Source: Alphaproteobacteria bacterium (lineage in GTDB: Bacteria > Pseudomonadota > Alphaproteobacteria > UBA828). From it: a stretch of 64,000 nucleotides of DNA. A program made the position numbers and the translations under genes. How positions within the stretch are numbered: position 1 is the stretch's first letter; each line of letters starts with the position of its first letter. The stretch spans positions 1 through 64,000 of the forward strand of contig WTGU01000131.1 of assembly GCA_011523425.1 (NCBI GenBank), written 5' to 3'. The notes below the pieces were generated by a model. The model searched no databases. It was not told the origin of the DNA and worked only from the letters and a program-made list of their open reading frames with translations. Below are positions 1-64,000 of the stretch, one piece after another.

Positions 1-50
1 CATGCCGCGACCCTCGCACGCCCACCCCGCGCCGTGCACCGCACCATGGT
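1..50 (-). repeat. 50-bp dispersed repeat, copy 1 (family D)
   Basis: Read on the minus strand, this begins with ACCATGGTGCGGTGC, has a 15-base variable spacer, then CGTGCGAGGGTC, two bases and GGCATG. The same order and spacing recur on the plus strand at 37725-37774. Seen directly by comparison; function unknown. The copy may extend beyond the window edge. The rest of positions 51-227 holds no gene I can support. Confidence 0.6.
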
Positions 51-227
51 GCGGGGTACCCGGCGTGCGCGGACGGGGAGCGCGGGCCTGAGTCGCTCGT
101 GCCTGCAAGGTCACGAGCGCGGAAGCAGGTCGCGAGCGCGATATAAGAAGGCCGGCCGGGGGCGCACGCCTTGCCCCGCACGGGCGTCTCGGGAACAATC
201 CGCGCGGGCAGGCGTCCGGGGGAGAGC

Positions 228-1970
228 ATGACGTCGAGCACGACCGAGGCTGGCGCCGATCCGGTCACGCGCGAGATCATCCGCGGCAAGCTCCTGGCGC
301 TCGCCGACGAGATGGGCATCGTCATCGCCAAGACCTCCATGAGCCCGGTGATCTACGAGGTGCTCGACTTCGCCTGCGGCCTCTGCGACGCGGACGGCGA
401 GCTGGTGGTGCAGACCAACGGCATCACCCTCTTCACCGGCACCTTCGCGCCGCAGGTGCGCTCCATCGTGCGCCGCCACGGCGAGACCATGCGGCCGGGC
501 GACGTCTTCATGACCAACGACCCCTTCGAGGGCGGCACCCATAGCTGCGACATCGCGCTGATCAAGCCGATCTTCGAGGACGACCGGCTCTTCGCCTTCG
601 CCATCTCGGTGGCGCACTGGAGCGAGGTGGGCGGCGCGGTGCCGGGCAGCATCTCGCCGACCGCTACCGAGATCTACCAGGAGGGGGTGCGCTTCCCCGG
701 CATCCGCGTCTGCCGCGACGACGAGACCATCGACGACGTGATCGCGCTGATCCGCGAGAACGTGCGCCTCCCGGTGCAGTCGCTGGGCGACTTCAACGCA
801 GGTCTCGCCGCCGTCCGCATCGCCGAGACCCGGTTGCGCGAGACCATCGCCCGCCACGGCGCGGCCCAGGTCGAGGCCACCTTCCGCCACATCCTGGAGG
901 CGAGCGAGCGGCTGAGCCGCGCCGCCGTCGCGGCACTGCCTGACGGCGACTACGCGGCCGAGGACTGGATCGACGGCGACGGCATCTCTGACGAGCGCTT
1001 CCGGGTCGCCGTCACGGTGCGGATCCGCGGCGATTCCATCGTCTTCGACTTCACCGGCACCAGCCCCATGGTCAAGGGGCCGATCAACTGCGCCTTCGGG
1101 GCGCTGGATTCGGCGGTCAAGACGGTGTTCAAGTCGCTGGTGGACCCGCAGGCGCCGTCGAACGAGGGCTGGTTCCGCCCGGTGCGCCTGGTCTGCCCGC
1201 CGGGCACCGTGTTCACCGCCGAGAAGCCTGCGCCCACCGGCTGGTACTACGAGGGCTCGGCGCATGCCTCCGAGCTCGCCTGGAAGGCGCTCGCCGAGGT
1301 CGCTCCCGAGCGCTTCAGCGCCGGCTCCTACATGAGCCTCGCCGCCGCCTACTTCTACGGCCGCGACCCGGAGAGCGGCGAGGTCTACGTCCATATCGAG
1401 CCCGCCATCGGCGGCTGGGGCGCGACCGCGTCCGGCGACGGCACCAGCGCGCTCATCGCCACCACCGACGGCGACACCTACAACTACTCGGTGGAGCTGT
1501 TCGAGGCGAAGTTCCCGCTCGCCATCCGGCGCTATGCGCTGAACGTGGACGACGGCGCCGGCGCGGGCCGCCACCGCGGCGGCTTCGGCGTGGTCCGCGA
1601 GTTCGAGGTGGCGGGCGCCGACGCCCACACCCACTGCAGCATCGGCCGCTCCATCGAGCGGCCCTGGGGGCTGGAGGGCGGCGGCCAGGGCTCCAACAAC
1701 TACATGCGGATCGAATCGGGCGGCAGCGTCAAGCGGCTCGCGCGCACCGCCTACCGGCCGCTCGGGGAGGGCGACCGCGTTGCCGTGGTGACCGGCGGCG
1801 GCGGCGGCTTCGGCGACCCCTTCGCGCGTGCGCCGGAGGCGGTCGCGGCCGACGTGGCCGACGGCTACGTGACGGCCGCGCAGGCCGAGAGCGAGTACGG
1901 GGTGGTCATCGCCGAGGGCGGAGCCGTTGACGAAGCCGCGACCGCCGCCTTGCGCGCCGCGCCGCGCTGA
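228..1970 (+). CDS. Hydantoinase B / oxoprolinase family protein
   Basis: 580-residue HyuB-family protein, the subunit that pairs with HyuA in ATP-dependent hydrolysis of cyclic amides (hydantoins, 5-oxoproline) or in acetone/acetophenone carboxylase-like enzymes. Family hallmarks seen: MRPGDVFMTNDPFEGGTH near residue 90, VAHWSEVGG, and the glycine-rich GGGGGFGDPF segment near the C-terminus. The ATG at 228 was chosen because GGGGGAGA lies just upstream; an in-frame ATG at 171 only adds an unconserved tail. No HyuA partner is visible; the 227 bases upstream are non-coding, so a partner would be further upstream or elsewhere. A luciferase-like gene follows after 18 bases, probably in the same operon. 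Substrate unknown. A second, clearly different HyuB lies at 35614-37611. Confidence 0.9.
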   Translation: MTSSTTEAGADPVTREIIRGKLLALADEMGIVIAKTSMSPVIYEVLDFACGLCDADGELVVQTNGITLFTGTFAPQVRSIVRRHGETMRPGDVFMTNDPFEGGTHSCDIALIKPIFEDDRLFAFAISVAHWSEVGGAVPGSISPTATEIYQEGVRFPGIRVCRDDETIDDVIALIRENVRLPVQSLGDFNAGLAAVRIAETRLRETIARHGAAQVEATFRHILEASERLSRAAVAALPDGDYAAEDWIDGDGISDERFRVAVTVRIRGDSIVFDFTGTSPMVKGPINCAFGALDSAVKTVFKSLVDPQAPSNEGWFRPVRLVCPPGTVFTAEKPAPTGWYYEGSAHASELAWKALAEVAPERFSAGSYMSLAAAYFYGRDPESGEVYVHIEPAIGGWGATASGDGTSALIATTDGDTYNYSVELFEAKFPLAIRRYALNVDDGAGAGRHRGGFGVVREFEVAGADAHTHCSIGRSIERPWGLEGGGQGSNNYMRIESGGSVKRLARTAYRPLGEGDRVAVVTGGGGGFGDPFARAPEAVAADVADGYVTAAQAESEYGVVIAEGGAVDEAATAALRAAPR

Positions 1971-1988
1971 TCCAGGGGGAGAGGAGCG

Positions 1989-3008
1989 ATGGCGGGGAAG
2001 AGATGGAAGTGGGCCGTCCTCTTCAGCGGCGACAACCTGACGCTGCAGGAGACCATCGACTTCGCGGCCAGGGCGGAGGACGCGGGCGCCGACAGCCTCT
2101 GGACCACCGAGCTCGGCCGCGACGCCTTCGTCCCGCTCGCCGGCATGGCGGCGGCGTGCGGGCGCGCCCGCCTCGGCACCGGCGTCGCCATCTTCGCCCG
2201 GCCGCCGGCGCTGACCGAGATCAGCGCCATGTCGATGGCGGAGCTCACGGGCGGCCGCTTCGTCCTCGGCCTCGGCACCGCGCCGCCGGCGTGGAACGAG
2301 AACTGGCACGGCCTCCCCTACCGCCGGCCGGTCCGGCGCATGCGGGAATACGTCGAGGCGATCCGGCTGATGTGGACCGCGAGCCCGGAGGCGCCCATCG
2401 ACTACGTGGGCGAGATCATCCAGGTGCGCGACTATCGCCGCGTGCTGGCGCCGCCGTGCGCGCCGCCGCCTATCTACCTCGCCGCGGTGCAGCCGGCGAT
2501 GCTGCAGCTCGCCGGCGAGATGGCCGACGGCCTGCTCGCGAACCTGCTCAACACGCCGCGCTACTTCACCGACATCGTGCTGCCCAACGTCGACAAGGGG
2601 CTGGCCAGGGCCGGGCGGACGCGGGCCGACATCGAGATGTGCTCGCTCAAGGTCTGTTCCGTGGACCGGGACCGGGCGACCGCCCGACGGCGCGCGCGCG
2701 GGCCGATCGCCTTCTATTCGTGCCTGCCCTACTTCGACCAGGTGCTCGATCCGGCGGGCTTCACCGGCCCGAAGATGGCGATCCGCGATGCCTGGGCGCG
2801 GGCCGACGTGCCCGCCATGCTGGAGCTCGTGACCGACGACATGATCGACGCGCTGGTGCTGGCCGGCACGCCCGACGACGTGCGCCGCCAGCTCGAGAGC
2901 TTCGAGGGGCTGTTCGAGACCGTGCTGCTCTACTGCCCGATGCCCTTCATCGACCGCGAGGAATCGCTCGCCAACCACGAGGCGATGATCGAGGCCTTCG
3001 CGGATTGA
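1989..3008 (+). CDS. LLM-class flavin-dependent oxidoreductase
   Basis: 339 residues with the luciferase-like monooxygenase fold: an N-terminal beta strand (KWAVLFSGDNLTL), ADSLWTTELGRD, the conserved segment GGRFVLGLGTAPP near residue 93, and an SFEGLFETVLLYCP end. Members use FMN or F420 as hydride carriers for oxidation of small molecules; which cofactor is used here cannot be told. The start has a GGGGAGAGGAGCG ribosome site. It follows HyuB by 18 bases and precedes an AhpD-like gene by 127 bases; the three probably serve one catabolic route. Confidence 0.87.
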   Translation: MAGKRWKWAVLFSGDNLTLQETIDFAARAEDAGADSLWTTELGRDAFVPLAGMAAACGRARLGTGVAIFARPPALTEISAMSMAELTGGRFVLGLGTAPPAWNENWHGLPYRRPVRRMREYVEAIRLMWTASPEAPIDYVGEIIQVRDYRRVLAPPCAPPPIYLAAVQPAMLQLAGEMADGLLANLLNTPRYFTDIVLPNVDKGLARAGRTRADIEMCSLKVCSVDRDRATARRRARGPIAFYSCLPYFDQVLDPAGFTGPKMAIRDAWARADVPAMLELVTDDMIDALVLAGTPDDVRRQLESFEGLFETVLLYCPMPFIDREESLANHEAMIEAFAD

Positions 3009-3041
3009 ACGGGGTCATCTCGCCGGTGAGACTATAAACGA

Positions 3042-3088
3042 CCGGGCCGCAGGCCCGGACGGCGCGACCGCGCCGCGCGCGTAGCGCG
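3042..3088. repeat. Three tandem GC hairpins
   Basis: Three consecutive perfect small hairpins occupy the gap between two plus-strand genes: CCGGGCC-GCA-GGCCCGG (3042-3058), GGCGCG-AC-CGCGCC (3061-3074) and CGCGC-GTA-GCGCG (3076-3088). No U-run follows, so this is not a classical terminator; it could be a REP-like cluster or an mRNA processing/stability element. Confidence 0.5.
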
Positions 3089-3135
3089 TAGGCAAGCGAG
3101 CGGAGCGAGCGCCCGCCGCATGAGGGGTATGAAAG

Positions 3136-3693
3136 ATGACCAGCTACGCCGCAGCCCAGCGCCTGCCGCGTGCCGACCGCAGCGACTTCGCGCCCGCGCA
3201 GACGGAGATCTGGGACCACGTGGTCGAGACCCGCAGGCTCGACTTCATGCCCAACATGTTCGCGGTCATGGGGCAGAGCCCGGAGGCGCTCCGCGCGGTC
3301 GCCGCGGTGGGCGAGCACGTGCGCTGGCACTCGGCGCTGGATAACGACCTGCGCGAGATGGTCATCTGCACCGTCGCCCAGGCCGTCGGCAACGTCTACG
3401 AGTGGGACCACCACATCCACAAGGTGCCCGAGCGATTGCGCGGGATCGTGGGCACGGCGGCTGCCGAGGCCGAGCCCGCGCCGGTAGGACCGGCACTCCG
3501 CCTCTGCCGCCTGGTGGCCTCCGGCGAGGACGTAGAGGACGCGCTGGTGGCGGGCCTGCGCGAGAGCCTGGGCGATGCGGGCCTCGTCGATCTCGTGGTG
3601 ATGATCGGCTACTACCAGCTCCTCGGCAGCTTTTGCGCCGTGCTCGGCATCGAGGTGGAAGCGAGCGTCGCCCGCGTGCCCTTCAACGGCTGA
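3136..3693 (+). CDS. Carboxymuconolactone decarboxylase (AhpD-like) family protein
   Basis: 185-residue all-helical protein. The CMD core is REMVICTVAQAVGNVYEWDH, in which the E-W-x-x-H signature is intact but the redox CxxC of AhpD is absent (a single Cys). This suggests a gamma-carboxymuconolactone decarboxylase-like or structural role rather than peroxidase support. The ATG at 3136 was preferred over the ATG at 3120, which opens another frame. It is the last gene of the HyuB/LLM series; downstream lies a convergent junction with groEL. Confidence 0.85.
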   Translation: MTSYAAAQRLPRADRSDFAPAQTEIWDHVVETRRLDFMPNMFAVMGQSPEALRAVAAVGEHVRWHSALDNDLREMVICTVAQAVGNVYEWDHHIHKVPERLRGIVGTAAAEAEPAPVGPALRLCRLVASGEDVEDALVAGLRESLGDAGLVDLVVMIGYYQLLGSFCAVLGIEVEASVARVPFNG

Positions 3694-3713
3694 GCGGGGC
3701 CGGCCGAGCCCCC

Positions 3714-3824
3714 CCCACCTCACCCCGGCCCTCTCCGCCCCCAGGGGCAGAGAGGGAGAAAACATCGTCGCCGTCTACGTCCGCTCTCCGCCCTTCAGGG
3801 GGGAGAGGGACAGGGAGAGGTGGG
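3714..3824. repeat. Imperfect long inverted repeat
   Basis: The left arm (3714-3736, starting CCCACCTCACCCCGG) and the right arm (3802-3824, ending GAGAGGTGGG) are near-complementary over 23 bases with a few mismatches. It resembles the common proteobacterial intergenic element of CCCTCTCC/GGAGAGGG type. It sits just after the CMD stop codon, in the convergent junction with groEL. Could fold in RNA from either strand. Confidence 0.6.
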
Positions 3825-3858
3825 ATTCGTCTGCCCTGCGCGAACCAACCAAGTTCAT

Positions 3859-3950
3859 CGTCATGCCCGGACTTGTTCCGGGCATCCACGTTCCTTGTCG
3901 CTGCCGAAGGGACGACTCGTGGATGGCCGGGACAAGCCCGGCCATGACGC
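3859..3950. repeat. Convergent-junction palindromic element, copy 1 (family A)
   Basis: A ~92-base element: left half CGTCATGCCCGGACTTGTTC... to ATCCACG, right half CGTGGATGGCCGGGACAAG... to CATGACG. The halves are inverted copies of each other, and each contains an internal palindrome (CCCGG-N-CCGGG). Related copies are at 18841-18893, 37971-38010 and 57492-57589, every one between convergent genes. Possible bidirectional terminator or REP-like element; function is inference. Confidence 0.75.
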
Positions 3951-4014
3951 GTTGGGATGCTCCGCGATTCTCGCGAACGTCTCGATCAGGACACTAGAGA
4001 GGGCGCGGGCCGGG

Positions 4015-5703
4015 CTACATGCCCATACCGCCCATGCCACCCATGCCGCCCATCCCCATGTCGCCCATGCCGCCCATTCCGCCGGGCATGCCGCCGCCGC
4101 CCGGAGGCATCGGAGGCGCCTTCTCGGGGATCTCGACGATGCCCGCCTCGGTCGAGATGAGCTGGCCGGCGATGGAGGCGGCGTCCTGCAGCGCAGTGCG
4201 GACGACCTTCGCCGGATCGAGGATGCCGGCGCCGATCATGTCGCAGTAACGGCCCTCCTGGGCGTCGTAGCCCTGGCTCGTGCCGCGCTTGTCGAGGAGG
4301 GTTCCGACCACGAGGGCGCCGTCCGCGCCGGCATTGTCGGCGATGTGGCGGGCCGGCGCGCGGATCGCCTTGCGGACGATGGCGATGCCGCGATCCTGAT
4401 CGAAGTTGGCGCCTTTCAGCCCGTCGAGCTTGCGCGAGGCCGCGAGCAGGGCGACGCCGCCACCGGCGACGATCCCCTCCTCCACCGCCGCCCGCGTCGC
4501 CCGCATGGCGTCGTCCACCAGCTCCTTCTTCTCCTTGACCTCGGTCTCGGTGTCGCCGCCGACCCGGAGCACGGCCACGCCACCGACCAGCTTGGCGAGG
4601 CGCTCCTCGAAGCGCTCCTGGTCGTACTCGGACTCGGTCGTCTCGATCTGCATGCGAAGCTGCTGGCAGCGCTCGTCGATGCTCTTCTTGGTGCCGCCGC
4701 CGCCGATGATCACGGTCTCGTCCTTGCTCATCTCGACCCGCTTGGCGGTGCCCAGCAGGTCGAGCGTGACGTTCTCCAGCTTGACGCCGAGGTCGCCACT
4801 GATCACCGCGCCGCCGGTGAGCACGGCGATGTCCTGCAGCATGTCCTTGCGCCGGTCGCCGAAGGCGGGCGCCTTGGCCGCCGTCGCCTTGAGGCCGCCG
4901 CGCAGCCGGTTGACCACCAGCGTCGCCAGCGCCTCGCCGTCCACGTCTTCCGCGACGATGACGAGCGGCTTGCCGGTCTGGCCCACCTGCTCCAGCACCG
5001 GCAGCAGCGCCTGCATGCTGGTAAGCTTCTCCTGGTGCAGCAGGACGTAGGCGTCGTCGAGCTCGACCGTCATGCGCTCGGCGTTGGTGACGAAGTAGGG
5101 CGAGATGTAGCCCTTGTCGAAGTTCATGCCCTCGACGACGTCGAGCTCGGTCTCGATCCCGGCCGCCTCCTCGATGGTGATGACGCCCCTCTCGCCCACC
5201 TCTTCCATGGCGCGCGAGATCATGGCGCCGACCTGCGGGTCGTTGTTGGCGGCGACGGTCGCCACCTGGCTGATCTCCTCCTGGGTCTTCACCCGCTTGG
5301 CGCGCTTGCCGATCTCGTCGACCACGGCGGCGACGCCCAGATCGATCCCGCGGCGCAGGTCCATCGGGTTCATGCCCGCGGCCACCGCCTTGGCGCCCTC
5401 GCGCACGAGCGCGCGCGCGATGACGGTGGCGGTGGTGGTGCCGTCGCCGGCCGCCTGCTCGGTCCGGGTGGCGGCCTCGCGGACGAGGCGGGCGCCGACG
5501 TTCTGGAGCGGATCCTCGAGCTCGATCTCCTTGGCGACGGCCACGCCGTCCTTGGTAATCCGACTGTCGCCGGTGGCCGTCTGATAGATCACGGTGCGGC
5601 CCTTCGGGCCGAGGGTGACGGACACGGCGTCGGAGAGGATGTCGACGCCTTCCAGGAGGCGCTCGCGCGCGTCCTCCGCCTGGTGGATTCGCTTCTTGGC
5701 CAT
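4015..5703 (-). CDS. groL: Chaperonin GroEL (divergent, 60 kDa subunit)
   Basis: 562 residues, full length for GroEL. Conserved: [13 protein letters not shown] (ATPase Asp near residue 52), [10 protein letters not shown] near 85, [19 protein letters not shown], the catalytic Asp region [14 protein letters not shown] near 398, and a GGM-rich C-terminal tail. The N-terminal segment ([17 protein letters not shown]) and the stretch after GPKGR ([11 protein letters not shown]) differ from the usual proteobacterial consensus, so this may be a secondary chaperonin copy. It works in the cytoplasm as a 14-mer with GroES, whose gene lies 43 bases upstream on the same strand. Expected HrcA/CIRCE control from the shared promoter. 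Confidence 0.97.
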
Positions 5704-5746
5704 CGTCGATCGCTCCAGCTTCGATGTTCCAGCGGGGCGGGCGCGC

Positions 5747-6034
5747 CTACTCGATTACGCCCATGATGTCGGACTCCTTCATGATCAACAGCTCCTCGCC
5801 GTCGACCTTGACCTCGGAGCCCGACCACTTGCCGAAGAGGATGCGATCACCCGCTTTGACATCGAGAGGCGTGAGCCTGCCGTCCTCGCTCCGCGCGCCG
5901 GGGCCGGCCGCGACGACCTCGCCTTCCTGCGGCTTCTCCTGGGCGGTGTCGGGAATGATGATGCCGCCTGCCGTCTTCTGGTCCTGCTCCAGCCGCCGCA
6001 CCAGCACGCGGTCGTGCAAAGGCCTGATGTTCAT
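5747..6034 (-). CDS. groS: Co-chaperonin GroES
   Basis: 95 residues, usual GroES length. It starts [14 protein letters not shown]; the mobile loop is [14 protein letters not shown] (residues ~16-29) and the roof region is [21 protein letters not shown]. It caps the GroEL ring in the cytoplasm. First gene of the groES-groEL operon, with a consensus-like promoter and a CIRCE operator immediately upstream. Confidence 0.97.
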
Positions 6035-6089
6035 GCCGCCCTCCGAGATGTGAGCATGTCCGATGAGTCTGACGCCGCCCGGGCGCCTG

Positions 6090-6116
6090 TTAGCGCTCTA
6101 GCGAGGTGAGTGCTAA
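6090..6116 (-). promoter_or_regulatory. CIRCE operator for groES-groEL
   Basis: TTAGCGCTC-N9-GAGTGCTAA: exact CIRCE spacing, with a single mismatch to the consensus arm TTAGCACTC. It lies directly downstream of the -10 box and 55 bases upstream of the GroES start, as expected for HrcA repression. The hrcA gene itself is not in the window. Confidence 0.93.
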
Positions 6117-6118
6117 GG

Positions 6119-6147
6119 TTAATAGGGAGCCGTGCCGGCGCTGTCAA
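6119..6147 (-). promoter_or_regulatory. Sigma-70 type promoter of groES-groEL
   Basis: On the minus strand TTGACA (6147-6142) is followed by a 17-base spacer and TATTAA (6124-6119). Immediately downstream comes the CIRCE element, so the transcription start should fall inside or at the edge of the operator. Confidence 0.85.
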
Positions 6148-6181
6148 CCGCAGGGCGGCCCGCCCCACCCCGGAGCGCTCG

Positions 6182-6222
6182 TCGCGGCCTTTCGCGTATG
6201 CGTCAAAGACGGATACGCCCTA
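6182..6222 (-). repeat. Stop-codon palindrome, copy 1 (family B)
   Basis: Minus-strand sequence begins with the TAG stop of the upstream flavoprotein and continues GGCGTATCCGTC...GACGCATACGC and then GGCCGCGAC. The 25-base core (6194-6218) is an imperfect palindrome. The same order (TAG, then RGCGTATCCGTC, then GGCCGCGAC) is found at 53351 onward on the plus strand; an inverted copy lies at 30208-30274. Confidence 0.65.
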
Positions 6223-7389
6223 GGCCGCAGGCAGCACGTCCTCGGGCGAGTGGGTGAGCGCGACGGCGCCGAAGAGGCGCGCGGTCTCGGCCGGATCGTC
6301 GCGGATCGCGCGGTAGTAGGTCGCGAGCCGCTCGGTGGGCCTCGCGAAGCGGGCGAGCTGGGCGGTGAAGCGGTAGTAGGGCAGCAGCCATTCGTCGCGC
6401 GCCGCGGCATAGGCCGCGAGCGCCTCGTCGAGCGGGCGCCCGCCCCCCAGGCCTTCGTCCGCGGCCTCGGCCGCCATCTCGGCGCAGCGGAAGGCGGTCG
6501 AGATGCCCTGCGCGGTCACCGGGTCCTTCTTCATCCCCGCATCGCCCACCAGCGCCCAGCCGGGACCGGCCGCCTCGCGCACGAAGGCGCGCGTGCAGCC
6601 GGCGTGAAACTCCTCCGTCTGCCGCGCCTCCGGCAGCATCGCGTGGAGATCGGGCGCGACGTCGGCGACCCTCGCGTGGAACGCCGCCTCGCGGTCGTGC
6701 CGGGCACGCACGAACTCGTCGTGCATCAGGTTGGCGGCGACCAGCACGGTGCCGTCGCTCGAGGGGAAGGCGAAGGCGCCCTTGCGCTCGCGGATGTAGA
6801 GGCGCACGTGATCGAGCGCGATACCCTCCCAGTAGCTCCAGATGTTGCTCTGGACGACCGGCTCTACGAGGGACTCCCTGGCGCCGGCCGCGCGGGCGAC
6901 GACCGAGCCCGGCCCGTCCGCGCCGATGACGAGGCGCGCGCGCTCGACCTGCCGCGAGCCGTCCGCGCCCCCGGTCACGACGCCGGCGACGCGGCCGTCG
7001 TCCAGGGCCAGGTCGACGACCCGCACGCCGTCGCGGAACTCGGCGCCGGCCGCGACGGCCGCCTCGGCAAGCACGCCGTCGAGCAGGCGGCGCCTGGGCC
7101 CGTGCGAGGTGTCGTGGCCGTCTACCGCCGGCGGCGCGCCCTCGAGCACGGTGCCGTGCAGGTCGACGCGCCAGTCGGTGAAGGGGACGGCGCGCGCGGC
7201 GATCTGCGACAGCACGCCCCAGGTGCGGAGATGGGCGACGCCCAAGGGGTGGATCAGGTGGGTCGACTGCCCCATGTCGCTGGGGAAGCGGTCGCGGTCG
7301 AGCAGCAGCACGCGATGGCCCTTGCGGGCCAGCAGCATGGCCGCGGGCGCGCCGGCGCAGCGGGCGCCGACGACGATGGCGTCGTAGAT
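6220..7389 (-). CDS. FAD-dependent oxidoreductase, PHBH/geranylgeranyl reductase-like, unusual start
   Basis: About 389 residues. The Rossmann FAD motif YDAIVVGARCAGAPAAMLL is at the very N-terminus, ADGPGS is mid-protein and the second FAD motif is ALVGDAGMKKDPVTAQGI. Likely a cytoplasmic flavin monooxygenase/reductase; substrate unknown. The expected start is odd: no ATG, GTG or TTG precedes the Rossmann strand except an ATG at 7551, which would add 54 low-complexity residues antisense-free but wholly inside the VOC gene. An ATC codon at 7389-7387 has GGGGGA 7 bases upstream, so I placed the start there; the alternative is 6220-7551. It follows the VOC gene by 19 bases. The stop codon TAG coincides with a palindromic repeat. 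Confidence 0.8.
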   Translation of the reverse strand: MYDAIVVGARCAGAPAAMLLARKGHRVLLLDRDRFPSDMGQSTHLIHPLGVAHLRTWGVLSQIAARAVPFTDWRVDLHGTVLEGAPPAVDGHDTSHGPRRRLLDGVLAEAAVAAGAEFRDGVRVVDLALDDGRVAGVVTGGADGSRQVERARLVIGADGPGSVVARAAGARESLVEPVVQSNIWSYWEGIALDHVRLYIRERKGAFAFPSSDGTVLVAANLMHDEFVRARHDREAAFHARVADVAPDLHAMLPEARQTEEFHAGCTRAFVREAAGPGWALVGDAGMKKDPVTAQGISTAFRCAEMAAEAADEGLGGGRPLDEALAAYAAARDEWLLPYYRFTAQLARFARPTERLATYYRAIRDDPAETARLFGAVALTHSPEDVLPAA

Positions 7390-7408
7390 CGCGCGGTCCC
7401 CCGGCGTC

Positions 7409-7801
7409 TCAGTCCTCCACGGTGGGCGTGACCCAGCCGACGGTGGCGCCGCCCGAGTCCCTGACGATGGCGAAGCGGCCCACGTCGGGTATGTCGAAGG
7501 CCGGCCGGCAGATGGTGCCGCCCGCCGCCTCGACTCCGGCGATCCGGGCATCGACGTCGTCCACGCCGATGTAGGCGAACCAGTGGTCGGGAAGGCCGTC
7601 GAAGCCCGCCCCCGGCTTCATCTCGAAGATGCCGGCGGCCATCGTCTCGCCCGCCTTGCAGAGCGTGTAGGTGCCGCCGTCGGCCATCGGGTGCGATTCG
7701 TAGTGCCAGCCCAGGGTCTCGCCGTAGAACGCCTTGGCCTTGTCGACGTCCCAGGTATTCAGCTCGTTCCAGAAGAATGTGCCGTGCGCCGTCGTCGGCA
7801 T
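7409..7801 (-). CDS. VOC (glyoxalase/bleomycin-resistance) family protein
   Basis: 130 residues. Two beta-alpha-beta-beta-beta modules: the first starts GTFFWNELNTWDVDKAKAFYGETLGW, the second HWFAYIGVDDVDARIAGVEAAGG and ends FAIVRDSGGATVGWV. Typical of small metal-binding vicinal-oxygen-chelate proteins; the second-module histidine is present in DHWFAYIGV. Substrate unknown. It lies upstream of the flavoprotein and 72 bases downstream of the amidase stop on the same strand, so it may share their transcript. Confidence 0.88.
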   Translation of the reverse strand: MPTTAHGTFFWNELNTWDVDKAKAFYGETLGWHYESHPMADGGTYTLCKAGETMAAGIFEMKPGAGFDGLPDHWFAYIGVDDVDARIAGVEAAGGTICRPAFDIPDVGRFAIVRDSGGATVGWVTPTVED

Positions 7802-7873
7802 CTCTCGCGTCCTCCTCCGCGTTCCAGGGGTAACGGGGTGCCCGCCCGGCGGGGCTTGAGCCGGATCGCGGGA

Positions 7874-9286
7874 TTATAGGTCGGGCGCGCGCTCGTGCCA
7901 GTCGGTGGCGGATTGGTAGGCGTGGCCGAGGCGGAAGAGCGTCGCCTCAGAGAACGGGCGGCCCATGAGCTGGAAGGCGCTGGGCAGGCCGCTCGCGGTG
8001 AAGCCGCAGGGCACGACCAGGGCCGGCACGCCCAGATAGTTGGCGGCGCGGGTGCACCAGCTCAGCCCGGCGACCATCTCCGCCATGCGCTCGCCGCCGC
8101 CGACGTTGGTCTCCTCCCGGGTCGGGATGGGGAAGGGGATGGCCGGCGTGTGCAGGGCGTCGGCGCCCGCGAGCGCGGTGTCCACGAACTCCCGCAGAAG
8201 GTCGGCGCGGGCGGCCAGCGCCTGGATGTACTTCACCGCCGGCACGTGCAGGCCCGGCTCGTAGCGGTTCCGTACCTGCTCCTGATAGTCGTCGGGCCGG
8301 CCGGCGATCCAGGCCTCGTGGATGGCCGCCGCCTCGCTGGAGAGGACGACGTTGGAGAGGTGGTTGATGCGCTCGATGTCGGGCACCGCCACCTCGACCA
8401 CCTTGGCACCGAGAGAGCGGAGCACGTCAAGGCTCCGCTCCATCGCCGCCCGCACTTCGTCGGTGGCGATGTCGTAGAAGTAGCCGGTCGGCACGCCGAC
8501 GGTGAGGCCCTCCACGCCCTCGGCCAGTGCCGCTTCGTAGTCGGGCACCGGGCGCCGGCTCGAGGTCGCGTCGAGCGGATCGTGGCCCGCGATCGTGCCG
8601 GTGAGCCGGGCCGCATCGTGCACGGTGCGGGCGAGCGGCCCCACCGTGTCGAGCGTGTGGGAGAGCGGCATGATCCCGCGGCGGCTGACCAGCCCCATGG
8701 TCGGCTTCAGCCCGACCACGCCGTTGCAGGCGGACGGCAGGCGCACCGAGCCGCCGGTATCGGAGCCGAGCGCGCCGAAGACCACGCGGCCCGCGACCGA
8801 GGCGCCGGAGCCGCTCGACGAGCCGCCGGAGATGTGCGCCCGGTTCCACGGGTTGCGGCAATCGCCCCAGTGCTCGTTGTGGCCGGTGGGGCCGGTGGCG
8901 AACTCCGCCATGTTGAGCCCACCGAGATAGATGGCGCCGGCGCCGTGGAGGCGGGAGAGCGCGGTGCTGTCGTGGTCCGGCACGAAGTCCCGGCGGATAC
9001 GCGAGCCGCAGGTGGTGACGTGGCCGGTGCGGTAGAACATGTCCTTGTGGGCGAGCGGGACGCCGTGGAGCGGCCCTGGTGCATCGCCCCTGGCGAGCGC
9101 CGCGTCGGCCGCCTTCGCGCTGTCTAACGCCGCTTCCGCCTGCAGGGAGATGAAGCAGTTGAGTTCCGGCTGCAGCCGCTCGGCGCGGGCCACCGTGGCC
9201 TCCATCACCTCCGTGGCGGAGAGCTCGCGCCGGGCGATGGCGTCCGCGAGCTCGACCAGGCTCAGGCGGTGAATGTCGCCGCTCAT
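7874..9286 (-). CDS. Amidase (AtzE/GatA-like, amidase signature family)
   Basis: 470 residues, an amidase-signature enzyme hydrolysing a C-N amide bond. The Ser-cisSer-Lys triad is visible: Lys in GVPLAHKD near residue 80, cis-Ser in GGSSSGSGASVA and the nucleophilic Ser in GSDTGGSVRLPSACNG. The ATG at 9286 lies one base after the stop of an AtzG-like gene, an arrangement known for AtzG-AtzE (1-carboxybiuret hydrolase in cyanuric acid degradation). Here the true substrate is not known; no other cyanurate gene is in the window. A generic aryl/acyl amidase is the alternative. Confidence 0.92.
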   Translation of the reverse strand: MSGDIHRLSLVELADAIARRELSATEVMEATVARAERLQPELNCFISLQAEAALDSAKAADAALARGDAPGPLHGVPLAHKDMFYRTGHVTTCGSRIRRDFVPDHDSTALSRLHGAGAIYLGGLNMAEFATGPTGHNEHWGDCRNPWNRAHISGGSSSGSGASVAGRVVFGALGSDTGGSVRLPSACNGVVGLKPTMGLVSRRGIMPLSHTLDTVGPLARTVHDAARLTGTIAGHDPLDATSSRRPVPDYEAALAEGVEGLTVGVPTGYFYDIATDEVRAAMERSLDVLRSLGAKVVEVAVPDIERINHLSNVVLSSEAAAIHEAWIAGRPDDYQEQVRNRYEPGLHVPAVKYIQALAARADLLREFVDTALAGADALHTPAIPFPIPTREETNVGGGERMAEMVAGLSWCTRAANYLGVPALVVPCGFTASGLPSAFQLMGRPFSEATLFRLGHAYQSATDWHERAPDL

Positions 9287-9287
9287 C

Positions 9288-9488
9288 TCAGCCCGGCGCG
9301 GTCTCGTCCATGGCCGCGAGGACCTGCGCGGGCTCGGCCTCGAAGGGGAGCCCGGCTGCCGCCTCGTCGGCCGCCCGCACCAGCAGCCCCGCCGCCTCGG
9401 CAAGCGCCGCCGCGCGGTCTGCGCCCGGCGGGGTACGGCCCGCCGCCGTCGCCTGTGCGACGATGAGATCGGGGGTGATCCGGGCCAT
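9288..9488 (-). CDS. AtzG-like small protein (DUF4089)
   Basis: 66 residues beginning MARITPDLIVAQATAAGR and ending PAQVLAAMDETAPG; predicted helical, resembling the GatC-like AtzG subunit that wraps AtzE. The ATG at 9488 is preferred over the upstream in-frame ATG at 9623, whose extra 45 residues look non-coding. The stop is separated from the amidase start by one base, indicating translational coupling and a 1:1 complex. Confidence 0.75.
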   Translation of the reverse strand: MARITPDLIVAQATAAGRTPPGADRAAALAEAAGLLVRAADEAAAGLPFEAEPAQVLAAMDETAPG

Positions 9489-9628
9489 GCGCGGGCCTCT
9501 CCGGTGACCTGACGGCGGCGGCCGGCCCTGTATACAGCACTCGGGCGCGGGTGCAATATGGGCGGCAGGCGGCGACGGGCAGTCGCGAGCCAGCGCCGGG
9601 GAACATCCACGGCAGGGAGGCAAGGACC

Positions 9629-10036
9629 ATGGCAGACGACGGAGCCAAGGGCGTCGTTCAGCAGTTCCTGACGGCGATCAAGGGCGGCGATGGCCAGACG
9701 ATGATGAGCCTGCTGGCGGAGGACGCTGTCGTGGTCCTGCCCGGCTCGTTCAAGGTCGCCTGGGCCGGGCGCTGGCAGGGGCGGGAGCCGATCAAGCAGT
9801 GCTTCAGCGCCATCGGTGCGCTGCTCGACATCCGCGATCACACGGTGACGCTGATGTTCGGCGAGGGCGAGCACGTCATGGTGCTCATCGACGAGACCTC
9901 GGCCGCCAAGAACACCGGCCGGCTGCTGCATCAGGAGACCGCCTGGTACTTCCGCATCGTCGGCGGCGCCATCGTCCACTGGCAGGCGTACGAGGACACC
10001 GAGCAGATCGCCTGGGTCTGGGATGACGCCGGCTGA
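9629..10036 (+). CDS. SnoaL/NTF2-like protein
   Basis: 135 residues with the cone-shaped NTF2-like fold pattern: helix VQQFLTAIKGGDGQTMMSLLAEDAVVVLPG, then GREPIKQCFSAIGALLD and C-terminal strands ending HWQAYEDTEQIAWVWDD. Such proteins are small isomerases, hydrolases or ligand carriers. The ATG at 9629 has GGGAGG and AAGG upstream; the in-frame ATG at 9551 lacks a ribosome site. Probably cotranscribed with the cupin gene 42 bases downstream. Confidence 0.8.
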   Translation: MADDGAKGVVQQFLTAIKGGDGQTMMSLLAEDAVVVLPGSFKVAWAGRWQGREPIKQCFSAIGALLDIRDHTVTLMFGEGEHVMVLIDETSAAKNTGRLLHQETAWYFRIVGGAIVHWQAYEDTEQIAWVWDDAG

Positions 10037-10078
10037 GCGGCCGGCGCGGCTCTGCCGCCGCGGGAGAGGAAGGAGCGC

Positions 10079-10438
10079 ATGAGCGACACGCCGACGGAGG
10101 CGCCCGGCCACGTCACGCTGGCCCGCGCCGTCGCCGCGCTGGCGGAGGGGCCGCCGGGCGGCAGGCCCTGGGCCGAGCTGATGACCCGCGGGACGCTCCG
10201 TGTCGGCCTCTACGCGCCGCGCGGGGAGGACACGCAGCAGCCCCACGACCAGGACGAGGTCTACGTGGTGATGAGCGGCCGCGGGACCTTCCGCAACGGC
10301 CCGGCGCGCCATCCCTTCCAACCCGGCGACGTGCTGTTCGTCCCCGCCGGGGCCGAGCACCGCTTCGAGGACTTCAGCGACGACCTCTACGTCTGGGTGG
10401 TGTTCTACGGCCCGCCCGGCGGCGAGACGGTCGCCTGA
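10079..10438 (+). CDS. Cupin-domain protein
   Basis: 119 residues, a single cupin barrel. Motif 1 is PHDQDEVYVVMSGRGTF with metal ligands His, Glu and the preceding Gln/His region; motif 2 is PGDVLFVPAGAEHRFEDF with the final His. Small mononuclear-metal cupins act as isomerases, dioxygenases or sensors. GAGAGGAAGGAG precedes the ATG. It lies only 49 bases upstream of ntrY on the same strand, where ntrBC is often found in relatives. Confidence 0.85.
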   Translation: MSDTPTEAPGHVTLARAVAALAEGPPGGRPWAELMTRGTLRVGLYAPRGEDTQQPHDQDEVYVVMSGRGTFRNGPARHPFQPGDVLFVPAGAEHRFEDFSDDLYVWVVFYGPPGGETVA

Positions 10439-10487
10439 CGCCGCTCGGGGTGCCGAAGCGCGACGCGGCGGCTGACGGTGACTGACG

Positions 10488-12754
<2,267 letters not shown>

Positions 12755-12755
<1 letters not shown>

Positions 12756-14188
12756 TGCTCCGCGACATCCTGATCGTCGACGACGAGGCCTATATCCGCA
12801 AGTCGGTGGCCGGCATCCTCGAGGACGGCGGCTACGCGCCGCGCGACGCGGCCGACGGCGCGGCCGCGCTGGCTGCGATCGATTCCGGGCCGCCGCCGGC
12901 GCTCCTCATCCTCGATGTCTGGCTGGAGGGGAGCGAGCTCGACGGCATGGACGTGCTGGAGGCGGTGACCCACAGCCACCCCGAGGTGCCGATCATCATG
13001 ATCAGCGGGCACGGCACCATCGACACCGCGGTCACGGCCATCAAGAAGGGGGCCTACGAGTTCATCGAGAAGCCGCTCGACAGCGACCGGCTGCTGCTCA
13101 CGGTCGCGCGCGCGCTGGAGGCGGCCGAGCTCAGGCGCGAGGTCGCCGAGCTGAAGCAGCGCACCAACACGATGACGGAGCTTATCGGCTCGTCGGCGGC
13201 GATCAGGCAGACCCGCATGGCGGCCGAGCGCGCGGCCCCGACCGACAGGCGCATCTTCATCTCCGGCCCCGCCGGCTCGGGAAAGGAGCTGGTCGCGCGC
13301 CTCGTCCACCGCCTCTCGCGCCGTTCCGCCGGCCCCTTCGTGGTGGCCAACGCCGCGATGATGCGGCCCGACCACGTCGAGATGGAGCTGTTCGGCAGCG
13401 AGGGGGAGGGGCGCGGCGCCGCGCGCTCGCGCAAGATCGGGACTTTCGAGCGCGCCCACGGCGGCACCCTCTTCTTCGACGAGATCGCCGACATGCCGCT
13501 CGAGACCCAGGGGAAGATCGCCCGCGCCCTGCAGGCGCACACCTTCGAGCGCGAGGGCGGCTCGCAGCAGATCGAGGTCGACATCCGCGTCATGGCGGCG
13601 ACCACGCGCGATATGGAGACGGAGATCGCCCAGGGCCGCTTCCGCAGCGACCTCTACTACCGGCTGCTGGTCAGCCCCATCGAGGTGCCCGCGCTGCGCG
13701 ACCGGCGCGAGGACATCCCCGCGCTCGCGCGCTTCTTCATCGACCAGGTGGCGGGAAGCGCCGGCTCCCCCCCGCGCGAGATCGGCGACGACGCGATGGC
13801 GATGCTGCAGTCGTTCGACTGGCCGGGCAACGTGCGCCAGCTCCGCAACTTCGTCGAATGGCTGCTCATCATGGCGCAGGCCGCGCCCGGCCAGTCGATC
13901 GGCGCCGACATGATCCCGGCGGCGCTGGGGCCGGCGACCGGCCACGCGGATTCGCTGCCCGGCCAGGCCGACATGATGATGCTGCCGCTGCGTGACGCCC
14001 GCCGCCAGTTCGAGCGGGACTACCTCAACGCCCAGGTCGCGCGCTTCGGCGGCAACATCTCGCGCACCGCCCAGTTCGTCGGCATGGAGCGCTCGGCGCT
14101 CCACCGCAAGCTCCGCTCGCTCGGGGTGCTCGACCGCGAGCCGGGCGCGGGCGAGAGCCGCGGCAACGGCCGGCCGGACGGCCCATGA
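12755..14188 (+). CDS. ntrX: NtrX response regulator (sigma-54 activator family lacking GAFTGA)
   Basis: 477 residues: receiver domain with phospho-acceptor Asp54 (LLILDVW), AAA+ domain with Walker A GPAGSGKE near residue 170 and Walker B GGTLFFDEIADM, and a C-terminal Fis-type helix-turn-helix (NISRTAQFVGMERSALHRKL). The GAFTGA loop that contacts sigma-54 is replaced after ELFGS by EGEGRGAARSRK, so it may act on sigma-70 promoters, as has been proposed for other alphaproteobacterial NtrX. It overlaps ntrY by one base and trkA by four (ATGA). Confidence 0.95.
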
Positions 14189-15561
14189 AGATCATCGTCT
14201 GCGGCGCCGGCCAGGTCGGCTCGAGCATCGCCCGCCAGCTCGCGAACGAGGCCAACGACGTGACCGTGATCGACAGTGACCGCACGGTCGTGCAGCGGCT
14301 CTCGGACTCGGTGGACGCGCGGGCGATCGTCGGCAACGCCTCGCTCCCCGACGTGCTCGAGGCCGCGGGCGCCAAGACGGCCGACATGATCGTCGCCGTC
14401 ACCCACTCCGACGAGGTCAACATGGTGGCCTGCCAGGTCGCCCATTCGCTCTTCGACGTGCCGGAGAAGATCGCGCGCGTGCGCCACCAGAGCTATCTCA
14501 ACCCCGCCTGGGCGGACCTCTACAGCGCCGACAACATGCCGATCGACCTCATCATCTCGCCCGAGATCGAGGTCGCCCGCGCCATCGAGCGACGGCTGCA
14601 GGTGCCGGGCGCCCTCGACATGCTGCCCTTCGGCGGCGGCCGCGTGCGGGTGATCGCGGTGCGCTGCGAGGAAGGCTGCCCCATCATCAACACGCCGCTG
14701 CGCCAGCTCACCGAGCTCTTTCCCGACCTCAACATCACGGTGCTCGCCATCAGCCGGGATTCGCGCCTCATGGTGCCGCGCGGCGACGACCAGATGCTGA
14801 TCGGCGACGAGGTGTACTTCGCCGTCGATTCGGAGCACGTCTCGCGCGGCATGGCCGTCTTCGGGCACGAGGAGCCGGAGGCGCGCCGGGTGGTGATCAT
14901 CGGCGGCGGCAACATCGGCTACTTCCTCACGCGGGAGCTGGAGATCGGCCATCCGGGCCTCGATCTCAAGATCGTCGAGCTGCGCGACGAGCGAGCGCGC
15001 TTCCTGGCGGAGCAGCTCGGCCACACCACCGTCATCCGCGGCGACGCGCTGGATGCGGAGATCTTCATCGAGATCAACATCGGGCTCGCCGAGGCGGTGA
15101 TCGCCGTCTCCAACGACGACGAGGTGAACATCCTGGCGGCGCTGCTGGCCAAGCGCGCGGGCTGCCGGACGGCGATCTCGCTGGTCAACAATTCGAGCTA
15201 CGGGCCGCTGATGGGCAGCCTCGGCGTCGACGTGGCGGTGAGTCCGCGCGAATCGACGGTCTCCACCATCCTGCAGCGCATCCGGCGCGGCCGCATCCTG
15301 GCGGTCCACTCGATCCGGGACGGTGCCGCCGAGATCATCGAGGCCGAGGCGCTGGGGACCTCTCCCATGGTCGGTCATGCGCTGGGCGAGGCCAAGCTGC
15401 CCGCCGGCATGATCGTCGGCGCGATCCTGCGCAACGACGAGGTCATCATTCCGCGCCCGAGCACGGTGATCCAGGAGCATGACCGGGTCGTGATCCTGGC
15501 GGCTGCGCGCGCGGTGAAGAAGATCGAGCAGCTCTTCGCCGTGAGCCTGGAGTTCATCTGA
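14185..15561 (+). CDS. trkA: TrkA, peripheral NAD-binding subunit of Trk potassium uptake
   Basis: 458 residues in two tandem TrkA-N/TrkA-C halves. The first Rossmann motif is IIVCGAGQVGSSIARQLA, with DSD at the strand-2 end; the second, VVIIGGGNIGYFLTREL, starts near residue 235. It is the cytoplasmic regulator of the TrkH/TrkG channel, which is not in this window. The start overlaps the ntrX stop (ATGA); dat follows after 12 bases. Confidence 0.96.
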   Translation: MKIIVCGAGQVGSSIARQLANEANDVTVIDSDRTVVQRLSDSVDARAIVGNASLPDVLEAAGAKTADMIVAVTHSDEVNMVACQVAHSLFDVPEKIARVRHQSYLNPAWADLYSADNMPIDLIISPEIEVARAIERRLQVPGALDMLPFGGGRVRVIAVRCEEGCPIINTPLRQLTELFPDLNITVLAISRDSRLMVPRGDDQMLIGDEVYFAVDSEHVSRGMAVFGHEEPEARRVVIIGGGNIGYFLTRELEIGHPGLDLKIVELRDERARFLAEQLGHTTVIRGDALDAEIFIEINIGLAEAVIAVSNDDEVNILAALLAKRAGCRTAISLVNNSSYGPLMGSLGVDVAVSPRESTVSTILQRIRRGRILAVHSIRDGAAEIIEAEALGTSPMVGHALGEAKLPAGMIVGAILRNDEVIIPRPSTVIQEHDRVVILAAARAVKKIEQLFAVSLEFI

Positions 15562-15573
15562 CCGGAGGCCGGC

Positions 15574-16437
15574 ATGTCCCGCATCGCCTACGTGAACGGC
15601 CGCTACCTGCGGCACGACGACGCCCAGGTCCACGTCGAGGACCGGGGATACCAGTTCTCCGACGGCGTCTACGAGGTGGCCGCCGTCTGCCGCGGCCGCG
15701 TCATCGACGAGGAGCCGCACCTGGACCGGCTGGAGTGCTCGCTCGCCGAGCTCAGGATGGACCTGCCGCTGCCGCGCAGCGCGCTCAGGCTCGTGACCCG
15801 CGAGGTGCTGCGCCGCAACCGGGTGCGGGACGGCATGGTCTATCTCCAGGTCACGCGCGGCGCGGCGGCGCGGGACCATCCCTTCCCGGAGGAGGCCATT
15901 GGTGCGGTCGTGCTCACCGCGCGCCCGGTCCGCTGGCCCGAGGCGGCGGCGGACGACGGCGGCGTCGCGGTGGTCTCGATGCCGGACGGGCGCTGGGGGC
16001 GCTGCGACGTCAAGTCCGTCTCCCTGCTTCCCAACGTGCTCGCCAAGCAGGCCGCACGCGAGCAGGGCGCCTACGAGGCCTGGTTCGTCGACGCCGAGGG
16101 TCGTGTCACCGAGGGCTCGTCCACCAACGCCTGGATCGTGGACGACGCCGGGCGCGTGGTGACCCGCGATCTCGAATCGAACATCCTCGGCGGCATCACC
16201 CGCCAGAGGGTGATCGGGCTGGCCCGCGAGGCCGGGCTGGAGGTGGCGGAGCGTGCGTTCACGCTGGCGGAGGCGCAGGCCGCGCCCGAGGCCTTCCTCA
16301 CCAGCACGACCTCCTTCGTGCGCGGCATCGTCAGCATCGACGGCCACACGGTCGGCAGCGGCGCGCCGGGACCGGCGACGGTGAGGCTGCGCGAACTCTA
16401 CCTGGACTACTGCCGCAACGGGCGCGCCAACCGTTGA
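15574..16437 (+). CDS. dat: D-amino-acid aminotransferase (class IV, PLP)
   Basis: 287 residues. Fold type IV: YVNGRYLRHDDAQVHVEDRGYQFSDGVYEV at the N-terminus, the PLP lysine in RCDVKSVSLLPNV near residue 147 and the SSTNAWIVD segment. It interconverts D-alanine and D-glutamate with their keto acids, feeding cell-wall precursors; a branched-chain aminotransferase of the same fold is the alternative. It sits between trkA and hfq in an overlapping operon. Its stop TGA overlaps the TTG start of the HAD gene. Confidence 0.92.
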   Translation: MSRIAYVNGRYLRHDDAQVHVEDRGYQFSDGVYEVAAVCRGRVIDEEPHLDRLECSLAELRMDLPLPRSALRLVTREVLRRNRVRDGMVYLQVTRGAAARDHPFPEEAIGAVVLTARPVRWPEAAADDGGVAVVSMPDGRWGRCDVKSVSLLPNVLAKQAAREQGAYEAWFVDAEGRVTEGSSTNAWIVDDAGRVVTRDLESNILGGITRQRVIGLAREAGLEVAERAFTLAEAQAAPEAFLTSTTSFVRGIVSIDGHTVGSGAPGPATVRLRELYLDYCRNGRANR

Positions 16438-17090
16438 CGCCGCCGCGCGCCGTCCTCTTCGATTGGGACAACACCCTCGTCGCAAGCTGGGAGATCATCC
16501 ACGAGAGCCTGCGGCGGACCTTCGAGGACCTCGGGCGCGAGCCGTGGAGCTTCGCCCAGACGAAGGCGTGGGTGCGTCGCTCGATGCGGGATTCGTTTCC
16601 CGATCTCTTCGGGGCGGACGCGGAGCGCGCCGAGCGGGCGTTCTACCGGCACTACCGGGCGCATCACCTCGACCTGCTGAGCCCGCTCGCCGGCGCGGCG
16701 GTCACGCTGGAGGCGCTCCGGCGCAACCGCATCCATCTCGGGGTGGTGAGCAGCAAGCTGGGCGACCTGGTGCGCGAGGAGGCCGAGCATCTGGGCTGGA
16801 GCGGCTATTTCGGCCGCATCGTCGGCGCCGAAGACGCGGCACGCGACAAGCCGGCGCCGGAGGCCGTGGCGCTCGCTCTCGAGGGCACGGGCGCCTGCCC
16901 CGGCGCGGACGTGTGGTATGTCGGGGACACCGGCATCGACGTGACCTGCGCCCGCAATTCGGCCTGCGTCGCGGTCATCGTCGGCAGCGACCCGCCGCGC
17001 GACGGCGACCTTGCGTGTACGCCGGATCACCAGGTCGCGGACCACGCGGCGCTGCAGTGTTTGTTGCGGCGCCACAGGATCGCCGTATAG
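16434..17090 (+). CDS. HAD-superfamily phosphatase, phosphoglycolate-phosphatase-like
   Basis: 218 residues from a TTG start that overlaps the dat stop (TTGA). Motif I is VLFDWDNTL with nucleophile Asp10 and Asp12, motif II SSK near residue 105, motif III Lys in DKPAPEAV and motif [12 protein letters not shown]. The helical cap lies in ~20-85. It dephosphorylates a small phosphate ester such as 2-phosphoglycolate; substrate not determinable. No ATG is available near the conserved start, supporting TTG and translational coupling. Hfq follows after 82 bases. Confidence 0.88.
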
Positions 17091-17091
17091 T
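17064..17091 (+). promoter_or_regulatory. Possible hfq promoter
   Basis: Near the 3' end of the HAD gene, TTGCGG (17064-17069) is followed by 16 bases and TATAGT (17086-17091), about 80 bases before hfq. The -10 box is good, the -35 is weak. A dedicated hfq promoter at this place is plausible but unproven. Confidence 0.35.
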
Positions 17092-17172
17092 CAAGCTGGG
17101 CGTGCCGTCAAGTGCGGTGGTGCCCGGCGCCCGACTCCGGACCGACGGGGCGGGAAAGGGGTAGAGGAACAC

Positions 17173-17433
17173 ATGACTGGCACTCGATCCCACAACCTCC
17201 AGGACGTCTTCCTCAATCACGTGCGCAAAGGAAAGCTGCCGGTCACGATCTTTCTCGTGAACGGAGTCAAGCTCCAGGGGATCATTACCTGGTTCGACAA
17301 CTTCTGCGTGCTGCTCAGGCGCGACGACCACTCGCAGCTCGTCTACAAGCACGCAATCTCCACGGTGATGCCGGTTCAACCGATCCAGTTGTTCGATCCA
17401 GGCACGGAGCCGTCGGAGGAGGACGACACCTAG
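17173..17433 (+). CDS. hfq: RNA chaperone Hfq
   Basis: 86 residues. Sm1 region [27 protein letters not shown], then [10 protein letters not shown], and Sm2 [10 protein letters not shown]; short acidic tail [11 protein letters not shown]. The hexamer pairs small RNAs with mRNAs. The ATG at 17173 follows GTAGAGGAAC; the open frame extends upstream but without conservation. The stop TAG abuts the GTG start of hflX. Confidence 0.97.
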
Positions 17434-18792
17434 GTGGCGGACTCGCGCGCGCGTCGCAACGGCGAGCCGCTGCCGCGCGCCTGGGTCCTACATCCGGCGC
17501 TGACCCGTGCGCCGGCCAGCGCGCGAGCGAGCGAGCCCGCGCGCGAGCCCGAGGGGCGCCTGACTGAGGCGGTGAGCCTCGCCCGCGCCATCGACCTCGA
17601 GATCGTGGCGGCCGACGTCGTGCCCGTGCAGAGGCCGCGGCCGGCGACGCTCTTCGGGCCGGGCCGGGTGGAGGCGGTGGCGGATGCGGTTGCCGCCGAC
17701 GGCATCGGGCTGGTGGTCGTGGACGGGCCGCTCAGCCCGGTGCAGCAGCGCAACCTTGAGCGGGCGTGGCGCTGCAAGGTGATTGACCGCACCGCGCTCA
17801 TCCTGGAGATCTTCGCGGCCCGCGCCCGCACCCGCGAGGGCCGGCTCCAGGTAGAGCTCGCCGCTCTCCGCTACCAGCGCAGCCGGCTGGTGCGCTCGTG
17901 GACCCACCTCGAGCGCCAGCGCGGCGGGCTCGGCTTCGTGGGCGGGCCGGGCGAGACCCAGATCGAGGCCGACCGGCGCCAGATCCGCACCCGCATCGGC
18001 CGCCTCGAGCGCGCGCTCGACGGCGTCAGGCGGACCCGCGGCCTGCACCGGGCGGCGCGGCGCCGGGTTCCCTATCCCGTGGTCGCGCTGGTGGGCTACA
18101 CCAACGCCGGCAAGTCCACGCTCTTCAACCGCCTCACGGGCGCGGCCACCGACGCGCGCGACCAGCTCTTCGCCACCCTCGATCCGACCATGCGCGGGCT
18201 CGTCCTGCCGTCGGGCCTGCGCGTGATCCTGTCGGACACGGTGGGCTTCGTCTCCGACCTGCCGCACGACCTCGTGGCGGCCTTCCGGGCGACACTGGAG
18301 GAGGTCGTGGCCGCCGACCTCATCGTGCACGTGCGCGACTGCGCCCATGCCGACAGCGCCGAGCAGCGCGCGGACGTGCTGAAGGTGCTCGCAGAGCTCG
18401 GCATCGAGGACCGCCTGCGGAGCGGGGTCGTCGAGGTCCTCAACAAGCTCGACCTGCTGGAGCCGAGGCAGCGGGCCGCACTCCTCGCGCACGGCGGCGA
18501 CGGGGAGAACGGCGGCGCGGGCGACGGGAACGGCGCCTGGGTCGCGGCGTCCGCGCTCACCGGCGCCGGGATGGAGGGCGTCATCGGCATGATCGACGCA
18601 CGGCTGGCTGCGGCGCGGCGGATCGTCGAGGTGCGGGTGCCCTACGCCGACGGCGCCACGCTCGCCTGGCTCTACCGCCACGGCGAGGTGCTGGACCGCG
18701 CCGACGACGGCGACGAGGCGTGCATCCGGGTCGGCCTCACGCCCGCCGACGCCGGCCGCCTGGAGCAGCGCCCCGGCATCTCGCTCGCCTGA
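17434..18792 (+). CDS. hflX: Ribosome-associated GTPase HflX
   Basis: 452 residues, GTG start directly after the hfq stop (TAGGTG). N-terminal HflX domain (GPGRVEAVADAVAADG), coiled-coil linker with GGPGETQIEADRR, G domain with GYTNAGKST (P-loop, ~225), DTVGFVSDLP (G3), NKLDLL (G4) and SALT (G5), then a C-terminal domain. It splits stalled ribosomes under stress. Classic hfq-hflX pairing; end of the ntrYX-trkA operon block, facing glnS across a repeat element. Confidence 0.95.
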   Translation: MADSRARRNGEPLPRAWVLHPALTRAPASARASEPAREPEGRLTEAVSLARAIDLEIVAADVVPVQRPRPATLFGPGRVEAVADAVAADGIGLVVVDGPLSPVQQRNLERAWRCKVIDRTALILEIFAARARTREGRLQVELAALRYQRSRLVRSWTHLERQRGGLGFVGGPGETQIEADRRQIRTRIGRLERALDGVRRTRGLHRAARRRVPYPVVALVGYTNAGKSTLFNRLTGAATDARDQLFATLDPTMRGLVLPSGLRVILSDTVGFVSDLPHDLVAAFRATLEEVVAADLIVHVRDCAHADSAEQRADVLKVLAELGIEDRLRSGVVEVLNKLDLLEPRQRAALLAHGGDGENGGAGDGNGAWVAASALTGAGMEGVIGMIDARLAAARRIVEVRVPYADGATLAWLYRHGEVLDRADDGDEACIRVGLTPADAGRLEQRPGISLA

Positions 18793-18840
18793 GCCCGCCG
18801 CCACCCCGCCTGGCCGGACCCGGCGCGACGAGACGCAAAC

Positions 18841-18893
18841 ACGTGGATGGGCCGGGACACCCCCGGACTCGTTCCGGGGCCCGGCCTCGACGT
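18841..18893. repeat. Convergent-junction palindromic element, copy 2 (family A, degenerate)
   Basis: Contains CGTGGATGGGCCGGGAC followed by CCCCGGACTCGTTCCGGGG and CGACGTG. It matches pieces of the element at 3859-3950 in shortened form. It lies between the converging hflX and glnS genes; the intrinsic CCCCGGA-CTCGT-TCCGGGG stem (7 bp) could terminate transcription on both strands. Confidence 0.6.
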
Positions 18894-18937
18894 GAAGGGG
18901 AACCGCGTGTGAGCGGGGGAACCTCGGAAACGGGGAG

Positions 18938-20617
18938 TTAACCCCGCCGCGCCGCCCGCCTCTGCGCCCTGGCCCAGGAATCGCGCAGGCCCACGGTGCG
19001 ATTGAACACGGGCCGCTCGGGCGTCGATACCGGATCGGGGCAGAAGTAGCCCAGCCGCTCGAACTGCACGGTCCCACCGGGCGAGAGGGCGGCGAGGCCG
19101 GGCTCGAGGCGGCAGCCGCTCAGCACCGTGCGGGACGCCGGGTTCAGGTCATCCCAGAGCGTGCCGCCGTCGGCGCCCGGCAGCGGTACGGTGAAGAGCG
19201 AGTCGTAGAGGCGCACCTCGGCCGCCACCGAGTCCGCCGCCGAGACCCAGTGCAGCGCGCCGCGCACCTTGCGCCCATCCGGCGCCTGGCCGCCGCGGGT
19301 CTCCGGGTCGTAGGTGCAGCGCAGCTCGACCGCGGCACCGGAAGAATCCTTCACCACGTCCCGGCAGGTCACGAGGTAGCCGTAGCGGAGCCTGACCTCA
19401 CGCCCCGGCGCGAGCCGGAAATATTTTTTCGGCGGGTCCTCCGTGAAGTCGTCCGCCTCGACGTAAAGGGTGCGGCCGAAGCGGAGCCGTCGGGTGCCGG
19501 CGTCCGGGTCCTCGGGGTTGTTGAGAGCGTCCACCCACTCGCCCTCGCCCTCCGGATAGTTCTCGATCGTGAGCCTGAGCGGCCTGAGCACCCCGAAGCG
19601 GCGCGGTGCGCTCTTGTTCAGCCGCTCACGCACGGCGTGGTCGAGCATCGCCTGCTCCACCAGGTTGTCGCTGGTCTTGGAGATGGCGAGCAGGCCCACG
19701 AAGTCTCGGATCGCCTCGGCCGGCACCCCGCGCCGGCGCAGGCCGCAGAGCGTCGGCATGCGGGGGTCGTCCCAGCCGTCCACCCTGCCCTCCTCCACGA
19801 GCTGCGTCAGGCGGCGCTTGGAGAGCACGGTGTGGCTGAGGTTGAGGCGCGAGAACTCGTACTGGCGCGGCACCATCGGCACCGGCAGGCGCTCGATCAG
19901 CCAGTCGTAGAGGGGGCGATGGTCCTCGAATTCCAGCGTGCACAGCGAGTGCGTCACGCCCTCGATCGCGTCCGACTGCCCGTGCGCAAAGTCGTAGGTG
20001 GGGTAGATGCACCAGGCGTTGCCGGTGCGCGGATGGGCGGCGTGGAGGATGCGGTAGAGCACCGGGTCGCGCATGTTGATGTTACCCGATGCCATGTCGA
20101 TCTTTGCCCGCAGCACCCGCGCGCCTTCCGCGTATTCGCCGGCGCGCATGCGGCGGAAGAGATCGAGGCTCTCGTCCGCCGGGCGGGTGCGGTAGGGGCT
20201 CTCGCGCCCGGGCTCGGTGAGGGTGCCGCGATGGGCGCGGATCTCGTCGGCCGAGAGGTCGTCGACATAGGCGTCGCCCGCCCGGATCAGGTGCTCGGCC
20301 CAGTCGTAGAGGCGCTCGAAGTGGTCGGAGGCGAAGTAGATGTGCGCGCCCCAGTCGAAGCCGAGCCAGCGCACGTCCTCCTGGATCGCCTCGATGAACT
20401 CGTGCTCCTCCTTCGTCGGGTTGGTGTCGTCGAAACGCAGGTGGCAGCGCCCGCCGAACTCCCCCGGCACGCCGAAATTGAGGCAGATCGACTTGGCGTG
20501 CCCGATGTGCAGGTAGCCATTGGGCTCGGGCGGGAAGCGCGTCACCACCTCGTCGTGCCGGCCGGCCGCGAGGTCGGCGCGGACCACCGCCCGGATGAAG
20601 TCGTCGCCTGCGCTCAT
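18938..20617 (-). CDS. glnS: Glutamine--tRNA ligase
   Basis: 559 residues. Class I signature [15 protein letters not shown] (~30-44), FDDTNPTKE, the KMSKS-like VLSKRR, and the full C-terminal two-barrel anticodon-binding region ([11 protein letters not shown] ... [10 protein letters not shown]). It charges tRNA-Gln directly. Most alphaproteobacteria instead make Gln-tRNA by GatCAB transamidation, so a full-length GlnRS is a noteworthy content marker. Last gene of a minus-strand series, 39 bases after the luciferase-like gene. Confidence 0.96.
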
Positions 20618-20656
20618 GCGCTGCCGTCCCCTCTTCCGCTCGCTGTGCCCGTCGCG

Positions 20657-21688
20657 TCAGCGCACGTGGGGCATGACCTCGCTGGCGAAGAGCTCGACCG
20701 AGGCCATGGCGTCGGCGCCAGGGATGCCCGGCATGTGCATCCAGCAGATCATCTCGCTCGGGCTCACCGCCTTGCGGTAGTCCTCGATGCGGCGGAGCGC
20801 GAAATCCGGGTCGCCGATGATGTAGCGGTCCTTGAAGGTCTCGAACGCGACCTTGCCGACGTCGTCGATGACGCTGCCGTCGTCGCGCCTGAGCACCCGG
20901 TCGCCGGCGGCCGACGCGGCGCCGTAGAGCACGCGGTAGAGGTAGTTCACGGCGGGCGCCGCCTTCTCCTCGGCCTCGGCCATGGTCGGCGCCACGAACA
21001 CCTGGCGAATGATCGGCCGCTCGGGGATTTCCCAGCCGGCCTCTGCCGCGGCGGCTTCGTAGGGCTGGAAGTGGGCCTCGAGCTCGGCGAGCCCGTGGCG
21101 CGGCGACATGATCTGCACGCAGCGCCGCGCCGCCGCCCGGCGCAGCGAGCCAGGCGCCGAGACCCCGTACCAGATGGGCGGATGGGGGCTCTGCACCGGC
21201 TTCGGCGTCACCTGACCTTCCGCTACCCGGTAGTAGCGCCCCTCGAAGGAGAAGGGCTCGCCGCTCCAGGCGAGAATCATCAGGTCCAGCGCCTCCTCGA
21301 AGCGCCCGACGCGCTCGTCGCGCGGCACGCCGTGGGCCGCGAACTCCTGGCTCACGTAGCCCGGCGCCACGCCGAACACGAAGCGCCCGCCGGAGAGGTT
21401 GTCGAGCACGGCGACATCCTCGGCCAGCTTGAGCGGCGCATAGAGCGGCACCAGCAGGACCGCGGTGCCGATCCGCATGCGCTCGGTCACGGCCGCGGCG
21501 CCCGCCATCGCCACCAGGGGGCCGGGGCAGAAGCTGTCCCGCTGCACGTGATGGGAGCACTGGAAGGCCGAGACGTAGCCCAGCTCCTCGGCGCGCGGCA
21601 GGCAGCGCAGCATGTCGTCATAGGTCTCGCTGCTGGCGATGCCGCTCTCCGGCGGCACCTGATGGGCGAACATCAGACCGAACTTCAT
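20657..21688 (-). CDS. LLM-class flavin-dependent oxidoreductase
   Basis: 343 residues, luciferase-like TIM barrel: MKFGLMFAHQVPPESG, RAEELGYVSAFQCSHHVQ, RMRIGTAVLLVPLYAPLKLAEDVAVLDNLSGGRFVFGVAPGY. The GGRFVFGVAPGY and APLKLAEDVAVLD segments are the family core. FMN- or F420-linked monooxygenase/dehydrogenase; substrate unknown. An AGGAC ribosome site precedes the ATG and an inverted repeat lies 18 bases upstream of it. Clearly different from the paralogue at 1989-3008. Confidence 0.9.
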   Translation of the reverse strand: MKFGLMFAHQVPPESGIASSETYDDMLRCLPRAEELGYVSAFQCSHHVQRDSFCPGPLVAMAGAAAVTERMRIGTAVLLVPLYAPLKLAEDVAVLDNLSGGRFVFGVAPGYVSQEFAAHGVPRDERVGRFEEALDLMILAWSGEPFSFEGRYYRVAEGQVTPKPVQSPHPPIWYGVSAPGSLRRAAARRCVQIMSPRHGLAELEAHFQPYEAAAAEAGWEIPERPIIRQVFVAPTMAEAEEKAAPAVNYLYRVLYGAASAAGDRVLRRDDGSVIDDVGKVAFETFKDRYIIGDPDFALRRIEDYRKAVSPSEMICWMHMPGIPGADAMASVELFASEVMPHVR

Positions 21689-21706
21689 CGTTCTGTCCTT
21701 ATCGGT

Positions 21707-21748
21707 TGATTTGACGCAAAATCAGGCGGCAAGCCTTCACGTGAAGGC
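21707..21748. promoter_or_regulatory. Two palindromes between SDR and LLM genes
   Basis: TGATTT-GACGCA-AAATCA (21707-21724) is a 6-base inverted repeat in an AT-richer stretch just upstream of the LLM start. GCCTTCACGTGAAGGC (21733-21748) is a perfect 16-base palindrome covering the SDR stop codon. Either could be an operator for the LLM gene or an RNA hairpin; no family can be assigned. Confidence 0.4.
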
Positions 21749-22483
21749 GGCCCCCGAGATACCGGCGAGCCAGCCGTCATCCACGCCCAGATTGACGCCG
21801 TGAACGTGGGCGGCATCGTCCGAGCAGAGGAAGAGCACGGCGGCTGCTATCGCGTCGGGCTCCATGTAGCCTTTCCGCGTCGCGAGCATGCGGCCGAGGC
21901 TGCCGATGAAGGCGTCGTCGGTCCACTGATGCTCGGTCATCTGCGTGCGGATGAAGCCCGGCGCCACCGCGTTGACGTTGATCCCGTCCGGCGCCAGCGC
22001 CAGCGCGAGCGCGCGGGTCAGGTTGAGCAGCCCGCCCTTCGCCGCGCAGTAGGCCTGCGCCGTGGCGAAGCCCTGGCTGGCCGCGATCGAGGTGATGTTG
22101 ACGATGCGCCCGCCGCCCTGCCGGCGCATCTGCGGCGCCACCGCCTGGATGAGGAAGAACACCCCCTTGAGGTTGATGTCGACGTTGCGGTCCCAGTTCT
22201 CCTCGGTGGTCTCGTCGAACTCCGACCGCTCGAAGACGCCGACGCAGTTGACCAGCAGGTCGATGTCGCCGAGATCGGCCCGGACCTCGTCGGCCAGCCT
22301 GCGACACTCCGAGACCCGGGCGAGGTCCGCCACGTAGCAGCGCGCGTCCGCGACCGGGCTCTCGCCGGCGGCGGCGTCGGCGAGCGCGAGCGTGGCCCCT
22401 TCGGCGGCGAGACGCTCGGCCACCTTGCGGCCGATGCCGCCGAGCCCGCCCGTGATCAGCGCCCGCTTGCCGGCCAGCCTCAT
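21737..22483 (-). CDS. SDR-family oxidoreductase
   Basis: 248 residues, classical short-chain dehydrogenase: cofactor motif ALITGGLGGIGRKVAERL, NCVG, active-site S in NITSIAAS, AYCAAKG (Tyr and Lys), and a C-terminal NLGVDDGWLAG. NAD(P)-dependent oxidation or reduction of a hydroxyl/keto group; substrate unknown. Located between PPOX and LLM genes with 37- and 48-base gaps, so probably cotranscribed. Its final codons contain a perfect palindrome. Confidence 0.92.
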   Translation of the reverse strand: MRLAGKRALITGGLGGIGRKVAERLAAEGATLALADAAAGESPVADARCYVADLARVSECRRLADEVRADLGDIDLLVNCVGVFERSEFDETTEENWDRNVDINLKGVFFLIQAVAPQMRRQGGGRIVNITSIAASQGFATAQAYCAAKGGLLNLTRALALALAPDGINVNAVAPGFIRTQMTEHQWTDDAFIGSLGRMLATRKGYMEPDAIAAAVLFLCSDDAAHVHGVNLGVDDGWLAGISGAAFT

Positions 22484-22520
22484 CGCGCGTCCTCCCCTCG
22501 TCCCGTCGTCGGCCTGTGGC

Positions 22521-22916
22521 CTATTCCATCAGCGCGACCTTCTCCGGCGCGATCTTCACGATCACCCGCTGTTCGCCCTCCTTGCGGAAGGGATAGCTGT
22601 CCACGCCCATGTACTTCTTGGCCATCGCGTCGATGTGCTCTTCCGCGCCCTCGTGCACCATCTCCACCACGCGGCCCTGGATCATGGCCTGCTGGTAGGG
22701 GTTCTCCTGATCGAACACGGCGACCGCGACCCGCGCGTCGCGCCGCATGTTGCGAGGCTTCACGCGCCCTTCCGCGGTGTTGAAGACGATGAGGGCGCCG
22801 TCGGTATCGATCCACACCACCGACGCCTGGGGCTGCCCGTCGGCCATCAGCGTCGCCACGGTGGCGAAATTCTTGCCCTCCAGGAGCCTCCGCGCCAGAT
22901 CCGGCAACTCAACCAT
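22521..22916 (-). CDS. PPOX-class split-barrel protein (Rv1155-like)
   Basis: 131 residues, flavin- or F420-binding split beta-barrel of the pyridoxamine-phosphate-oxidase-like clan: NFATVATLMADGQPQASVVWIDTDGALIVFNTAEGRVKPRNMRRDARVAVAVFD. This pattern fits the TIGR03618 (Rv1155, F420-associated) group rather than PdxH. The ATG at 22916 is chosen over the ATG at 22976, whose extra residues are arginine-rich and unconserved. Member of the minus-strand catabolic series. Confidence 0.82.
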   Translation of the reverse strand: MVELPDLARRLLEGKNFATVATLMADGQPQASVVWIDTDGALIVFNTAEGRVKPRNMRRDARVAVAVFDQENPYQQAMIQGRVVEMVHEGAEEHIDAMAKKYMGVDSYPFRKEGEQRVIVKIAPEKVALME

Positions 22917-23017
22917 CGCTCGTCTCCCTCTCAGGTCCCGCCGTCGCGGCGCACCATACAGCCGGCGCGGGAGCATTTCACGTTCCGCGGTTTGGTCTCG
23001 TCGTCAGAGGCGCAGGC

Positions 23018-23887
23018 TCAGGCGACCCACTCGTTGGCGTCGTTACTGTCGCCGGCGATGGTGGTGCGGACCATGCGGCGCGGCTGGTCGGCGGGATAGC
23101 CGAGGCCGCGGTGCAGCACGCAGCGGTTGTCCCACAGCACCAGGTCGCCCACGGACCAACGGTGAACGAAGACGCGGGGCGGCCGGCAGGCGTCCCCGCA
23201 GAGCCGCTCCAGCAGGCGGCGGCTCTCCCGCTCGTCCTCGCCCACGATGTGGCTCGCGTGGCGGCCGATGTAGAGGTTGCGCCGGCCTGTCGCCGGGTGG
23301 GTGCGGATCAGCGGCTGCTCCACCGGCGGCAGCGCCTCCCACTCGTCCTCGCTGATCCCGGCCATGCCGCCGACCCTGCCCTGGCTGTAGGCGTAGCTGT
23401 GCACGGCGATCTTGTCGGCGAGCCACTCCTGCATGGCGGGCTCGAGGGCGTCGTAGGCCGCCCGCATGTCGGCGAACGCGGTGTCGCCGCCGGTCTCGGG
23501 CACGATCCTCGCGGTCAGCGCCGAGCCCTTGGCCGGGACGCGCTTGAAGGAGCTGTCGGTGTGCCAGTAGTTGTTGCCCTTGAGCAGCAGCCCGGTCTCG
23601 CTGTTGGCGGGCCAGAGCGTGCCGTCCTTCCTGACGTTGGAGAGGTGGATGATGGCCGGGTCGTGCTGGGTGTGGGTCTTGGTCAGGCTGCGCTCCAGCG
23701 GGCCGAAGCGCTCGCTGAAGGCGACCTGCGCCTCTTCCGAGAGGTTCTGACCGGGGAAAACCAGGACGGCGTGGACGTGCCACGCGTCCTCGATGGCCGC
23801 GAAGGTCTCGTCGTCGAGCGCATCGAGGCGGACGCCGCTCACGGTCGCGCCGAGAGTGGCGTCGAAGGGCGTGATCTCGAGCGCCAT
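23018..23887 (-). CDS. TauD/TfdA-family 2-oxoglutarate dioxygenase
   Basis: 289 residues. Fe(II) ligands His109-X-Asp111 in NYWHTDSSFK and distal His259 in NRCVLHRGLGY; the 2-oxoglutarate arginine lies in PRRMVRTT a few residues later. Such enzymes hydroxylate taurine, aryloxyacetates and related acids, often releasing sulfite or phenol. Substrate here unknown. It follows the enolase-superfamily gene by 21 bases. Confidence 0.92.
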   Translation of the reverse strand: MALEITPFDATLGATVSGVRLDALDDETFAAIEDAWHVHAVLVFPGQNLSEEAQVAFSERFGPLERSLTKTHTQHDPAIIHLSNVRKDGTLWPANSETGLLLKGNNYWHTDSSFKRVPAKGSALTARIVPETGGDTAFADMRAAYDALEPAMQEWLADKIAVHSYAYSQGRVGGMAGISEDEWEALPPVEQPLIRTHPATGRRNLYIGRHASHIVGEDERESRRLLERLCGDACRPPRVFVHRWSVGDLVLWDNRCVLHRGLGYPADQPRRMVRTTIAGDSNDANEWVA

Positions 23888-23908
23888 GGCCCCCTCCCCG
23901 GCGCGCGC

Positions 23909-25063
23909 CTACCCGTCCGCCCAGCCGGGGATGTAGCAGGGCCCGGGGATGGCGGGGTAGCGCTCCAGCACCGTCTCGTCGATCTCGATGCCGTAGCCGG
24001 GGCCGTCCGGCGGCTCGATGTGGCCGTCGACGACGCCGGTGTAGCCCTTCGCCAAGTCGGTACGGAAGGGGTTCACCCGGGCCACGTCGGCCTCGTAGAT
24101 GAGCCCGTTGGGGAGCGCCGAGAGCAGATGGGCGTTGCCGGCGGCGCTCAGGATGCTGTGGCTGGTGTGCGGCGCCACCGAGATGTGCCAGGCGGCGGCC
24201 ATGTCGGCGATCTTCTTGAGCTCGCTGATCCCGCCCGACTTGCAAAAGTCCGCCTGGCAGATGGAGATGGCGCGGGCCTCGAAGAGGGCGCGGAACGCCG
24301 GCCTGCCGTAGTGGTTCTCGCCGGCGGCAATGGGGATCGCCGTGCGCTGCCTGAGCTCCGCATAGGCCGGGATGTTGTCCGGCGTGAACGGCTCCTCCAG
24401 CCAGTAGACCCGGTTCTCCTCGCAGTAGCGCAGCACGTCGGGGATATCGAGCAGGTCGTAGCGGGTGGCAGCGTCGACGGCGATGTCGAGATCGTCGCCG
24501 AAGGTCCTGCGGATGTGGCCGACGCGCTCGGCATCCCGCGCCGGGTGATCGCCGACGCGCATCTTGATGGCGGTGTAGCCGTCCGCGACCAGGGCGGCGA
24601 CCTCGGCCTCCAGCTCCTCCGGCGGCTTGAAGCCGAGGCTGAGCCCGCCGGCATAGGCGCGGATGCGCCTCTTCGCCCCGCCGAGCAGCCGATAGACCGG
24701 CAGGTTCAGCAGCTTGCCCTTGAGGTCCCAGAGCGCGTTGTCGATGCCGGCGAGCGCGGTGATGCTGCCCGCGCCCAGCCCGTGCGTGACGATCTGCTGG
24801 CGCTCCAGCCGGTGCCAGATGCCCTCGCTGTCGAGCGGGTCGGCGCCGATGATGAGCGAGCCGAGCCCGTCCTGGATCACCGTCGCCATGGCGGTCGGGT
24901 TCTGGCCGTGATGGGCCTCGCCGAAGCCGACCGCGCCGCTCTCGTCGGTGATGCGCACGAGCACGATGTCGCGCTTGGTGTTGGTGCCGAGCCCCAGGCG
25001 CACGCGGTAGCTTTCGAGCGGGCAGGAATGCGCGCTCGCGCGCACGTCGACGATCTTGGCCAT
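23909..25063 (-). CDS. Mandelate racemase/muconate lactonizing enzyme family protein
   Basis: 384 residues, enolase superfamily. Capping domain 1-120; barrel with KMRVG (K-x-R in place of K-x-K), metal ligands Asp in IAVDAATRYD, Glu in YWLEEPF, Glu in IPIAAGENHYG and the catalytic His in VAPHTSHS. These remove a proton alpha to a carboxylate (racemase, dehydratase or cycloisomerase). Substrate unknown. The neighbouring 2OG-dioxygenase and cyclodeaminase-like genes suggest carboxylate/amino acid catabolism. Confidence 0.92.
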   Translation of the reverse strand: MAKIVDVRASAHSCPLESYRVRLGLGTNTKRDIVLVRITDESGAVGFGEAHHGQNPTAMATVIQDGLGSLIIGADPLDSEGIWHRLERQQIVTHGLGAGSITALAGIDNALWDLKGKLLNLPVYRLLGGAKRRIRAYAGGLSLGFKPPEELEAEVAALVADGYTAIKMRVGDHPARDAERVGHIRRTFGDDLDIAVDAATRYDLLDIPDVLRYCEENRVYWLEEPFTPDNIPAYAELRQRTAIPIAAGENHYGRPAFRALFEARAISICQADFCKSGGISELKKIADMAAAWHISVAPHTSHSILSAAGNAHLLSALPNGLIYEADVARVNPFRTDLAKGYTGVVDGHIEPPDGPGYGIEIDETVLERYPAIPGPCYIPGWADG

Positions 25064-25158
25064 CGTGCTCCTCTCTCTCCTGTCGCTGCCGGCAGCCGCG
25101 CCGCGATGAAGCTATGTCGCCGCCGCAGCGGCCGCAAGCGCCGGCGCCGGAGGCGGAA

Positions 25159-26190
25159 TCAGGTCGAGATCATCTTCTTCTCGATGCCGACGCCCGCCTC
25201 CACCGCGCGCTGGTATTCGAGCGGGACGGTCGCGGAATCCTGGATCGCGATGCCGGTGGAATCGAAGAGCGTGACCTCGGAATCATCGCGGCGCCCCTCC
25301 AGGGTGCCGCAGATGACGGCGCCGATCTCGCCCGCCACGTCGTCGGCCGCGATGACGCCCTCGCTGATCGGCACGTTGATCTCGCCGTCCGGCACGCACT
25401 GGCGGATGTCGTCCACGAAGATACGCGCCCTGGCCGCGATCGCGCTCTCCAGCTCCTGGTTGCCGGCGAGGTCGGAGCCGAGCGCCGCGATGTGGGTGCC
25501 GTCGGCGATCCACTCGTTCCTCACCACGGGCGCGGCCCCGGTGGTAGTGGTGACGACGGCGTCGGCGCCCCGCACCACGGCCTCGAGATCGGTGGAGGGC
25601 ACCAGCGCGAGTCCCGGATGGCGCGGCGCCTCGCTCGCCATGAAGGCATCGAGGGTGGTCTGGGTGCGGCTCCAGACCCTGACCTCGGACCAGTCGCGCA
25701 CGCCGGCGCAGGTGCGGAGCGAGCCGGCGCCTACGTCGCCCGCGCCTACCAGCGCCAGCACCGAGGCCTCCTTGCGCGCGAGCCAGCGGATCGAGACGGC
25801 GGCGGAGGCGCCGGTGCGCATCATGGTGTGGTAGCTGCCGTCGACGATGGCGAGCGGGAAGCCGGTCTCCGGCTCGGTGTAGACCAGGATCGAGAAGACC
25901 GTCGGCAGGTCGAAGCGGGCGCGGTTGTGCTCGCGGATCGAGACCCACTTGCAGGCGGCGGCCTCGGTCACGCCCGCGCCGGCCGGCTCCTCGATGTAGG
26001 ACGGCATGATCTCCCACTCGCCGGGATACTTGTCGAGCACGATGTGGCCCTTGGGCTCCAGGTAGCAGCGTCCCTCGCCGTGCCGGCGGAACGCGGTCTC
26101 GACGCAATCGACATACTCGCCGGGCTCGAGCAGGCCCATCATGTCGATGCGGCTGAGGATCAGGGTCTTGCGGTTGCGCCAGCTCGTCAT
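25159..26190 (-). CDS. Ornithine cyclodeaminase / mu-crystallin family protein
   Basis: 343 residues. Substrate-binding N-terminal region with MMRTGASAAVSIRWLARKE, then Rossmann NAD site ALVGAGDVGAGSLR near residue 150 and GLALVPSTDLEAVVRGADAVVTTTTG. Family members cyclise ornithine to proline or reduce ketimines/dehydrogenate alanine-type substrates. The ATG at 26190 overlaps the stop of the CoxL-like gene (ATGA), so the two are translationally coupled. Confidence 0.9.
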   Translation of the reverse strand: MTSWRNRKTLILSRIDMMGLLEPGEYVDCVETAFRRHGEGRCYLEPKGHIVLDKYPGEWEIMPSYIEEPAGAGVTEAAACKWVSIREHNRARFDLPTVFSILVYTEPETGFPLAIVDGSYHTMMRTGASAAVSIRWLARKEASVLALVGAGDVGAGSLRTCAGVRDWSEVRVWSRTQTTLDAFMASEAPRHPGLALVPSTDLEAVVRGADAVVTTTTGAAPVVRNEWIADGTHIAALGSDLAGNQELESAIAARARIFVDDIRQCVPDGEINVPISEGVIAADDVAGEIGAVICGTLEGRRDDSEVTLFDSTGIAIQDSATVPLEYQRAVEAGVGIEKKMIST

Positions 26191-28571
26191 GAGTCGCCTT
26201 TTCCTTCCGTCTCGTCCGGTTGACCGCCCCCGGGCTCCCGCCGCAGGAGCCGCCAGACCGCCTCCGGCGTGGCCGGCATGGCCAGCGCCTCGTGGCCGCC
26301 GTGGTCGCGGAGCGCGTCGGCCACCGCGTTCATCACCGCCGCCGGCGCCACGATGGCGCCGGCCTCGCCCATGCCCTTCACGCCGAGCTCGTTGGTGAGG
26401 CACGGTATCACGGCGAAGCGGCCGGCAAAGGGCGGCAGCTCGTCGGCGCGCGGCAGCGTGTAGTCCATGAAGGAGCCGGTCAGAAGCTGCCCGCTGGCCT
26501 CGTCGTAGGCGGTGCGCTCCGAGAGCGCCTGGCCGATTCCCTGCGCGATGGCGCCGTGGTTCTGGCCTTCCGCCAGCAGCGGATTGAGGATGCGCCCGAA
26601 GTCGTCGACGGCGGTGTAGCCGACGATGCGCACTTGTCCGGTGGCGCGCTCGATCTCCACCTCGCAGACGTGGCAGCCATTCGCGAAGGTCACGGCGCGC
26701 GCCACGTGGTTGACCTGGCAGTCGAGGCCGAGGGTCTCGGCGTCGAGCCGGAGCGCCGGGTCGAAGGAGGCGCGCGCGACCTCCGCGAAGTCGAGGGTCC
26801 TGTCGCTGCCGGCGACGCGGTAGCGCCCGCCCTCGAAGCGCACGTCGTCCGCCGGCGCCTGCAGCAGGGCGGCGGCCACGGCACGCCCCTTCTCCGCCGC
26901 GTCGACCGCGGCCCGGCGCAGCGCGTTGCCGCCCATGGCGAGCGAGCGCGAGCCGCTGGAGCCGCTGCCGTGGGGGATGAGATCGGTGTCTCCCTGGCGC
27001 ACGCGCACGCTGGCGAGCGGGATGCCGAGATGGTCGGCGACGATCTGGGCGAAGGCGGTCTCGTGCCCCTGCCCGGTCGACTGGCTGCCGATCAGCACCG
27101 TCGCCCCGCCGTCCGCATCGAAGTGCAGCGCCGCCCACTGGTTGCGGTTGCGGCCGCAGGGATCGACGTAGAGGGCGAGCCCGATGCCGCGCAGGTGAGT
27201 CCCCTCCTCCGCGCCCTCCCCGTCCGCCCCGGCGCCCCGTCGCTCCCGCGCCGCGTGCCAGCTGCTCTCCTCGCAGGCCGCCTCGATGATGGCCGGGAAG
27301 TCGCCGGAATCGTAGGTGTGGCCGAGCGGCGTGCGGTAGGGCATGGCGGCGGCGGGGATCAGGTTCCGGCGGCGCAGCGCGGCCGGGCAGAGGCCCAGCT
27401 CGTGCGCCGCCTTGTCGATCACGCGCTCCAGCATGTGGACGCACTCCGGCCGGCCCGCGCCCCGGTAGGCGTCGGTCGGCGCGGTGTTGGTGTAGGCCGC
27501 GCGCACGCGGACGTGGAGCGCCGGCGTGGTGTAGGGGCCGATCAGCGCGCGGCTGCCGCCGACGGTCGGCACGGACGGCCCGTAATTGGAGGGATAGGCG
27601 CCGAGATTGGCGACGTTCTCGAGGCTCAGCGCGAGGAAGCGCCCGTCCGCGTCGAGCGCGAGCGTCACGCGGGCGTCGAGGTCTCGGGCATGGTGGTCGC
27701 TCGCCATGGACTCGCTGCGGTCCGCCACCCACTTGACCGGACGGCCGAGCGCGCGGGCGGCGAAGAGCACGAGCGCGTGCTCGGGATAGACCCAGATCTT
27801 GACCCCGAAGGCGCCGCCGACGTCCGGCGTCACCACGCGCACGTTCGCGACCGGCACCTTCAGCACGTGCCGGGCGAGGACGTTCCGCACCAGGTGGACG
27901 CCCTGGGTGCCGGCGGTGAGCGTGTAGGTCCCGGTGCCGGCATCGAAGGCGCCGAGCGCGGCCCGCGTCTCCATGGGGCAGACGCTGAGCCGCTGGTTGC
28001 GGGTCTCCAGGCTGACGCGGTGGGCGGCGGCGGCGAATGCCTCCTCCACCGCCGCGCGGTCGCCCAGCTCCCAGTCCAGGCAGAGGTTGCCGGGCGCGTC
28101 CTCGTGCAGAAGCGGCGCGCCGGGCGCGAGCGCGGCCCCGGCCTCGGTGACCGCCGGGCGCGGTTCGTAGTCCACGGCGACGGCCTCGGCGCCGGCGCGG
28201 GCCTCGGCGGCGCTGTCCGCCACCACGAAGGCGACCGGATCGCCCACCGTCAGCACGCGATCTGCCGCGAGCACCGGGCGGGGCGGGATCGCCGCGGCGC
28301 TGCCGTCGGCGCCCGTGGGCACCATCACGCAGGGGATCCCGCCGATGCCGGCGGCGGCCAGGTCGGCGGCGGTGAAGACTGCACGCACGCCCGGCATCGC
28401 AAGCGCGGCGCCGGTCGCGATCGCCCTGATGTCTGCGTGGGCATGGGGCGAGCGCACCACGTGGCCCCAGGCCTGGCGGGGCAGCGCGATGTCGTCCAGA
28501 AAGCGCCCGCGGCCGGTGAGGAAGCGCTCGTCCTCCACCCGCCTCTCGGCCGTACCGATGCCGTCCGCCAT
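26187..28571 (-). CDS. Xanthine dehydrogenase-family molybdopterin-binding subunit, form II CoxL-like
   Basis: About 794 residues, the molybdenum-cofactor large subunit. Seen: GRGRFLDDI at the N-terminus, VGGAFGVKIWVYPEH, the active-site loop AYRGAGR (residues ~368-374) and the catalytic Glu in GVKGMGEAGAI. AYRGAGR is the loop of form II (putative) CO dehydrogenase; true form I CoxL carries AYxCSFR, so CO oxidation is doubtful. FAD (CoxM) and 2Fe-2S (CoxS) partner genes are absent here. The ATG at 28571 follows GGGCGGCGGG; an upstream ATG at 28628 is an alternative. Its 3' end overlaps the cyclodeaminase-like gene. Confidence 0.92.
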   Translation of the reverse strand: MADGIGTAERRVEDERFLTGRGRFLDDIALPRQAWGHVVRSPHAHADIRAIATGAALAMPGVRAVFTAADLAAAGIGGIPCVMVPTGADGSAAAIPPRPVLAADRVLTVGDPVAFVVADSAAEARAGAEAVAVDYEPRPAVTEAGAALAPGAPLLHEDAPGNLCLDWELGDRAAVEEAFAAAAHRVSLETRNQRLSVCPMETRAALGAFDAGTGTYTLTAGTQGVHLVRNVLARHVLKVPVANVRVVTPDVGGAFGVKIWVYPEHALVLFAARALGRPVKWVADRSESMASDHHARDLDARVTLALDADGRFLALSLENVANLGAYPSNYGPSVPTVGGSRALIGPYTTPALHVRVRAAYTNTAPTDAYRGAGRPECVHMLERVIDKAAHELGLCPAALRRRNLIPAAAMPYRTPLGHTYDSGDFPAIIEAACEESSWHAARERRGAGADGEGAEEGTHLRGIGLALYVDPCGRNRNQWAALHFDADGGATVLIGSQSTGQGHETAFAQIVADHLGIPLASVRVRQGDTDLIPHGSGSSGSRSLAMGGNALRRAAVDAAEKGRAVAAALLQAPADDVRFEGGRYRVAGSDRTLDFAEVARASFDPALRLDAETLGLDCQVNHVARAVTFANGCHVCEVEIERATGQVRIVGYTAVDDFGRILNPLLAEGQNHGAIAQGIGQALSERTAYDEASGQLLTGSFMDYTLPRADELPPFAGRFAVIPCLTNELGVKGMGEAGAIVAPAAVMNAVADALRDHGGHEALAMPATPEAVWRLLRREPGGGQPDETEGKGDS

Positions 28572-28654
28572 CCCGCCGCCCGCGTTGCCGCCCGTGCGCC
28601 CGCAGGGTAGATAGCCCGACGCATGCACGGCCGCAAACGGCAGGAGGCGCTGGC

Positions 28655-30130
28655 GTGGCGAGCGGGGACGACGGCTACGACGTGATCGTGGTGGGCTGCG
28701 GCATCGCCGGCCTCTCTGCCGCGGTGAGCGCGCAGCAGGCCGGCGCGCGGGTCGCCCTGCTGGAGCGTGCGCCGAGGGAGGAGCGCGGCGGCAACACCCG
28801 CTACACCGAATCCTTCTGGCGCATGCGGAGCCACGACGAGGTCTCGGAGGATTTCTGGGACCGCTTCGCCGAGAACGCCGGCGGCCACCCCGACCCGGCG
28901 GTGATCGCAGACAGCGCGAAGCCCTACGACGCCTGGCCGCGGCTCTTGCGCGGGCTCGGCTTCGTCGATCCCGAGCTGGTCTCGACGCTGGCCGAGAACG
29001 CCGGGCCGACGCTCCGCTGGCTCAGCGGATTCGGCGTCGCCTTCGACTTCCTCCCCAACTACTTCATCACCGAGAGCACCACCCGCATGGCGCCTGCGGG
29101 CGGCGGCCTCGCGCTCGTGGAGGCGCTGGCGGCCCATGCCGAATCGGTGCCGGACCGGATCGCCATCCACTACGAGACGACGGCGCGACGCCTCTCCCTC
29201 GACGAGGCGGGCCGGGTGAACGGCATCGAGGCGAGCGACGCGGCCGGCAATCGCAGGCTCCGGCTGAACGCGCGCGCGGTGGTGCTGGCGTCGGGCGGCT
29301 TCGAGGGCAACCCGGAGATGCTGAGCCGCTATCTCGGCCCGCAGAGCCAGTTCATCCGCCCGGTCGCGCGCGGCGGCTACTACAACCGGGGCGAGGGCAT
29401 CCGCATGGCGCTCGAGGTCGGCGCCGCCCCCTGCGGCGACTACGGCAGCTTCCACGCCCAGCCGGTCGATCCGCGCTCGGGCCGGCACGAGCCGGTGGTG
29501 CTCAACTACACCTACGGCATCCTGGTGAACCGCGAGGGCAAGCGCTTCACCGACGAGGCGCCGGCTACGGTGGACGCGACCTACGAGGCCACGTCGCGGC
29601 GGATCATGGCGCAGACCGAGGGCATCGCCTTCGCCGTCACCGACGCGCGGCTCGACGACGTGCCCAACTGGCGGAAGGCGGTACGCACCGACCAGCCGCC
29701 GGTGGAGGCGGAGACGCCGGCCGCGCTGGCCGAGGCGCTGGGCGTCGACGGCGCGGGGCTGGCTGGCACGCTCGCCGCCTACAACGCCGCCTGCCCCGCC
29801 GAGGACGGGTTCGCGCCGCTCGCGCCGGACGGCCTGGAGACGGCCGGCCTCGAGCCCCGGAAATCGAACTGGGCGCGGCCGGTGGACCGGCCGCCCTATC
29901 GCGCCTGGCCGATCATCGCCGCCAACTGCTTCACCTTCGGCGGGCTCAAGATCGACCCTGCCGCGCAAGTGCTCGATGCCGATGGCGAGGCGATCCCCGG
30001 CCTCTACGCCGCCGGCGAGACCGCCGGGCTCTACTACCGCACCTATACCGGCTCCACCTCGGTGATGCGGGGCGCGGTCTTCGGCCGGATCGCCGGGCGC
30101 GACGCGGCGACGCGCAGAAACCTGCGCTAG
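28655..30130 (+). CDS. FAD-dependent dehydrogenase, TcuA/fumarate-reductase flavoprotein-like
   Basis: 491 residues from GTG at 28655 with CAGGAGG 7 bases upstream. FAD motif VIVVGCGIAGLSAAVSAQQAG, ERGGNTRYTESFWRM, ASGGFEGNPEM, YGILVNREGKRFTDE and C-terminal AAGETAGLYYRTYTGSTSVMRG place it with succinate/fumarate-type flavoproteins, closest in pattern to tricarballylate dehydrogenase TcuA. A PrpF-like tautomerase gene follows, consistent with a tri- or dicarboxylate route. KstD-like 3-ketosteroid dehydrogenase is a less likely alternative. Divergent from the CoxL-like gene, with 83 bases between. The stop TAG sits in the foot of a strong hairpin. Confidence 0.88.
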   Translation: MASGDDGYDVIVVGCGIAGLSAAVSAQQAGARVALLERAPREERGGNTRYTESFWRMRSHDEVSEDFWDRFAENAGGHPDPAVIADSAKPYDAWPRLLRGLGFVDPELVSTLAENAGPTLRWLSGFGVAFDFLPNYFITESTTRMAPAGGGLALVEALAAHAESVPDRIAIHYETTARRLSLDEAGRVNGIEASDAAGNRRLRLNARAVVLASGGFEGNPEMLSRYLGPQSQFIRPVARGGYYNRGEGIRMALEVGAAPCGDYGSFHAQPVDPRSGRHEPVVLNYTYGILVNREGKRFTDEAPATVDATYEATSRRIMAQTEGIAFAVTDARLDDVPNWRKAVRTDQPPVEAETPAALAEALGVDGAGLAGTLAAYNAACPAEDGFAPLAPDGLETAGLEPRKSNWARPVDRPPYRAWPIIAANCFTFGGLKIDPAAQVLDADGEAIPGLYAAGETAGLYYRTYTGSTSVMRGAVFGRIAGRDAATRRNLR

Positions 30131-30161
30131 AGTGCATCCGTGTCACACGGAAGCACTCTAG
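30127..30161 (+). repeat. Hairpin spanning the stop codon
   Basis: CTAGAGTGCATCCGTGT, a CAC loop, then ACGGAAGCACTCTAG: an almost perfect stem ending in CTAG on both sides. The TcuA-like gene's TAG stop is bases 30128-30130. Its outer part (TAGAGTGCATCCG) resembles the start of the family B palindromes (TAGAGCGTATCCG). Could attenuate transcription or protect the mRNA end. Confidence 0.7.
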
Positions 30162-30207
30162 CTCCTCGTCGCTCACGGCAGCCGGCTTTCAGCCGGCGCC
30201 TGCGCGG

Positions 30208-30274
30208 GCGCGCCGCATGAGCGGCGGGCCGCGGAAGCGGCCTGTCGCGTATCCGTCAAAGACGAATACGCTCT
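30208..30274 (+). repeat. Stop-codon palindrome, inverted copy 2 (family B)
   Basis: 67 bases running GCGCGCCGCATGAGCGGCGG, then GGCC, then the core 30247-30271 (GCGTATCCGTC...GACGAATACGC) and CTCT. It matches the reverse complement of 53352-53418 over its full length with scattered differences. Lies just upstream of the prpF-like GTG start; together with the preceding hairpin it fills the 160-base gap after the flavoprotein. Confidence 0.7.
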
Positions 30275-30290
30275 GGCGGACGGGATCGCG

Positions 30291-31451
30291 GTGAGCCAGA
30301 TCGCGCTGCCCGCCGTCTTCATGCGGGGCGGCACCAGCAAGGGCCTCTTCTTCCACCGCCGCGACCTGCCGGCCGAGCGCGCCGAATGGGACGCGCTCTT
30401 CCTCGCGGCCCTCGGCAGCCCTGACCCGCACGGCCGCCAGCTCGACGGCATGGGCGGGGGCATCTCGTCCCTCAGCAAGGTGGTGGCGGTGAGCCCGAGC
30501 GCGCGGCCGGGCGTGGATGTCGACTACCTCTTCGGCCAGGTGGCGGTCGGGCAGGTGCAGGTGGACTACCGCAGCAACTGCGGCAACCTCACCGCCGCCG
30601 TCGGCCACTTCGCCGTGGACGAGGGGCTGGTGCAGGCGGCGGACGGCGAGGCGGCGCTCGCCCTCCACAACGAGAACCTGGACCAGCGCATCGAGGCGCG
30701 CTTCCCGGTCGCGGGAGGCCGCGCGGTCACCGAGGGCGGGACGGTGCTCGACGGCGTCGCCGGCCGGGGCGCGCCCATCGCCCTCTCCTTCCTGGAGCCG
30801 GGCGGCGCCGTCACCGGCCGCCTGCTGCCCACCGGCCGCGCCAAGGACGCGCTCGACGTGCCGGGCGCTGGCGCCATCGAGGCGACGCTGATCGACGCCG
30901 CGACCGCCGTGGTCGTCGTCCGCGCGGCCGACCTGGGGCTCGCGGGCGTCGAGCCGCCGGCGGCGATCGAGGGCGGTGTCGCGCTGGGTGCGCGGCTGGA
31001 GGCGATCCGCCGCGCCGCCGCGGCGGCCATGGGGCTCGCGCCGGAGACCGCGAGCGTACCCAAGGTGGGCTTCGTCTCCCCGCCGGCGGACGCGGTGACG
31101 CTGAGCGGCGCTCGGCTTGCGGCGGATACGGTCGATCTCTCCGCCCGCGTCATCTCCATGGGCCGCGCGCACCGGGCGCTGCCTCTCACCGCGGCGCTCG
31201 CGCTGGCAGCGGCTGCGCGCATCCCCGGCACCCTCGCCGCCGAGGCGGCCCGGCCGACCGGCCCCGGCGCGGCGGCCGATGCCCCCGTCCGCCTCGGCCA
31301 TCCGTCGGGCCGGGCGGAGGTCGGGGTCGATCTCGCGGCGGACAATCCGCCCCGCCTCGCCCGGCTCACCGTCACCCGCACCGCCCGGCGCCTGATGGAG
31401 GGGCGGGTGCTGGTTCCCGCCGGCCGGCTCGCAACCCTCCCGACGACATGA
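30291..31451 (+). CDS. PrpF-like isomerase/tautomerase (DUF453)
   Basis: 386 residues, GTG start. Diaminopimelate epimerase-like fold: FMRGGTSKGLFFHRRDLP at the N-terminus, DGMGGGISSLSKV, the conserved YRSNCGNLTAAVGHFAVDEG near residue 90 and the C-terminal RTARRLMEGRVLVP. Family members isomerise 2-methylaconitate, aconitate or 4-oxalomesaconate (cis-trans or keto-enol). Next to a TcuA-like dehydrogenase, an aconitate/tricarballylate-type route is a fair inference. Its 3' end overlaps the NTF2-like gene by four bases (ATGA). Confidence 0.92.
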   Translation: MSQIALPAVFMRGGTSKGLFFHRRDLPAERAEWDALFLAALGSPDPHGRQLDGMGGGISSLSKVVAVSPSARPGVDVDYLFGQVAVGQVQVDYRSNCGNLTAAVGHFAVDEGLVQAADGEAALALHNENLDQRIEARFPVAGGRAVTEGGTVLDGVAGRGAPIALSFLEPGGAVTGRLLPTGRAKDALDVPGAGAIEATLIDAATAVVVVRAADLGLAGVEPPAAIEGGVALGARLEAIRRAAAAAMGLAPETASVPKVGFVSPPADAVTLSGARLAADTVDLSARVISMGRAHRALPLTAALALAAAARIPGTLAAEAARPTGPGAAADAPVRLGHPSGRAEVGVDLAADNPPRLARLTVTRTARRLMEGRVLVPAGRLATLPTT

Positions 31452-31954
31452 CGATGCAGGAGACGATCCCGATGAACGACGACGCGCTGAAGCGGCTTGA
31501 TCACGTGGAAGCGACCCTGGCCATCACCAGGTTGAAGCACCTCTACTGGCACTACAACGACACCGGCCTTCGGGGCGACGAGATCGCCGCGCTCTTCACC
31601 GAGGACGGCGTCTGGTCCAACGCGGAGCTCGGCCACTACGAGGGGCGCGACGCCATCCGGGACTTCTTCAACGGCGCCTCCGGCACCATCCCCTTCTGCG
31701 CCCACGTGGGCATGAACGAGATCATCGACATCGAAGGCGACACCGCGCATGCCAGGTGGCGCTGCCTCCTGCCCGCCACCCTGGCGGAGCAGGGCGAGAG
31801 CAAGAGCCACCTCATCCTCATCGACTACCGCGACGATTTCGTCCGCGAGGGCGGTTGCTGGTTCATCAGGAAGCTCGACATACTGTTCAACTTCAACATC
31901 GAGGTCCCGCTGGGCTGGGCCGGCAGCGAGCGCGTCCGCCCGGCGTCTGATTGA
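31448..31954 (+). CDS. NTF2-like (SnoaL-type) protein
   Basis: 168 residues: LDHVEATLAITRLKHLYWHYNDTGLRGDEIAALFTEDGVWSNAELGHYEGRDAIRDFFNGASG, a typical SnoaL_4-like start, followed by strands with CAHVGMNEIIDIEGDTAHARWRCLL. Related to ring-hydroxylating dioxygenase beta-like and isomerase families. The ATG at 31448 overlaps the prpF-like stop; an ATG at 31472 with CAGGAG 9 bases upstream is equally plausible. Function unknown. Its 3' end merges with a copy of the prpF-like tail in another frame. Confidence 0.85.
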   Translation: MTMQETIPMNDDALKRLDHVEATLAITRLKHLYWHYNDTGLRGDEIAALFTEDGVWSNAELGHYEGRDAIRDFFNGASGTIPFCAHVGMNEIIDIEGDTAHARWRCLLPATLAEQGESKSHLILIDYRDDFVREGGCWFIRKLDILFNFNIEVPLGWAGSERVRPASD

Positions 31955-31974
31955 GGGACGGGTGCTGGTTCCAA
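31945..31974 (+). pseudogene. Duplicated fragment of the prpF-like 3' end
   Basis: About 30 bases (GCGTCTGATTGAGGGACGGG then TGCTGGTTCC) match the prpF-like gene at 31387-31416 with three differences and would encode RRLIEGRVLVP, versus RRLMEGRVLVP in the intact gene, in a frame different from the NTF2-like gene. It spans that gene's stop codon. A remnant of a second prpF-like copy or a short segmental duplication. Confidence 0.6.
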
Positions 31975-32087
31975 GATCGGGCTCCGCTGGTGCGTCCAAT
32001 GTAGACTGACGCGCCCTGCCGTGGCGTGGACCGGCCCGGTTGGAACACTCGTCCGCTCGGGCCGGCGAAGCACGAAGGAGGAGTCCC

Positions 32088-32573
32088 ATGACCGGAATAA
32101 TTGCTGCGATTGCCGGCTCAGCACTTCTGGTGGTTGTCGCGAGCTCTGCCCTTGCCGATGACGATGCGGCGCTCAAGGCCGCCGCGGAGAGCTATGTCGG
32201 ACACCCCGTCACGCAGCGTGTGGTGGACGATGCAATTTCCGTCGACATGCTGCGGTCTTTCATCGAATTGCAGTTGCAGATGCAGGGCACGCAACTGCGG
32301 GACGATCAGGCGGAGGCGCTGACCCGGATCATCCAGGAGGAACTCCAGCGGATGCGTCCGCAACTCGAGGGTCTCCTGACGACAGCCGTGAGCGAGACGT
32401 TGACGCTGGAAGAGATCCAGGCATTCAACGACTTCCTGAACACGGAACTCGGGGCAAGCGTCATGCTGAAATCGAATCTTCTCATGCAGTCCTTCGCCGC
32501 CGACGCCGGGCCCCTTCTCAACCAGATGTTCGAACGTCTGGGTACCAGGCTCGAATCCGAGCTCCCGGAATAG
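32088..32573 (+). CDS. Secreted DUF2059-type protein
   Basis: 161 residues. Cleavable signal peptide MTGIIAAIAGSALLVVVASSALA with cleavage after ALA; mature part helical, with LTLEEIQAFNDFLNTELGASVMLKSNLLMQ near residue 100-130, the pattern of DUF2059 (hypothetical periplasmic proteins). AAGGAGGAG lies 5 bases before the ATG at 32088. The gene is visibly less GC-rich than its neighbours and uses A/T-ending codons more often, suggesting later acquisition. Function unknown. Confidence 0.78.
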   Translation: MTGIIAAIAGSALLVVVASSALADDDAALKAAAESYVGHPVTQRVVDDAISVDMLRSFIELQLQMQGTQLRDDQAEALTRIIQEELQRMRPQLEGLLTTAVSETLTLEEIQAFNDFLNTELGASVMLKSNLLMQSFAADAGPLLNQMFERLGTRLESELPE

Positions 32574-32578
32574 GCGCC

Positions 32579-32610
32579 GACGTCGCTTCGACGTCCGCAT
32601 CTACATGCGG
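32579..32610 (+). terminator. Double hairpin after the DUF2059 gene
   Basis: GACGTCG-CTT-CGACGTC (32579-32595) and CCGCAT-CTAC-ATGCGG (32595-32610), both perfect, start six bases after the stop codon. No U-run follows, so a Rho-independent role is uncertain. The remaining bases to 32766 show nothing more I can name. Confidence 0.35.
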
Positions 32611-32766
32611 CCGCCGCCGCCGGCCTCCGGTCCCGATACCGGCGGAGAGCGGCTGTCCTCACCCCCTCCACCATTGATCCCCGCGCCATCTATGGCTATT
32701 GGATAGCCGCAATTCGGCGAGAGAGGCCTGCGCGGCGCCGGGGGCGGCTGCGCGGGGCGAGGGAGT

Positions 32767-33495
32767 GTGCGCCATATGCTGATGCCGCCGGAAGGCGCGG
32801 CGACGGATTCGACGCCCGATCCCGACGCGATCGCCCGGATGCGCGCCGATCACGCGCGCTGGCTGGCGAGCGACGGCGAGGACGGCGCGCGGGCGGATTT
32901 CTCGGGGATGGCGCTGTCTGACGTGCGCTTCCCCGGCGCCGACCTGCGCCGCGCGCTCTTCGCCGACGCCACCCTCTTCCGCGCCGACTTCGCCGGCGCC
33001 GATCTCTCGGAAGCCGACCTCAGCGGCGCCAACCTGAACCGCGCCGACCTCGCGGGCTCGACGCTCCAGGGCGCGGTGCTGGACCGGGCCGACCTCTCCG
33101 ACGCCGCGCTCGGCGATGCGCGCATGGAGCACGCCTCGCTAGTCGAGGCCAGCCTGCAGCGCGCCTGGCTGGGCCGCGCGCACCTGGAGCACGCGACGCT
33201 CACCCGCGCCGACCTGCACGGCGCTTGGGTCGGCCGCGCCAGCTTCGAGCAGGCGAACCTGGAGGGCGCGATGCTGGTGGGTGCCGAGTTCCCCGGCACG
33301 AGCTTCCGCGACGCATCGCTCAGGAGCGCCTATTTCGGCGGCGTGACGCTCGCCGACGCCGATTTCTCCGGCGCCGACCTCGGCGAGGTCCGGAACCTGA
33401 CGCAGGCGCAGCTTGCCGAAGCGACCGTGGACGAGAGGACGATCCTGCCGCCGGGCCTCGACACCGGCCGCAGCAGGGCATCGGCCGCGGGATGA
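32767..33495 (+). CDS. Pentapeptide-repeat protein
   Basis: About 242 residues from GTG at 32767 (ATG at 32776 or 32782 also in frame). From residue ~40 to ~215 it is a near-continuous run of A(D/N/S)LxX pentapeptides (ADLRRA, ADLSEADLSGANLNRADL, ANLEGAML, ADFSGADL), forming a right-handed quadrilateral beta-helix. Such proteins can mimic DNA (gyrase protection) or act as scaffolds; nothing here says which. Monocistronic by position, 79 bases before hyuA. Confidence 0.88.
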   Translation: MRHMLMPPEGAATDSTPDPDAIARMRADHARWLASDGEDGARADFSGMALSDVRFPGADLRRALFADATLFRADFAGADLSEADLSGANLNRADLAGSTLQGAVLDRADLSDAALGDARMEHASLVEASLQRAWLGRAHLEHATLTRADLHGAWVGRASFEQANLEGAMLVGAEFPGTSFRDASLRSAYFGGVTLADADFSGADLGEVRNLTQAQLAEATVDERTILPPGLDTGRSRASAAG

Positions 33496-33574
33496 GGCCG
33501 ACGGAAGGGCAGACGAGAAGACCGCAGCGCCGCCGGTGCGGCGGCGGCAGGGATCAGAGCGGGGGGAGGAATCA

Positions 33575-35617
33575 GTGACGAAGCTCAGGGTGGCCGTCGA
33601 TATCGGCGGCACGTTCACCGACATCTGCGTGCTCGACGAGGATTCGGGCGCGCTCAGGGTCGCGAAGACCGCTTCGACGCCCGAGGACCCCCTGATCGGC
33701 GCCATGCGGGGGCTGGAGGAGGCGGAGATCGACCTCCGGGACGTGACGCTCTTCTCCCACGGCACGACGGTCGCCACCAACGCGCTCATCACCCGCCGGC
33801 TGCCGTCGTCGGCGATGGTCTGCAGCGAAGGCTATCGCGACGTCATCGAGATCAGGCGCGCCAACAAGGAGGACCTCTGGGACACCTACAAGGACGTGGC
33901 CCAGCCCTACATCCGTCGCCGCGACCGGCTCACCGTGCGCGAGCGCATCGACCATGGCGGCAAGATCGCCACCCCGCTCGACGAGGCGGACGCGCGCGAG
34001 AAGGCCCGCATCCTGCGCAAGCGGGGCGTGGAGGCCGTCGCCGTCTGCTTCATGAACTCCTTCATCAACCCGGTCCACGAGGCCCGCATGAAGGAGATCC
34101 TCCAGGAGGAGCTGCCGGGCGTGGAGATCACCACCTCGTCCGAGACCCTGCCCGAGATCTTCGAGCACGAGCGCTTCTCCACGACGGTGGTGAACGCGAT
34201 CCTGAGCCCCGTCGTGGGCGGCTACGTCAGCCGCATGAACGAGGCGCTGCAGAAGGGCGGCTACGCCAGCGACCTGCTGATGCTCCATTCCGGCGGCGGC
34301 GTGATGACGCCCGCGACCGCCGGGCAGTTCGCCGGCCGCCTCGCCGGCTCCGGCATCGCCGCCGGCGCCATCGCCAGCCGCCACATCGCGATGCTCTGCG
34401 GCTACGAGAACTCCATCGGCCTCGACATGGGCGGCACGAGCTGCGACGTGTCGCTGGTGTTCGGCGGCGAATCCCGCGTCACCAAGGACTGGCACATCGA
34501 GTTCGGCTACCCGATCCGCTTCCCCAGCATCGAGGTGCTGACCATCGGGGCGGGTGGCGGCTCGCTCGCCTGGATCGACGACGCCGGCTCGCTCCACAAC
34601 GGGCCGCAGTCGGCGGGCGCCGACCCGGGGCCGGCCTGCTACGGCCGCGGCAACACGACCCCCACCAACACCGACGCCAACCTTGCGCTCGGCCGGCTCG
34701 GCACCTCGCTCGCCGGCGGCCAGATCGAGCTCGACAAGGCGGCCTCGGAAGCGGCCGTCCGCACTGGCGTCGCCGAGCCGCTGGGGATGGACCCGGTGAC
34801 CGCCGCCAAGGCGATCGTCAGCGTGGCCAACGCCAACATGGCGGATGCGGTGCGGCTCATCTCCATCAGCCGGGGCTACGATCCGCGCGACTTCGCGCTG
34901 GTCGCCTTCGGCGGCGCGGGCGCGCTGCACGGCGTGGCGCTGGCGAGGGAGCTCTCCATCCCGACGGTGATCGTGCCGCCCAATCCGGGGGTGACGTCGG
35001 CGCTCGGCTGCCTGCTCGTCGACATCCGCCACGACCTCTCGCAGACCTACCTGGCGCTGGCGGCAGAGGCCGACCCGGCCGACATCGAGTCCCGCTTCGG
35101 CGAGATGGAGGCGGAGGCGCACGGCCGCCTGGTGAAGGAGGGCGTGGCCGAGGCCGACATGGTGCTGCAGCGCAGCATCGACATGATGTACCAGGGCCAG
35201 TGGCGCTCGCTGCAGGTGCCGGTGGCCTCGCCCTTCACCTCGGTGCCCGACGCCGTCAACGCCTTCCACGCCGACCATGACCGGGAATACGCCTTCCGCC
35301 GGGACGACACGCCGGTCGAGCTGTTCCGGCTCAGCCTCACCGCCATCGGCACGGTGGCGAAGGCCGAGCTGATGCGCCACGCCACGAACGGCGCCAAGGC
35401 CGTGGCCGAGGGCGCCCGCATGGTCGACTTCGACGAGGTTGAGGGGGCGGTGGAGACCCCGATATACTCCCACGACGCGCTGCCTGCGGGCGCGGTGATC
35501 GAGGGGCCGGCGATTATCGAGCAGCTCGATTCGACCACGGTCATCCCGCCCGGCGTACGCGCGGAAGTGGACGAGTGGCTCAACGTCCGGATCCACGTTG
35601 CGGAGGCAAGCTCATGA
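33575..35617 (+). CDS. hyuA: Hydantoinase A / oxoprolinase subunit HyuA
   Basis: 680 residues, GTG start with GGGGGGAGGA upstream (the frame is open earlier but unconserved). Actin-like ATPase: VAVDIGGTFTDICVLDE, FSHGTTVATNALITRR, second phosphate motif SIGLDMGGTSCDVSLVFGG near residue 285, and SAGADPGPACYGRG. It pairs with HyuB, whose ATG overlaps its stop (ATGA), for ATP-dependent ring opening or carboxylation. Substrate could be a hydantoin, 5-oxoproline or a ketone. Confidence 0.94.
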   Translation: MTKLRVAVDIGGTFTDICVLDEDSGALRVAKTASTPEDPLIGAMRGLEEAEIDLRDVTLFSHGTTVATNALITRRLPSSAMVCSEGYRDVIEIRRANKEDLWDTYKDVAQPYIRRRDRLTVRERIDHGGKIATPLDEADAREKARILRKRGVEAVAVCFMNSFINPVHEARMKEILQEELPGVEITTSSETLPEIFEHERFSTTVVNAILSPVVGGYVSRMNEALQKGGYASDLLMLHSGGGVMTPATAGQFAGRLAGSGIAAGAIASRHIAMLCGYENSIGLDMGGTSCDVSLVFGGESRVTKDWHIEFGYPIRFPSIEVLTIGAGGGSLAWIDDAGSLHNGPQSAGADPGPACYGRGNTTPTNTDANLALGRLGTSLAGGQIELDKAASEAAVRTGVAEPLGMDPVTAAKAIVSVANANMADAVRLISISRGYDPRDFALVAFGGAGALHGVALARELSIPTVIVPPNPGVTSALGCLLVDIRHDLSQTYLALAAEADPADIESRFGEMEAEAHGRLVKEGVAEADMVLQRSIDMMYQGQWRSLQVPVASPFTSVPDAVNAFHADHDREYAFRRDDTPVELFRLSLTAIGTVAKAELMRHATNGAKAVAEGARMVDFDEVEGAVETPIYSHDALPAGAVIEGPAIIEQLDSTTVIPPGVRAEVDEWLNVRIHVAEASS

Positions 35618-37611
35618 GCAAGCAAGGCGCTGGCATCACGCTCGATCCGGTAACCTTCGAGGTCCTGAAGAACTCGTTCATCACGACCGTCGACCAGATG
35701 GCGGAGCAGATCCTCAGGACCTGCTACTCCTTCGTCATCTACAACCGCGACTTCTCGTCTGCGCTCAACGACGCCAACGGCGATTCCATCGCTCAGGGCA
35801 ACATGGACATCGCCGTCCACGTCGGCACGCTCCATTACACCTGCAAGGCGGTCATCGAGACCTTCAAGGACGACATGCGGCCGGGCGACGTGTTCATGAC
35901 CAACGACCCCTACGCCGGCGGCACGCACTTCAACGACGTGCGGATCATCCGGCCGGTGTTCGTGGGCGACGAGATCATCGCCTTCGCCCAGTCCAACGGC
36001 CACTGGTCGGACGTGGGCGGCAGCACGCCCGGCTCCTTCGACGTGCTCGCCAAGGAGATGTTCCGAGAGGGCATCCGCATCACGCCGACGCGGCTGATCG
36101 ACGAGGGCAAGTGGCGCAAGGACTTCGCCGACATGATCGCCGCCAACACGCGCGATCCGGAATCCATCATCGGCGACATGAACGCCCAGGCCGAGGCCAC
36201 CCGCGTCGCCGAGCGCGAGATCCTCAGGCTGGTCGACAAGTACGGCAAGGATACCGTCGTCACTGGCACCCAGGAGGTGCAGGACTATGTCGAGCTGGCG
36301 ACGCGCCAGCGCATCGCCGAGCTGCCCGACGGCACCTGGGAGAACGTCGACTACATCGACCGCGACCCCGCGCTGGGCGAGGGGCTGATCCCGATCAAGG
36401 TGAAGCTCACCATCGAGGGCGACGAGGTCACCTACGACTTCACCGGCAGCCACGACACCATCAGCACCCTCTACAACTCCGCCTTCGGCGGCACCTTCTC
36501 GGCCGTGGTCGCGGGCATGAAGACCTACTTCCCCGACCTGCCGCTGAACTCGGGCTTCTACCGGCCGATCAACGTGATCGCGCCCGAGAACTCCATCGTG
36601 GACGCCCAGTGGCCGGTCGCGGTGACGGGCTTCCTGATGCCGTTCGAGAAGATCATGAACTCGATCTACGAGATCTGGTCCGACATCATGCCCGAGCGCG
36701 CGATCGCCTGCGCCTTCAACCTCGAGTACCTGCTCACCGGCGGCCGCGACCTCCGCACCGAGGACCGCAACATCTTCATGTTCTACGACTGGCTGCCCGG
36801 CGGCTGGGGCGGGCGCAACGGCAAGGACGGCTGCAACGTCACCACCGCCTGCTTCGGCACCGGCCTGATGACCCAGCCGGTGGAGGGGCAGGAGCGGCTC
36901 TGCCCGATCATCGCCAACGAGTACCAGATCAACACCGATTCCCCCGGCCCCGGCAAGTGGCGGGGCGGCGCGGGCGTGGTCAAGACCAGCACCCTTCAGG
37001 ATGCCGAGAGCACGGTCATCTCCTACATCTGCGACCGCGAGCGGGCGATCGTCTGGGGCATCAAGGGCGGGCTGCCGTCGATGCCCCACGGGCTCTACAT
37101 CCAGCGCAAGGGCAAGAACGAGCGCGAGTGGCTGGGCTCGATCTTCTCCGACGTGCCCATCGCATCCGGCGACATCTTCTCGCGCCCGACGGCCGGCGGC
37201 GGCGGGCTCGGCGACCCGCTCGAGCGCGACCCGGCGCTGGTGATGCGGGACGTCGAGGACGACTACGTCTCGCTCAAGCGCGCGCGCAAGGACTATGGCG
37301 TCGTGCTCACGGTGATCGACGCCGACCTCGCGAGCTACGAGGTGGACGTGGAGGCGACCCGCGCCGAGCGCGCGGCCATCGCCAAGGCCCGCCGCGGCTG
37401 GCTGGAGGAGGACGGCGCCGCCGTCGCCGAGCGCTACCGCAAGGGCGAGCTCGACGAGTTCGACATGGTGCGCCGCTACGGCGTCATCGTGGACTGGGGC
37501 ACCGGCGAGTACTTCCCCAAGACCACCGCCGAGTTCCGCACCATGATGAAGAAGCGCTCGGCCGCGCACTGGAACGACGCCATCGCCGAGCTCGACCAGG
37601 CCGCCGAGTAG
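35614..37611 (+). CDS. hyuB: Hydantoinase B / oxoprolinase subunit HyuB
   Basis: 665 residues. LDPVTFEVLKNSFITTVDQMAEQILRTCYSFVIYNRDFSSAL at the N-terminus, MRPGDVFMTNDPYAGGTHFNDV, GHWSDVGG, FDFTGS-like YDFTGSHDTISTLYNSAFGG and TAGGGGLGDPLERDP near the end. Longer than the HyuB at 228, with an extra ~80-residue C-terminal segment. Obligate partner of the overlapping hyuA; acetone/acetophenone carboxylase-like activity is the main alternative to hydantoinase. Confidence 0.94.
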   Translation: MSKQGAGITLDPVTFEVLKNSFITTVDQMAEQILRTCYSFVIYNRDFSSALNDANGDSIAQGNMDIAVHVGTLHYTCKAVIETFKDDMRPGDVFMTNDPYAGGTHFNDVRIIRPVFVGDEIIAFAQSNGHWSDVGGSTPGSFDVLAKEMFREGIRITPTRLIDEGKWRKDFADMIAANTRDPESIIGDMNAQAEATRVAEREILRLVDKYGKDTVVTGTQEVQDYVELATRQRIAELPDGTWENVDYIDRDPALGEGLIPIKVKLTIEGDEVTYDFTGSHDTISTLYNSAFGGTFSAVVAGMKTYFPDLPLNSGFYRPINVIAPENSIVDAQWPVAVTGFLMPFEKIMNSIYEIWSDIMPERAIACAFNLEYLLTGGRDLRTEDRNIFMFYDWLPGGWGGRNGKDGCNVTTACFGTGLMTQPVEGQERLCPIIANEYQINTDSPGPGKWRGGAGVVKTSTLQDAESTVISYICDRERAIVWGIKGGLPSMPHGLYIQRKGKNEREWLGSIFSDVPIASGDIFSRPTAGGGGLGDPLERDPALVMRDVEDDYVSLKRARKDYGVVLTVIDADLASYEVDVEATRAERAAIAKARRGWLEEDGAAVAERYRKGELDEFDMVRRYGVIVDWGTGEYFPKTTAEFRTMMKKRSAAHWNDAIAELDQAAE

Positions 37612-37656
37612 GCCCGCCGGGCCGCCCCTTCGGCGGTCCGAACCATTCCCACCCGG

Positions 37657-37682
37657 CCCCCCTCCTCCCAGGAGGAGGGGGC
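37657..37682 (+). terminator. GC hairpin after hyuAB
   Basis: CCCCCTCCTCC-CA-GGAGGAGGGGG, a perfect 11-bp stem, starts 46 bases after the hyuB stop; a smaller CCGCC/GGCGG hairpin (37622-37636) precedes it. Very stable; no U-run. Probable transcript end or processing barrier. Confidence 0.5.
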
Positions 37683-37724
37683 ACCGCCGAGCCGCGCTGC
37701 CTTGCGCTGCGCGTGAGTCCCCGA

Positions 37725-37774
37725 ACCATGGTGCGGTGCCGCTCGCGCGAGCGCCGTGCGAGGGTCAGGGCATG
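37725..37774 (+). repeat. 50-bp dispersed repeat, copy 2 (family D)
   Basis: ACCATGGTGCGGTGC, 15 variable bases, CGTGCGAGGGTC, two bases, GGCATG. It is the inverted partner of window positions 1-50, with the same spacer length. Lies in the 423-base gene-free stretch between hyuB and the PhyH gene. The remainder of that stretch has scattered GGGAT/ATCCC runs but no supported gene. Confidence 0.6.
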
Positions 37775-37970
37775 ACGGGCGAGAGCGCAGACGAGCGGGA
37801 CGGAGCGGAGCACGGCAGGGGAGCCGGCGCTCAAGTGGGAGTCACGTGGGATATGGAGGCCGCCTGTCCCGCCGGAATCCCTTGCTATCCCACAGAATCC
37901 CGCTTGCCCCCCCCTCTGGCGAATCCCACTTCCGGTCGCCACGTGAGGGAGCGGTGTTCGGCCCCCGTCG

Positions 37971-38010
37971 CGTCATGGCCGGCCCCCGGATCAAGTCCGG
38001 GCACGACGTG
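37971..38010. repeat. Convergent-junction palindromic element, copy 3 (half, family A)
   Basis: Contains CGTCATGGCCGG, then CCCGGATCAAGTCCGGGCA and CGACGTG: a single half of the element seen in full at 3859-3950, keeping its inner CCCGGA/TCCGGG stem. It lies 24 bases before the PhyH stop, between converging hyuB and PhyH genes. Confidence 0.6.
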
Positions 38011-38034
38011 AACGGGGTGAGGAGGGGCGTTCGC

Positions 38035-39042
38035 TCAGGCGCCGAGGCCGCGCAGCAGGCCTTCCGCGCGCCGGCGCTTGGCCTCGTCCGGGTCGCGTTG
38101 TGCGATGCGCAGCAGCGCGTCGCGCGCCGTGGCGTCGCCGCTCTCGGCCATGGCGAAGGCCATCCGGTCGCGGCGCTCGTAGTGGCTGCGGTCGAGGGGC
38201 ACGACGACGGGCGACAGCGCCTTCCAGTAATACTGCTGGTCGTCCGAGGACCAGCCGGCATAGACCTCCTCCCAGGTACCGCAGCCTGAATAGGGGCGCA
38301 TGTTGGTCTCGGCGACGGGCTGGCTCGCCGGCTGGTAGCGGGCGTCGAAGGAGAGCCTGATCTCGGGCGAGCGGTTGGGCAGTGCGCGATGCACCGTGGT
38401 GTCCGAGAAGATCAGCGCATCGCCCGCTTCGAAGGCGCCGCTCACCCATTCGCCCGGGATCGGCACGCTGATGTCCATGCCGCCGGCGCCGCCGCCGACT
38501 CTGGTCTCCAGCACGCCCGCGTGGTGCGAGCCGGCCGCCACCGCCAGCGCCCCCTTCTCCCTCGGGCAGTCGCCGAGCGGCACCCACAGCGCGTGGCTGG
38601 TCGCGCCGCCGATATGGACCTTGTCCTGATGCGCGCCGGTGGTGAAGTCGAAGCTCTCGCTCTGGGGGAAGATGTTGCGCTGGACGAACATCGGGTGCGC
38701 CAGCGCGGGCTCGCCGAACATCCGCCCGAAGAGCGCCAGCACGGCCGGGTGCGTCCTCAGCCGGTGCAGCGCCTCGTCGGCCCAGATGCCGCGGAACACC
38801 GTCATGTAGCGTTCCTCGGGGTCCTTGCAGGCGGCGGCGGGATCGGCGATGCCCGCCTCCACCGGATGCGCCCGGTCGAGCCAACCGCCGGCCGCCGCCT
38901 TCTCCAGCAGGCGCCGGCGCACCTCCAGCACGGCCGCGCCCGGCAGCAGCCCGCGCAGGAAGAGATAGCCGTCGCGCCGGAGCCGCGCGGCGAGCGCCGG
39001 GCCGTCGCCCATGAGAGCGGTGGAGTCGAGGAAGTCGCGCAT
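38035..39042 (-). CDS. Phytanoyl-CoA dioxygenase (PhyH) family protein
   Basis: 335 residues from ATG at 39042. Fe(II)/2-oxoglutarate fold with His138-X-Asp140 (GAHQDKVHIGG), distal His218 (DTTVHRALPN) and 2OG-binding Arg229. C-terminal residues ~275-335 form a helical extension (SSDDQQYYWKALSP onward, then AMAESGDATARDALLRIAQRDP) beyond the core. Hydroxylates an unknown small substrate. It sits 26 bases downstream of the GFA gene, likely cotranscribed. Confidence 0.9.
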   Translation of the reverse strand: MRDFLDSTALMGDGPALAARLRRDGYLFLRGLLPGAAVLEVRRRLLEKAAAGGWLDRAHPVEAGIADPAAACKDPEERYMTVFRGIWADEALHRLRTHPAVLALFGRMFGEPALAHPMFVQRNIFPQSESFDFTTGAHQDKVHIGGATSHALWVPLGDCPREKGALAVAAGSHHAGVLETRVGGGAGGMDISVPIPGEWVSGAFEAGDALIFSDTTVHRALPNRSPEIRLSFDARYQPASQPVAETNMRPYSGCGTWEEVYAGWSSDDQQYYWKALSPVVVPLDRSHYERRDRMAFAMAESGDATARDALLRIAQRDPDEAKRRRAEGLLRGLGA

Positions 39043-39068
39043 CGCGTCCACGTGAAGGACTCGTCCCG

Positions 39069-39482
39069 CTACAGTTCCGGGTCGCCTTCGGTCCGCGGCA
39101 GCCCGTCCTCCATGTGCACCCACGGGATTCGGTCGGACTCGAACACGTGGCGATCGGGAGTCACCCGTTCCGGGTGGTCGAGCGTTCCTGCCGAGACCCA
39201 GAGCGCCGGGCTCTGCGCCCCGGTGTAGTGGTAGAAGAGCTGCCCGCCGCAGCGTCCGCAAAAGCTCCGGCGCGCGAAGGAGGACGACCGGTAGCTCTGC
39301 GGCGTCCCCTGCGTGACCGTGAGCGCGTCGGCCTCGAGCCCCGCCCAGGTCTGGAACGCGGCGCCGCCCGCCCGGCGGCACATCGAGCAGTGGCAGTGGA
39401 AGACGTACACCGGCGCCCCGCGGACCTCGTAGCGCACGTCGCCGCAGAGGCAGCCGCCGGAGAGGGACTCGGCCATGGTCAC
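39069..39482 (-). CDS. GFA-family (glutathione-dependent formaldehyde-activating-like) protein
   Basis: 137 residues with zinc ligands CLCGDVRYEV, HCHCSMCRR and FCGRCGGQLFYH, the complete GFA/CENP-V pattern. Family members bind zinc and some process S-hydroxymethyl-glutathione; most have unknown roles. Start at ATG 39482 or, two codons in, 39476. Upstream of PhyH on the same strand; the 117-base gap before it has nothing recognised. Confidence 0.9.
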   Translation of the reverse strand: MTMAESLSGGCLCGDVRYEVRGAPVYVFHCHCSMCRRAGGAAFQTWAGLEADALTVTQGTPQSYRSSSFARRSFCGRCGGQLFYHYTGAQSPALWVSAGTLDHPERVTPDRHVFESDRIPWVHMEDGLPRTEGDPEL

Positions 39483-39599
39483 CTACCTCCTCGCGCGTCT
39501 CTCGTGACGGAAATCGCCGCCGGCCGAAGCCTATGGCGCGCCGGAAGAGCGCGCAAGGGAGCCCGCCCGCACAGCAAGGGGACGGGCGGCAGGGGGCGC

Positions 39600-40391
39600 C
39601 TATTCGAGGATCAGCTCCTCGATCATCACCGGAAGGCCGGCCGTGAGCCCGCCGTCGACCACCAGATTGGCGCCGTTGACGAAGCCCGCCTCGTCGGCGG
39701 CGACGAAGGCCACGGCCGCGGCGATGTCGTCGGGCCGGCCGACGCGCCCCACCGGATACCAGCGTGCGAGCTGCTCGAAGATCTGCGGGTTCTTCTCGCG
39801 CCGGATGCGCCAGGTTTCGATGTCGGTCTCCACCGTGCCGGGCGAGACCATGTTGGCGCGGATGCCCTTCGGCCCGTACTCCACCGCGAGCGAGCGGGTG
39901 AAGCTGAGCAGGCCTGCCTTGGCGGCGCTGTAGGCCGGGTTGCCGAGCGCCATCAGGCCGTTGACCGAGCCGATGTTGACGATGGCGCCGGCGCCGCGCG
40001 CGACCATGCCGGGCAGCACCGCCTTGGCGCAGACGAACTGGCCGTCGAGGTCGATCGCGAGCTCCGCCTGCCAGTCGGCGAGGGCCGTGCTCTCCAGGTC
40101 GCCCTTGAGCGCCCATGCCGCGTTGTTGACCAGCACGTCCGGCGCGCCGACAGCGTCGGTCATCGTCGCCAGGGCGGCGGCGACCGAGTCCGGCTCGGTG
40201 ATCTCGGCGGTGAGCGCGAGCGCCTTCGCACCCGCCGCCTCCACCCGTGCCGCCACGTCCGCCGCCGCATCGCCTCGCCGGTCGAGCACGCCGACGGCTG
40301 CGCCCTCGAAGGCGAGCCGCTCGGCGATGGCGCTGCCGATGCCCCCGCCTCCGCCGGTGACGAGCGCGGCCTTTCCCAGGAAGCGCATCAT
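39600..40391 (-). CDS. SDR-family oxidoreductase
   Basis: 263 residues: ALVTGGGGGIGSAIAERL cofactor motif, VNNAAWAL, active-site Ser in NIGSVNGL, AYSAAKA, and a C-terminal VDGGLTAGLP. Classical 3-oxoacyl reductase-like or sugar/polyol dehydrogenase. The start overlaps the preceding gene's stop (ATGATG), so it is translationally coupled to the unrecognised 395-residue protein and probably acts on the same compound. Confidence 0.92.
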   Translation of the reverse strand: MMRFLGKAALVTGGGGGIGSAIAERLAFEGAAVGVLDRRGDAAADVAARVEAAGAKALALTAEITEPDSVAAALATMTDAVGAPDVLVNNAAWALKGDLESTALADWQAELAIDLDGQFVCAKAVLPGMVARGAGAIVNIGSVNGLMALGNPAYSAAKAGLLSFTRSLAVEYGPKGIRANMVSPGTVETDIETWRIRREKNPQIFEQLARWYPVGRVGRPDDIAAAVAFVAADEAGFVNGANLVVDGGLTAGLPVMIEELILE

Positions 40392-41575
40392 GTCTCTTCC
40401 TCCAGCAGGGCGAGCGCCTCGCGCACCCGGTCGAGAGCGCCGAGCGCGACGTGGCCGTAGTTGTAGAAGGCGATGCCGGAGAGCCCGCCCGCCTTCAGCG
40501 CGCGCACGGCGGCGGCGCACTCCGCCCCGTTCGCGAGGTCGGGATGGGCCGGGCGCAGGATGTAGCTGATCCGCGCGTCCGCGCCCGCGCGCCGGCGCAC
40601 GTCGCGGGCATCGAGCGCCACCGCCGCCGCGCTCGCCTCGTAGGCCGGCACCTCCAGCGTGTCCGCCGCCTCGGCGAGCAGGCCGAGGTCGCTCCCCTCC
40701 GACCAGGCGGCGGCGCTCGGCCGCTGCACGGTCGGGATCACCGCGAGGCTCGTCTCCCGGGGCAGCGCGGCGCGGACCTCGGCCACGAGATCGGCCACGA
40801 GCTGGCAGCGCCAGCTCAGGAACACCGCCCACTCCGGGTCGGCGACGATGTCGGCGATCCACCACTCGGCGGCGACGTGCTCCGGCACCGGCTCCGGCGC
40901 GGCGAAGAAGCCGTCGAGCGCGGCACAGGCCTGCCAGCGCAGCCGCTCGGCGTCGATGCCGCGGGCCTCGGCCGCCGCGATGGTGCCCTCGGAGAAGCAG
41001 AGCCCGAGCAGCCAGCCGGCCCAGCGGTTCATCGGCAGCAGGAAGAACTCGTGGTGGAAGCCGTGGTCGAAGGGCAGGAAGCCGGGGGTCTCCAGCGCCA
41101 GTCCGTCCAGCTCGTAGCGCTCCGCCATGTCGACGCACAGCGTCACGACGTAGCGCCGCACCTCGTCGTAGGCCGGGCACAGGCTGTAGGGATAGGAATC
41201 GCCGTAGCAGTTGCGCGCCGTGTACTCCGGGTGGCGCATGCCGAGCGGCGTATTGTGCAGGCAGACCGTCCAGGCGACGCGCCCCATGTCCGGCGCCTCC
41301 GCCGCGAGCTCGGCGAAGGTGTCGCGCTCGGCGGCGAGCCTGCTCTGGATCGGCTTGATCGCGCCGTAGCGCTCCGGCCGCGGGCGGACGTAGACCGTGC
41401 CGTCCTCGGGAAAGTAGACCCGGCCGGCCGGCGCGTGGGGGCGCAGGAACTTGCCGGCATGGTAGCTCGCCGCCAGCGTGACCGTGTTGATGCCGCAGTC
41501 GCGCATCCGGCCGGTGGCGGTGCCGATCCCCTCGTCCACCAGGTCCCAGGGGTAGGCGTACATGCCCTTGTACAC
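40388..41575 (-). CDS. Unrecognised 395-residue protein, possible TIM-barrel hydrolase-like
   Basis: I do not recognise the family firmly. It starts MYKGMYAYPWDLVDEG, then ATGRMRDCGINTVTLAASYHAGKFLRPHAP, VYFPEDGTVYVRPRPERYG, YELDGLALETPGFLPFDHGFHHEF and ends LSGIAFYNYGHVALGALDRV. Regular alternating strand-helix pattern, a leading strand with an acidic residue and a late FYNYGH strand suggest a glycoside hydrolase-like (beta/alpha)8 barrel without signal peptide, so cytoplasmic. Coupled by ATGA to an SDR gene; 54 bases after atpF but unrelated to ATP synthase. Confidence 0.8.
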   Translation of the reverse strand: MYKGMYAYPWDLVDEGIGTATGRMRDCGINTVTLAASYHAGKFLRPHAPAGRVYFPEDGTVYVRPRPERYGAIKPIQSRLAAERDTFAELAAEAPDMGRVAWTVCLHNTPLGMRHPEYTARNCYGDSYPYSLCPAYDEVRRYVVTLCVDMAERYELDGLALETPGFLPFDHGFHHEFFLLPMNRWAGWLLGLCFSEGTIAAAEARGIDAERLRWQACAALDGFFAAPEPVPEHVAAEWWIADIVADPEWAVFLSWRCQLVADLVAEVRAALPRETSLAVIPTVQRPSAAAWSEGSDLGLLAEAADTLEVPAYEASAAAVALDARDVRRRAGADARISYILRPAHPDLANGAECAAAVRALKAGGLSGIAFYNYGHVALGALDRVREALALLEEET

Positions 41576-41629
41576 TGGCGCGCCTCCCGTGCCGGCGCCG
41601 GGCGGAGCCGCGAGCGGCGGGCTCTCGGG

Positions 41630-42187
41630 TCAGTTCAGCCGGTCGCGGACTTCCTGGATCGATTCCTCGATCATGCGGTCGGCGCGGCTCTCGTCGACGG
41701 TCTCGCCGATGAGCCGGCGCGCCGCCTCGATGGCCAGCACGGCGGCGGTCTGGCGCACCTCCCGCATGGCCTCTTCCTCGGCCCGGGCGATGCGCTGCTC
41801 CGCGAGCTCGGCGCGGCGCTTCATGGTCTCCTCGAGCGCGGCGCGGGCCTCGGCCGCGTGGCGCTCGGCCTCCGCCTTGGCGTGCTCGACCATCAGGCGC
41901 GCTTCTTCCTCGGCCTCCTGGCGCTTGCGCTCGTGCTCCGCCAGCAGCGCCCTGGCCTCGTCGCGCAGCGATTCCGCCTCGTCGAGCTCGTTCCTGATCC
42001 GCTCCGCCCGCTTGTCGAGGACCTCGGTCGCCTTCTTGTAGGCGGCGCGGCCGAAGGCGCCGAAGAAGGTGATGAAGGCGATGAGGATCCAGAAGTTGGC
42101 GTCCTCGGTGATCTGGCTGCCGACGACGACGAAGATGCAGGCGGCGACGATCACCCAGAACTCGGGCTTCCTGACCATCCTCTTCAT
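41630..42187 (-). CDS. atpF: ATP synthase Fo subunit b
   Basis: 185 residues: a membrane helix at ~9-28 (FWVIVAACIFVVVGSQITED, then ANFWILIAFITFFGAFG) followed by a long charged coiled coil to residue ~150. Peripheral stalk linking Fo to F1. Three bases separate it from the upstream b' gene. Last gene of the Fo operon. It carries two hydrophobic stretches at the N-terminus, slightly more than the classical b subunit. Confidence 0.92.
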   Translation of the reverse strand: MKRMVRKPEFWVIVAACIFVVVGSQITEDANFWILIAFITFFGAFGRAAYKKATEVLDKRAERIRNELDEAESLRDEARALLAEHERKRQEAEEEARLMVEHAKAEAERHAAEARAALEETMKRRAELAEQRIARAEEEAMREVRQTAAVLAIEAARRLIGETVDESRADRMIEESIQEVRDRLN

Positions 42188-42190
42188 GGC

Positions 42191-42682
42191 TCAGCGTCCC
42201 TCGCCAAGGCTCGCGTCGACCGCTGCGCGGGCGGCGGCCTCGGACGGCGCGGTGCCGACCAGCCGCTCGGTGGCTGCGCGCGCGACCTCGCCGGCCACGT
42301 CGCGCAGGCTGGCGAGCGCCTGGGCGCGCGTCTCCTGGATGCGCGCCTCCGCCTCTTCCGCCCTGGCGGCGAGATCGGCGTCGAGCTCCGCGCGGAGCGC
42401 GTCCGCCTCCGCTGTCAGCTTCGCCTGGGTCTCGGCGAGCACGCCGTGGGCGTGCGATCGCGCATCGGCCAGCGCCGCCTCGTAGGCCTCGAGCGCGGCC
42501 TCCGCCTCGCCCCTGGCGCGCTCCGCCTCGGCGAGATCCTCGTTGATCTTCGACTCGCGCGCCTCGATGACGCGCCGGATCCGAGGCAGGCCCACGGACC
42601 ACATGATCACCATGAGCGCGACGAAGGTGACGACCAGCCAGAAGATCTGGGGCGCGTAGTCCCCCATCTCGAGCTGTGGCAT
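42191..42682 (-). CDS. atpF': ATP synthase Fo subunit b'
   Basis: 163 residues: one membrane helix (FWLVVTFVALMVIMWSVGLP, ~13-32), PRIRRVIEAR, then a coiled coil to ~140. The b/b' pair in place of a b homodimer is typical of photosynthetic and many other alphaproteobacteria. Lies between atpE (44-base gap) and atpF. Confidence 0.92.
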   Translation of the reverse strand: MPQLEMGDYAPQIFWLVVTFVALMVIMWSVGLPRIRRVIEARESKINEDLAEAERARGEAEAALEAYEAALADARSHAHGVLAETQAKLTAEADALRAELDADLAARAEEAEARIQETRAQALASLRDVAGEVARAATERLVGTAPSEAAARAAVDASLGEGR

Positions 42683-42726
42683 CGGGCGCCTCCCGCCTTC
42701 GACTCAGGCCAGCCGGCGGCTGCCGA

Positions 42727-42966
42727 TCAGGAGCCGAACAGGATGATGAAGGCCATGACGAGCGCGAACAGCGCGATCGCCTCGGTCAGCGCGAAGCCCA
42801 GCAGCACGTTGCCGAACAGCTTCGGCGCCGCCGCCGGGTTGCGGCCCGCCGCCGACACGTAGTTGCCGAAGATGATGCCGATGCCGACACCGGAGCCGGC
42901 CACGCCGATCGTGGCGAGGCCGCCGCCAATGAGCTGACCGAGCAGTTTCGCTGCTTCTGCGTCCAT
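42727..42966 (-). CDS. atpE: ATP synthase Fo subunit c
   Basis: 79 residues, a two-helix hairpin. Helix 1 has [11 protein letters not shown], the polar loop is GRNPAA, helix 2 has the proton-carrying Glu62 in [17 protein letters not shown]. It forms the rotor ring. The Glu with no added polar ligands seen nearby favours protons. 58 bases after atpB. Confidence 0.97.
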
Positions 42967-43024
42967 GATCCTGTTTCCCTCGGTTTGTTCGGAGACTGTT
43001 TCGTGCGACCGGCTTCCAGTCCGC

Positions 43025-43798
43025 TCAGTGATGCAACTCGATCGCGTCGCGGATGTAGAGGCAGGTCAGAATGGTGAAGACGTAGGCCTGGAGCACGGCG
43101 ACGAGAAGCTCGAGCCCGTAGAGGGCGACGATGAACGCGAACGGCAGGACGCCGGCGAAGCTCAGGACGAAGACGAAGGCGCCGAACACGTGCAGGATCG
43201 AATGTCCCGCCATCATGTTGGCGAAGAGACGCACCGACAGGCTGATCGGCCGCGCCATGTAGGAGACCACCTCGATCGGCACCAGCAGCGGTGCCATCCA
43301 GATCGGCACGCCGGGCGGCAGGAAGAAGGTGAGGAAGCGGTGCTTGTGGATGACGATGGCGAGGATCGTCACGCCGACGAAGACCACCAGCGCGAACGCG
43401 AGCGTCACGATGATGTGGCTGGTGAAGGTGAAGGAATAGGGGATCAGCCCGAGCACGTTGCCGAGCAGCAGGAACATGAACAGGCTGAAGACGAACGGGA
43501 AGAATTTTTGCGCGCCGCGGCCGCCCACGATGTCGCCCAGCATTCGGGCGATCATCTCGTAGCTCATCTCGACGATCGACTGCAGCCTGCCCGGCACCAG
43601 GCGCCCGCGCCCCATGCCGAGCGTCGTGAGCGCCGTGATGATGATCACGGTCACGCACATCATCAGCGCGGAGTTGGTGAAGGATGCGTCGAAGCCGCCG
43701 AGGTCTATCTCGACGTAGCGGTTGATCGCGAATTGATCGAGCGGGCCGTGATGCGCATCGCCGTTGTGCCCGGCGGCGCCGTTCTCCGTCGTTGCCAC
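43025..43798 (-). CDS. atpB: ATP synthase Fo subunit a
   Basis: 257 residues, multi-spanning. The essential Arg is in [14 protein letters not shown]; other conserved parts are the [13 protein letters not shown] helix and the C-terminal [16 protein letters not shown]. It forms the proton half-channels against the c-ring. Eight bases after atpI, in the standard order atpI-B-E-F'-F. Confidence 0.97.
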
Positions 43799-43806
43799 TG
43801 GCCGTC

Positions 43807-44157
43807 CTACCCCTGGCTTCGCTCGTCCTGTCCCTCGTCACGCCGCTCCGCGTCAACGCGGGACAACGGCGTGGCCCCCATCCTCTGTGCCGCCCGAAAC
43901 GCGTTCAGGATGCCGGCCGCGATCCCCACGAAGATGAAGACCACGAACAGCCACGGCCTGGTACCGAGCCAGTCGTCGAGCAGCCAGCCGATGCCGCCGC
44001 CGACGGCCAGCGCGGCCGCCATTTCGATCGCGAGGTGCAGCGCTTGCCCAAGGCGCGTGCCGGGCAATCGTCCCCGATCGCCCGACCCGTCTTCGCCTCG
44101 GGCCTTGCGCAGCCGGGAGCCAAGATCCTCCAGGGACGGCCGTGGTTTGTCGTCCAT
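43807..44157 (-). CDS. atpI: ATP synthase accessory protein AtpI
   Basis: 116 residues: charged N-terminus (DDKPRPSLEDLGSRLRKARG), then two membrane helices (ALHLAIEMAAALAVGGGIGW and PWLFVVFIFVGIAAGILNAF). AtpI assists c-ring assembly or Mg2+ supply. First gene of the Fo operon with a good promoter 54-82 bases upstream. Confidence 0.9.
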   Translation of the reverse strand: MDDKPRPSLEDLGSRLRKARGEDGSGDRGRLPGTRLGQALHLAIEMAAALAVGGGIGWLLDDWLGTRPWLFVVFIFVGIAAGILNAFRAAQRMGATPLSRVDAERRDEGQDERSQG

Positions 44158-44210
44158 GCAAACCCGCTCGGCCAGGGCGCGCGCAGGCCCCGCAGTCGAA
44201 AAACGCCCGC

Positions 44211-44239
44211 ACCATAGGGGCTGCCCCGCCCCCTGTCAA
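44211..44239 (-). promoter_or_regulatory. Promoter of the Fo ATP synthase operon
   Basis: On the minus strand TTGACA (44239-44234), a 17-base GC-rich spacer, and TATGGT (44216-44211). Start codon of atpI is about 53 bases downstream. It sits in the 165-base gap after smc. Confidence 0.8.
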
Positions 44240-44322
44240 GCCGGGGAAGCGGCGCTGACGGGCGCCGTAATAGTATGAAATAACACGAAAATCTGCCGCC
44301 CGCCGAATCCGGTCTTTCGCGC

Positions 44323-47300
44323 TCAGGCGCTCTCCCGCAGACGCACGGCGCGCTCCAGATCGACCGACACGAGCTCGGAGACCCCCTGCTCCACCATGGT
44401 GACGCCGAACAGCCTGTCGACGCGGGCCATGGTGATGCGGTGGTGGGTGACGACAACGAAGCGGGTGCGCGTCTCCTCGGCCAGCCTGGCGACGAGCGAG
44501 CAGAAGCGCTCCACGTTGGCGTCGTCCAGCGGGGCATCGACCTCGTCGAGCACGCAGAGCGGCGCCGGGTTGGTCAGGAACGCGGCGAAGAGCAGCGCGA
44601 TGGCGGTCAGCGCCTTCTCGCCGCCGGAAAGCAGCGAGAGCGACTGCGCCCGCTTGCCGGGCGGGCTCGCCACCACCTCGAGCCCCGCCTCCAGCGGATC
44701 GTCGGAATCGATCAGCGCGAGATGGGCCTTGCCGCCGCCGAAGAGCTCGGTGAAGAGGCGCCGGAAGTGCCCGTCGATGGTGCCGAACGCTTCCAGCATC
44801 CGCTCGCGCCCCTCGCGGTCGAGGCCGGCGATGCCCCGGCGCAGGCGGCCGATCGCCTCCAGCAGGTCGGTGCGGGAGTCCTGCATCTCGCGGATGCGCT
44901 CTTCGAGCTCGCCTGCCTCCTCTTCCGCCCGCAGGTTCACGGCGCCGATGTTCTCGCGCTCGCGGATCTGGCGCTGGAGCCTGATCTCCACCGTCTCGGC
45001 ATCGGGAAGCTCGTCCTCGGGCGCGAGCCCGGAGACCGCGTGGACCTCCGCCGGGGCCACGCCGAGGCGCTCCGTGATCTGCTGCGCGGCATGGTCCTCC
45101 GCGTGGCCGGCCTCGGTCACGAGACCCTCCAGCCGGGCCTTGTCCTCGCGGGCCGCGCCCAGCGCCGCTTCGGCCTGCCTGAGCGCGCCGGCCGCCGCCT
45201 TCGCCTCCTCCTCGGCCCGTGCCAGCGCATCGACGGCGCCGCGATGCGTCGCCTCCTCGCGCCCGATGGCGTCGAGCAGCTCGGCCCGCCTCGCCTCCAG
45301 CGCGGCCGGCCGGGCGTCGAGCGCGGCGCGCGCCGCCTCGGCCTCGTCCCGCCGTTCGGCGAGGTCCGCGAGGCGCTGCCGCGCGCTGCCCACGCGCGCC
45401 GCCCAGATCTCGCTCTCCCGCGCCAGCCCGGCGAGCCGGGTGCCGCGCCCGGCGGCGGCCTGGGCGACCCCATGGTGGCGGGCCGCCCGCTCCTCGTAGC
45501 GGCTGCGGAGAGCGGCCAGCTCGTCCCGCATGCGGGCGACCTCCGCCTTGCCGCCAGAGTCGTCCTCCGCCGGCAGGGCCTCCAGCGCGGCCTGCGCCAG
45601 GCGCTCGGCCTCGTCCGTCTCCGCGTTCTCCTGCCGGAGTCGCGTGACCGTCTCCTCCAGCGAGGAGAGGCGCGTCCGCGCCGCCGCCGCCTCGGCCGAG
45701 GCCAGGGCCTTTGCTTCCCGCGCCGTCCGCAGCGCGTCCGCCGCCTCGTCGGCAGCGGCGCGGACCCGGCCGCAGGCGGCCTCCGCCTCCTCCCTGGCCG
45801 CCGCCGCCGCCGCGACGGCCTGCTCTGCCGCGCTCTTGGCGCCCTCGGCCTCGGCGCAGGTTCCGGCCAGCGCCGCCAGCCGGTTCCGCGCCTCGAGCCG
45901 GCGGGCCGCCGCCGTCGCCGCGTCGGCGGCCACCGTGAAGCCGTCCCAACGCCAGAGCGAGCCGTCACGGCTGACGAGCCGCTGGCCGGGGCGGAGAGCC
46001 TGCTGCAGGCGGGCGCCCTCGGCTTCCGCCACAACGCCGATCTGCGCAAGCCGCGCCGCCAGCGCCTGCGGCGCTCGCACCGCGTCTGCGAGCGGTGAGG
46101 CTTCCGGCGGCAGCGGGGCTAGATCGGCGGCCCCGGCGAGAGTGCGCCAGTGCACCGGCGCGTCCTCGTCGGTGCCGGCCTGGAGGTCGTCGCCGAGCGC
46201 TGCGCCCACGGCGGCCTCGAAGCCCGGCTTCACCGTCACCCGGTCCCACAGCGCCGGGCCGCTGCCGGCGGCCGGTGCGGCGAGCAGCGCGGCCAGCGCC
46301 GCGCGCTCCGCCTCGTTGCGTGCCAGCGCGGCATCGGCCGTGCGCAGCTCCTCGCGGAGCGTCCGCTCGCGGTCCTCGGCACGGGCGCGGGCCGCCTCCG
46401 CCTCGCTGAGCGCCGCGCGGGCCTCCTCGAATCGTGCGGCGTGCGCACTTTCGGCGACTCGGGCCCCGGCCAGACGATCGTCCGCCGGCGAGCCCTTCTC
46501 CAGCGCCGCGCGCTCGTCGAGCGCCGCAGTCAGATCCCGCTCGAGCCGCGCACGCCGGTCTCTGGCGTCCCCGATCCGCCTGCCGAGGGCCTCGCGCTCC
46601 GCCTCCGCCCGAGCCTCCGCCTGGCCGAGCGCGGCGAGGCGCCGGTCCGCCGCCTCGACCTCGGCGCGCGCTTCCTCGCGGGCCGTGCGCGCCGCGGCTT
46701 CGGCCTCGGCATCGCCTTCGGCCTCGCGCGCGAGCCGGCCGCTCTCCTCGTCGAGGCGGCGGCGGGCGTCGTCGGCTTCGGCGGCGAGCGCTTCCTCGCG
46801 CCCGATGTCGGCGGCAATCTGGCTGCGCCGTGCCGCGTTCTCCTCACGGGCGCGGGCGAGGCGCTCCTCCTCCTCCGCCAGCCGCTCGTGCTCGATGCGC
46901 AGCCGCTGCAGGACGGCCGCGCGCTCGGTCTCGTGGCGGCGCCGTTCGGGCAGGATCGCCGCGGCATCGGCCTGGCGGCGCGCCGCCTCGGCGGCTTCGG
47001 CGGTAGCGCGCTCGACCCTGCCCGCCGTCTCTTCAGCCTGGCGCGACACCTCCTCGGCGCGGAGCCGGGCCGCGGTCCAGCGCACCAGCAGCAGCACCGC
47101 CTCGGTCTCGCGGATCTTGCCGGAGAGCCGCTTGTAGCGCCGGGCGTGGCGCGCCTGGCGCTCGAGGTCGCGAAGCTGCCCTTCGAGGGTGCCGATCACG
47201 TCTTGCAGGCGCTCGAGGTTGGTCTCCGCCGCCCTCAGCTTGAGCTCGGCCTCGTGGCGCCTCGCGTGCAGGCCGGTGATGCCGGCGGCCTCCTCGAGCA

Positions 47301-47787
47301 GGGCCCGGCGCTGCACCGGCTTCGCCCCGATGATGTCGCCGATGCGCCCTTGCCCCACCAGCGCGGAGCTGTGCGCGCCGGTGGCGGCGTCGGCGAACAG
47401 GAGCTGGACGTCGCGGGCGCGGACCTCGTTGCCGTTGAGGGTGTAGGTGGAGCCCTCGCCCCGCTCGATCCGGCGGGTCACCTCGATCTCGGCCGCCTCG
47501 CTCAGCGCCGGCGGCGCGGTGCGGTCCGTATTGTCGAGGCTGAGCGTGGCCTCGGCGAGGCCGTGGGAGGGGCGGCGGGCGGTGCCGCCGAAGATCACGT
47601 CCTCCATGCCGCCGCCGCGCACCTGGCGGGGCGCGGTCTCGCCCATGACCCAGCGCATCGCCTCGACGAGGTTCGACTTGCCGCAGCCGTTGGGGCCGAC
47701 GATCCCGGTGAGCCCGGGCTCGATGTAGAGCTCCGTCGGCTCGACGAAGGACTTGAAGCCGGCGACCCTGAGCTTCGTGACCTGCAC
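44323..47787 (-). CDS. smc: Chromosome segregation protein SMC
   Basis: 1154 residues. Walker A GIVGPNGCGKSNL near residue 30, two long coiled coils (~165-500 and ~650-930, very Ala/Glu/Arg rich) around a hinge (~510-640), the ABC signature LSGGEKALTAIALLF and Walker B PLCVLDEVDAPLDD near the C-terminus. The condensin ATPase dimer compacts DNA with ScpAB, whose genes are not here. 15 bases after the DsbA-like gene; smc-DsbA-DUF721-mutY is a recurring alphaproteobacterial order. Confidence 0.97.
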   Translation of the reverse strand: MQVTKLRVAGFKSFVEPTELYIEPGLTGIVGPNGCGKSNLVEAMRWVMGETAPRQVRGGGMEDVIFGGTARRPSHGLAEATLSLDNTDRTAPPALSEAAEIEVTRRIERGEGSTYTLNGNEVRARDVQLLFADAATGAHSSALVGQGRIGDIIGAKPVQRRALLEEAAGITGLHARRHEAELKLRAAETNLERLQDVIGTLEGQLRDLERQARHARRYKRLSGKIRETEAVLLLVRWTAARLRAEEVSRQAEETAGRVERATAEAAEAARRQADAAAILPERRRHETERAAVLQRLRIEHERLAEEEERLARAREENAARRSQIAADIGREEALAAEADDARRRLDEESGRLAREAEGDAEAEAAARTAREEARAEVEAADRRLAALGQAEARAEAEREALGRRIGDARDRRARLERDLTAALDERAALEKGSPADDRLAGARVAESAHAARFEEARAALSEAEAARARAEDRERTLREELRTADAALARNEAERAALAALLAAPAAGSGPALWDRVTVKPGFEAAVGAALGDDLQAGTDEDAPVHWRTLAGAADLAPLPPEASPLADAVRAPQALAARLAQIGVVAEAEGARLQQALRPGQRLVSRDGSLWRWDGFTVAADAATAAARRLEARNRLAALAGTCAEAEGAKSAAEQAVAAAAAAREEAEAACGRVRAAADEAADALRTAREAKALASAEAAAARTRLSSLEETVTRLRQENAETDEAERLAQAALEALPAEDDSGGKAEVARMRDELAALRSRYEERAARHHGVAQAAAGRGTRLAGLARESEIWAARVGSARQRLADLAERRDEAEAARAALDARPAALEARRAELLDAIGREEATHRGAVDALARAEEEAKAAAGALRQAEAALGAAREDKARLEGLVTEAGHAEDHAAQQITERLGVAPAEVHAVSGLAPEDELPDAETVEIRLQRQIRERENIGAVNLRAEEEAGELEERIREMQDSRTDLLEAIGRLRRGIAGLDREGRERMLEAFGTIDGHFRRLFTELFGGGKAHLALIDSDDPLEAGLEVVASPPGKRAQSLSLLSGGEKALTAIALLFAAFLTNPAPLCVLDEVDAPLDDANVERFCSLVARLAEETRTRFVVVTHHRITMARVDRLFGVTMVEQGVSELVSVDLERAVRLRESA

Positions 47788-47802
47788 GGGCGTCCCCTCC
47801 GC

Positions 47803-48447
47803 CTAGGAGCCCTGGAGCAGACGGTCGATGTGGCGGGTCAGCGCGTCGTAGTTCATCTTGCCGTCGTACTTCTCGCCGTTGACGATGATCGTCGGGGTCG
47901 ACGACACGTCGTGTTCGTCCTGGGCCATCCCCATCGAGCGGAAGATGGAGTCTTCGAGGTCCTTGTCCGCGAGACAGTCCTCGAACCGCTCCCGGCTCAC
48001 CCCGCCCAGCTCGCCGAGCTGGACCAGCTCGTCCATGTAGCGGCTGCTGCGCGCCCAGTCGTTGAAGGTCTGGAACAGGACATCGACGAAGGTGAAGTAG
48101 CGCTCGGGCCCGGCGCAGTGGGCGAGGATGGCGGCATGAAGGGCCGGCGCGTTGAGCGGGAAGTCGCGCGCCACGTAGCGCAGCTTGCCGGCATCCACGT
48201 AGTCCGGCTTAAGGCGGTTGTAGATGTTCTGATGGAACCACTGGCAGTGGGGGCAGGTGAGCGAGAAATACTCGATCAGGGTGACCGGCGCGTTCGGATC
48301 GCCCTGGGCCAGATCGCCGGGCCTCTCGCCGATGCCGGCGCCGAGCGCCCGCGTCGGCGCCACGAGGGCGGCGACCGGAAGGGCCGGAATCGCCGCCATG
48401 GCCCCGAGCAGAAAACGCCGCGAAATCACTGTCCTGCCCTCATCCAT
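47803..48447 (-). CDS. DsbA-family thiol:disulfide protein
   Basis: 214 residues. N-terminal export signal with SRRFLLGAMAAIPALPVAALVAP (twin Arg, Tat-like), thioredoxin fold with active site Cys65-Pro-His-Cys68 (SLTCPHCQWFH) and cis-Pro in STPTIIVNG. Periplasmic oxidase or isomerase of protein disulfides. The ATG at 48447 overlaps the methyltransferase stop by 8 bases; a GTG at 48429 (VISRRFLL) is an alternative start that keeps the signal. Confidence 0.92.
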   Translation of the reverse strand: MDEGRTVISRRFLLGAMAAIPALPVAALVAPTRALGAGIGERPGDLAQGDPNAPVTLIEYFSLTCPHCQWFHQNIYNRLKPDYVDAGKLRYVARDFPLNAPALHAAILAHCAGPERYFTFVDVLFQTFNDWARSSRYMDELVQLGELGGVSRERFEDCLADKDLEDSIFRSMGMAQDEHDVSSTPTIIVNGEKYDGKMNYDALTRHIDRLLQGS

Positions 48448-49204
48448 TGATGTCGCATCCGAGGAAGCTCCGCCCCTTCTGCCTGCACGCCTCCATGACC
48501 GAGAAGGAGCCCGCCGCCGGATCGACGACCACGTCGCCCGGATTGCTGACCGCCTCGATCAGCGCGGCCTGAAGGCCGACCGGCTTGGGGTGGACGCGGT
48601 TGCGGGGCTCGACCGCCTCGCTCCACACGTCGGGGATAGTGTGCACCTTCCACACGCCCTTGGCCTTGCGCGGCGCCTTCTGCAGCACGACCAGGTATTC
48701 GCTCGCCCGCCGGGTGCGATAGCCCATGCCGATCCGCTTCTTGTGCCAGGTCACCATGTCCACGATGGCGAGCGCGGTGCCCGCGAGCCAGTCGCCGAAG
48801 CCGGTGCAGAGGTGATACTTGTCCGTCCACAGGAAGAGGTGTCCGCTCGGCATCAGGCAGCGGTCGAGCTCGCGGATGAACGACGGGATCTCGTCGGTCA
48901 TCTGCGGCAGGGCGGCGCGGCCTGCGCCGCGGCGCACGCCCTCGTTGCCGTAGGCGAGATGATCGAGCACGCCGCGATACTGCGGGTCCAGGAAGGCGAC
49001 GGGGACGGCGGCGTCCGGCAGCAGGCCGAGGAAGCGGAGCCCCTCCATCTTGAGGCGGCTGTCGAAGGCCAACCCCACCGGTAGTATGAGTGGCGGCTGG
49101 TCCAGTTGCCGCACGGAGGAGAACACCGAGTCCCTTCCGGCACCCGGCGGGGCTTCCTGCGACGTGACGGCCTCGATGACCATTCCGGCGCGGACTGTAC
49201 GCAC
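48440..49204 (-). CDS. Orphan site-specific DNA methyltransferase (beta-class order)
   Basis: 254 residues. Motif IV is VAFLDPQYRGVLDHLAYGNEG (DPQY where DPPY is usual), a central target-recognition-like region (KKRIGMGYRTRRASEYLVVLQK), HPKPVGLQ, and motif I VVDPAAGSFSVMEACRQKGRSFLGCDI at the end. This order matches the beta group of N6-adenine/N4-cytosine methylases; it is not CcrM-like in detail. No restriction partner is nearby. An ATG at 49183 is an alternative start, favoured by a TATACT box at 49223-49218. Embedded between DUF721 and DsbA genes. Confidence 0.85.
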   Translation of the reverse strand: MRTVRAGMVIEAVTSQEAPPGAGRDSVFSSVRQLDQPPLILPVGLAFDSRLKMEGLRFLGLLPDAAVPVAFLDPQYRGVLDHLAYGNEGVRRGAGRAALPQMTDEIPSFIRELDRCLMPSGHLFLWTDKYHLCTGFGDWLAGTALAIVDMVTWHKKRIGMGYRTRRASEYLVVLQKAPRKAKGVWKVHTIPDVWSEAVEPRNRVHPKPVGLQAALIEAVSNPGDVVVDPAAGSFSVMEACRQKGRSFLGCDING

Positions 49205-49314
49205 GGGCGCGGCGAAAAGTATAGTTCGTCTGATCCCGGCCTCGCCCGGTGGCGCACGCGTGCCCCGGACCGCCGCTCTTTCAGTCGAAATACATGCGGT
49301 TTATCAGCGGGTTG

Positions 49315-49779
49315 CTATTTGCGCGGGCGCGTGAGAACGGCGCGCCCCAGGGCCGCGAGGGCCGCCTTCAGGCGGGCGTCCCGGGTGGCGCCGACCGCCG
49401 ATTCGACGCGCGCGAGCGACTCCGAGTCGGTTTTCGCCCGGGCCGGCCTCTGTTCGCCGCCCGTCACGGGCGCCCGCGGCGCCCGGTTGACGTAGGCGAT
49501 CCGGGTTACCGCGCGGTAGCCGTAGTGCACGGCGATCCGCTCCAGGATCTGGGGCTCGAGATGTTGCAGCTCGACCGCGACCGGGCCGGCGACGCAGACC
49601 CGGAGCGTGCCGTCCCGTCCCAGGCGCTCGGGCCACGAGCATTCGGCGACGGTCTCGCCCACGATCGCGGGCCACGCGCCGGCGATCCCCGCCGCCGCGA
49701 GCCCCCGCGACTCGAAGGACCTGGCGGCGATCCTGCCGATCAGCGAGGAGAGAGGCTGCGCCTGGCGGGCCTTGCGCAT
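49315..49779 (-). CDS. DUF721 (DciA-like) protein
   Basis: 154 residues from ATG at 49779 (ATG at 49848 gives 177). N-terminal LSSLIGRIAARSFESRGLAAAGIAGAWPAIVGETVAECSWPERL followed by a beta-rich KH-like half (GTLRVCVAGPVAVELQHLEPQILERI). DUF721 includes DciA, the DnaB helicase loader, though short alphaproteobacterial members are uncharacterised. Divergent from mutY. The 110 bases after it contain a somewhat AT-rich stretch with a TATACT box. Confidence 0.85.
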   Translation of the reverse strand: MRKARQAQPLSSLIGRIAARSFESRGLAAAGIAGAWPAIVGETVAECSWPERLGRDGTLRVCVAGPVAVELQHLEPQILERIAVHYGYRAVTRIAYVNRAPRAPVTGGEQRPARAKTDSESLARVESAVGATRDARLKAALAALGRAVLTRPRK

Positions 49780-49856
49780 GTCCGGGGCCGGGAGTCGCGG
49801 AGTCAGGGCTACGGTGTACGCCCATTGCCGCCCGCTGTGAAGCGGCACGGCCGCCG

Positions 49857-50957
49857 GTGAGCAAGGCGCCGATGTTAGAGCCGAAGCCGAAGCCCGACTC
49901 GCCCGCGCGGCTGGCCCGGCTGCTGCTGGACTGGTACGACCGCCACCGCCGCCGCCTGCCCTGGCGCGCCGAGCCCGGCGAGGCGCCGGACCCCTACCGG
50001 GTCTGGCTCAGCGAGATCATGCTGCAGCAGACCACCGTCCCGGTCGTGGCCGGCTATTTCCGGCGCTTCCTGGAGCGCTGGCCGACGCTGGAGGCGCTCG
50101 CCGCCGCCGAGCTCGACGAGGTACTCCACGCCTGGCAGGGGCTCGGCTACTACGCGCGCGCCCGCAACCTGCACGCCTGCGCGCGGGCCGTGCTGGCCGA
50201 TCACGGCGGGCGCTTCCCGGCCGACGAGAAGGCGCTGAAGGCGCTGCCGGGGATCGGGCGCTACACCGCCGCCGCCATCGCGGCCATCGCCTACGGGCGG
50301 CCGGCGACCGTGGTCGACGGCAATGTCGAGCGGGTGATGGCCCGCCTGCGCGCTGTCGAGACGCCGCTGCCGGCGGCCAAGCCCGCGCTGCATGCGCTCG
50401 CCGCCGCGCTCACTCCCCGCACCCGGCCCGGCGACTACGCGCAGGCGCTGATGGACCTCGGCGCCACGGTCTGCACGCCGCGCAAGCCGGGCTGCCTCGC
50501 CTGCCCCTGGCAGGGCGCCTGCGAGGGGCGGGCGCGGGGCCTCGCCGAGAGCCTGCCGCGCCGGGCTCGCAAGCGCCCGCGTCCGCTGCGCCACGGCGTC
50601 GCCTTCTGGCTGATGCGCGCAGACGGCGCCGTGCTGCTGCGGCGCCGGCCGGAGGAGGGCCTGCTCGGCGGGATGATCGAGCTGCCGAGCACGCCCTGGC
50701 GGGCGGAGCCCTGGGCGCTGGCGGAGGCGGAGGCCCACGCGCCCGAGCCGCGTCCCTGGCAGGCGCTGCCGGAGCCGGTGCGGCACGGCTTCACCCATTT
50801 CGAGATCGAGTTCCTGGTGGCGGCCGCCGAGACCGACGGCGAAGGCCTCGACGGGGGCGGCATCTGGTGTCCGCCCGCCCGCTTCTCGGAGCACGCGCTG
50901 CCGGCGCTGACGCGCAAGCTGGTCCGCCATGCCGCGCGCCATCGCCCCGGCCCGTAA
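49857..50957 (+). CDS. mutY: A/G-specific adenine glycosylase MutY
   Basis: 366 residues from GTG at 49857. Catalytic Glu53 (SEIMLQQT), HhH LPGIGRYTAAAI and Asp154 (VVDGNVERV), a 4Fe-4S cluster with Cys206-X6-Cys213-X2-Cys216-X5-Cys222, and a C-terminal NUDIX-like domain (~245-360) that recognises 8-oxoG. Removes A opposite 8-oxoG. Divergent partner of DUF721 with only a short shared regulatory gap. Confidence 0.97.
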   Translation: MSKAPMLEPKPKPDSPARLARLLLDWYDRHRRRLPWRAEPGEAPDPYRVWLSEIMLQQTTVPVVAGYFRRFLERWPTLEALAAAELDEVLHAWQGLGYYARARNLHACARAVLADHGGRFPADEKALKALPGIGRYTAAAIAAIAYGRPATVVDGNVERVMARLRAVETPLPAAKPALHALAAALTPRTRPGDYAQALMDLGATVCTPRKPGCLACPWQGACEGRARGLAESLPRRARKRPRPLRHGVAFWLMRADGAVLLRRRPEEGLLGGMIELPSTPWRAEPWALAEAEAHAPEPRPWQALPEPVRHGFTHFEIEFLVAAAETDGEGLDGGGIWCPPARFSEHALPALTRKLVRHAARHRPGP

Positions 50958-51004
50958 GGCGGGCTAGCATCTCCAACTCGAACGACGCGGGAGCCTCGCG
51001 GGCG

Positions 51005-52474
51005 ATGGCGAGCGGCAGACGGGCGGAGGGAGGCGGGCAGAAGCGGCTCTCGCCGACGCGCGTGCGGGAGGCGATGCACCGCGCCGCGCGCTACGGGCGA
51101 ACCGGGCGGCACGCGGAGGCGCGGACGCTCTACCGCAGCGTTCTCGCCGCCCGCCCCGACCACCGGGACGCGCTGAAGGCCTGCGCGCTGGCCGCCTTCC
51201 GGCTCGAGGCGCTGGACGAGGCGGCGATGCTGCTGCAGCGCGCCGTCGCCCTCGATGCCGACGACGCCGGCGCCCACAACGACCTCGGCAACGTGCTGCA
51301 GGCGGCGGGGCACATCGAGGCCGCGCTCGCCGCCTATCGTCGGGCCGTCGCGATCGACCCCGAGAGGGCCGAGACCCACCTCAATCTCGGCCAGGCGCTG
51401 CGGGCGGCGGGAGACCTCGACGCCGCCGCCGGGGCCTTCGGCCGGGCGGCTGCGCTGCGTCCCGATCACGCGGGCACACTGCTCCGCATCGGGCTCGTCC
51501 ACCACGCGAGAGGCGATCTCGACGAGGCCGCGCGCGCCCTCCGCCGGGCGCTGGAGGTCGAGCCCGGCAATGCCGAGGCCCACTTCGCGCTCGGGAACGT
51601 TCTCTATGCCGGGAGCCGTCTCGACGAGGCGGTGGCGGCCTACGGGCAGGCGGCGGCGTTCCGCCCCGACATTCTCGACTCCTCGTTCGAGGTGGGGAAG
51701 CCGCGCCACGTCCATGCCCATCTCGACCGCCGCGATCCGCAGGCCGCGCTCGCCGCCTGCGACGATCTGCTGGCGCGCCGGCCGGGCCAGAGCGGCGCGC
51801 TGGCGATGAAGGCGCTGGCGCTGCAGGAAGCGGGCGAACGGGAAGAGGCGCGCGCCCTGCTCGACTTCGACCGCCTGCTGCGCCGCGAGCATTGCGCCCC
51901 GCCCGCCGGCTTCGCCGATATCGCCGCCTTCAACGACGCGCTCGCCGCCCATGTCCGGGATCATCCGACGCTGCGGGAGGCGCCCGAGAGCTACTCCATG
52001 GAGCGCGGGCGCAGCACCAGCGAGCTGCTGCCCGGTCGGGGCGGCCCGGCGGCTGCGTTCGGCACGCTGGTGGAGCACGCGCTCGACGCCTATCGCGCGG
52101 CGCTGCCCCAGGACCCCGGCCATCCCTTCCTCGCCGACGTGCCGCAGAGCGTCAGGATCACGGCGTGGGGGGTGATCCTCGACGAGGGCGCCTATCAGGT
52201 ACCCCACATCCACCCCTCGGCCTGGCTCAGCGGCGTCTACTACGTCGCCCTGCCCCGCTCCCTCGGCGCGGACGATGACGGCACCGCCGGATGGATCGAG
52301 TTCGGCCGCCCCTACTGGGACTTCCGGATGAGGGCGGAGCCGGAGACCCGCCTGATCGAGCCGGAAGAAGGGCTGATGCTGCTCTTCCCCTCGTACATGT
52401 TTCACCGCACCCTGCCCTTCGCCGGCGGGGGCGAGCGCATCAGCGTCGCCTTCGACCTGCTGCGGGGCGAGTGA
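51005..52474 (+). CDS. TPR protein with C-terminal putative 2OG-Fe(II) oxygenase
   Basis: 489 residues. Residues ~20-290 are about seven to eight tetratricopeptide repeats (e.g. AHNDLGNVLQAAGHIEAALAAYRRAVAIDPERA). Residues ~330-489 resemble 2OG-FeII_Oxy_5: QVPHIHPSAWLSGVYYVALP with His-X-His, GWIEFGRPY and FPSYMFHRTLPF with the distal His. Likely a protein or peptide hydroxylase with a partner-binding TPR arm. ATG at 51005; downstream alpha/beta hydrolase is 30 bases away. Confidence 0.85.
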   Translation: MASGRRAEGGGQKRLSPTRVREAMHRAARYGRTGRHAEARTLYRSVLAARPDHRDALKACALAAFRLEALDEAAMLLQRAVALDADDAGAHNDLGNVLQAAGHIEAALAAYRRAVAIDPERAETHLNLGQALRAAGDLDAAAGAFGRAAALRPDHAGTLLRIGLVHHARGDLDEAARALRRALEVEPGNAEAHFALGNVLYAGSRLDEAVAAYGQAAAFRPDILDSSFEVGKPRHVHAHLDRRDPQAALAACDDLLARRPGQSGALAMKALALQEAGEREEARALLDFDRLLRREHCAPPAGFADIAAFNDALAAHVRDHPTLREAPESYSMERGRSTSELLPGRGGPAAAFGTLVEHALDAYRAALPQDPGHPFLADVPQSVRITAWGVILDEGAYQVPHIHPSAWLSGVYYVALPRSLGADDDGTAGWIEFGRPYWDFRMRAEPETRLIEPEEGLMLLFPSYMFHRTLPFAGGGERISVAFDLLRGE

Positions 52475-52504
52475 CGGCGAGAGGGACAACAAGGGAGCGA
52501 TGGG

Positions 52505-53353
52505 ATGAGCGAGCAGCGGGACCTCACGCAGGAGGCGGAATACAATCTGCGCCTGCGGCACCCGGACTTCGAGGGCCATTTCGCGGTGTGGGAGGCCGAG
52601 AGCGTGCGGGTGCGCGAGGCGCTCACCTGCACCCTGGACGTGCGCTACGGCGACGGCCCCGGCATGACCGCGGACCTCTTCCCGGCCTCAGAAAGCGACG
52701 CGCCGATCCAGGTGTTCATCCACGGCGGCTACTGGCGCGCCATGGACAAGGACGTACACTCCTTCCCCGCCGAAGGCATCGTCGCCGCCGGCGGCGCGGC
52801 GGTCTCGCTCAACTACGCGCTGGCGCCGGCGGTGACCCTCGAGACCATCGTCGAGCAGTGCCGCGTGGCGGTCGAGTGGATCGCCGACAACGCGGACCGT
52901 CTCGGCGGCGACGCGGGCCGCATCTTCGTCTCCGGGCACTCGGCCGGCGGGCACCTCACCGCCATGATGCTGTGCACCGACTGGGCGGCGCGGGGCCGAG
53001 CCGCCGACCTGGTGAAGGGCGGCACGGCGATCTCCGGCATTTTCGACCTGGCACCGCTGATGGAGACCAGCATCAACGACGACATCCGGCTCGACGCCGC
53101 AGCGGCCGCGCGGAACAGCCCGATCCACCTCCTGCCGGTGGCGGGCGGCGCGCCGCTCATCGCCGCGGTCGGCGCGGCTGAGACCGCCGCCTTCATCGCC
53201 CAGAACCGCGCCTTCGCCGATGCCTGGCGGACGTGCGGCTACGACGCCACGGTGATCGAGGCCGGCGGCCTCAACCACTACACCGTGGTCATGGAGATGG
53301 GCCGCCCCGGCAGCGCGCTCACGGCGGCCGCGCTCGCCCAGATGGGGCTTTAG
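52505..53353 (+). CDS. Alpha/beta hydrolase, kynurenine formamidase-like
   Basis: 282 residues. Oxyanion-hole HGGYWR near residue 74, nucleophile elbow SGHSAGGHLTAMM near 140 and catalytic His in GLNHYTVV near 258. HGGYW is typical of the AFMID/arylformamidase and related carboxylesterase group, which hydrolyses N-formylkynurenine or small esters. Follows the TPR-oxygenase gene; its TAG stop is the first base set of a family B palindrome. Confidence 0.9.
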   Translation: MSEQRDLTQEAEYNLRLRHPDFEGHFAVWEAESVRVREALTCTLDVRYGDGPGMTADLFPASESDAPIQVFIHGGYWRAMDKDVHSFPAEGIVAAGGAAVSLNYALAPAVTLETIVEQCRVAVEWIADNADRLGGDAGRIFVSGHSAGGHLTAMMLCTDWAARGRAADLVKGGTAISGIFDLAPLMETSINDDIRLDAAAAARNSPIHLLPVAGGAPLIAAVGAAETAAFIAQNRAFADAWRTCGYDATVIEAGGLNHYTVVMEMGRPGSALTAAALAQMGL

Positions 53354-53418
53354 AGCGTATCCGTCCTTGGCGGATACGCCACAGGCCGCGACTGCGGCCC
53401 GCCGATTATGCGGCGCGC
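53352..53418 (-). repeat. Stop-codon palindrome, copy 3 (family B)
   Basis: Plus strand: the hydrolase stop TAG (53351-53353) runs directly into AGCGTATCCGTCCTTGGCGG, then ATACGCC and GGCCGCGACTGCGGCC. Core palindrome 53355-53379. It is the reverse complement of 30208-30274 and shares orientation relative to the stop codon with 6182-6222. The remaining bases to 53503 show no gene. Confidence 0.7.
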
Positions 53419-53503
53419 GCAGAACGGGGTTGCCCAAGCGATGCGGGAGGGGTAGGGCAAGGCCCGGCGGCCGGCCCGGCCGCCGAAGCTCCAGAGGTGC
53501 GCC

Positions 53504-54691
53504 ATGCCCGTAAGCCGCGGCCGCGATTTCCTGGCCCTCCCCGGCCCGACCACCGTTCCCGACGAGGTGCTGCAGGCCATGCACCGGCCGGCCGTCGACA
53601 TCTACGGCGGCGAGCTCACGGGGATCACCGACACCTGCCTGGCCGACCTGCGCCGCGTCTTCCGCACGGAGCGGGGCCGCACCTACATCTACATCGCCAA
53701 CGGCCACGGCGCCTGGGAGGCGGCGCTCACCAACGTGCTCTCGCGCGGCGACAAGATCCTGGTGCTGGAGAGCGGGCGCTTCGCCGTCGGCTGGGGCGAG
53801 ATGGCCGAGCCGCTCGGCATCGAGGTCGAGGTGCTGGAGGCCGAGCCCCGGCGCGCGGTGTCGGCCGAGGCGCTCGAGGCGCGGCTGCGCGCCGACGGCA
53901 CGGGCACGATCAAGGCCGTGCTGGTGGTGCAGGTGGACACCGCATCCGGCATCGCGAACGACATCGCCGCGCTGGGCCAGGCCATCGCCGCGAGCGGCCA
54001 CGGCGCGCTCTTCATGGTCGACGTCATCGCCTCGCTCGGCTCGATGCCGTTCGAGATGGACGGCTGGGGCGTCGACGTCGCGGTCGGCGGCGCGCAGAAG
54101 GGGCTGATGATGACGCCCGGCCTGAGCTTCGTCGCGGCGGGGGAGAAGGCGCGCGCCGCCCACGCCGAGGCCGGCCTCAGGACGCGCTACTGGGACTGGA
54201 CCGTCCGCGAGGGCGAGATCCACTACATGAAATACTGCGGCACCCCGCCCGTGCACCTGCTGTTCGGCCTGCGCAAGTCCCTCGACATGCTGTTCGAGGA
54301 GGGGATGGAGAGCGCCTTCCGCCGCCACGCGCTGCTGGCCGGCGCGACCCAGGCGGCGGTCGAGCGCTGGAGCGAGGGCGGCGCGCTGGCCTTCAACGCG
54401 CCCGAGGCGTCGGAACGCTCGCCGACGGTGACCACGATCCTGCTGGAGGAGCCGCATCTCGGCCGCCTGCTCGACTGGTGCCCGGAGCTCTGCAACGTCA
54501 GCCTCGGCATCGGCCTCGGTCCGCTCGGCGGCCACGCCTTCCGCATCGCCCACATGGGCTACGTGAACGCGCCCATGATGCTCGGCACCCTCGGGGCCGT
54601 GGAGACCGGGCTCGTCGCGCTCGACATCCCGCACGGCAGGGGCGGCGTCTCGGCGGCCGTCGACCACCTGGCCAGCCGCCTGAAGGCGTGA
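53504..54691 (+). CDS. Class V aminotransferase (serine-glyoxylate/alanine-glyoxylate type)
   Basis: 395 residues, fold type I PLP enzyme: LALPGPTTVPDEVLQAMHRPAVD at the N-terminus, ANGHGAWEAALTNVLSRGD, MVDVIASLGSMPFEMDGW and the Schiff-base Lys in GGAQKGLMMTPG near residue 205. Transfers an amino group between serine or alanine and glyoxylate, as in photorespiratory-type or serine-cycle metabolism; purine-related ureidoglycine aminotransferase is an alternative. Converges with small genes at 54705. Confidence 0.92.
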   Translation: MPVSRGRDFLALPGPTTVPDEVLQAMHRPAVDIYGGELTGITDTCLADLRRVFRTERGRTYIYIANGHGAWEAALTNVLSRGDKILVLESGRFAVGWGEMAEPLGIEVEVLEAEPRRAVSAEALEARLRADGTGTIKAVLVVQVDTASGIANDIAALGQAIAASGHGALFMVDVIASLGSMPFEMDGWGVDVAVGGAQKGLMMTPGLSFVAAGEKARAAHAEAGLRTRYWDWTVREGEIHYMKYCGTPPVHLLFGLRKSLDMLFEEGMESAFRRHALLAGATQAAVERWSEGGALAFNAPEASERSPTVTTILLEEPHLGRLLDWCPELCNVSLGIGLGPLGGHAFRIAHMGYVNAPMMLGTLGAVETGLVALDIPHGRGGVSAAVDHLASRLKA

Positions 54692-54704
54692 GGGGGGCGT
54701 CGGC

Positions 54705-54845
54705 CTAGGATTTCGCTCCCGCCTCGGCCGGCGGCGGAGAGGCGTCCGGCGCCTCGTCGGGCGGGGGCTTGAAGAGGATGGCCAGCGCGACCAGGACGGC
54801 GCCCACCACCAGGGCGACGGCGGCGTCTCTCAGGAAGCGGCGCAT
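54705..54845 (-). CDS. Small single-pass membrane protein
   Basis: 46 residues from ATG at 54845: MRRFLRDAAVALVVGAVLVA forms a positive-inside start and a membrane helix continuing to ~25, then a Pro/Ala-rich acidic tail (KPPPDEAPDASPPPAEAGAKS). The start is one base after the stop of the next small gene, which supports real, coupled genes. No known family. Function unknown. Confidence 0.5.
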   Translation of the reverse strand: MRRFLRDAAVALVVGAVLVALAILFKPPPDEAPDASPPPAEAGAKS

Positions 54846-54846
54846 C

Positions 54847-55083
54847 TCAGCCGCCCCGCCCCCCGGCGCGCGCCCGCGCCTCGGCGAGCGCCGCCTCCAG
54901 CGCTTCCTCGAAGTGCCGGCCGACGATGGGGCCGCAGCGGCGGCGGTACTCCCGCAGGATGTCGGCCTGCACCGCCGGCGTGATGTCGCGCACGAGATCG
55001 AGCCGGCTCTCGCACACGTCGCAGACGAGCGCGGAATCGCCTGCCACAGGCGTGCGCCATGCGTGCGGGCTGCATCGCTCCAT
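54847..55083 (-). CDS. Small Cys-containing hypothetical protein
   Basis: 78 residues from ATG at 55083: MERCSPHAWRTPVAGDSALVCDVCESRLD, then DITPAVQADILREYRRRCGPIVGRHFEEALEAALAEARARAG. It has one CxxC and two further Cys, then two helices; a small zinc-binding knuckle is possible but unproven. Coupled to the 46-residue membrane protein (one-base gap). Upstream alternatives exist in the open frame but look non-coding. Divergent from guaA. Confidence 0.5.
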   Translation of the reverse strand: MERCSPHAWRTPVAGDSALVCDVCESRLDLVRDITPAVQADILREYRRRCGPIVGRHFEEALEAALAEARARAGGRGG

Positions 55084-55204
55084 CGGCCGGGCCCTCCCCT
55101 CCTCGCCGCGCCGGGCACAGCATACGCCTTCCGCCGGCGGCGGCGAACGCTTCGCCCGATCTGGCCGATCTTGCGCCGGCCGGGGCCTCGTGTGACGGTG
55201 ATTC

Positions 55205-56749
55205 ATGACCGAGCGGATCCTGATTCTCGACTTCGGCTCGCAGGTGACACAGCTCATCGCGAGGCGCGTCCGCGAGGCCGGGGTCTATTGCGAGATCCGC
55301 CCCTTCTCCGTGCCGGCGGCCGAGATCGAGCGGCTCGCGCCTGGCGGCGTGATCCTCTCGGGCGGCCCGGCATCGCTGACGCAGGCGGAGGCGCCGCGGC
55401 CGGACGAGGGCCTCTACCGGCTCGGCATTCCGCTGCTCGGCATTTGCTACGGCCAGCAGGCCATGTGCGCGGCGCTGGGGGGGGCCGTCGAATCCGCGAG
55501 CCAGCGCGAGTTCGGGCGCGCTTTCCTCGATGTCGTGGAGCCTTGCGCGCTGTTCGACGGGGTCTGGCCGGTGGGCGCGCGCGAGCAGGTGTGGATGAGC
55601 CACGGCGACGCGGTGGCGGCAGTGCCGGCCGGCTTTCGCGTCGTGGCGCGGACCGGGTCTGCGCCCTTCGCCGCGATCGCCGACGACGCGCGCGGCTTCT
55701 ACGGCATCCAGTTCCACCCCGAGGTGGTGCACACCCCCCACGGCGCAGCGCTGCTGGAGAACTTCGCGCGCCGCGTCGCGGGCTGCCGGGGCGAGTGGTC
55801 GATGGCCTCGTTCCGCGCCAGCGCCGTCGAGGCGATCCGCGCCCAGGTGGGCGAAGGCCGGGTGATCTGCGGGCTCTCTGGCGGCGTCGATTCATCGGTG
55901 GTGGCGGTGCTGCTGCACGAGGCGATCGGCGAGCAGCTCACCTGCGTCTTCGTCGATACCGGCATGATGCGCGAGCGCGAGGCTGACGAGGTCGCGAACC
56001 TCTTCCGCGGCCACTACAACATCCCGCTCGTCCACGAGGACGCGAGCGCCGCGTTCCTCGAACGGCTCGCCGGCGTCACCGAGCCCGAGGAGAAGCGCAG
56101 CATCATCGGCACCACCTTCATCGACGTGTTCGAGCGGGCCGCGCGGAGCGCCGGCGACGCCGACTTCCTGGCCCAGGGAACCCTCTATCCGGACGTGATC
56201 GAATCGGTCTCGGTCAGCGGCCCGAGCGCGGTCATCAAGTCGCACCACAATGTCGGCGGGCTGCCGGAGCGGATGAACCTCGAGCTGGTCGAGCCTTTGC
56301 GCATGCTCTTCAAGGACGAGGTGCGCACGCTCGGCCGCGCCCTCGGCATGCCGGAGGCGCTGACCGGGCGCCACCCCTTCCCCGGCCCGGGGCTCGCGAT
56401 CCGCATTCCCGGCGAGGTGACGGAGGAGAAGCTCGCGATCCTGCGCCAGGCCGATGCGATCCTGATCGAGGAGATACGCAACGCCGGGCTCTACGACGCC
56501 ATCTGGCAGGCCTTCGCGGTGCTGCTGCCGGTGCGCACGGTGGGCGTCATGGGCGATGCGCGCACCTACGAGCATGTCTGCGCGCTGCGCGCCGTCACCT
56601 CGGCGGACGGCATGACCGCCGACTTCTACCACTTCGACATGGGCTTCCTCGGCGCCGTCGCGAACCGTATCGTCAACGAGGTGCGGGGCATCAACCGCGT
56701 GGTCTACGACGTGACCTCGAAACCGCCGGGAACGATCGAATGGGAATGA
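55205..56749 (+). CDS. guaA: GMP synthase (glutamine-hydrolysing)
   Basis: 514 residues. Class I glutaminase with nucleophile Cys81 ([11 protein letters not shown]) and [11 protein letters not shown]-pyrophosphatase with PP-loop [11 protein letters not shown] near residue 222; C-terminal dimerisation domain ending KPPGTIEWE. Converts XMP to GMP in the cytoplasm. Its 3' end overlaps the Sel1 gene by four bases (ATGA). Confidence 0.97.
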
Positions 56750-57471
56750 AGGATCGCCGCGCGCGGCACGGCCTGCGACGGGCGGCGACCGCGCTGGCGC
56801 TCGGCCTCGCTGTGGGCCTCGCCGTGACGGCGCCGGCGCCGGGCAGCGCCCTTGCCGACTGGGAGAGCGGCCAGGCGGCCTACGAGCGGGGCGACATCGC
56901 GGCTGCGCTCGAGGCATGGACGCCGCTCGCCGAGGCAGGCGACGCGCGGGCCCAGGCGGCGCTCGGCAGTCTCTACATTCACGGCCAGGGCGTCGCGGTC
57001 GACCATGCGAAGGCGCTGCACTGGACCCGGCTCGCCGCCGAGCAGGGCGACGTCACCGGCCAGTTCAACATGGGCACCATCTATGCCGGCGGCCTCGGCG
57101 TCGAGCGCGACTATGCGGTGGCGGCGGACTGGTTCGCGCGCGCCGGCGAGCAGGACGACGCGGCGAGCCGCTTCAACCTCGGCGTGCTCTACGCGCGCGG
57201 CCTCGGCGTGCCCAAGGACGACGTGGAAGCGCTCTTCCTGCTCAGCACCGCGACGATCATCGCCGGCGACCCGGAGACCAACCTGCGGGAGGTCGGCGCG
57301 GCCGCCGAGAACTACGCCTACGTCGTGATGATGACGATGGAGGAGCCGGAGATCGCGCTGGCGATCAAGCGCACCAGGGAGTGGGAGGAAGAGTTCCTCC
57401 GGCGCTACCTGCTGCAGCGCTTCCGCCGCCCGCCGAGCGGCGAGGCCCTCGCTCCCCTGCCCTTCGAATGA
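56746..57471 (+). CDS. Sel1-repeat secreted protein
   Basis: 241 residues from ATG at 56746 (ATG 56740 also in frame). A signal peptide ([20 protein letters not shown] ... GSALA) is followed by about three to four Sel1-type TPR repeats: [62 protein letters not shown]. Periplasmic scaffold; partner unknown. Translationally coupled to guaA, an unexpected pairing. Followed by a family A repeat. Confidence 0.88.
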
Positions 57472-57491
57472 CCGAACGCGGCTATCAACGT

Positions 57492-57589
57492 GACACGCCA
57501 ATGCCCCGACTCGTTCCGGGCATCCACGTTCTTTGCCCCTGCTACACGAAAACTCGTGGATGGCCGGAATGAATCCGGCTATGGCGTGA
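57492..57589. repeat. Convergent-junction palindromic element, copy 4 (family A)
   Basis: GACACGCCAATGCCCCGACT, TCCGGGCATCCACG, a short linker, then CTCGTGGATGGCCGGAATGA and ATCCGGCTATGGCGTG. Full two-half architecture as at 3859-3950, more diverged. Between converging Sel1 and N-formylglutamate amidohydrolase genes. Confidence 0.72.
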
Positions 57590-57623
57590 AAAGGGAACGG
57601 CGCGTCGCCCTCCCGCTGCAGCG

Positions 57624-58421
57624 CTACCCGGCGGCGTGTTCGATACGCTGCGTCTCCGGCAGGGCCAGCAGGGCTGGAATGTGGCGGGCGAGGCGCTGCG
57701 CCCAGGTCTCGATCTCCGCGGGCGTGCGAATCTCGTCGTTGCGGATCTCGACGAGAAGCGAGGGCAGCCCTCGGCTCTCGGCGTGGACCGGTACGGTGTA
57801 GTCGGTGAGGATTCCGAAGTCGTAGGGCGCGTTGGCGCCGACGTTGATCCCTTCAGCCCGCAGGCGCTCGATCAGCGGCGCCGACATGCGCTGGTCCTTG
57901 TCCCAGCAGACACCGATCTCCCACGGGCGCGGCTCGCCGCCCGCGAGTTGCGGGGTGAAGCTGTGGACCGCGATCAGCACAGGCACGTCGCCGCGCGCGC
58001 ACATCCGCTCCAGGGCGTCGTGGATCGCGTCGTGATAGGGAGTGAAGATCGCCGCGATGCGCGCCTCCACCGCCGCCTCGTCCAGGTTTGCGTTACCCGG
58101 CACCGGCACCGAATCGCTTTCCGCCGGGATCCTGTCCGGCGCCGCTTCAGGCCGGTTGCAGTCGATCACCAGTCGGGAGTAGCCGGCGAGAATCGCCGGC
58201 GCATCGAGCAGCGCGGCGAGCCGCCGCGCCACGGCCGCGGCGCCGATGTCCCAGCCGATGTGCTCGATGCGCTCCGCCTCGCTCACGCCGAGGTTGCCGA
58301 GCGCGGCCGGGATGCGGCAGCTCGCGTGGTCGCAGACGACGAGCGCACGCGAGGCGCTCCGCATGTTGAGGGCATCGAAGGGCGGCGGGTCGCCCGGCCC
58401 GAGCAGCGCCGTGCCTGCCAT
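57624..58421 (-). CDS. N-formylglutamate amidohydrolase family protein
   Basis: 265 residues from ATG at 58421. Conserved segments: LVVCDHASCRIPAALGNLG, HIGWDIGAAAVARRLA, SRLVIDCNRP and VLIAVHSFTPQLAG, with zinc-type His/Asp/Glu and the C-terminal LLVEIRNDEIRTP. Hydrolyses N-formyl-L-glutamate to glutamate and formate (HutG/FGase family) or a related N-acyl amino acid. Starts four bases after the FluG-like amidohydrolase stop, so the two form an operon. Confidence 0.9.
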   Translation of the reverse strand: MAGTALLGPGDPPPFDALNMRSASRALVVCDHASCRIPAALGNLGVSEAERIEHIGWDIGAAAVARRLAALLDAPAILAGYSRLVIDCNRPEAAPDRIPAESDSVPVPGNANLDEAAVEARIAAIFTPYHDAIHDALERMCARGDVPVLIAVHSFTPQLAGGEPRPWEIGVCWDKDQRMSAPLIERLRAEGINVGANAPYDFGILTDYTVPVHAESRGLPSLLVEIRNDEIRTPAEIETWAQRLARHIPALLALPETQRIEHAAG

Positions 58422-58425
58422 CGTC

Positions 58426-59568
58426 CTAGACTCTGTAGATGCGCCGGGCGTTCTCGACGCCGATGAGGCCCGCGATCCGCTCGGCGTCTGCGGCCGAGCA
58501 CTCGTCCGCCTCCACCCAGCGCCCGAGCGCCGCTGCGAGTGCGGTGCGGAAGCGCAGCGCCCCCAGATAGTAGAGCTCGGCGAGGCCGAAGGCGTCGGAG
58601 CTGTAGAGCTGCTTGGTAAAGGGCGCGAGCTCCAGCGCCTCGTCCATGATCCGCTGGTAGCCCGGCCCCACCCAGTTGAGCGCAAAGCCCACGTCGAAAT
58701 AGACAGCCGGGAAGTTCTCCGCGAGCAGGCCCGCCTCGCGCTGGAACGGATAGCAATGCAGCAGGGTGATCGGGAAGCCCAGGGGCTCCACCGCCTTGAT
58801 CCACGGCGTCAGGTGGCTGGGGTCGACGCGGTGGAGCTCGATGTCGGGATCGCCGATGCCGATGTGGAACTGCATGGGGAAGCCCCGCTCGCCCGCGATC
58901 TCCGCCCCGGTCCAGATCAGGTGCCGCTCGAGGACCTGGTCGGTGATGCGCACGCGGCCCGTCTGCTCGATCTCGGCGAGCCAGCGCCCGGCCGCCGCCT
59001 CGACCTCGGCATCGCTTGGCCGGCCGTAGTCGATGTTGAGCGTCGCGCGGTAGGCGAGGATCGACTTGAGACCGACGACGTCGCCCCCGATGGACTCGCG
59101 CAGGGCCGCCTCGAACGCTTCGCCGTAGCCGGCCGCCGCGACGCCGCTCTGGGCGACCACTTCCGCGACCGATTCCATGCGCACGATCTCCCGCGCCGGC
59201 GCGCCGGCGACGGCGCCGACCTCGGCGACGCTGCAGAGCTCCTCCGGCCGGTTGCCGGAATCGACCAGATAGGTGCCGATCCGTGCCGCCGCGAGGAAGC
59301 GCCTGTTCACCTCCTCGGCCCCGAGCGCGCGCCGGCGCGCGGCGTAGTCCGCGGGCGAAGAGAGCGGCGGCAGGTCGAGCAGCGGCGCGCACCAGCGCCG
59401 CACCGACAGCGCGACCGGCTTGTCCCAGTGGCTCGTGCCGGCCGGCGCCGGCGCGAAAGCCTCGCTCAGCGAGTCGGCGAGGCGCTCGTCGTCCAGGTCC
59501 GCGGGAAAGAGCCCGTGGCAGTGGTGGTCGACCAGCGGCAGCGAATCGCACACGTCGTCAATGGGCAT
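58426..59568 (-). CDS. Amidohydrolase, FluG N-terminal-domain-like
   Basis: 380 residues. Metal-dependent hydrolase barrel: His16-X-His18 in LVDHHCHGLF, Lys-containing GLKSILAYR, QFHIGIGD, LLHCYPFQREAG and Asp in YSSDAFGLAE near the C-terminus. The sequence style resembles the amidohydrolase fused to glutamine synthetase in fungal FluG and plant proteins, here as a stand-alone enzyme. With the N-formylglutamate amidohydrolase it may process a glutamyl or N-acyl amino acid. First gene of the pair; divergent from an SDR gene with 117 bases between. Confidence 0.88.
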   Translation of the reverse strand: MPIDDVCDSLPLVDHHCHGLFPADLDDERLADSLSEAFAPAPAGTSHWDKPVALSVRRWCAPLLDLPPLSSPADYAARRRALGAEEVNRRFLAAARIGTYLVDSGNRPEELCSVAEVGAVAGAPAREIVRMESVAEVVAQSGVAAAGYGEAFEAALRESIGGDVVGLKSILAYRATLNIDYGRPSDAEVEAAAGRWLAEIEQTGRVRITDQVLERHLIWTGAEIAGERGFPMQFHIGIGDPDIELHRVDPSHLTPWIKAVEPLGFPITLLHCYPFQREAGLLAENFPAVYFDVGFALNWVGPGYQRIMDEALELAPFTKQLYSSDAFGLAELYYLGALRFRTALAAALGRWVEADECSAADAERIAGLIGVENARRIYRV

Positions 59569-59685
59569 CGAGACAGCTCCGAATTACGGCATCCCGGCGG
59601 CGCCACTCTAGCCCGCATGTCTCCCCACGGTCACGGCCTGCACGGCGCCGTGCTATCGTCCGCGCGCAACCGGCGGGAGGGGAGC

Positions 59686-60465
59686 ATGGCGATCACGCTC
59701 GAGGGCAAGGCCGCAATCGTGACCGGCGCGGGCCGCGGCATCGGCAAGGGCATCGCGACGGTTTTCGCGCGGGAAGGCGCGCGGGTGCTGGTGGTGAACC
59801 GCAGCGCCGACGCCGGCCAGGCCACGGCCGACGAGATCTGCGCGGCCGGCGGCGAGGCCTCGTTCCTCCAGGCGGACGTCAAGCGGCGCGCCGACATGGA
59901 GGGGATGGCGGCGGCCTGCATCGCCCGCTACGGCGCCATCGACGTGCTCTGCGCCAACGCGGGCGTCTTTCCCGTCGCCCACATCGCGGACATGGACGAC
60001 GAGACCTGGGACGACACGATCGATACCAACCTGAAGGGCGTCTTCTACGGCGTCCAGGCGTGCATCCCGCAGATGAAGGCGCAAGGGAAGGGCCGCATCG
60101 TCGTCATCTCGTCCATCACCGGCCCCAATGTGGGCTGGCCGGGGCTCTCCCACTACATGGCGTCCAAGGGCGGCGTGAACGCGTTCGTCCGGGGCGCCGC
60201 GCTGGAGCTCGCCAAGCACGACATCACGGTCAACGCGATCTCCCCCGGCTCCATCATGACCGAGGGTCTGGTCGACCTCGGTGGCGACCAGGTCGAGGAC
60301 ATCCGGGCGGTCATCCCCGCCGGCTACATCGGCGAGCCCGAGGACATCGCCTATGCCGCGGTCTACCTCGCCAGCGACCAGGCGCGCTACATCACCGGGC
60401 AGGCGCTGGTGCTCGACGGCGGGCAGATCCTGCCGGAGAGCCCGTCGGCCCTCGCCGATGCGTGA
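59686..60465 (+). CDS. SDR-family oxidoreductase
   Basis: 259 residues from ATG at 59686, with GGGAGGGGAG just upstream. AIVTGAGRGIGKGIATVF, CANAG, active-site ISSITGP, HYMASKG and VLDGGQILPE. Pattern close to 3-oxoacyl-ACP reductase FabG-like catabolic dehydrogenases. Its stop lies before the OYE-type gene by four bases (or overlaps it by eight from ATG 60458), so the two are one transcript. Confidence 0.92.
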   Translation: MAITLEGKAAIVTGAGRGIGKGIATVFAREGARVLVVNRSADAGQATADEICAAGGEASFLQADVKRRADMEGMAAACIARYGAIDVLCANAGVFPVAHIADMDDETWDDTIDTNLKGVFYGVQACIPQMKAQGKGRIVVISSITGPNVGWPGLSHYMASKGGVNAFVRGAALELAKHDITVNAISPGSIMTEGLVDLGGDQVEDIRAVIPAGYIGEPEDIAYAAVYLASDQARYITGQALVLDGGQILPESPSALADA

Positions 60466-60469
60466 CACG

Positions 60470-62464
60470 ATGACGGAGCCGGAACGCTTCCCCCACCTGT
60501 TCGCCCCGGCACGCCTCGGCGGCCACACGCTGAGCTGCCGCATCGTCTTCGGCGCGCACACGGCCAACATGGCGGAAGGCGGGCTGCCGCGCGAGCGCCA
60601 CCTCGGCTACTACCGCGAGCGCGCCCGCGGCGGCGCCGCCATGATCGTGGTGGAGCCGACCCCGCCGCATCCGACGGCGGTGCTCACGCGCGGCAACTTC
60701 CTCGCCGACGACGCCGTCATCCCCCACTTCCGCAGGATCACGGACGAGTGCCACCGCTTTGGCACCGTCATGTGCCACCAGATCTACCACGTCGGCGCGC
60801 ACGGCGATCAGGACAACTCCTGGTCGCCCTACTGGTCGCCGTCCGGGCAGGTGAGCCACCACGACCCCTGGGGCAGCCACGCCATGAGCGAGGCGGAGAT
60901 CGCCGAGCTGATCCAGGCTTTCATCGACCAGGCGGTGCGCGACCGCGAGGGGGGCTTCGACGGCGTCGACCTCTTCGCCGGCTACTCCTGCCTGATCGAC
61001 CAGTTCTGGTCGCCGCTGACCAACCGGCGCGACGACCGCTGGGGCGGCAGCCTGGAGAACCGGCTCCGCTTCGCGACCGAGATCGCAGGCGGCATCCGCA
61101 AGGCCTGCGGCCCGGACTTCATCGTCGGCATGACCGTCTCCGGCGCGGAGCCCTACCCCGGCGGCCTCACCATGGCCGACAAGCAGGAGATCTTCGCCTG
61201 GCTCGATTCGCGCGGGCTGGCGGACTACTTCTCCTGCGGCACCGGCAGCTACATCAACCAGTTCACGACCATCGTTCCGGGCTTCCATCACGCGACGCCG
61301 CTCGGGGTGGAGGACGCCGCCGCGATCAAGGAGGTGGTGAGCCACGCGCTGGTCACGGCCGAGGCGCGGGTCAAGACGCCCGCGCGGGCGGACGCCGCCA
61401 TCGCCGGCGGCGCCTGCGATCTCGTCTCCATCGTGCGCGGCCAGATCGCGGACCCGCACCTCGCCAACAAGGCGCGCGAGGGGCGCGCGGAAGACGTCCG
61501 CCCCTGCATCTCCTGCAACCAGCTCTGCATCGGGCGGCGCATGCGGGACTATCACATCTCCTGCCTCGTCAATCCCTCCGTCGGCCGCGAGCACGAATGG
61601 GACGGCGACGACCCGGCGCCCGCCGAAGTGCTCCGCGAGGTTCTGGTGGTGGGCGGCGGGCCGGCCGGGCTGGAGGCCGCCCGCGTCGCGGCGGCGCGCG
61701 GGCACCGGGTGACGCTGGCGGAGAAGGCGGATGCGCTCGGCGGGCAGTTCCGCCTCGCCGCGGCGCAGCCGGAGCGGGGCGAGATCGACGAGCTGCTCGC
61801 CTGGTACCGGGGCCAGCTCGAGAAGCTGCAGGTCCGGGTCGAGCTCGGCACCGAGATGACTGCCGAGGCCATACGCGGCTCCGGCACCGATGCGGTCGTG
61901 CTCTGCACCGGATCGGTGCCGACGCGCACGGGCTTCCAGCGTGCGCTGCCCCACGTCGACGCGCTGCCCGGCGCGGACCAGGCGAACGTCCACAGCGCGA
62001 ACGACGTTCTCGACGGCCGGGCGGCGCCCGGCGAGCGGGTGCTCCTGCTGGACGACATCAACGGCTGGTGGCCCGCCTCGGGCACCGCGCTCCACCTCGC
62101 GGAGAAGGGCCACGAGGTGACCGTCGTCACCGCCTCGGAGAAGCCGGCGGAGGCGCTCGACGGCTCGCACCTCGGCCCGAGCACGCGCGAACGCTTCGCC
62201 AGGCTGGGCGTCGCGGTGCTCTGCGGCCATGCGCTGACGCGCTGGGCGGGGAAGGCGGCGACGGTGGTCAGGCTCCACACCGGCGAGACGACGGAGATGA
62301 CCTTCGACGATGTCGTGCTCGCCACCACCAACACGGTGGACGACGCGCTCGCGCACGCGCTGGCGGACGACGATCTCGAGGTCCACGCCATCGGCGACAT
62401 GGTCGCGGCGCGCACCGCGGGCATGGCCTTCTACGAAGGGCGGACGCTGGGGATGAGGCTCTGA
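60470..62464 (+). CDS. NADH:flavin oxidoreductase / 2,4-dienoyl-CoA reductase-like enzyme
   Basis: 664 residues. N-terminal OYE barrel with FMN (LFAPARLGGHTLSCRIVFGAH, GGSLENRLRF), a 4Fe-4S site CISCNQLCIGRRMRDYHISC (C-X2-C-X3-C-X11-C) near residue 340, FAD domain with VLVVGGGPAGLEAARVAAARG near 390 and a C-terminal NAD(P) domain ending VHAIGDMVAARTAGMAFYEGR. Reduces a conjugated C=C or demethylates an amine (trimethylamine dehydrogenase relatives). ATG at 60470 chosen; ATG at 60458 also in frame. Confidence 0.92.
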   Translation: MTEPERFPHLFAPARLGGHTLSCRIVFGAHTANMAEGGLPRERHLGYYRERARGGAAMIVVEPTPPHPTAVLTRGNFLADDAVIPHFRRITDECHRFGTVMCHQIYHVGAHGDQDNSWSPYWSPSGQVSHHDPWGSHAMSEAEIAELIQAFIDQAVRDREGGFDGVDLFAGYSCLIDQFWSPLTNRRDDRWGGSLENRLRFATEIAGGIRKACGPDFIVGMTVSGAEPYPGGLTMADKQEIFAWLDSRGLADYFSCGTGSYINQFTTIVPGFHHATPLGVEDAAAIKEVVSHALVTAEARVKTPARADAAIAGGACDLVSIVRGQIADPHLANKAREGRAEDVRPCISCNQLCIGRRMRDYHISCLVNPSVGREHEWDGDDPAPAEVLREVLVVGGGPAGLEAARVAAARGHRVTLAEKADALGGQFRLAAAQPERGEIDELLAWYRGQLEKLQVRVELGTEMTAEAIRGSGTDAVVLCTGSVPTRTGFQRALPHVDALPGADQANVHSANDVLDGRAAPGERVLLLDDINGWWPASGTALHLAEKGHEVTVVTASEKPAEALDGSHLGPSTRERFARLGVAVLCGHALTRWAGKAATVVRLHTGETTEMTFDDVVLATTNTVDDALAHALADDDLEVHAIGDMVAARTAGMAFYEGRTLGMRL

Positions 62465-62475
62465 CGCACGCCCGA

Positions 62476-62503
62476 TTGACAAACGCCGCGCCGGCGCTAT
62501 CGA
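62476..62503 (+). promoter_or_regulatory. Promoter of the tRNA-Arg gene
   Basis: TTGACA (62476-62481), 16 bases, TATCGA (62498-62503), ending about ten bases before the mature tRNA 5' end. Consensus-like -35; positioned correctly for a tRNA gene. Confidence 0.75.
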
Positions 62504-62513
62504 TGGGAGGCGC

Positions 62514-62590
62514 GCGCCCGTAGCTCAGCCGGATAGAGCACTTGATTCCTAATCAAGGGGTCGCAGGTTCGAGTCCTGCCGGGCGCGCCA
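62514..62590 (+). tRNA. tRNA-Arg, anticodon CCU
   Basis: 77 nt. Acceptor GCGCCCG pairs with CGGGCGC; D arm GCTC...GAGC; anticodon stem CTTGA/TCAAG around the loop TTCCTAA, with CCT at 62548-62550; T arm GCAGG-TTCGAGT-CCTGC; discriminator G and encoded CCA. Decodes AGG. A hairpin CTGCGG/CCGCAG (62593-62612) follows three bases later. Confidence 0.97.
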
Positions 62591-62627
62591 GACTGCGGAT
62601 TGCTTGCCGCAGCCGAAGGAACCGGCA

Positions 62628-63071
62628 ATGCCGACCTGGAATCGCCTCCTCATCGCGTGGTTCTTCGTCCCGCTGCACCGCTTCCTGTTCCGCCTCTCGG
62701 GCGGCCGCCTGCTGAGCCGCCTGGAAGGCTGCGGCGTTCTCATACTCGTCACGCGGGGGCGCAGGAGCGCCAGGTCGCGCGCCTCGCCGCTCACGTACTT
62801 CCGCTTCGACGACTCCGGCGACCTCCTCGTCGTCGCCTCTAACTACGGCCAGGACCGCCATCCCGCGTGGTACCTGAACATCGCTGCCGACCCGGCGGTT
62901 CACGTCGAGACCGGCGGCGAGCGCTTCGCCGCCCAGGCCCGCATAACGCCGGAGCCGGAACGCGCCGCGCTGCTCGACAAGGTGATCGCGGCGAATCCGC
63001 GCTACGCCACCTACCGCGCCGCCACCTCCCGCCGAATCCCCATCGTCGCGCTCCGCCGCGCCGGGCCGTGA
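62628..63071 (+). CDS. Nitroreductase/deazaflavin-dependent oxidoreductase (Ddn-like)
   Basis: 147 residues from ATG at 62628 with GAAGGA upstream (TTG at 62604 also in frame). Split-barrel: LEGCGVLILVTRGRRSARSRASPLTYFRFDDSGDLLVVASNYGQDRHPAWYLNIAADPAVHVETGG is the core of the Ddn/DUF385 family, whose mycobacterial members use F420 to reduce quinones and nitroimidazoles. The first ~25 residues (LLIAWFFVPLHRFLFRL) could associate with membrane. Cofactor here unproven. Converges with LysR gene, 7 bases apart. Confidence 0.88.
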   Translation: MPTWNRLLIAWFFVPLHRFLFRLSGGRLLSRLEGCGVLILVTRGRRSARSRASPLTYFRFDDSGDLLVVASNYGQDRHPAWYLNIAADPAVHVETGGERFAAQARITPEPERAALLDKVIAANPRYATYRAATSRRIPIVALRRAGP

Positions 63072-63078
63072 GAGTCGG

Positions 63079-64000
63079 TCAGGCGGTGATCGACGGGTGG
63101 AGGCCGGTGGCGAACCGATCCAGCGCCTGCTGCAGATGCGCGGCCACGGCGTGGGCGGCCACGGTCGGCTTTCGCTCGGAGGGCGCGATCAGGCAGAGGC
63201 GCAGGGTCGACAGGCGTTCCCCTTGGAGCGGCACCGCGACCAGGCGGCCGCTCGCGAGCTCCTCGGCGAATCCGAGGCGCGTGTAGAAGGCGATCCCGAC
63301 GCCGCCCAGCAGGAGTCGCTTCAGGATCGCCAGCGTGTTGGAGATCGCGACCGGCTTGTGCGCGTTCTTGAAGGCCTCCATCTCCTCGCCGAAGAAGAGC
63401 TGCATCGAGCCCGAGTGGTCCTGGTACATCAGCGGGTAGGCGCCGCACTCGTCCAGGGTGACGCTCTCGCGTGCCGCCAGCGCATGGTCCGGCGCCATGA
63501 TGGCGCACATCGGGCACGGCAGGCCCTTGAGCACGGTGATTCCGCGTCGCAGGGCCGGCGAGAAGGTCAGGCCGAGGTCCGCGTTTCCCTGCGCGACGGC
63601 CTGCATGGCCGTCACGGGATCACAGGCCATCACGCGAATCTGCACCGCCGGGTGGACCGCGATGAGGTCGGACACCGTCTCGGGCAGGAACTGCACGTTC
63701 AGGCTGTCCACGGTGGTGATGGTGACGTCGCCGCTGACGACGCCGCGCAGCTTGTCGATGTCGCCGCGCAGCCGGGCGAAGTCGTGCAGGGTGGCGCGCG
63801 CGTGGCGCAGTACCAGGTGCCCGGCATCGGTCAGCCGCATGCCGTCCGGCCGCCGCTCGAACAGCGGGGTGCCGAGATGGTCCTCGAGCTTCAGGATCTG
63901 CCGATTGACCGCCGAGGGGGAGATGTGCAGCCGTTCCGAGGCGCGCCGGATCGAGCCGTCCTCGGCGACCGCCTCGAAGTAGCGCAGCACCGCCGCATGC
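63079..64000 (-). CDS. LysR-family transcriptional regulator (5' end outside the window)
   Basis: At least 303 residues. N-terminal winged helix-turn-helix LRYFEAVAEDGSIRRASERLHISPSAVNRQILKLEDHLGTPLFERR, then the effector domain (~90-300) with VVSGDVTITTVDS. The frame stays open to the window edge; a GTG at 63990 exists but the HTH begins only two residues later, so the true start is probably outside. Target genes unknown. Confidence 0.93.
   Translation of the reverse strand, partial: HAAVLRYFEAVAEDGSIRRASERLHISPSAVNRQILKLEDHLGTPLFERRPDGMRLTDAGHLVLRHARATLHDFARLRGDIDKLRGVVSGDVTITTVDSLNVQFLPETVSDLIAVHPAVQIRVMACDPVTAMQAVAQGNADLGLTFSPALRRGITVLKGLPCPMCAIMAPDHALAARESVTLDECGAYPLMYQDHSGSMQLFFGEEMEAFKNAHKPVAISNTLAILKRLLLGGVGIAFYTRLGFAEELASGRLVAVPLQGERLSTLRLCLIAPSERKPTVAAHAVAAHLQQALDRFATGLHPSITA

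Follow-up and report, generated by a model that had tools for sequence, protein, structure and literature searches.

HhaII, a restriction-modification (R-M) system of Haemophilus haemolyticus, has a methylase whose motif IV reads DPQYR, and it is the only enzyme with this motif that we found in print, as far as the accessible part of its description goes (PMC4190342). The available portion of a second source describes this methylase, M.HhaII, as recognising GANTC, the same site as CcrM, as lacking the C-terminal domain of CcrM and as being more than 300-fold less active on single-stranded DNA (PMC10359602). CcrM is regarded as a core alphaproteobacterial cell-cycle regulator, and its special enzymology lies in strand separation via the C-terminal domain. 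The genes gcrA and ccrM are reported to be consistently both present or both absent (PMC3885167), and a weaker association is also noted (PMC2877005); going by the former, a genome with GcrA and without CcrM is unusual.

Here we describe a methylase gene that lies, in a window of 64,000 nucleotides of alphaproteobacterial DNA, within a gene block that carries ccrM in relatives. It probably encodes a domesticated HhaII-like Type II R-M methylase, directed at the adenine of GANTC, which most likely took over the role of a lost CcrM in its genus, as seems to have happened repeatedly elsewhere. The gene and its surroundings comprise the following features:

44323..47787, minus strand: smc (TIGR02168, 823.6 bits against a cut-off of 567)
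47803..48447, minus strand: DsbA-like thioredoxin-fold gene, downstream of the methylase gene, with a start probably at GTG 48429
48440..49183, minus strand: HhaII-like beta-class DNA methyltransferase of 247 residues (open reading frame, Pfam, PADLOC, motifs, fold model and PDB matches)
49192..49224, minus strand: box CTATAC-N18-GTACAG-TCC, conserved in the genus, with a putative function
49315..49848, minus strand: DciA (DUF721), upstream of the methylase gene (PF05258, 60.4 bits)
49857..50957, plus strand: mutY (TIGR01084), whose far side holds ccrM in CcrM-bearing relatives and none here

The first-pass annotation placed a methyltransferase at 48440-49204. An open reading frame of 254 residues indeed reaches up to GTG 49204 on the minus strand, and its product matches the beta-class profile N6_N4_Mtase (PF01555) with 54.8 bits, above the cut-off of 26.7; however, because the alignment of the genus orthologues begins at about residue 6-8 and the conserved start is ATG 49183, the protein is probably 247 residues long, so that the gene stands and its extent probably does not. 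The beta-class motif order claimed for it is confirmed, in that DPQY (motif IV, residues 66-69, continuing as DPQYR) precedes motifs X and I of the Rossmann-like core, with KP..LQ and DPAAGS close to the C-terminus. The replacement of DPPY by DPQY is likewise real, but it is not peculiar to this gene, being present in 81/81 relatives (the best 80 of 89 found in a genome scan, plus one Campylobacter coli plasmid protein); a defective or unique motif is thereby ruled out. An AlphaFold2 model (pLDDT 79, pTM 0.79), in which residues 1-19 and 71-96 are mostly of low confidence, matches MboIIA, CcrM, M.BceJIV and RsrI in a Foldseek search of the PDB.

All members of the proposed smc-DsbA-DUF721-mutY block are identified by profile matches as SMC, a DsbA-like protein, DciA (the DUF721 protein) and MutY. 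Downstream of smc, on the same strand, genes at 41630-44157 presumably represent the start of an ATP synthase operon (subunits I, a, b and b-prime). The 8-base overlap reported between the methylase gene and the DsbA-type gene exists between the open reading frames, the latter being called at 47803-48447, but it is probably a start-codon artefact from picking the first ATG: in 5/5 genus orthologues (L038, L039, L040, L041 and L056) dsbA begins 10 bp past the methylase stop, at a MISRR codon, and the matching codon of the window is a GTG (48429). As a separate observation, the 3' part of dciA contains two adjacent GANTC sites (window 49418-49428, GACTCGGAGTC), kept in all five genus members with an alignment spanning these positions; the pair could reflect coding constraint or be a regulatory pair.

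The TATACT box noted just upstream of the methylase gene is present at 49213-49225 (minus strand), with one match in the window against 0.03 expected, and is a presumed -10 element. It forms part of the longer box CTATAC-N18-GTACAG-TCC, an imperfect inverted repeat. The longer box stops 8 bp short of the methylase ATG and is confined to loci of the window's genus (28 of the 249 loci fetched, representing 7 genomes), where it also precedes a broken methylase copy in genome G003 and where the intergenic DNA preceding it is hardly conserved. No such box was found near the methylase gene of carriers outside the genus, and GTAC, suspected as the methylase target from its occurrence inside the box, was dropped for this reason.

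PADLOC assigns the methylase to MTase_II PDLC03271 (6.2e-80) and the gene adjoining it in two relatives to REase_II PDLC03487; the model lengths of 228 and 227 presumably fit the HhaII proteins, and a search of NCBIfam and Pfam found no label for the family that gives an R-M type with a named specificity. The best 80 of 89 relatives are spread over Alphaproteobacteria, Gammaproteobacteria, Chloroflexota, Poribacteria, Bdellovibrionota and one Actinomycetota MAG. Record titles of a few name sponges (Spongia, cymbastelae), and we take most of the other MAG series among them to derive from sponges as well. Within the set of 81 loci, an intact PDLC03487-family nuclease, the alignment of which retains the EPD ... 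ELK version of the PD-(D/E)XK pattern, lies directly downstream of the methylase gene in 14; it is broken, shortened or frame-shifted in five (L052, L078, L084, L104, L108), and 62 have none of that nuclease family. Host phyla are intermixed in the methylase tree, where the label "no nuclease" changes 11 times, with at least 9 of these changes forced by starred branches; paired and solitary states have therefore interchanged often. The window methylase groups with five genus orthologues in a single clade (98/93). A search for the cognate nuclease family found none in its own genome or in 7/8 genus genomes, which bears out the description of the enzyme as an orphan as far as that family goes and rules out a cognate-family nuclease acting in trans. 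The methylase is thus solitary in this sense and kept vertically in the genus, and HhaII-like membership accordingly refers to the methylase family and not to a working R-M system.

Several members of the wider family have other arrangements. The conjugative Campylobacter coli plasmid pCC42 (L037, 4007-5372) carries a methylase and a nuclease of the PDLC03271 and PDLC03487 families, the methylase being 49% identical to that of the window. Six Poribacteria loci (L060, L068, L071, L077, L082, L088) have in common, downstream of the methylase gene, a gene for about 420 residues that contains TSPPYG and looks like a second DNA methylase. In L066 and L080 this position is taken by a common gene of 229 residues, which we assume to resemble a restriction nuclease.

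Because HhaII has DPQYR and M.HhaII recognises GANTC, the target of the window methylase is most likely the adenine of GANTC. This is the CcrM site, and a link with CcrM was therefore tested, using the profile NF050803. Since no genome, the Caulobacter control included, reaches its curated cut-off of 830, matches were compared by bit score; at E 1e-60 only the Caulobacter genome matches among 14 controls. The window methylase scores 23.7 bits over 48 residues and is hence not a CcrM, true CcrMs of its family scoring 575-625 bits, with E values of 1.4e-151 or lower for full-length matches. The methylase is carried by 7/8 genus genomes, the eighth, G004 (62% complete), having neither it nor CcrM, and no full CcrM was found in any of the eight (NF050803, at most 72 bits). 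In contrast, a full CcrM is found in 12 of the 13 genomes that make up the rest of the window's family, the exception being G009 (88% complete). Counted over the whole family, CcrM occurs in none of 7 carriers and in 12 of 14 other genomes (Fisher 3.1e-4; this and the following Fisher tests take genomes as independent, with shared ancestry and habitat uncontrolled and many genomes being incomplete MAGs, and since the genomes are related the values overstate independence).

The same exclusion is seen in other families. In that of G083 (a Silicimonas MAG; Rhodobacteraceae-type), CcrM is present in 111/120 genomes, one of them partial (G126), and every one of the five genomes with a HhaII-type methylase belongs to the nine that lack CcrM (Fisher 6.6e-7, or 1.3e-4 without two carriers known beforehand). 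Both a full CcrM and a HhaII-type methylase are missing from four genomes of this family, G127, G200, G206 and G223, which represent either incomplete genomes or a third solution. Among the six Defluviicoccus MAGs of the family of G071, five carry the methylase and no CcrM and the sixth has CcrM and no methylase (Fisher 0.17).

Outside the genus, 46 of 74 carrier loci were searched for CcrM and GcrA, namely 31 from Alphaproteobacteria, L089 and L096, which were kept apart, and 13 others; the 28 left out are L110 and L117, which by record title share their genomes with L073 and L109, and 26 mainly from Chloroflexota and Poribacteria. None of the 31 alphaproteobacterial carriers, nor L089 or L096, has a full CcrM (best E 3.1e-27). 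In total, full CcrM is absent from 43 distinct carriers (7 of the genus, the 31, L089, L096, and G119, G163 and G213, the last three being tested only at E 1e-60), and carriers of a methylase-nuclease pair of the family are likewise without it. A gammaproteobacterial MAG, G076 (the L070 genome), combines a HhaII-type methylase with a CcrM-like gene of 526 bits and many other beta-type methylases. Habitat may confound the exclusion but cannot fully account for it, as ccrM is present in Ruegeria sp. KLH11, a symbiont of sponges (PMC3692519).

GcrA is retained. Its profile matches 8/8 genus genomes with 99.9-110 bits and 25 of the 31 alphaproteobacterial carriers outside the genus (no match in G070, G079, G084, G087, G092 and G093), as well as L089 and L096, which are counted apart because calling them alphaproteobacterial from GcrA would be circular; it matches none of the 13 other carriers. 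Among the controls it matches Caulobacter and also Sulfolobus, so that single weak GcrA matches are not trustworthy. The presence of GcrA in genomes that lack CcrM would be accounted for if another GANTC methylase had replaced CcrM.

The position of the gene relates it to ccrM in another way. In relatives the block runs rnhB, ccrM, mutY (on the opposite strand), DciA, DsbA, SMC, with DciA adjoining DsbA, and rnhB directly precedes ccrM on the same strand in 28/30 ccrM loci (more than 300 aligned residues; two genomes contribute two loci each). Seven of the 8 genus genomes have rnhB (it is missed in G004), with no ccrM adjoining it, and a search at E 0.05 of the regions fetched around rnhB and the methylase gene revealed no remnant of ccrM. 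The HhaII-type methylase gene has DciA and DsbA as its neighbours and so occupies the half of the block that does not hold ccrM in relatives. Two MAGs (L061 and L086) have a complete methylase-nuclease pair beside rnhB, in the usual place of ccrM and in opposite orientation, separated from the end of rnhB by between a few and some tens of bases.

Resident methylase genes also appear to have been entered by later pairs. In the genus member G003 (L007, 1217-2970; G003:C74) the resident gene is interrupted by a second methylase and a nuclease, pieces matching residues 1-70 and 224-247 flanking the complete second methylase (57-59% identical). In L094 (3633-6891), about 2.5 kb with a methylase-nuclease pair separates two pieces, one matching residues 3-82 and the other residues 90-247, and in L046 (5001-6529) an end piece of 27 residues lies behind such a pair, on one side only. 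As judged from these sequences, it is as if a methylase-nuclease pair had landed in a resident solitary methylase gene in G003 and L094, and perhaps in L046.

The solitary gene is under purifying selection, with a constraint about that of the SMC head: pN/pS is 0.21-0.30 for the methylase (window against five orthologues; the G003 methylase, at 0.39, is another allele and was left out of the range), compared with 0.21-0.29 for the SMC head, 0.28-0.33 for MutY, 0.33-0.41 for DciA and 0.36-0.46 for DsbA (window against six orthologues).

The main rival to a replacement of CcrM is that the solitary enzyme is no more than a relic or antidote which is not found alongside CcrM: it would shield its host against HhaII-like R-M elements present in the community, without any part in the cell cycle, and, as a resident CcrM gives the same protection, both the R-M pair and the antidote would be unfavoured where CcrM is present. 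We consider this rather unlikely, although it would fit the frequency of methylase-nuclease pairs among carriers (the 14 intact and five broken or partial cases out of 81), the lack of CcrM in those carriers too and the entry of a pair into the resident gene of G003; by itself it leaves unexplained why GcrA is kept without CcrM, why constraint is as strong as on the SMC head and why the gene has been retained vertically for so long in the genus without a nuclease. Conversely, the CcrM-like gene of G076, the four G083-family genomes without either enzyme, the failure to find GcrA in 6/31 alphaproteobacterial carriers and the match of the GcrA profile in Sulfolobus count against replacement, as do the GANTC counts and the other beta-type methylases described next.

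That the methylase has a target other than GANTC, with GANTC methylation gone or made by another beta-type methylase, seems quite improbable. Other beta-type methylases, scoring up to 72 bits against the CcrM profile, do occur in 7/8 genus genomes, and site counts give no clear signal: GANTC observed/expected ratios of 0.96 and 0.92 in two genus genomes, compared with 0.80-1.16 in three CcrM-bearing relatives, indicate no clear depletion, and there is no clear enrichment between genes. However, those other methylases match the CcrM profile in the shared core only and not in the C-terminal domain, and a different target would leave the exclusion between methylase and CcrM in several families unexplained. 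The suggestion that the gene is a domesticated phage enzyme is not borne out and now appears highly improbable. Relatives do occur on 21 viral contigs, but the best viral identity is 60%, against 69% for a Dehalococcoidia MAG and 67-68% for other Alphaproteobacteria (cellular matches outside the genus, among the best 80 of 89), and of the 44 matching records from named phages, those best by coverage are 26-27% identical; with its closest relatives cellular, phage domestication was rejected.

The epigenetic role that the first-pass annotation suggested for the orphan is supported and likely, and replacement of CcrM gives it a likely course. A methylase-nuclease pair would arrive by horizontal transfer, the newcomer methylase would make CcrM redundant and CcrM would be lost; the nuclease would then decay, and the methylase would be retained, since transcription through GcrA depends on methylated GANTC. 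The mark would be read by GcrA, and expression of the methylase would be timed, perhaps via the upstream box. The same sequence of events seems to have taken place in several other alphaproteobacterial lineages. A bolder version, plausible though tentative, is that HhaII-like R-M elements repeatedly capture alphaproteobacterial cell-cycle methylation, the host coming to depend on the newcomer methylase through GcrA, and that later pairs insert into the resident methylase gene (as in G003, L094 and perhaps L046), destroy the host's antidote and become indispensable. Among the literature hits listed, none links HhaII-type methylases with CcrM loss. If CcrM has been replaced several times by an ordinary R-M methylase acting on its site, the GANTC mark and GcrA outweigh the special features of CcrM, and cell-cycle functions are open to takeover by selfish defence elements.

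Compared with solved beta-class methylases, the enzyme has the same core fold as MboIIA, M.BceJIV and RsrI (Foldseek probability 1.00, TMq 0.53-0.61), of which the first two are also matched at the sequence level; identity is 17-22% in the structural alignments listed, their partners differ, and we take their target sites to be other than those of the window methylase. With CcrM it shares the presumed target GANTC, the co-occurrence with GcrA and the gene block mutY-DciA-DsbA-smc, but it is not orthologous, being about 25% identical to one CcrM of the family and lacking the C-terminal domain. It is likened to M.HhaII through the DPQYR motif, as given in the available description (PMC4190342), and, like M.HhaII in the accessible part of its own source (PMC10359602), is small and without the CcrM C-terminal domain. 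As in the HhaII R-M system, a nuclease gene lies next to relatives of the window methylase; unlike that system, the window methylase is solitary, chromosomal and conserved in its genus.
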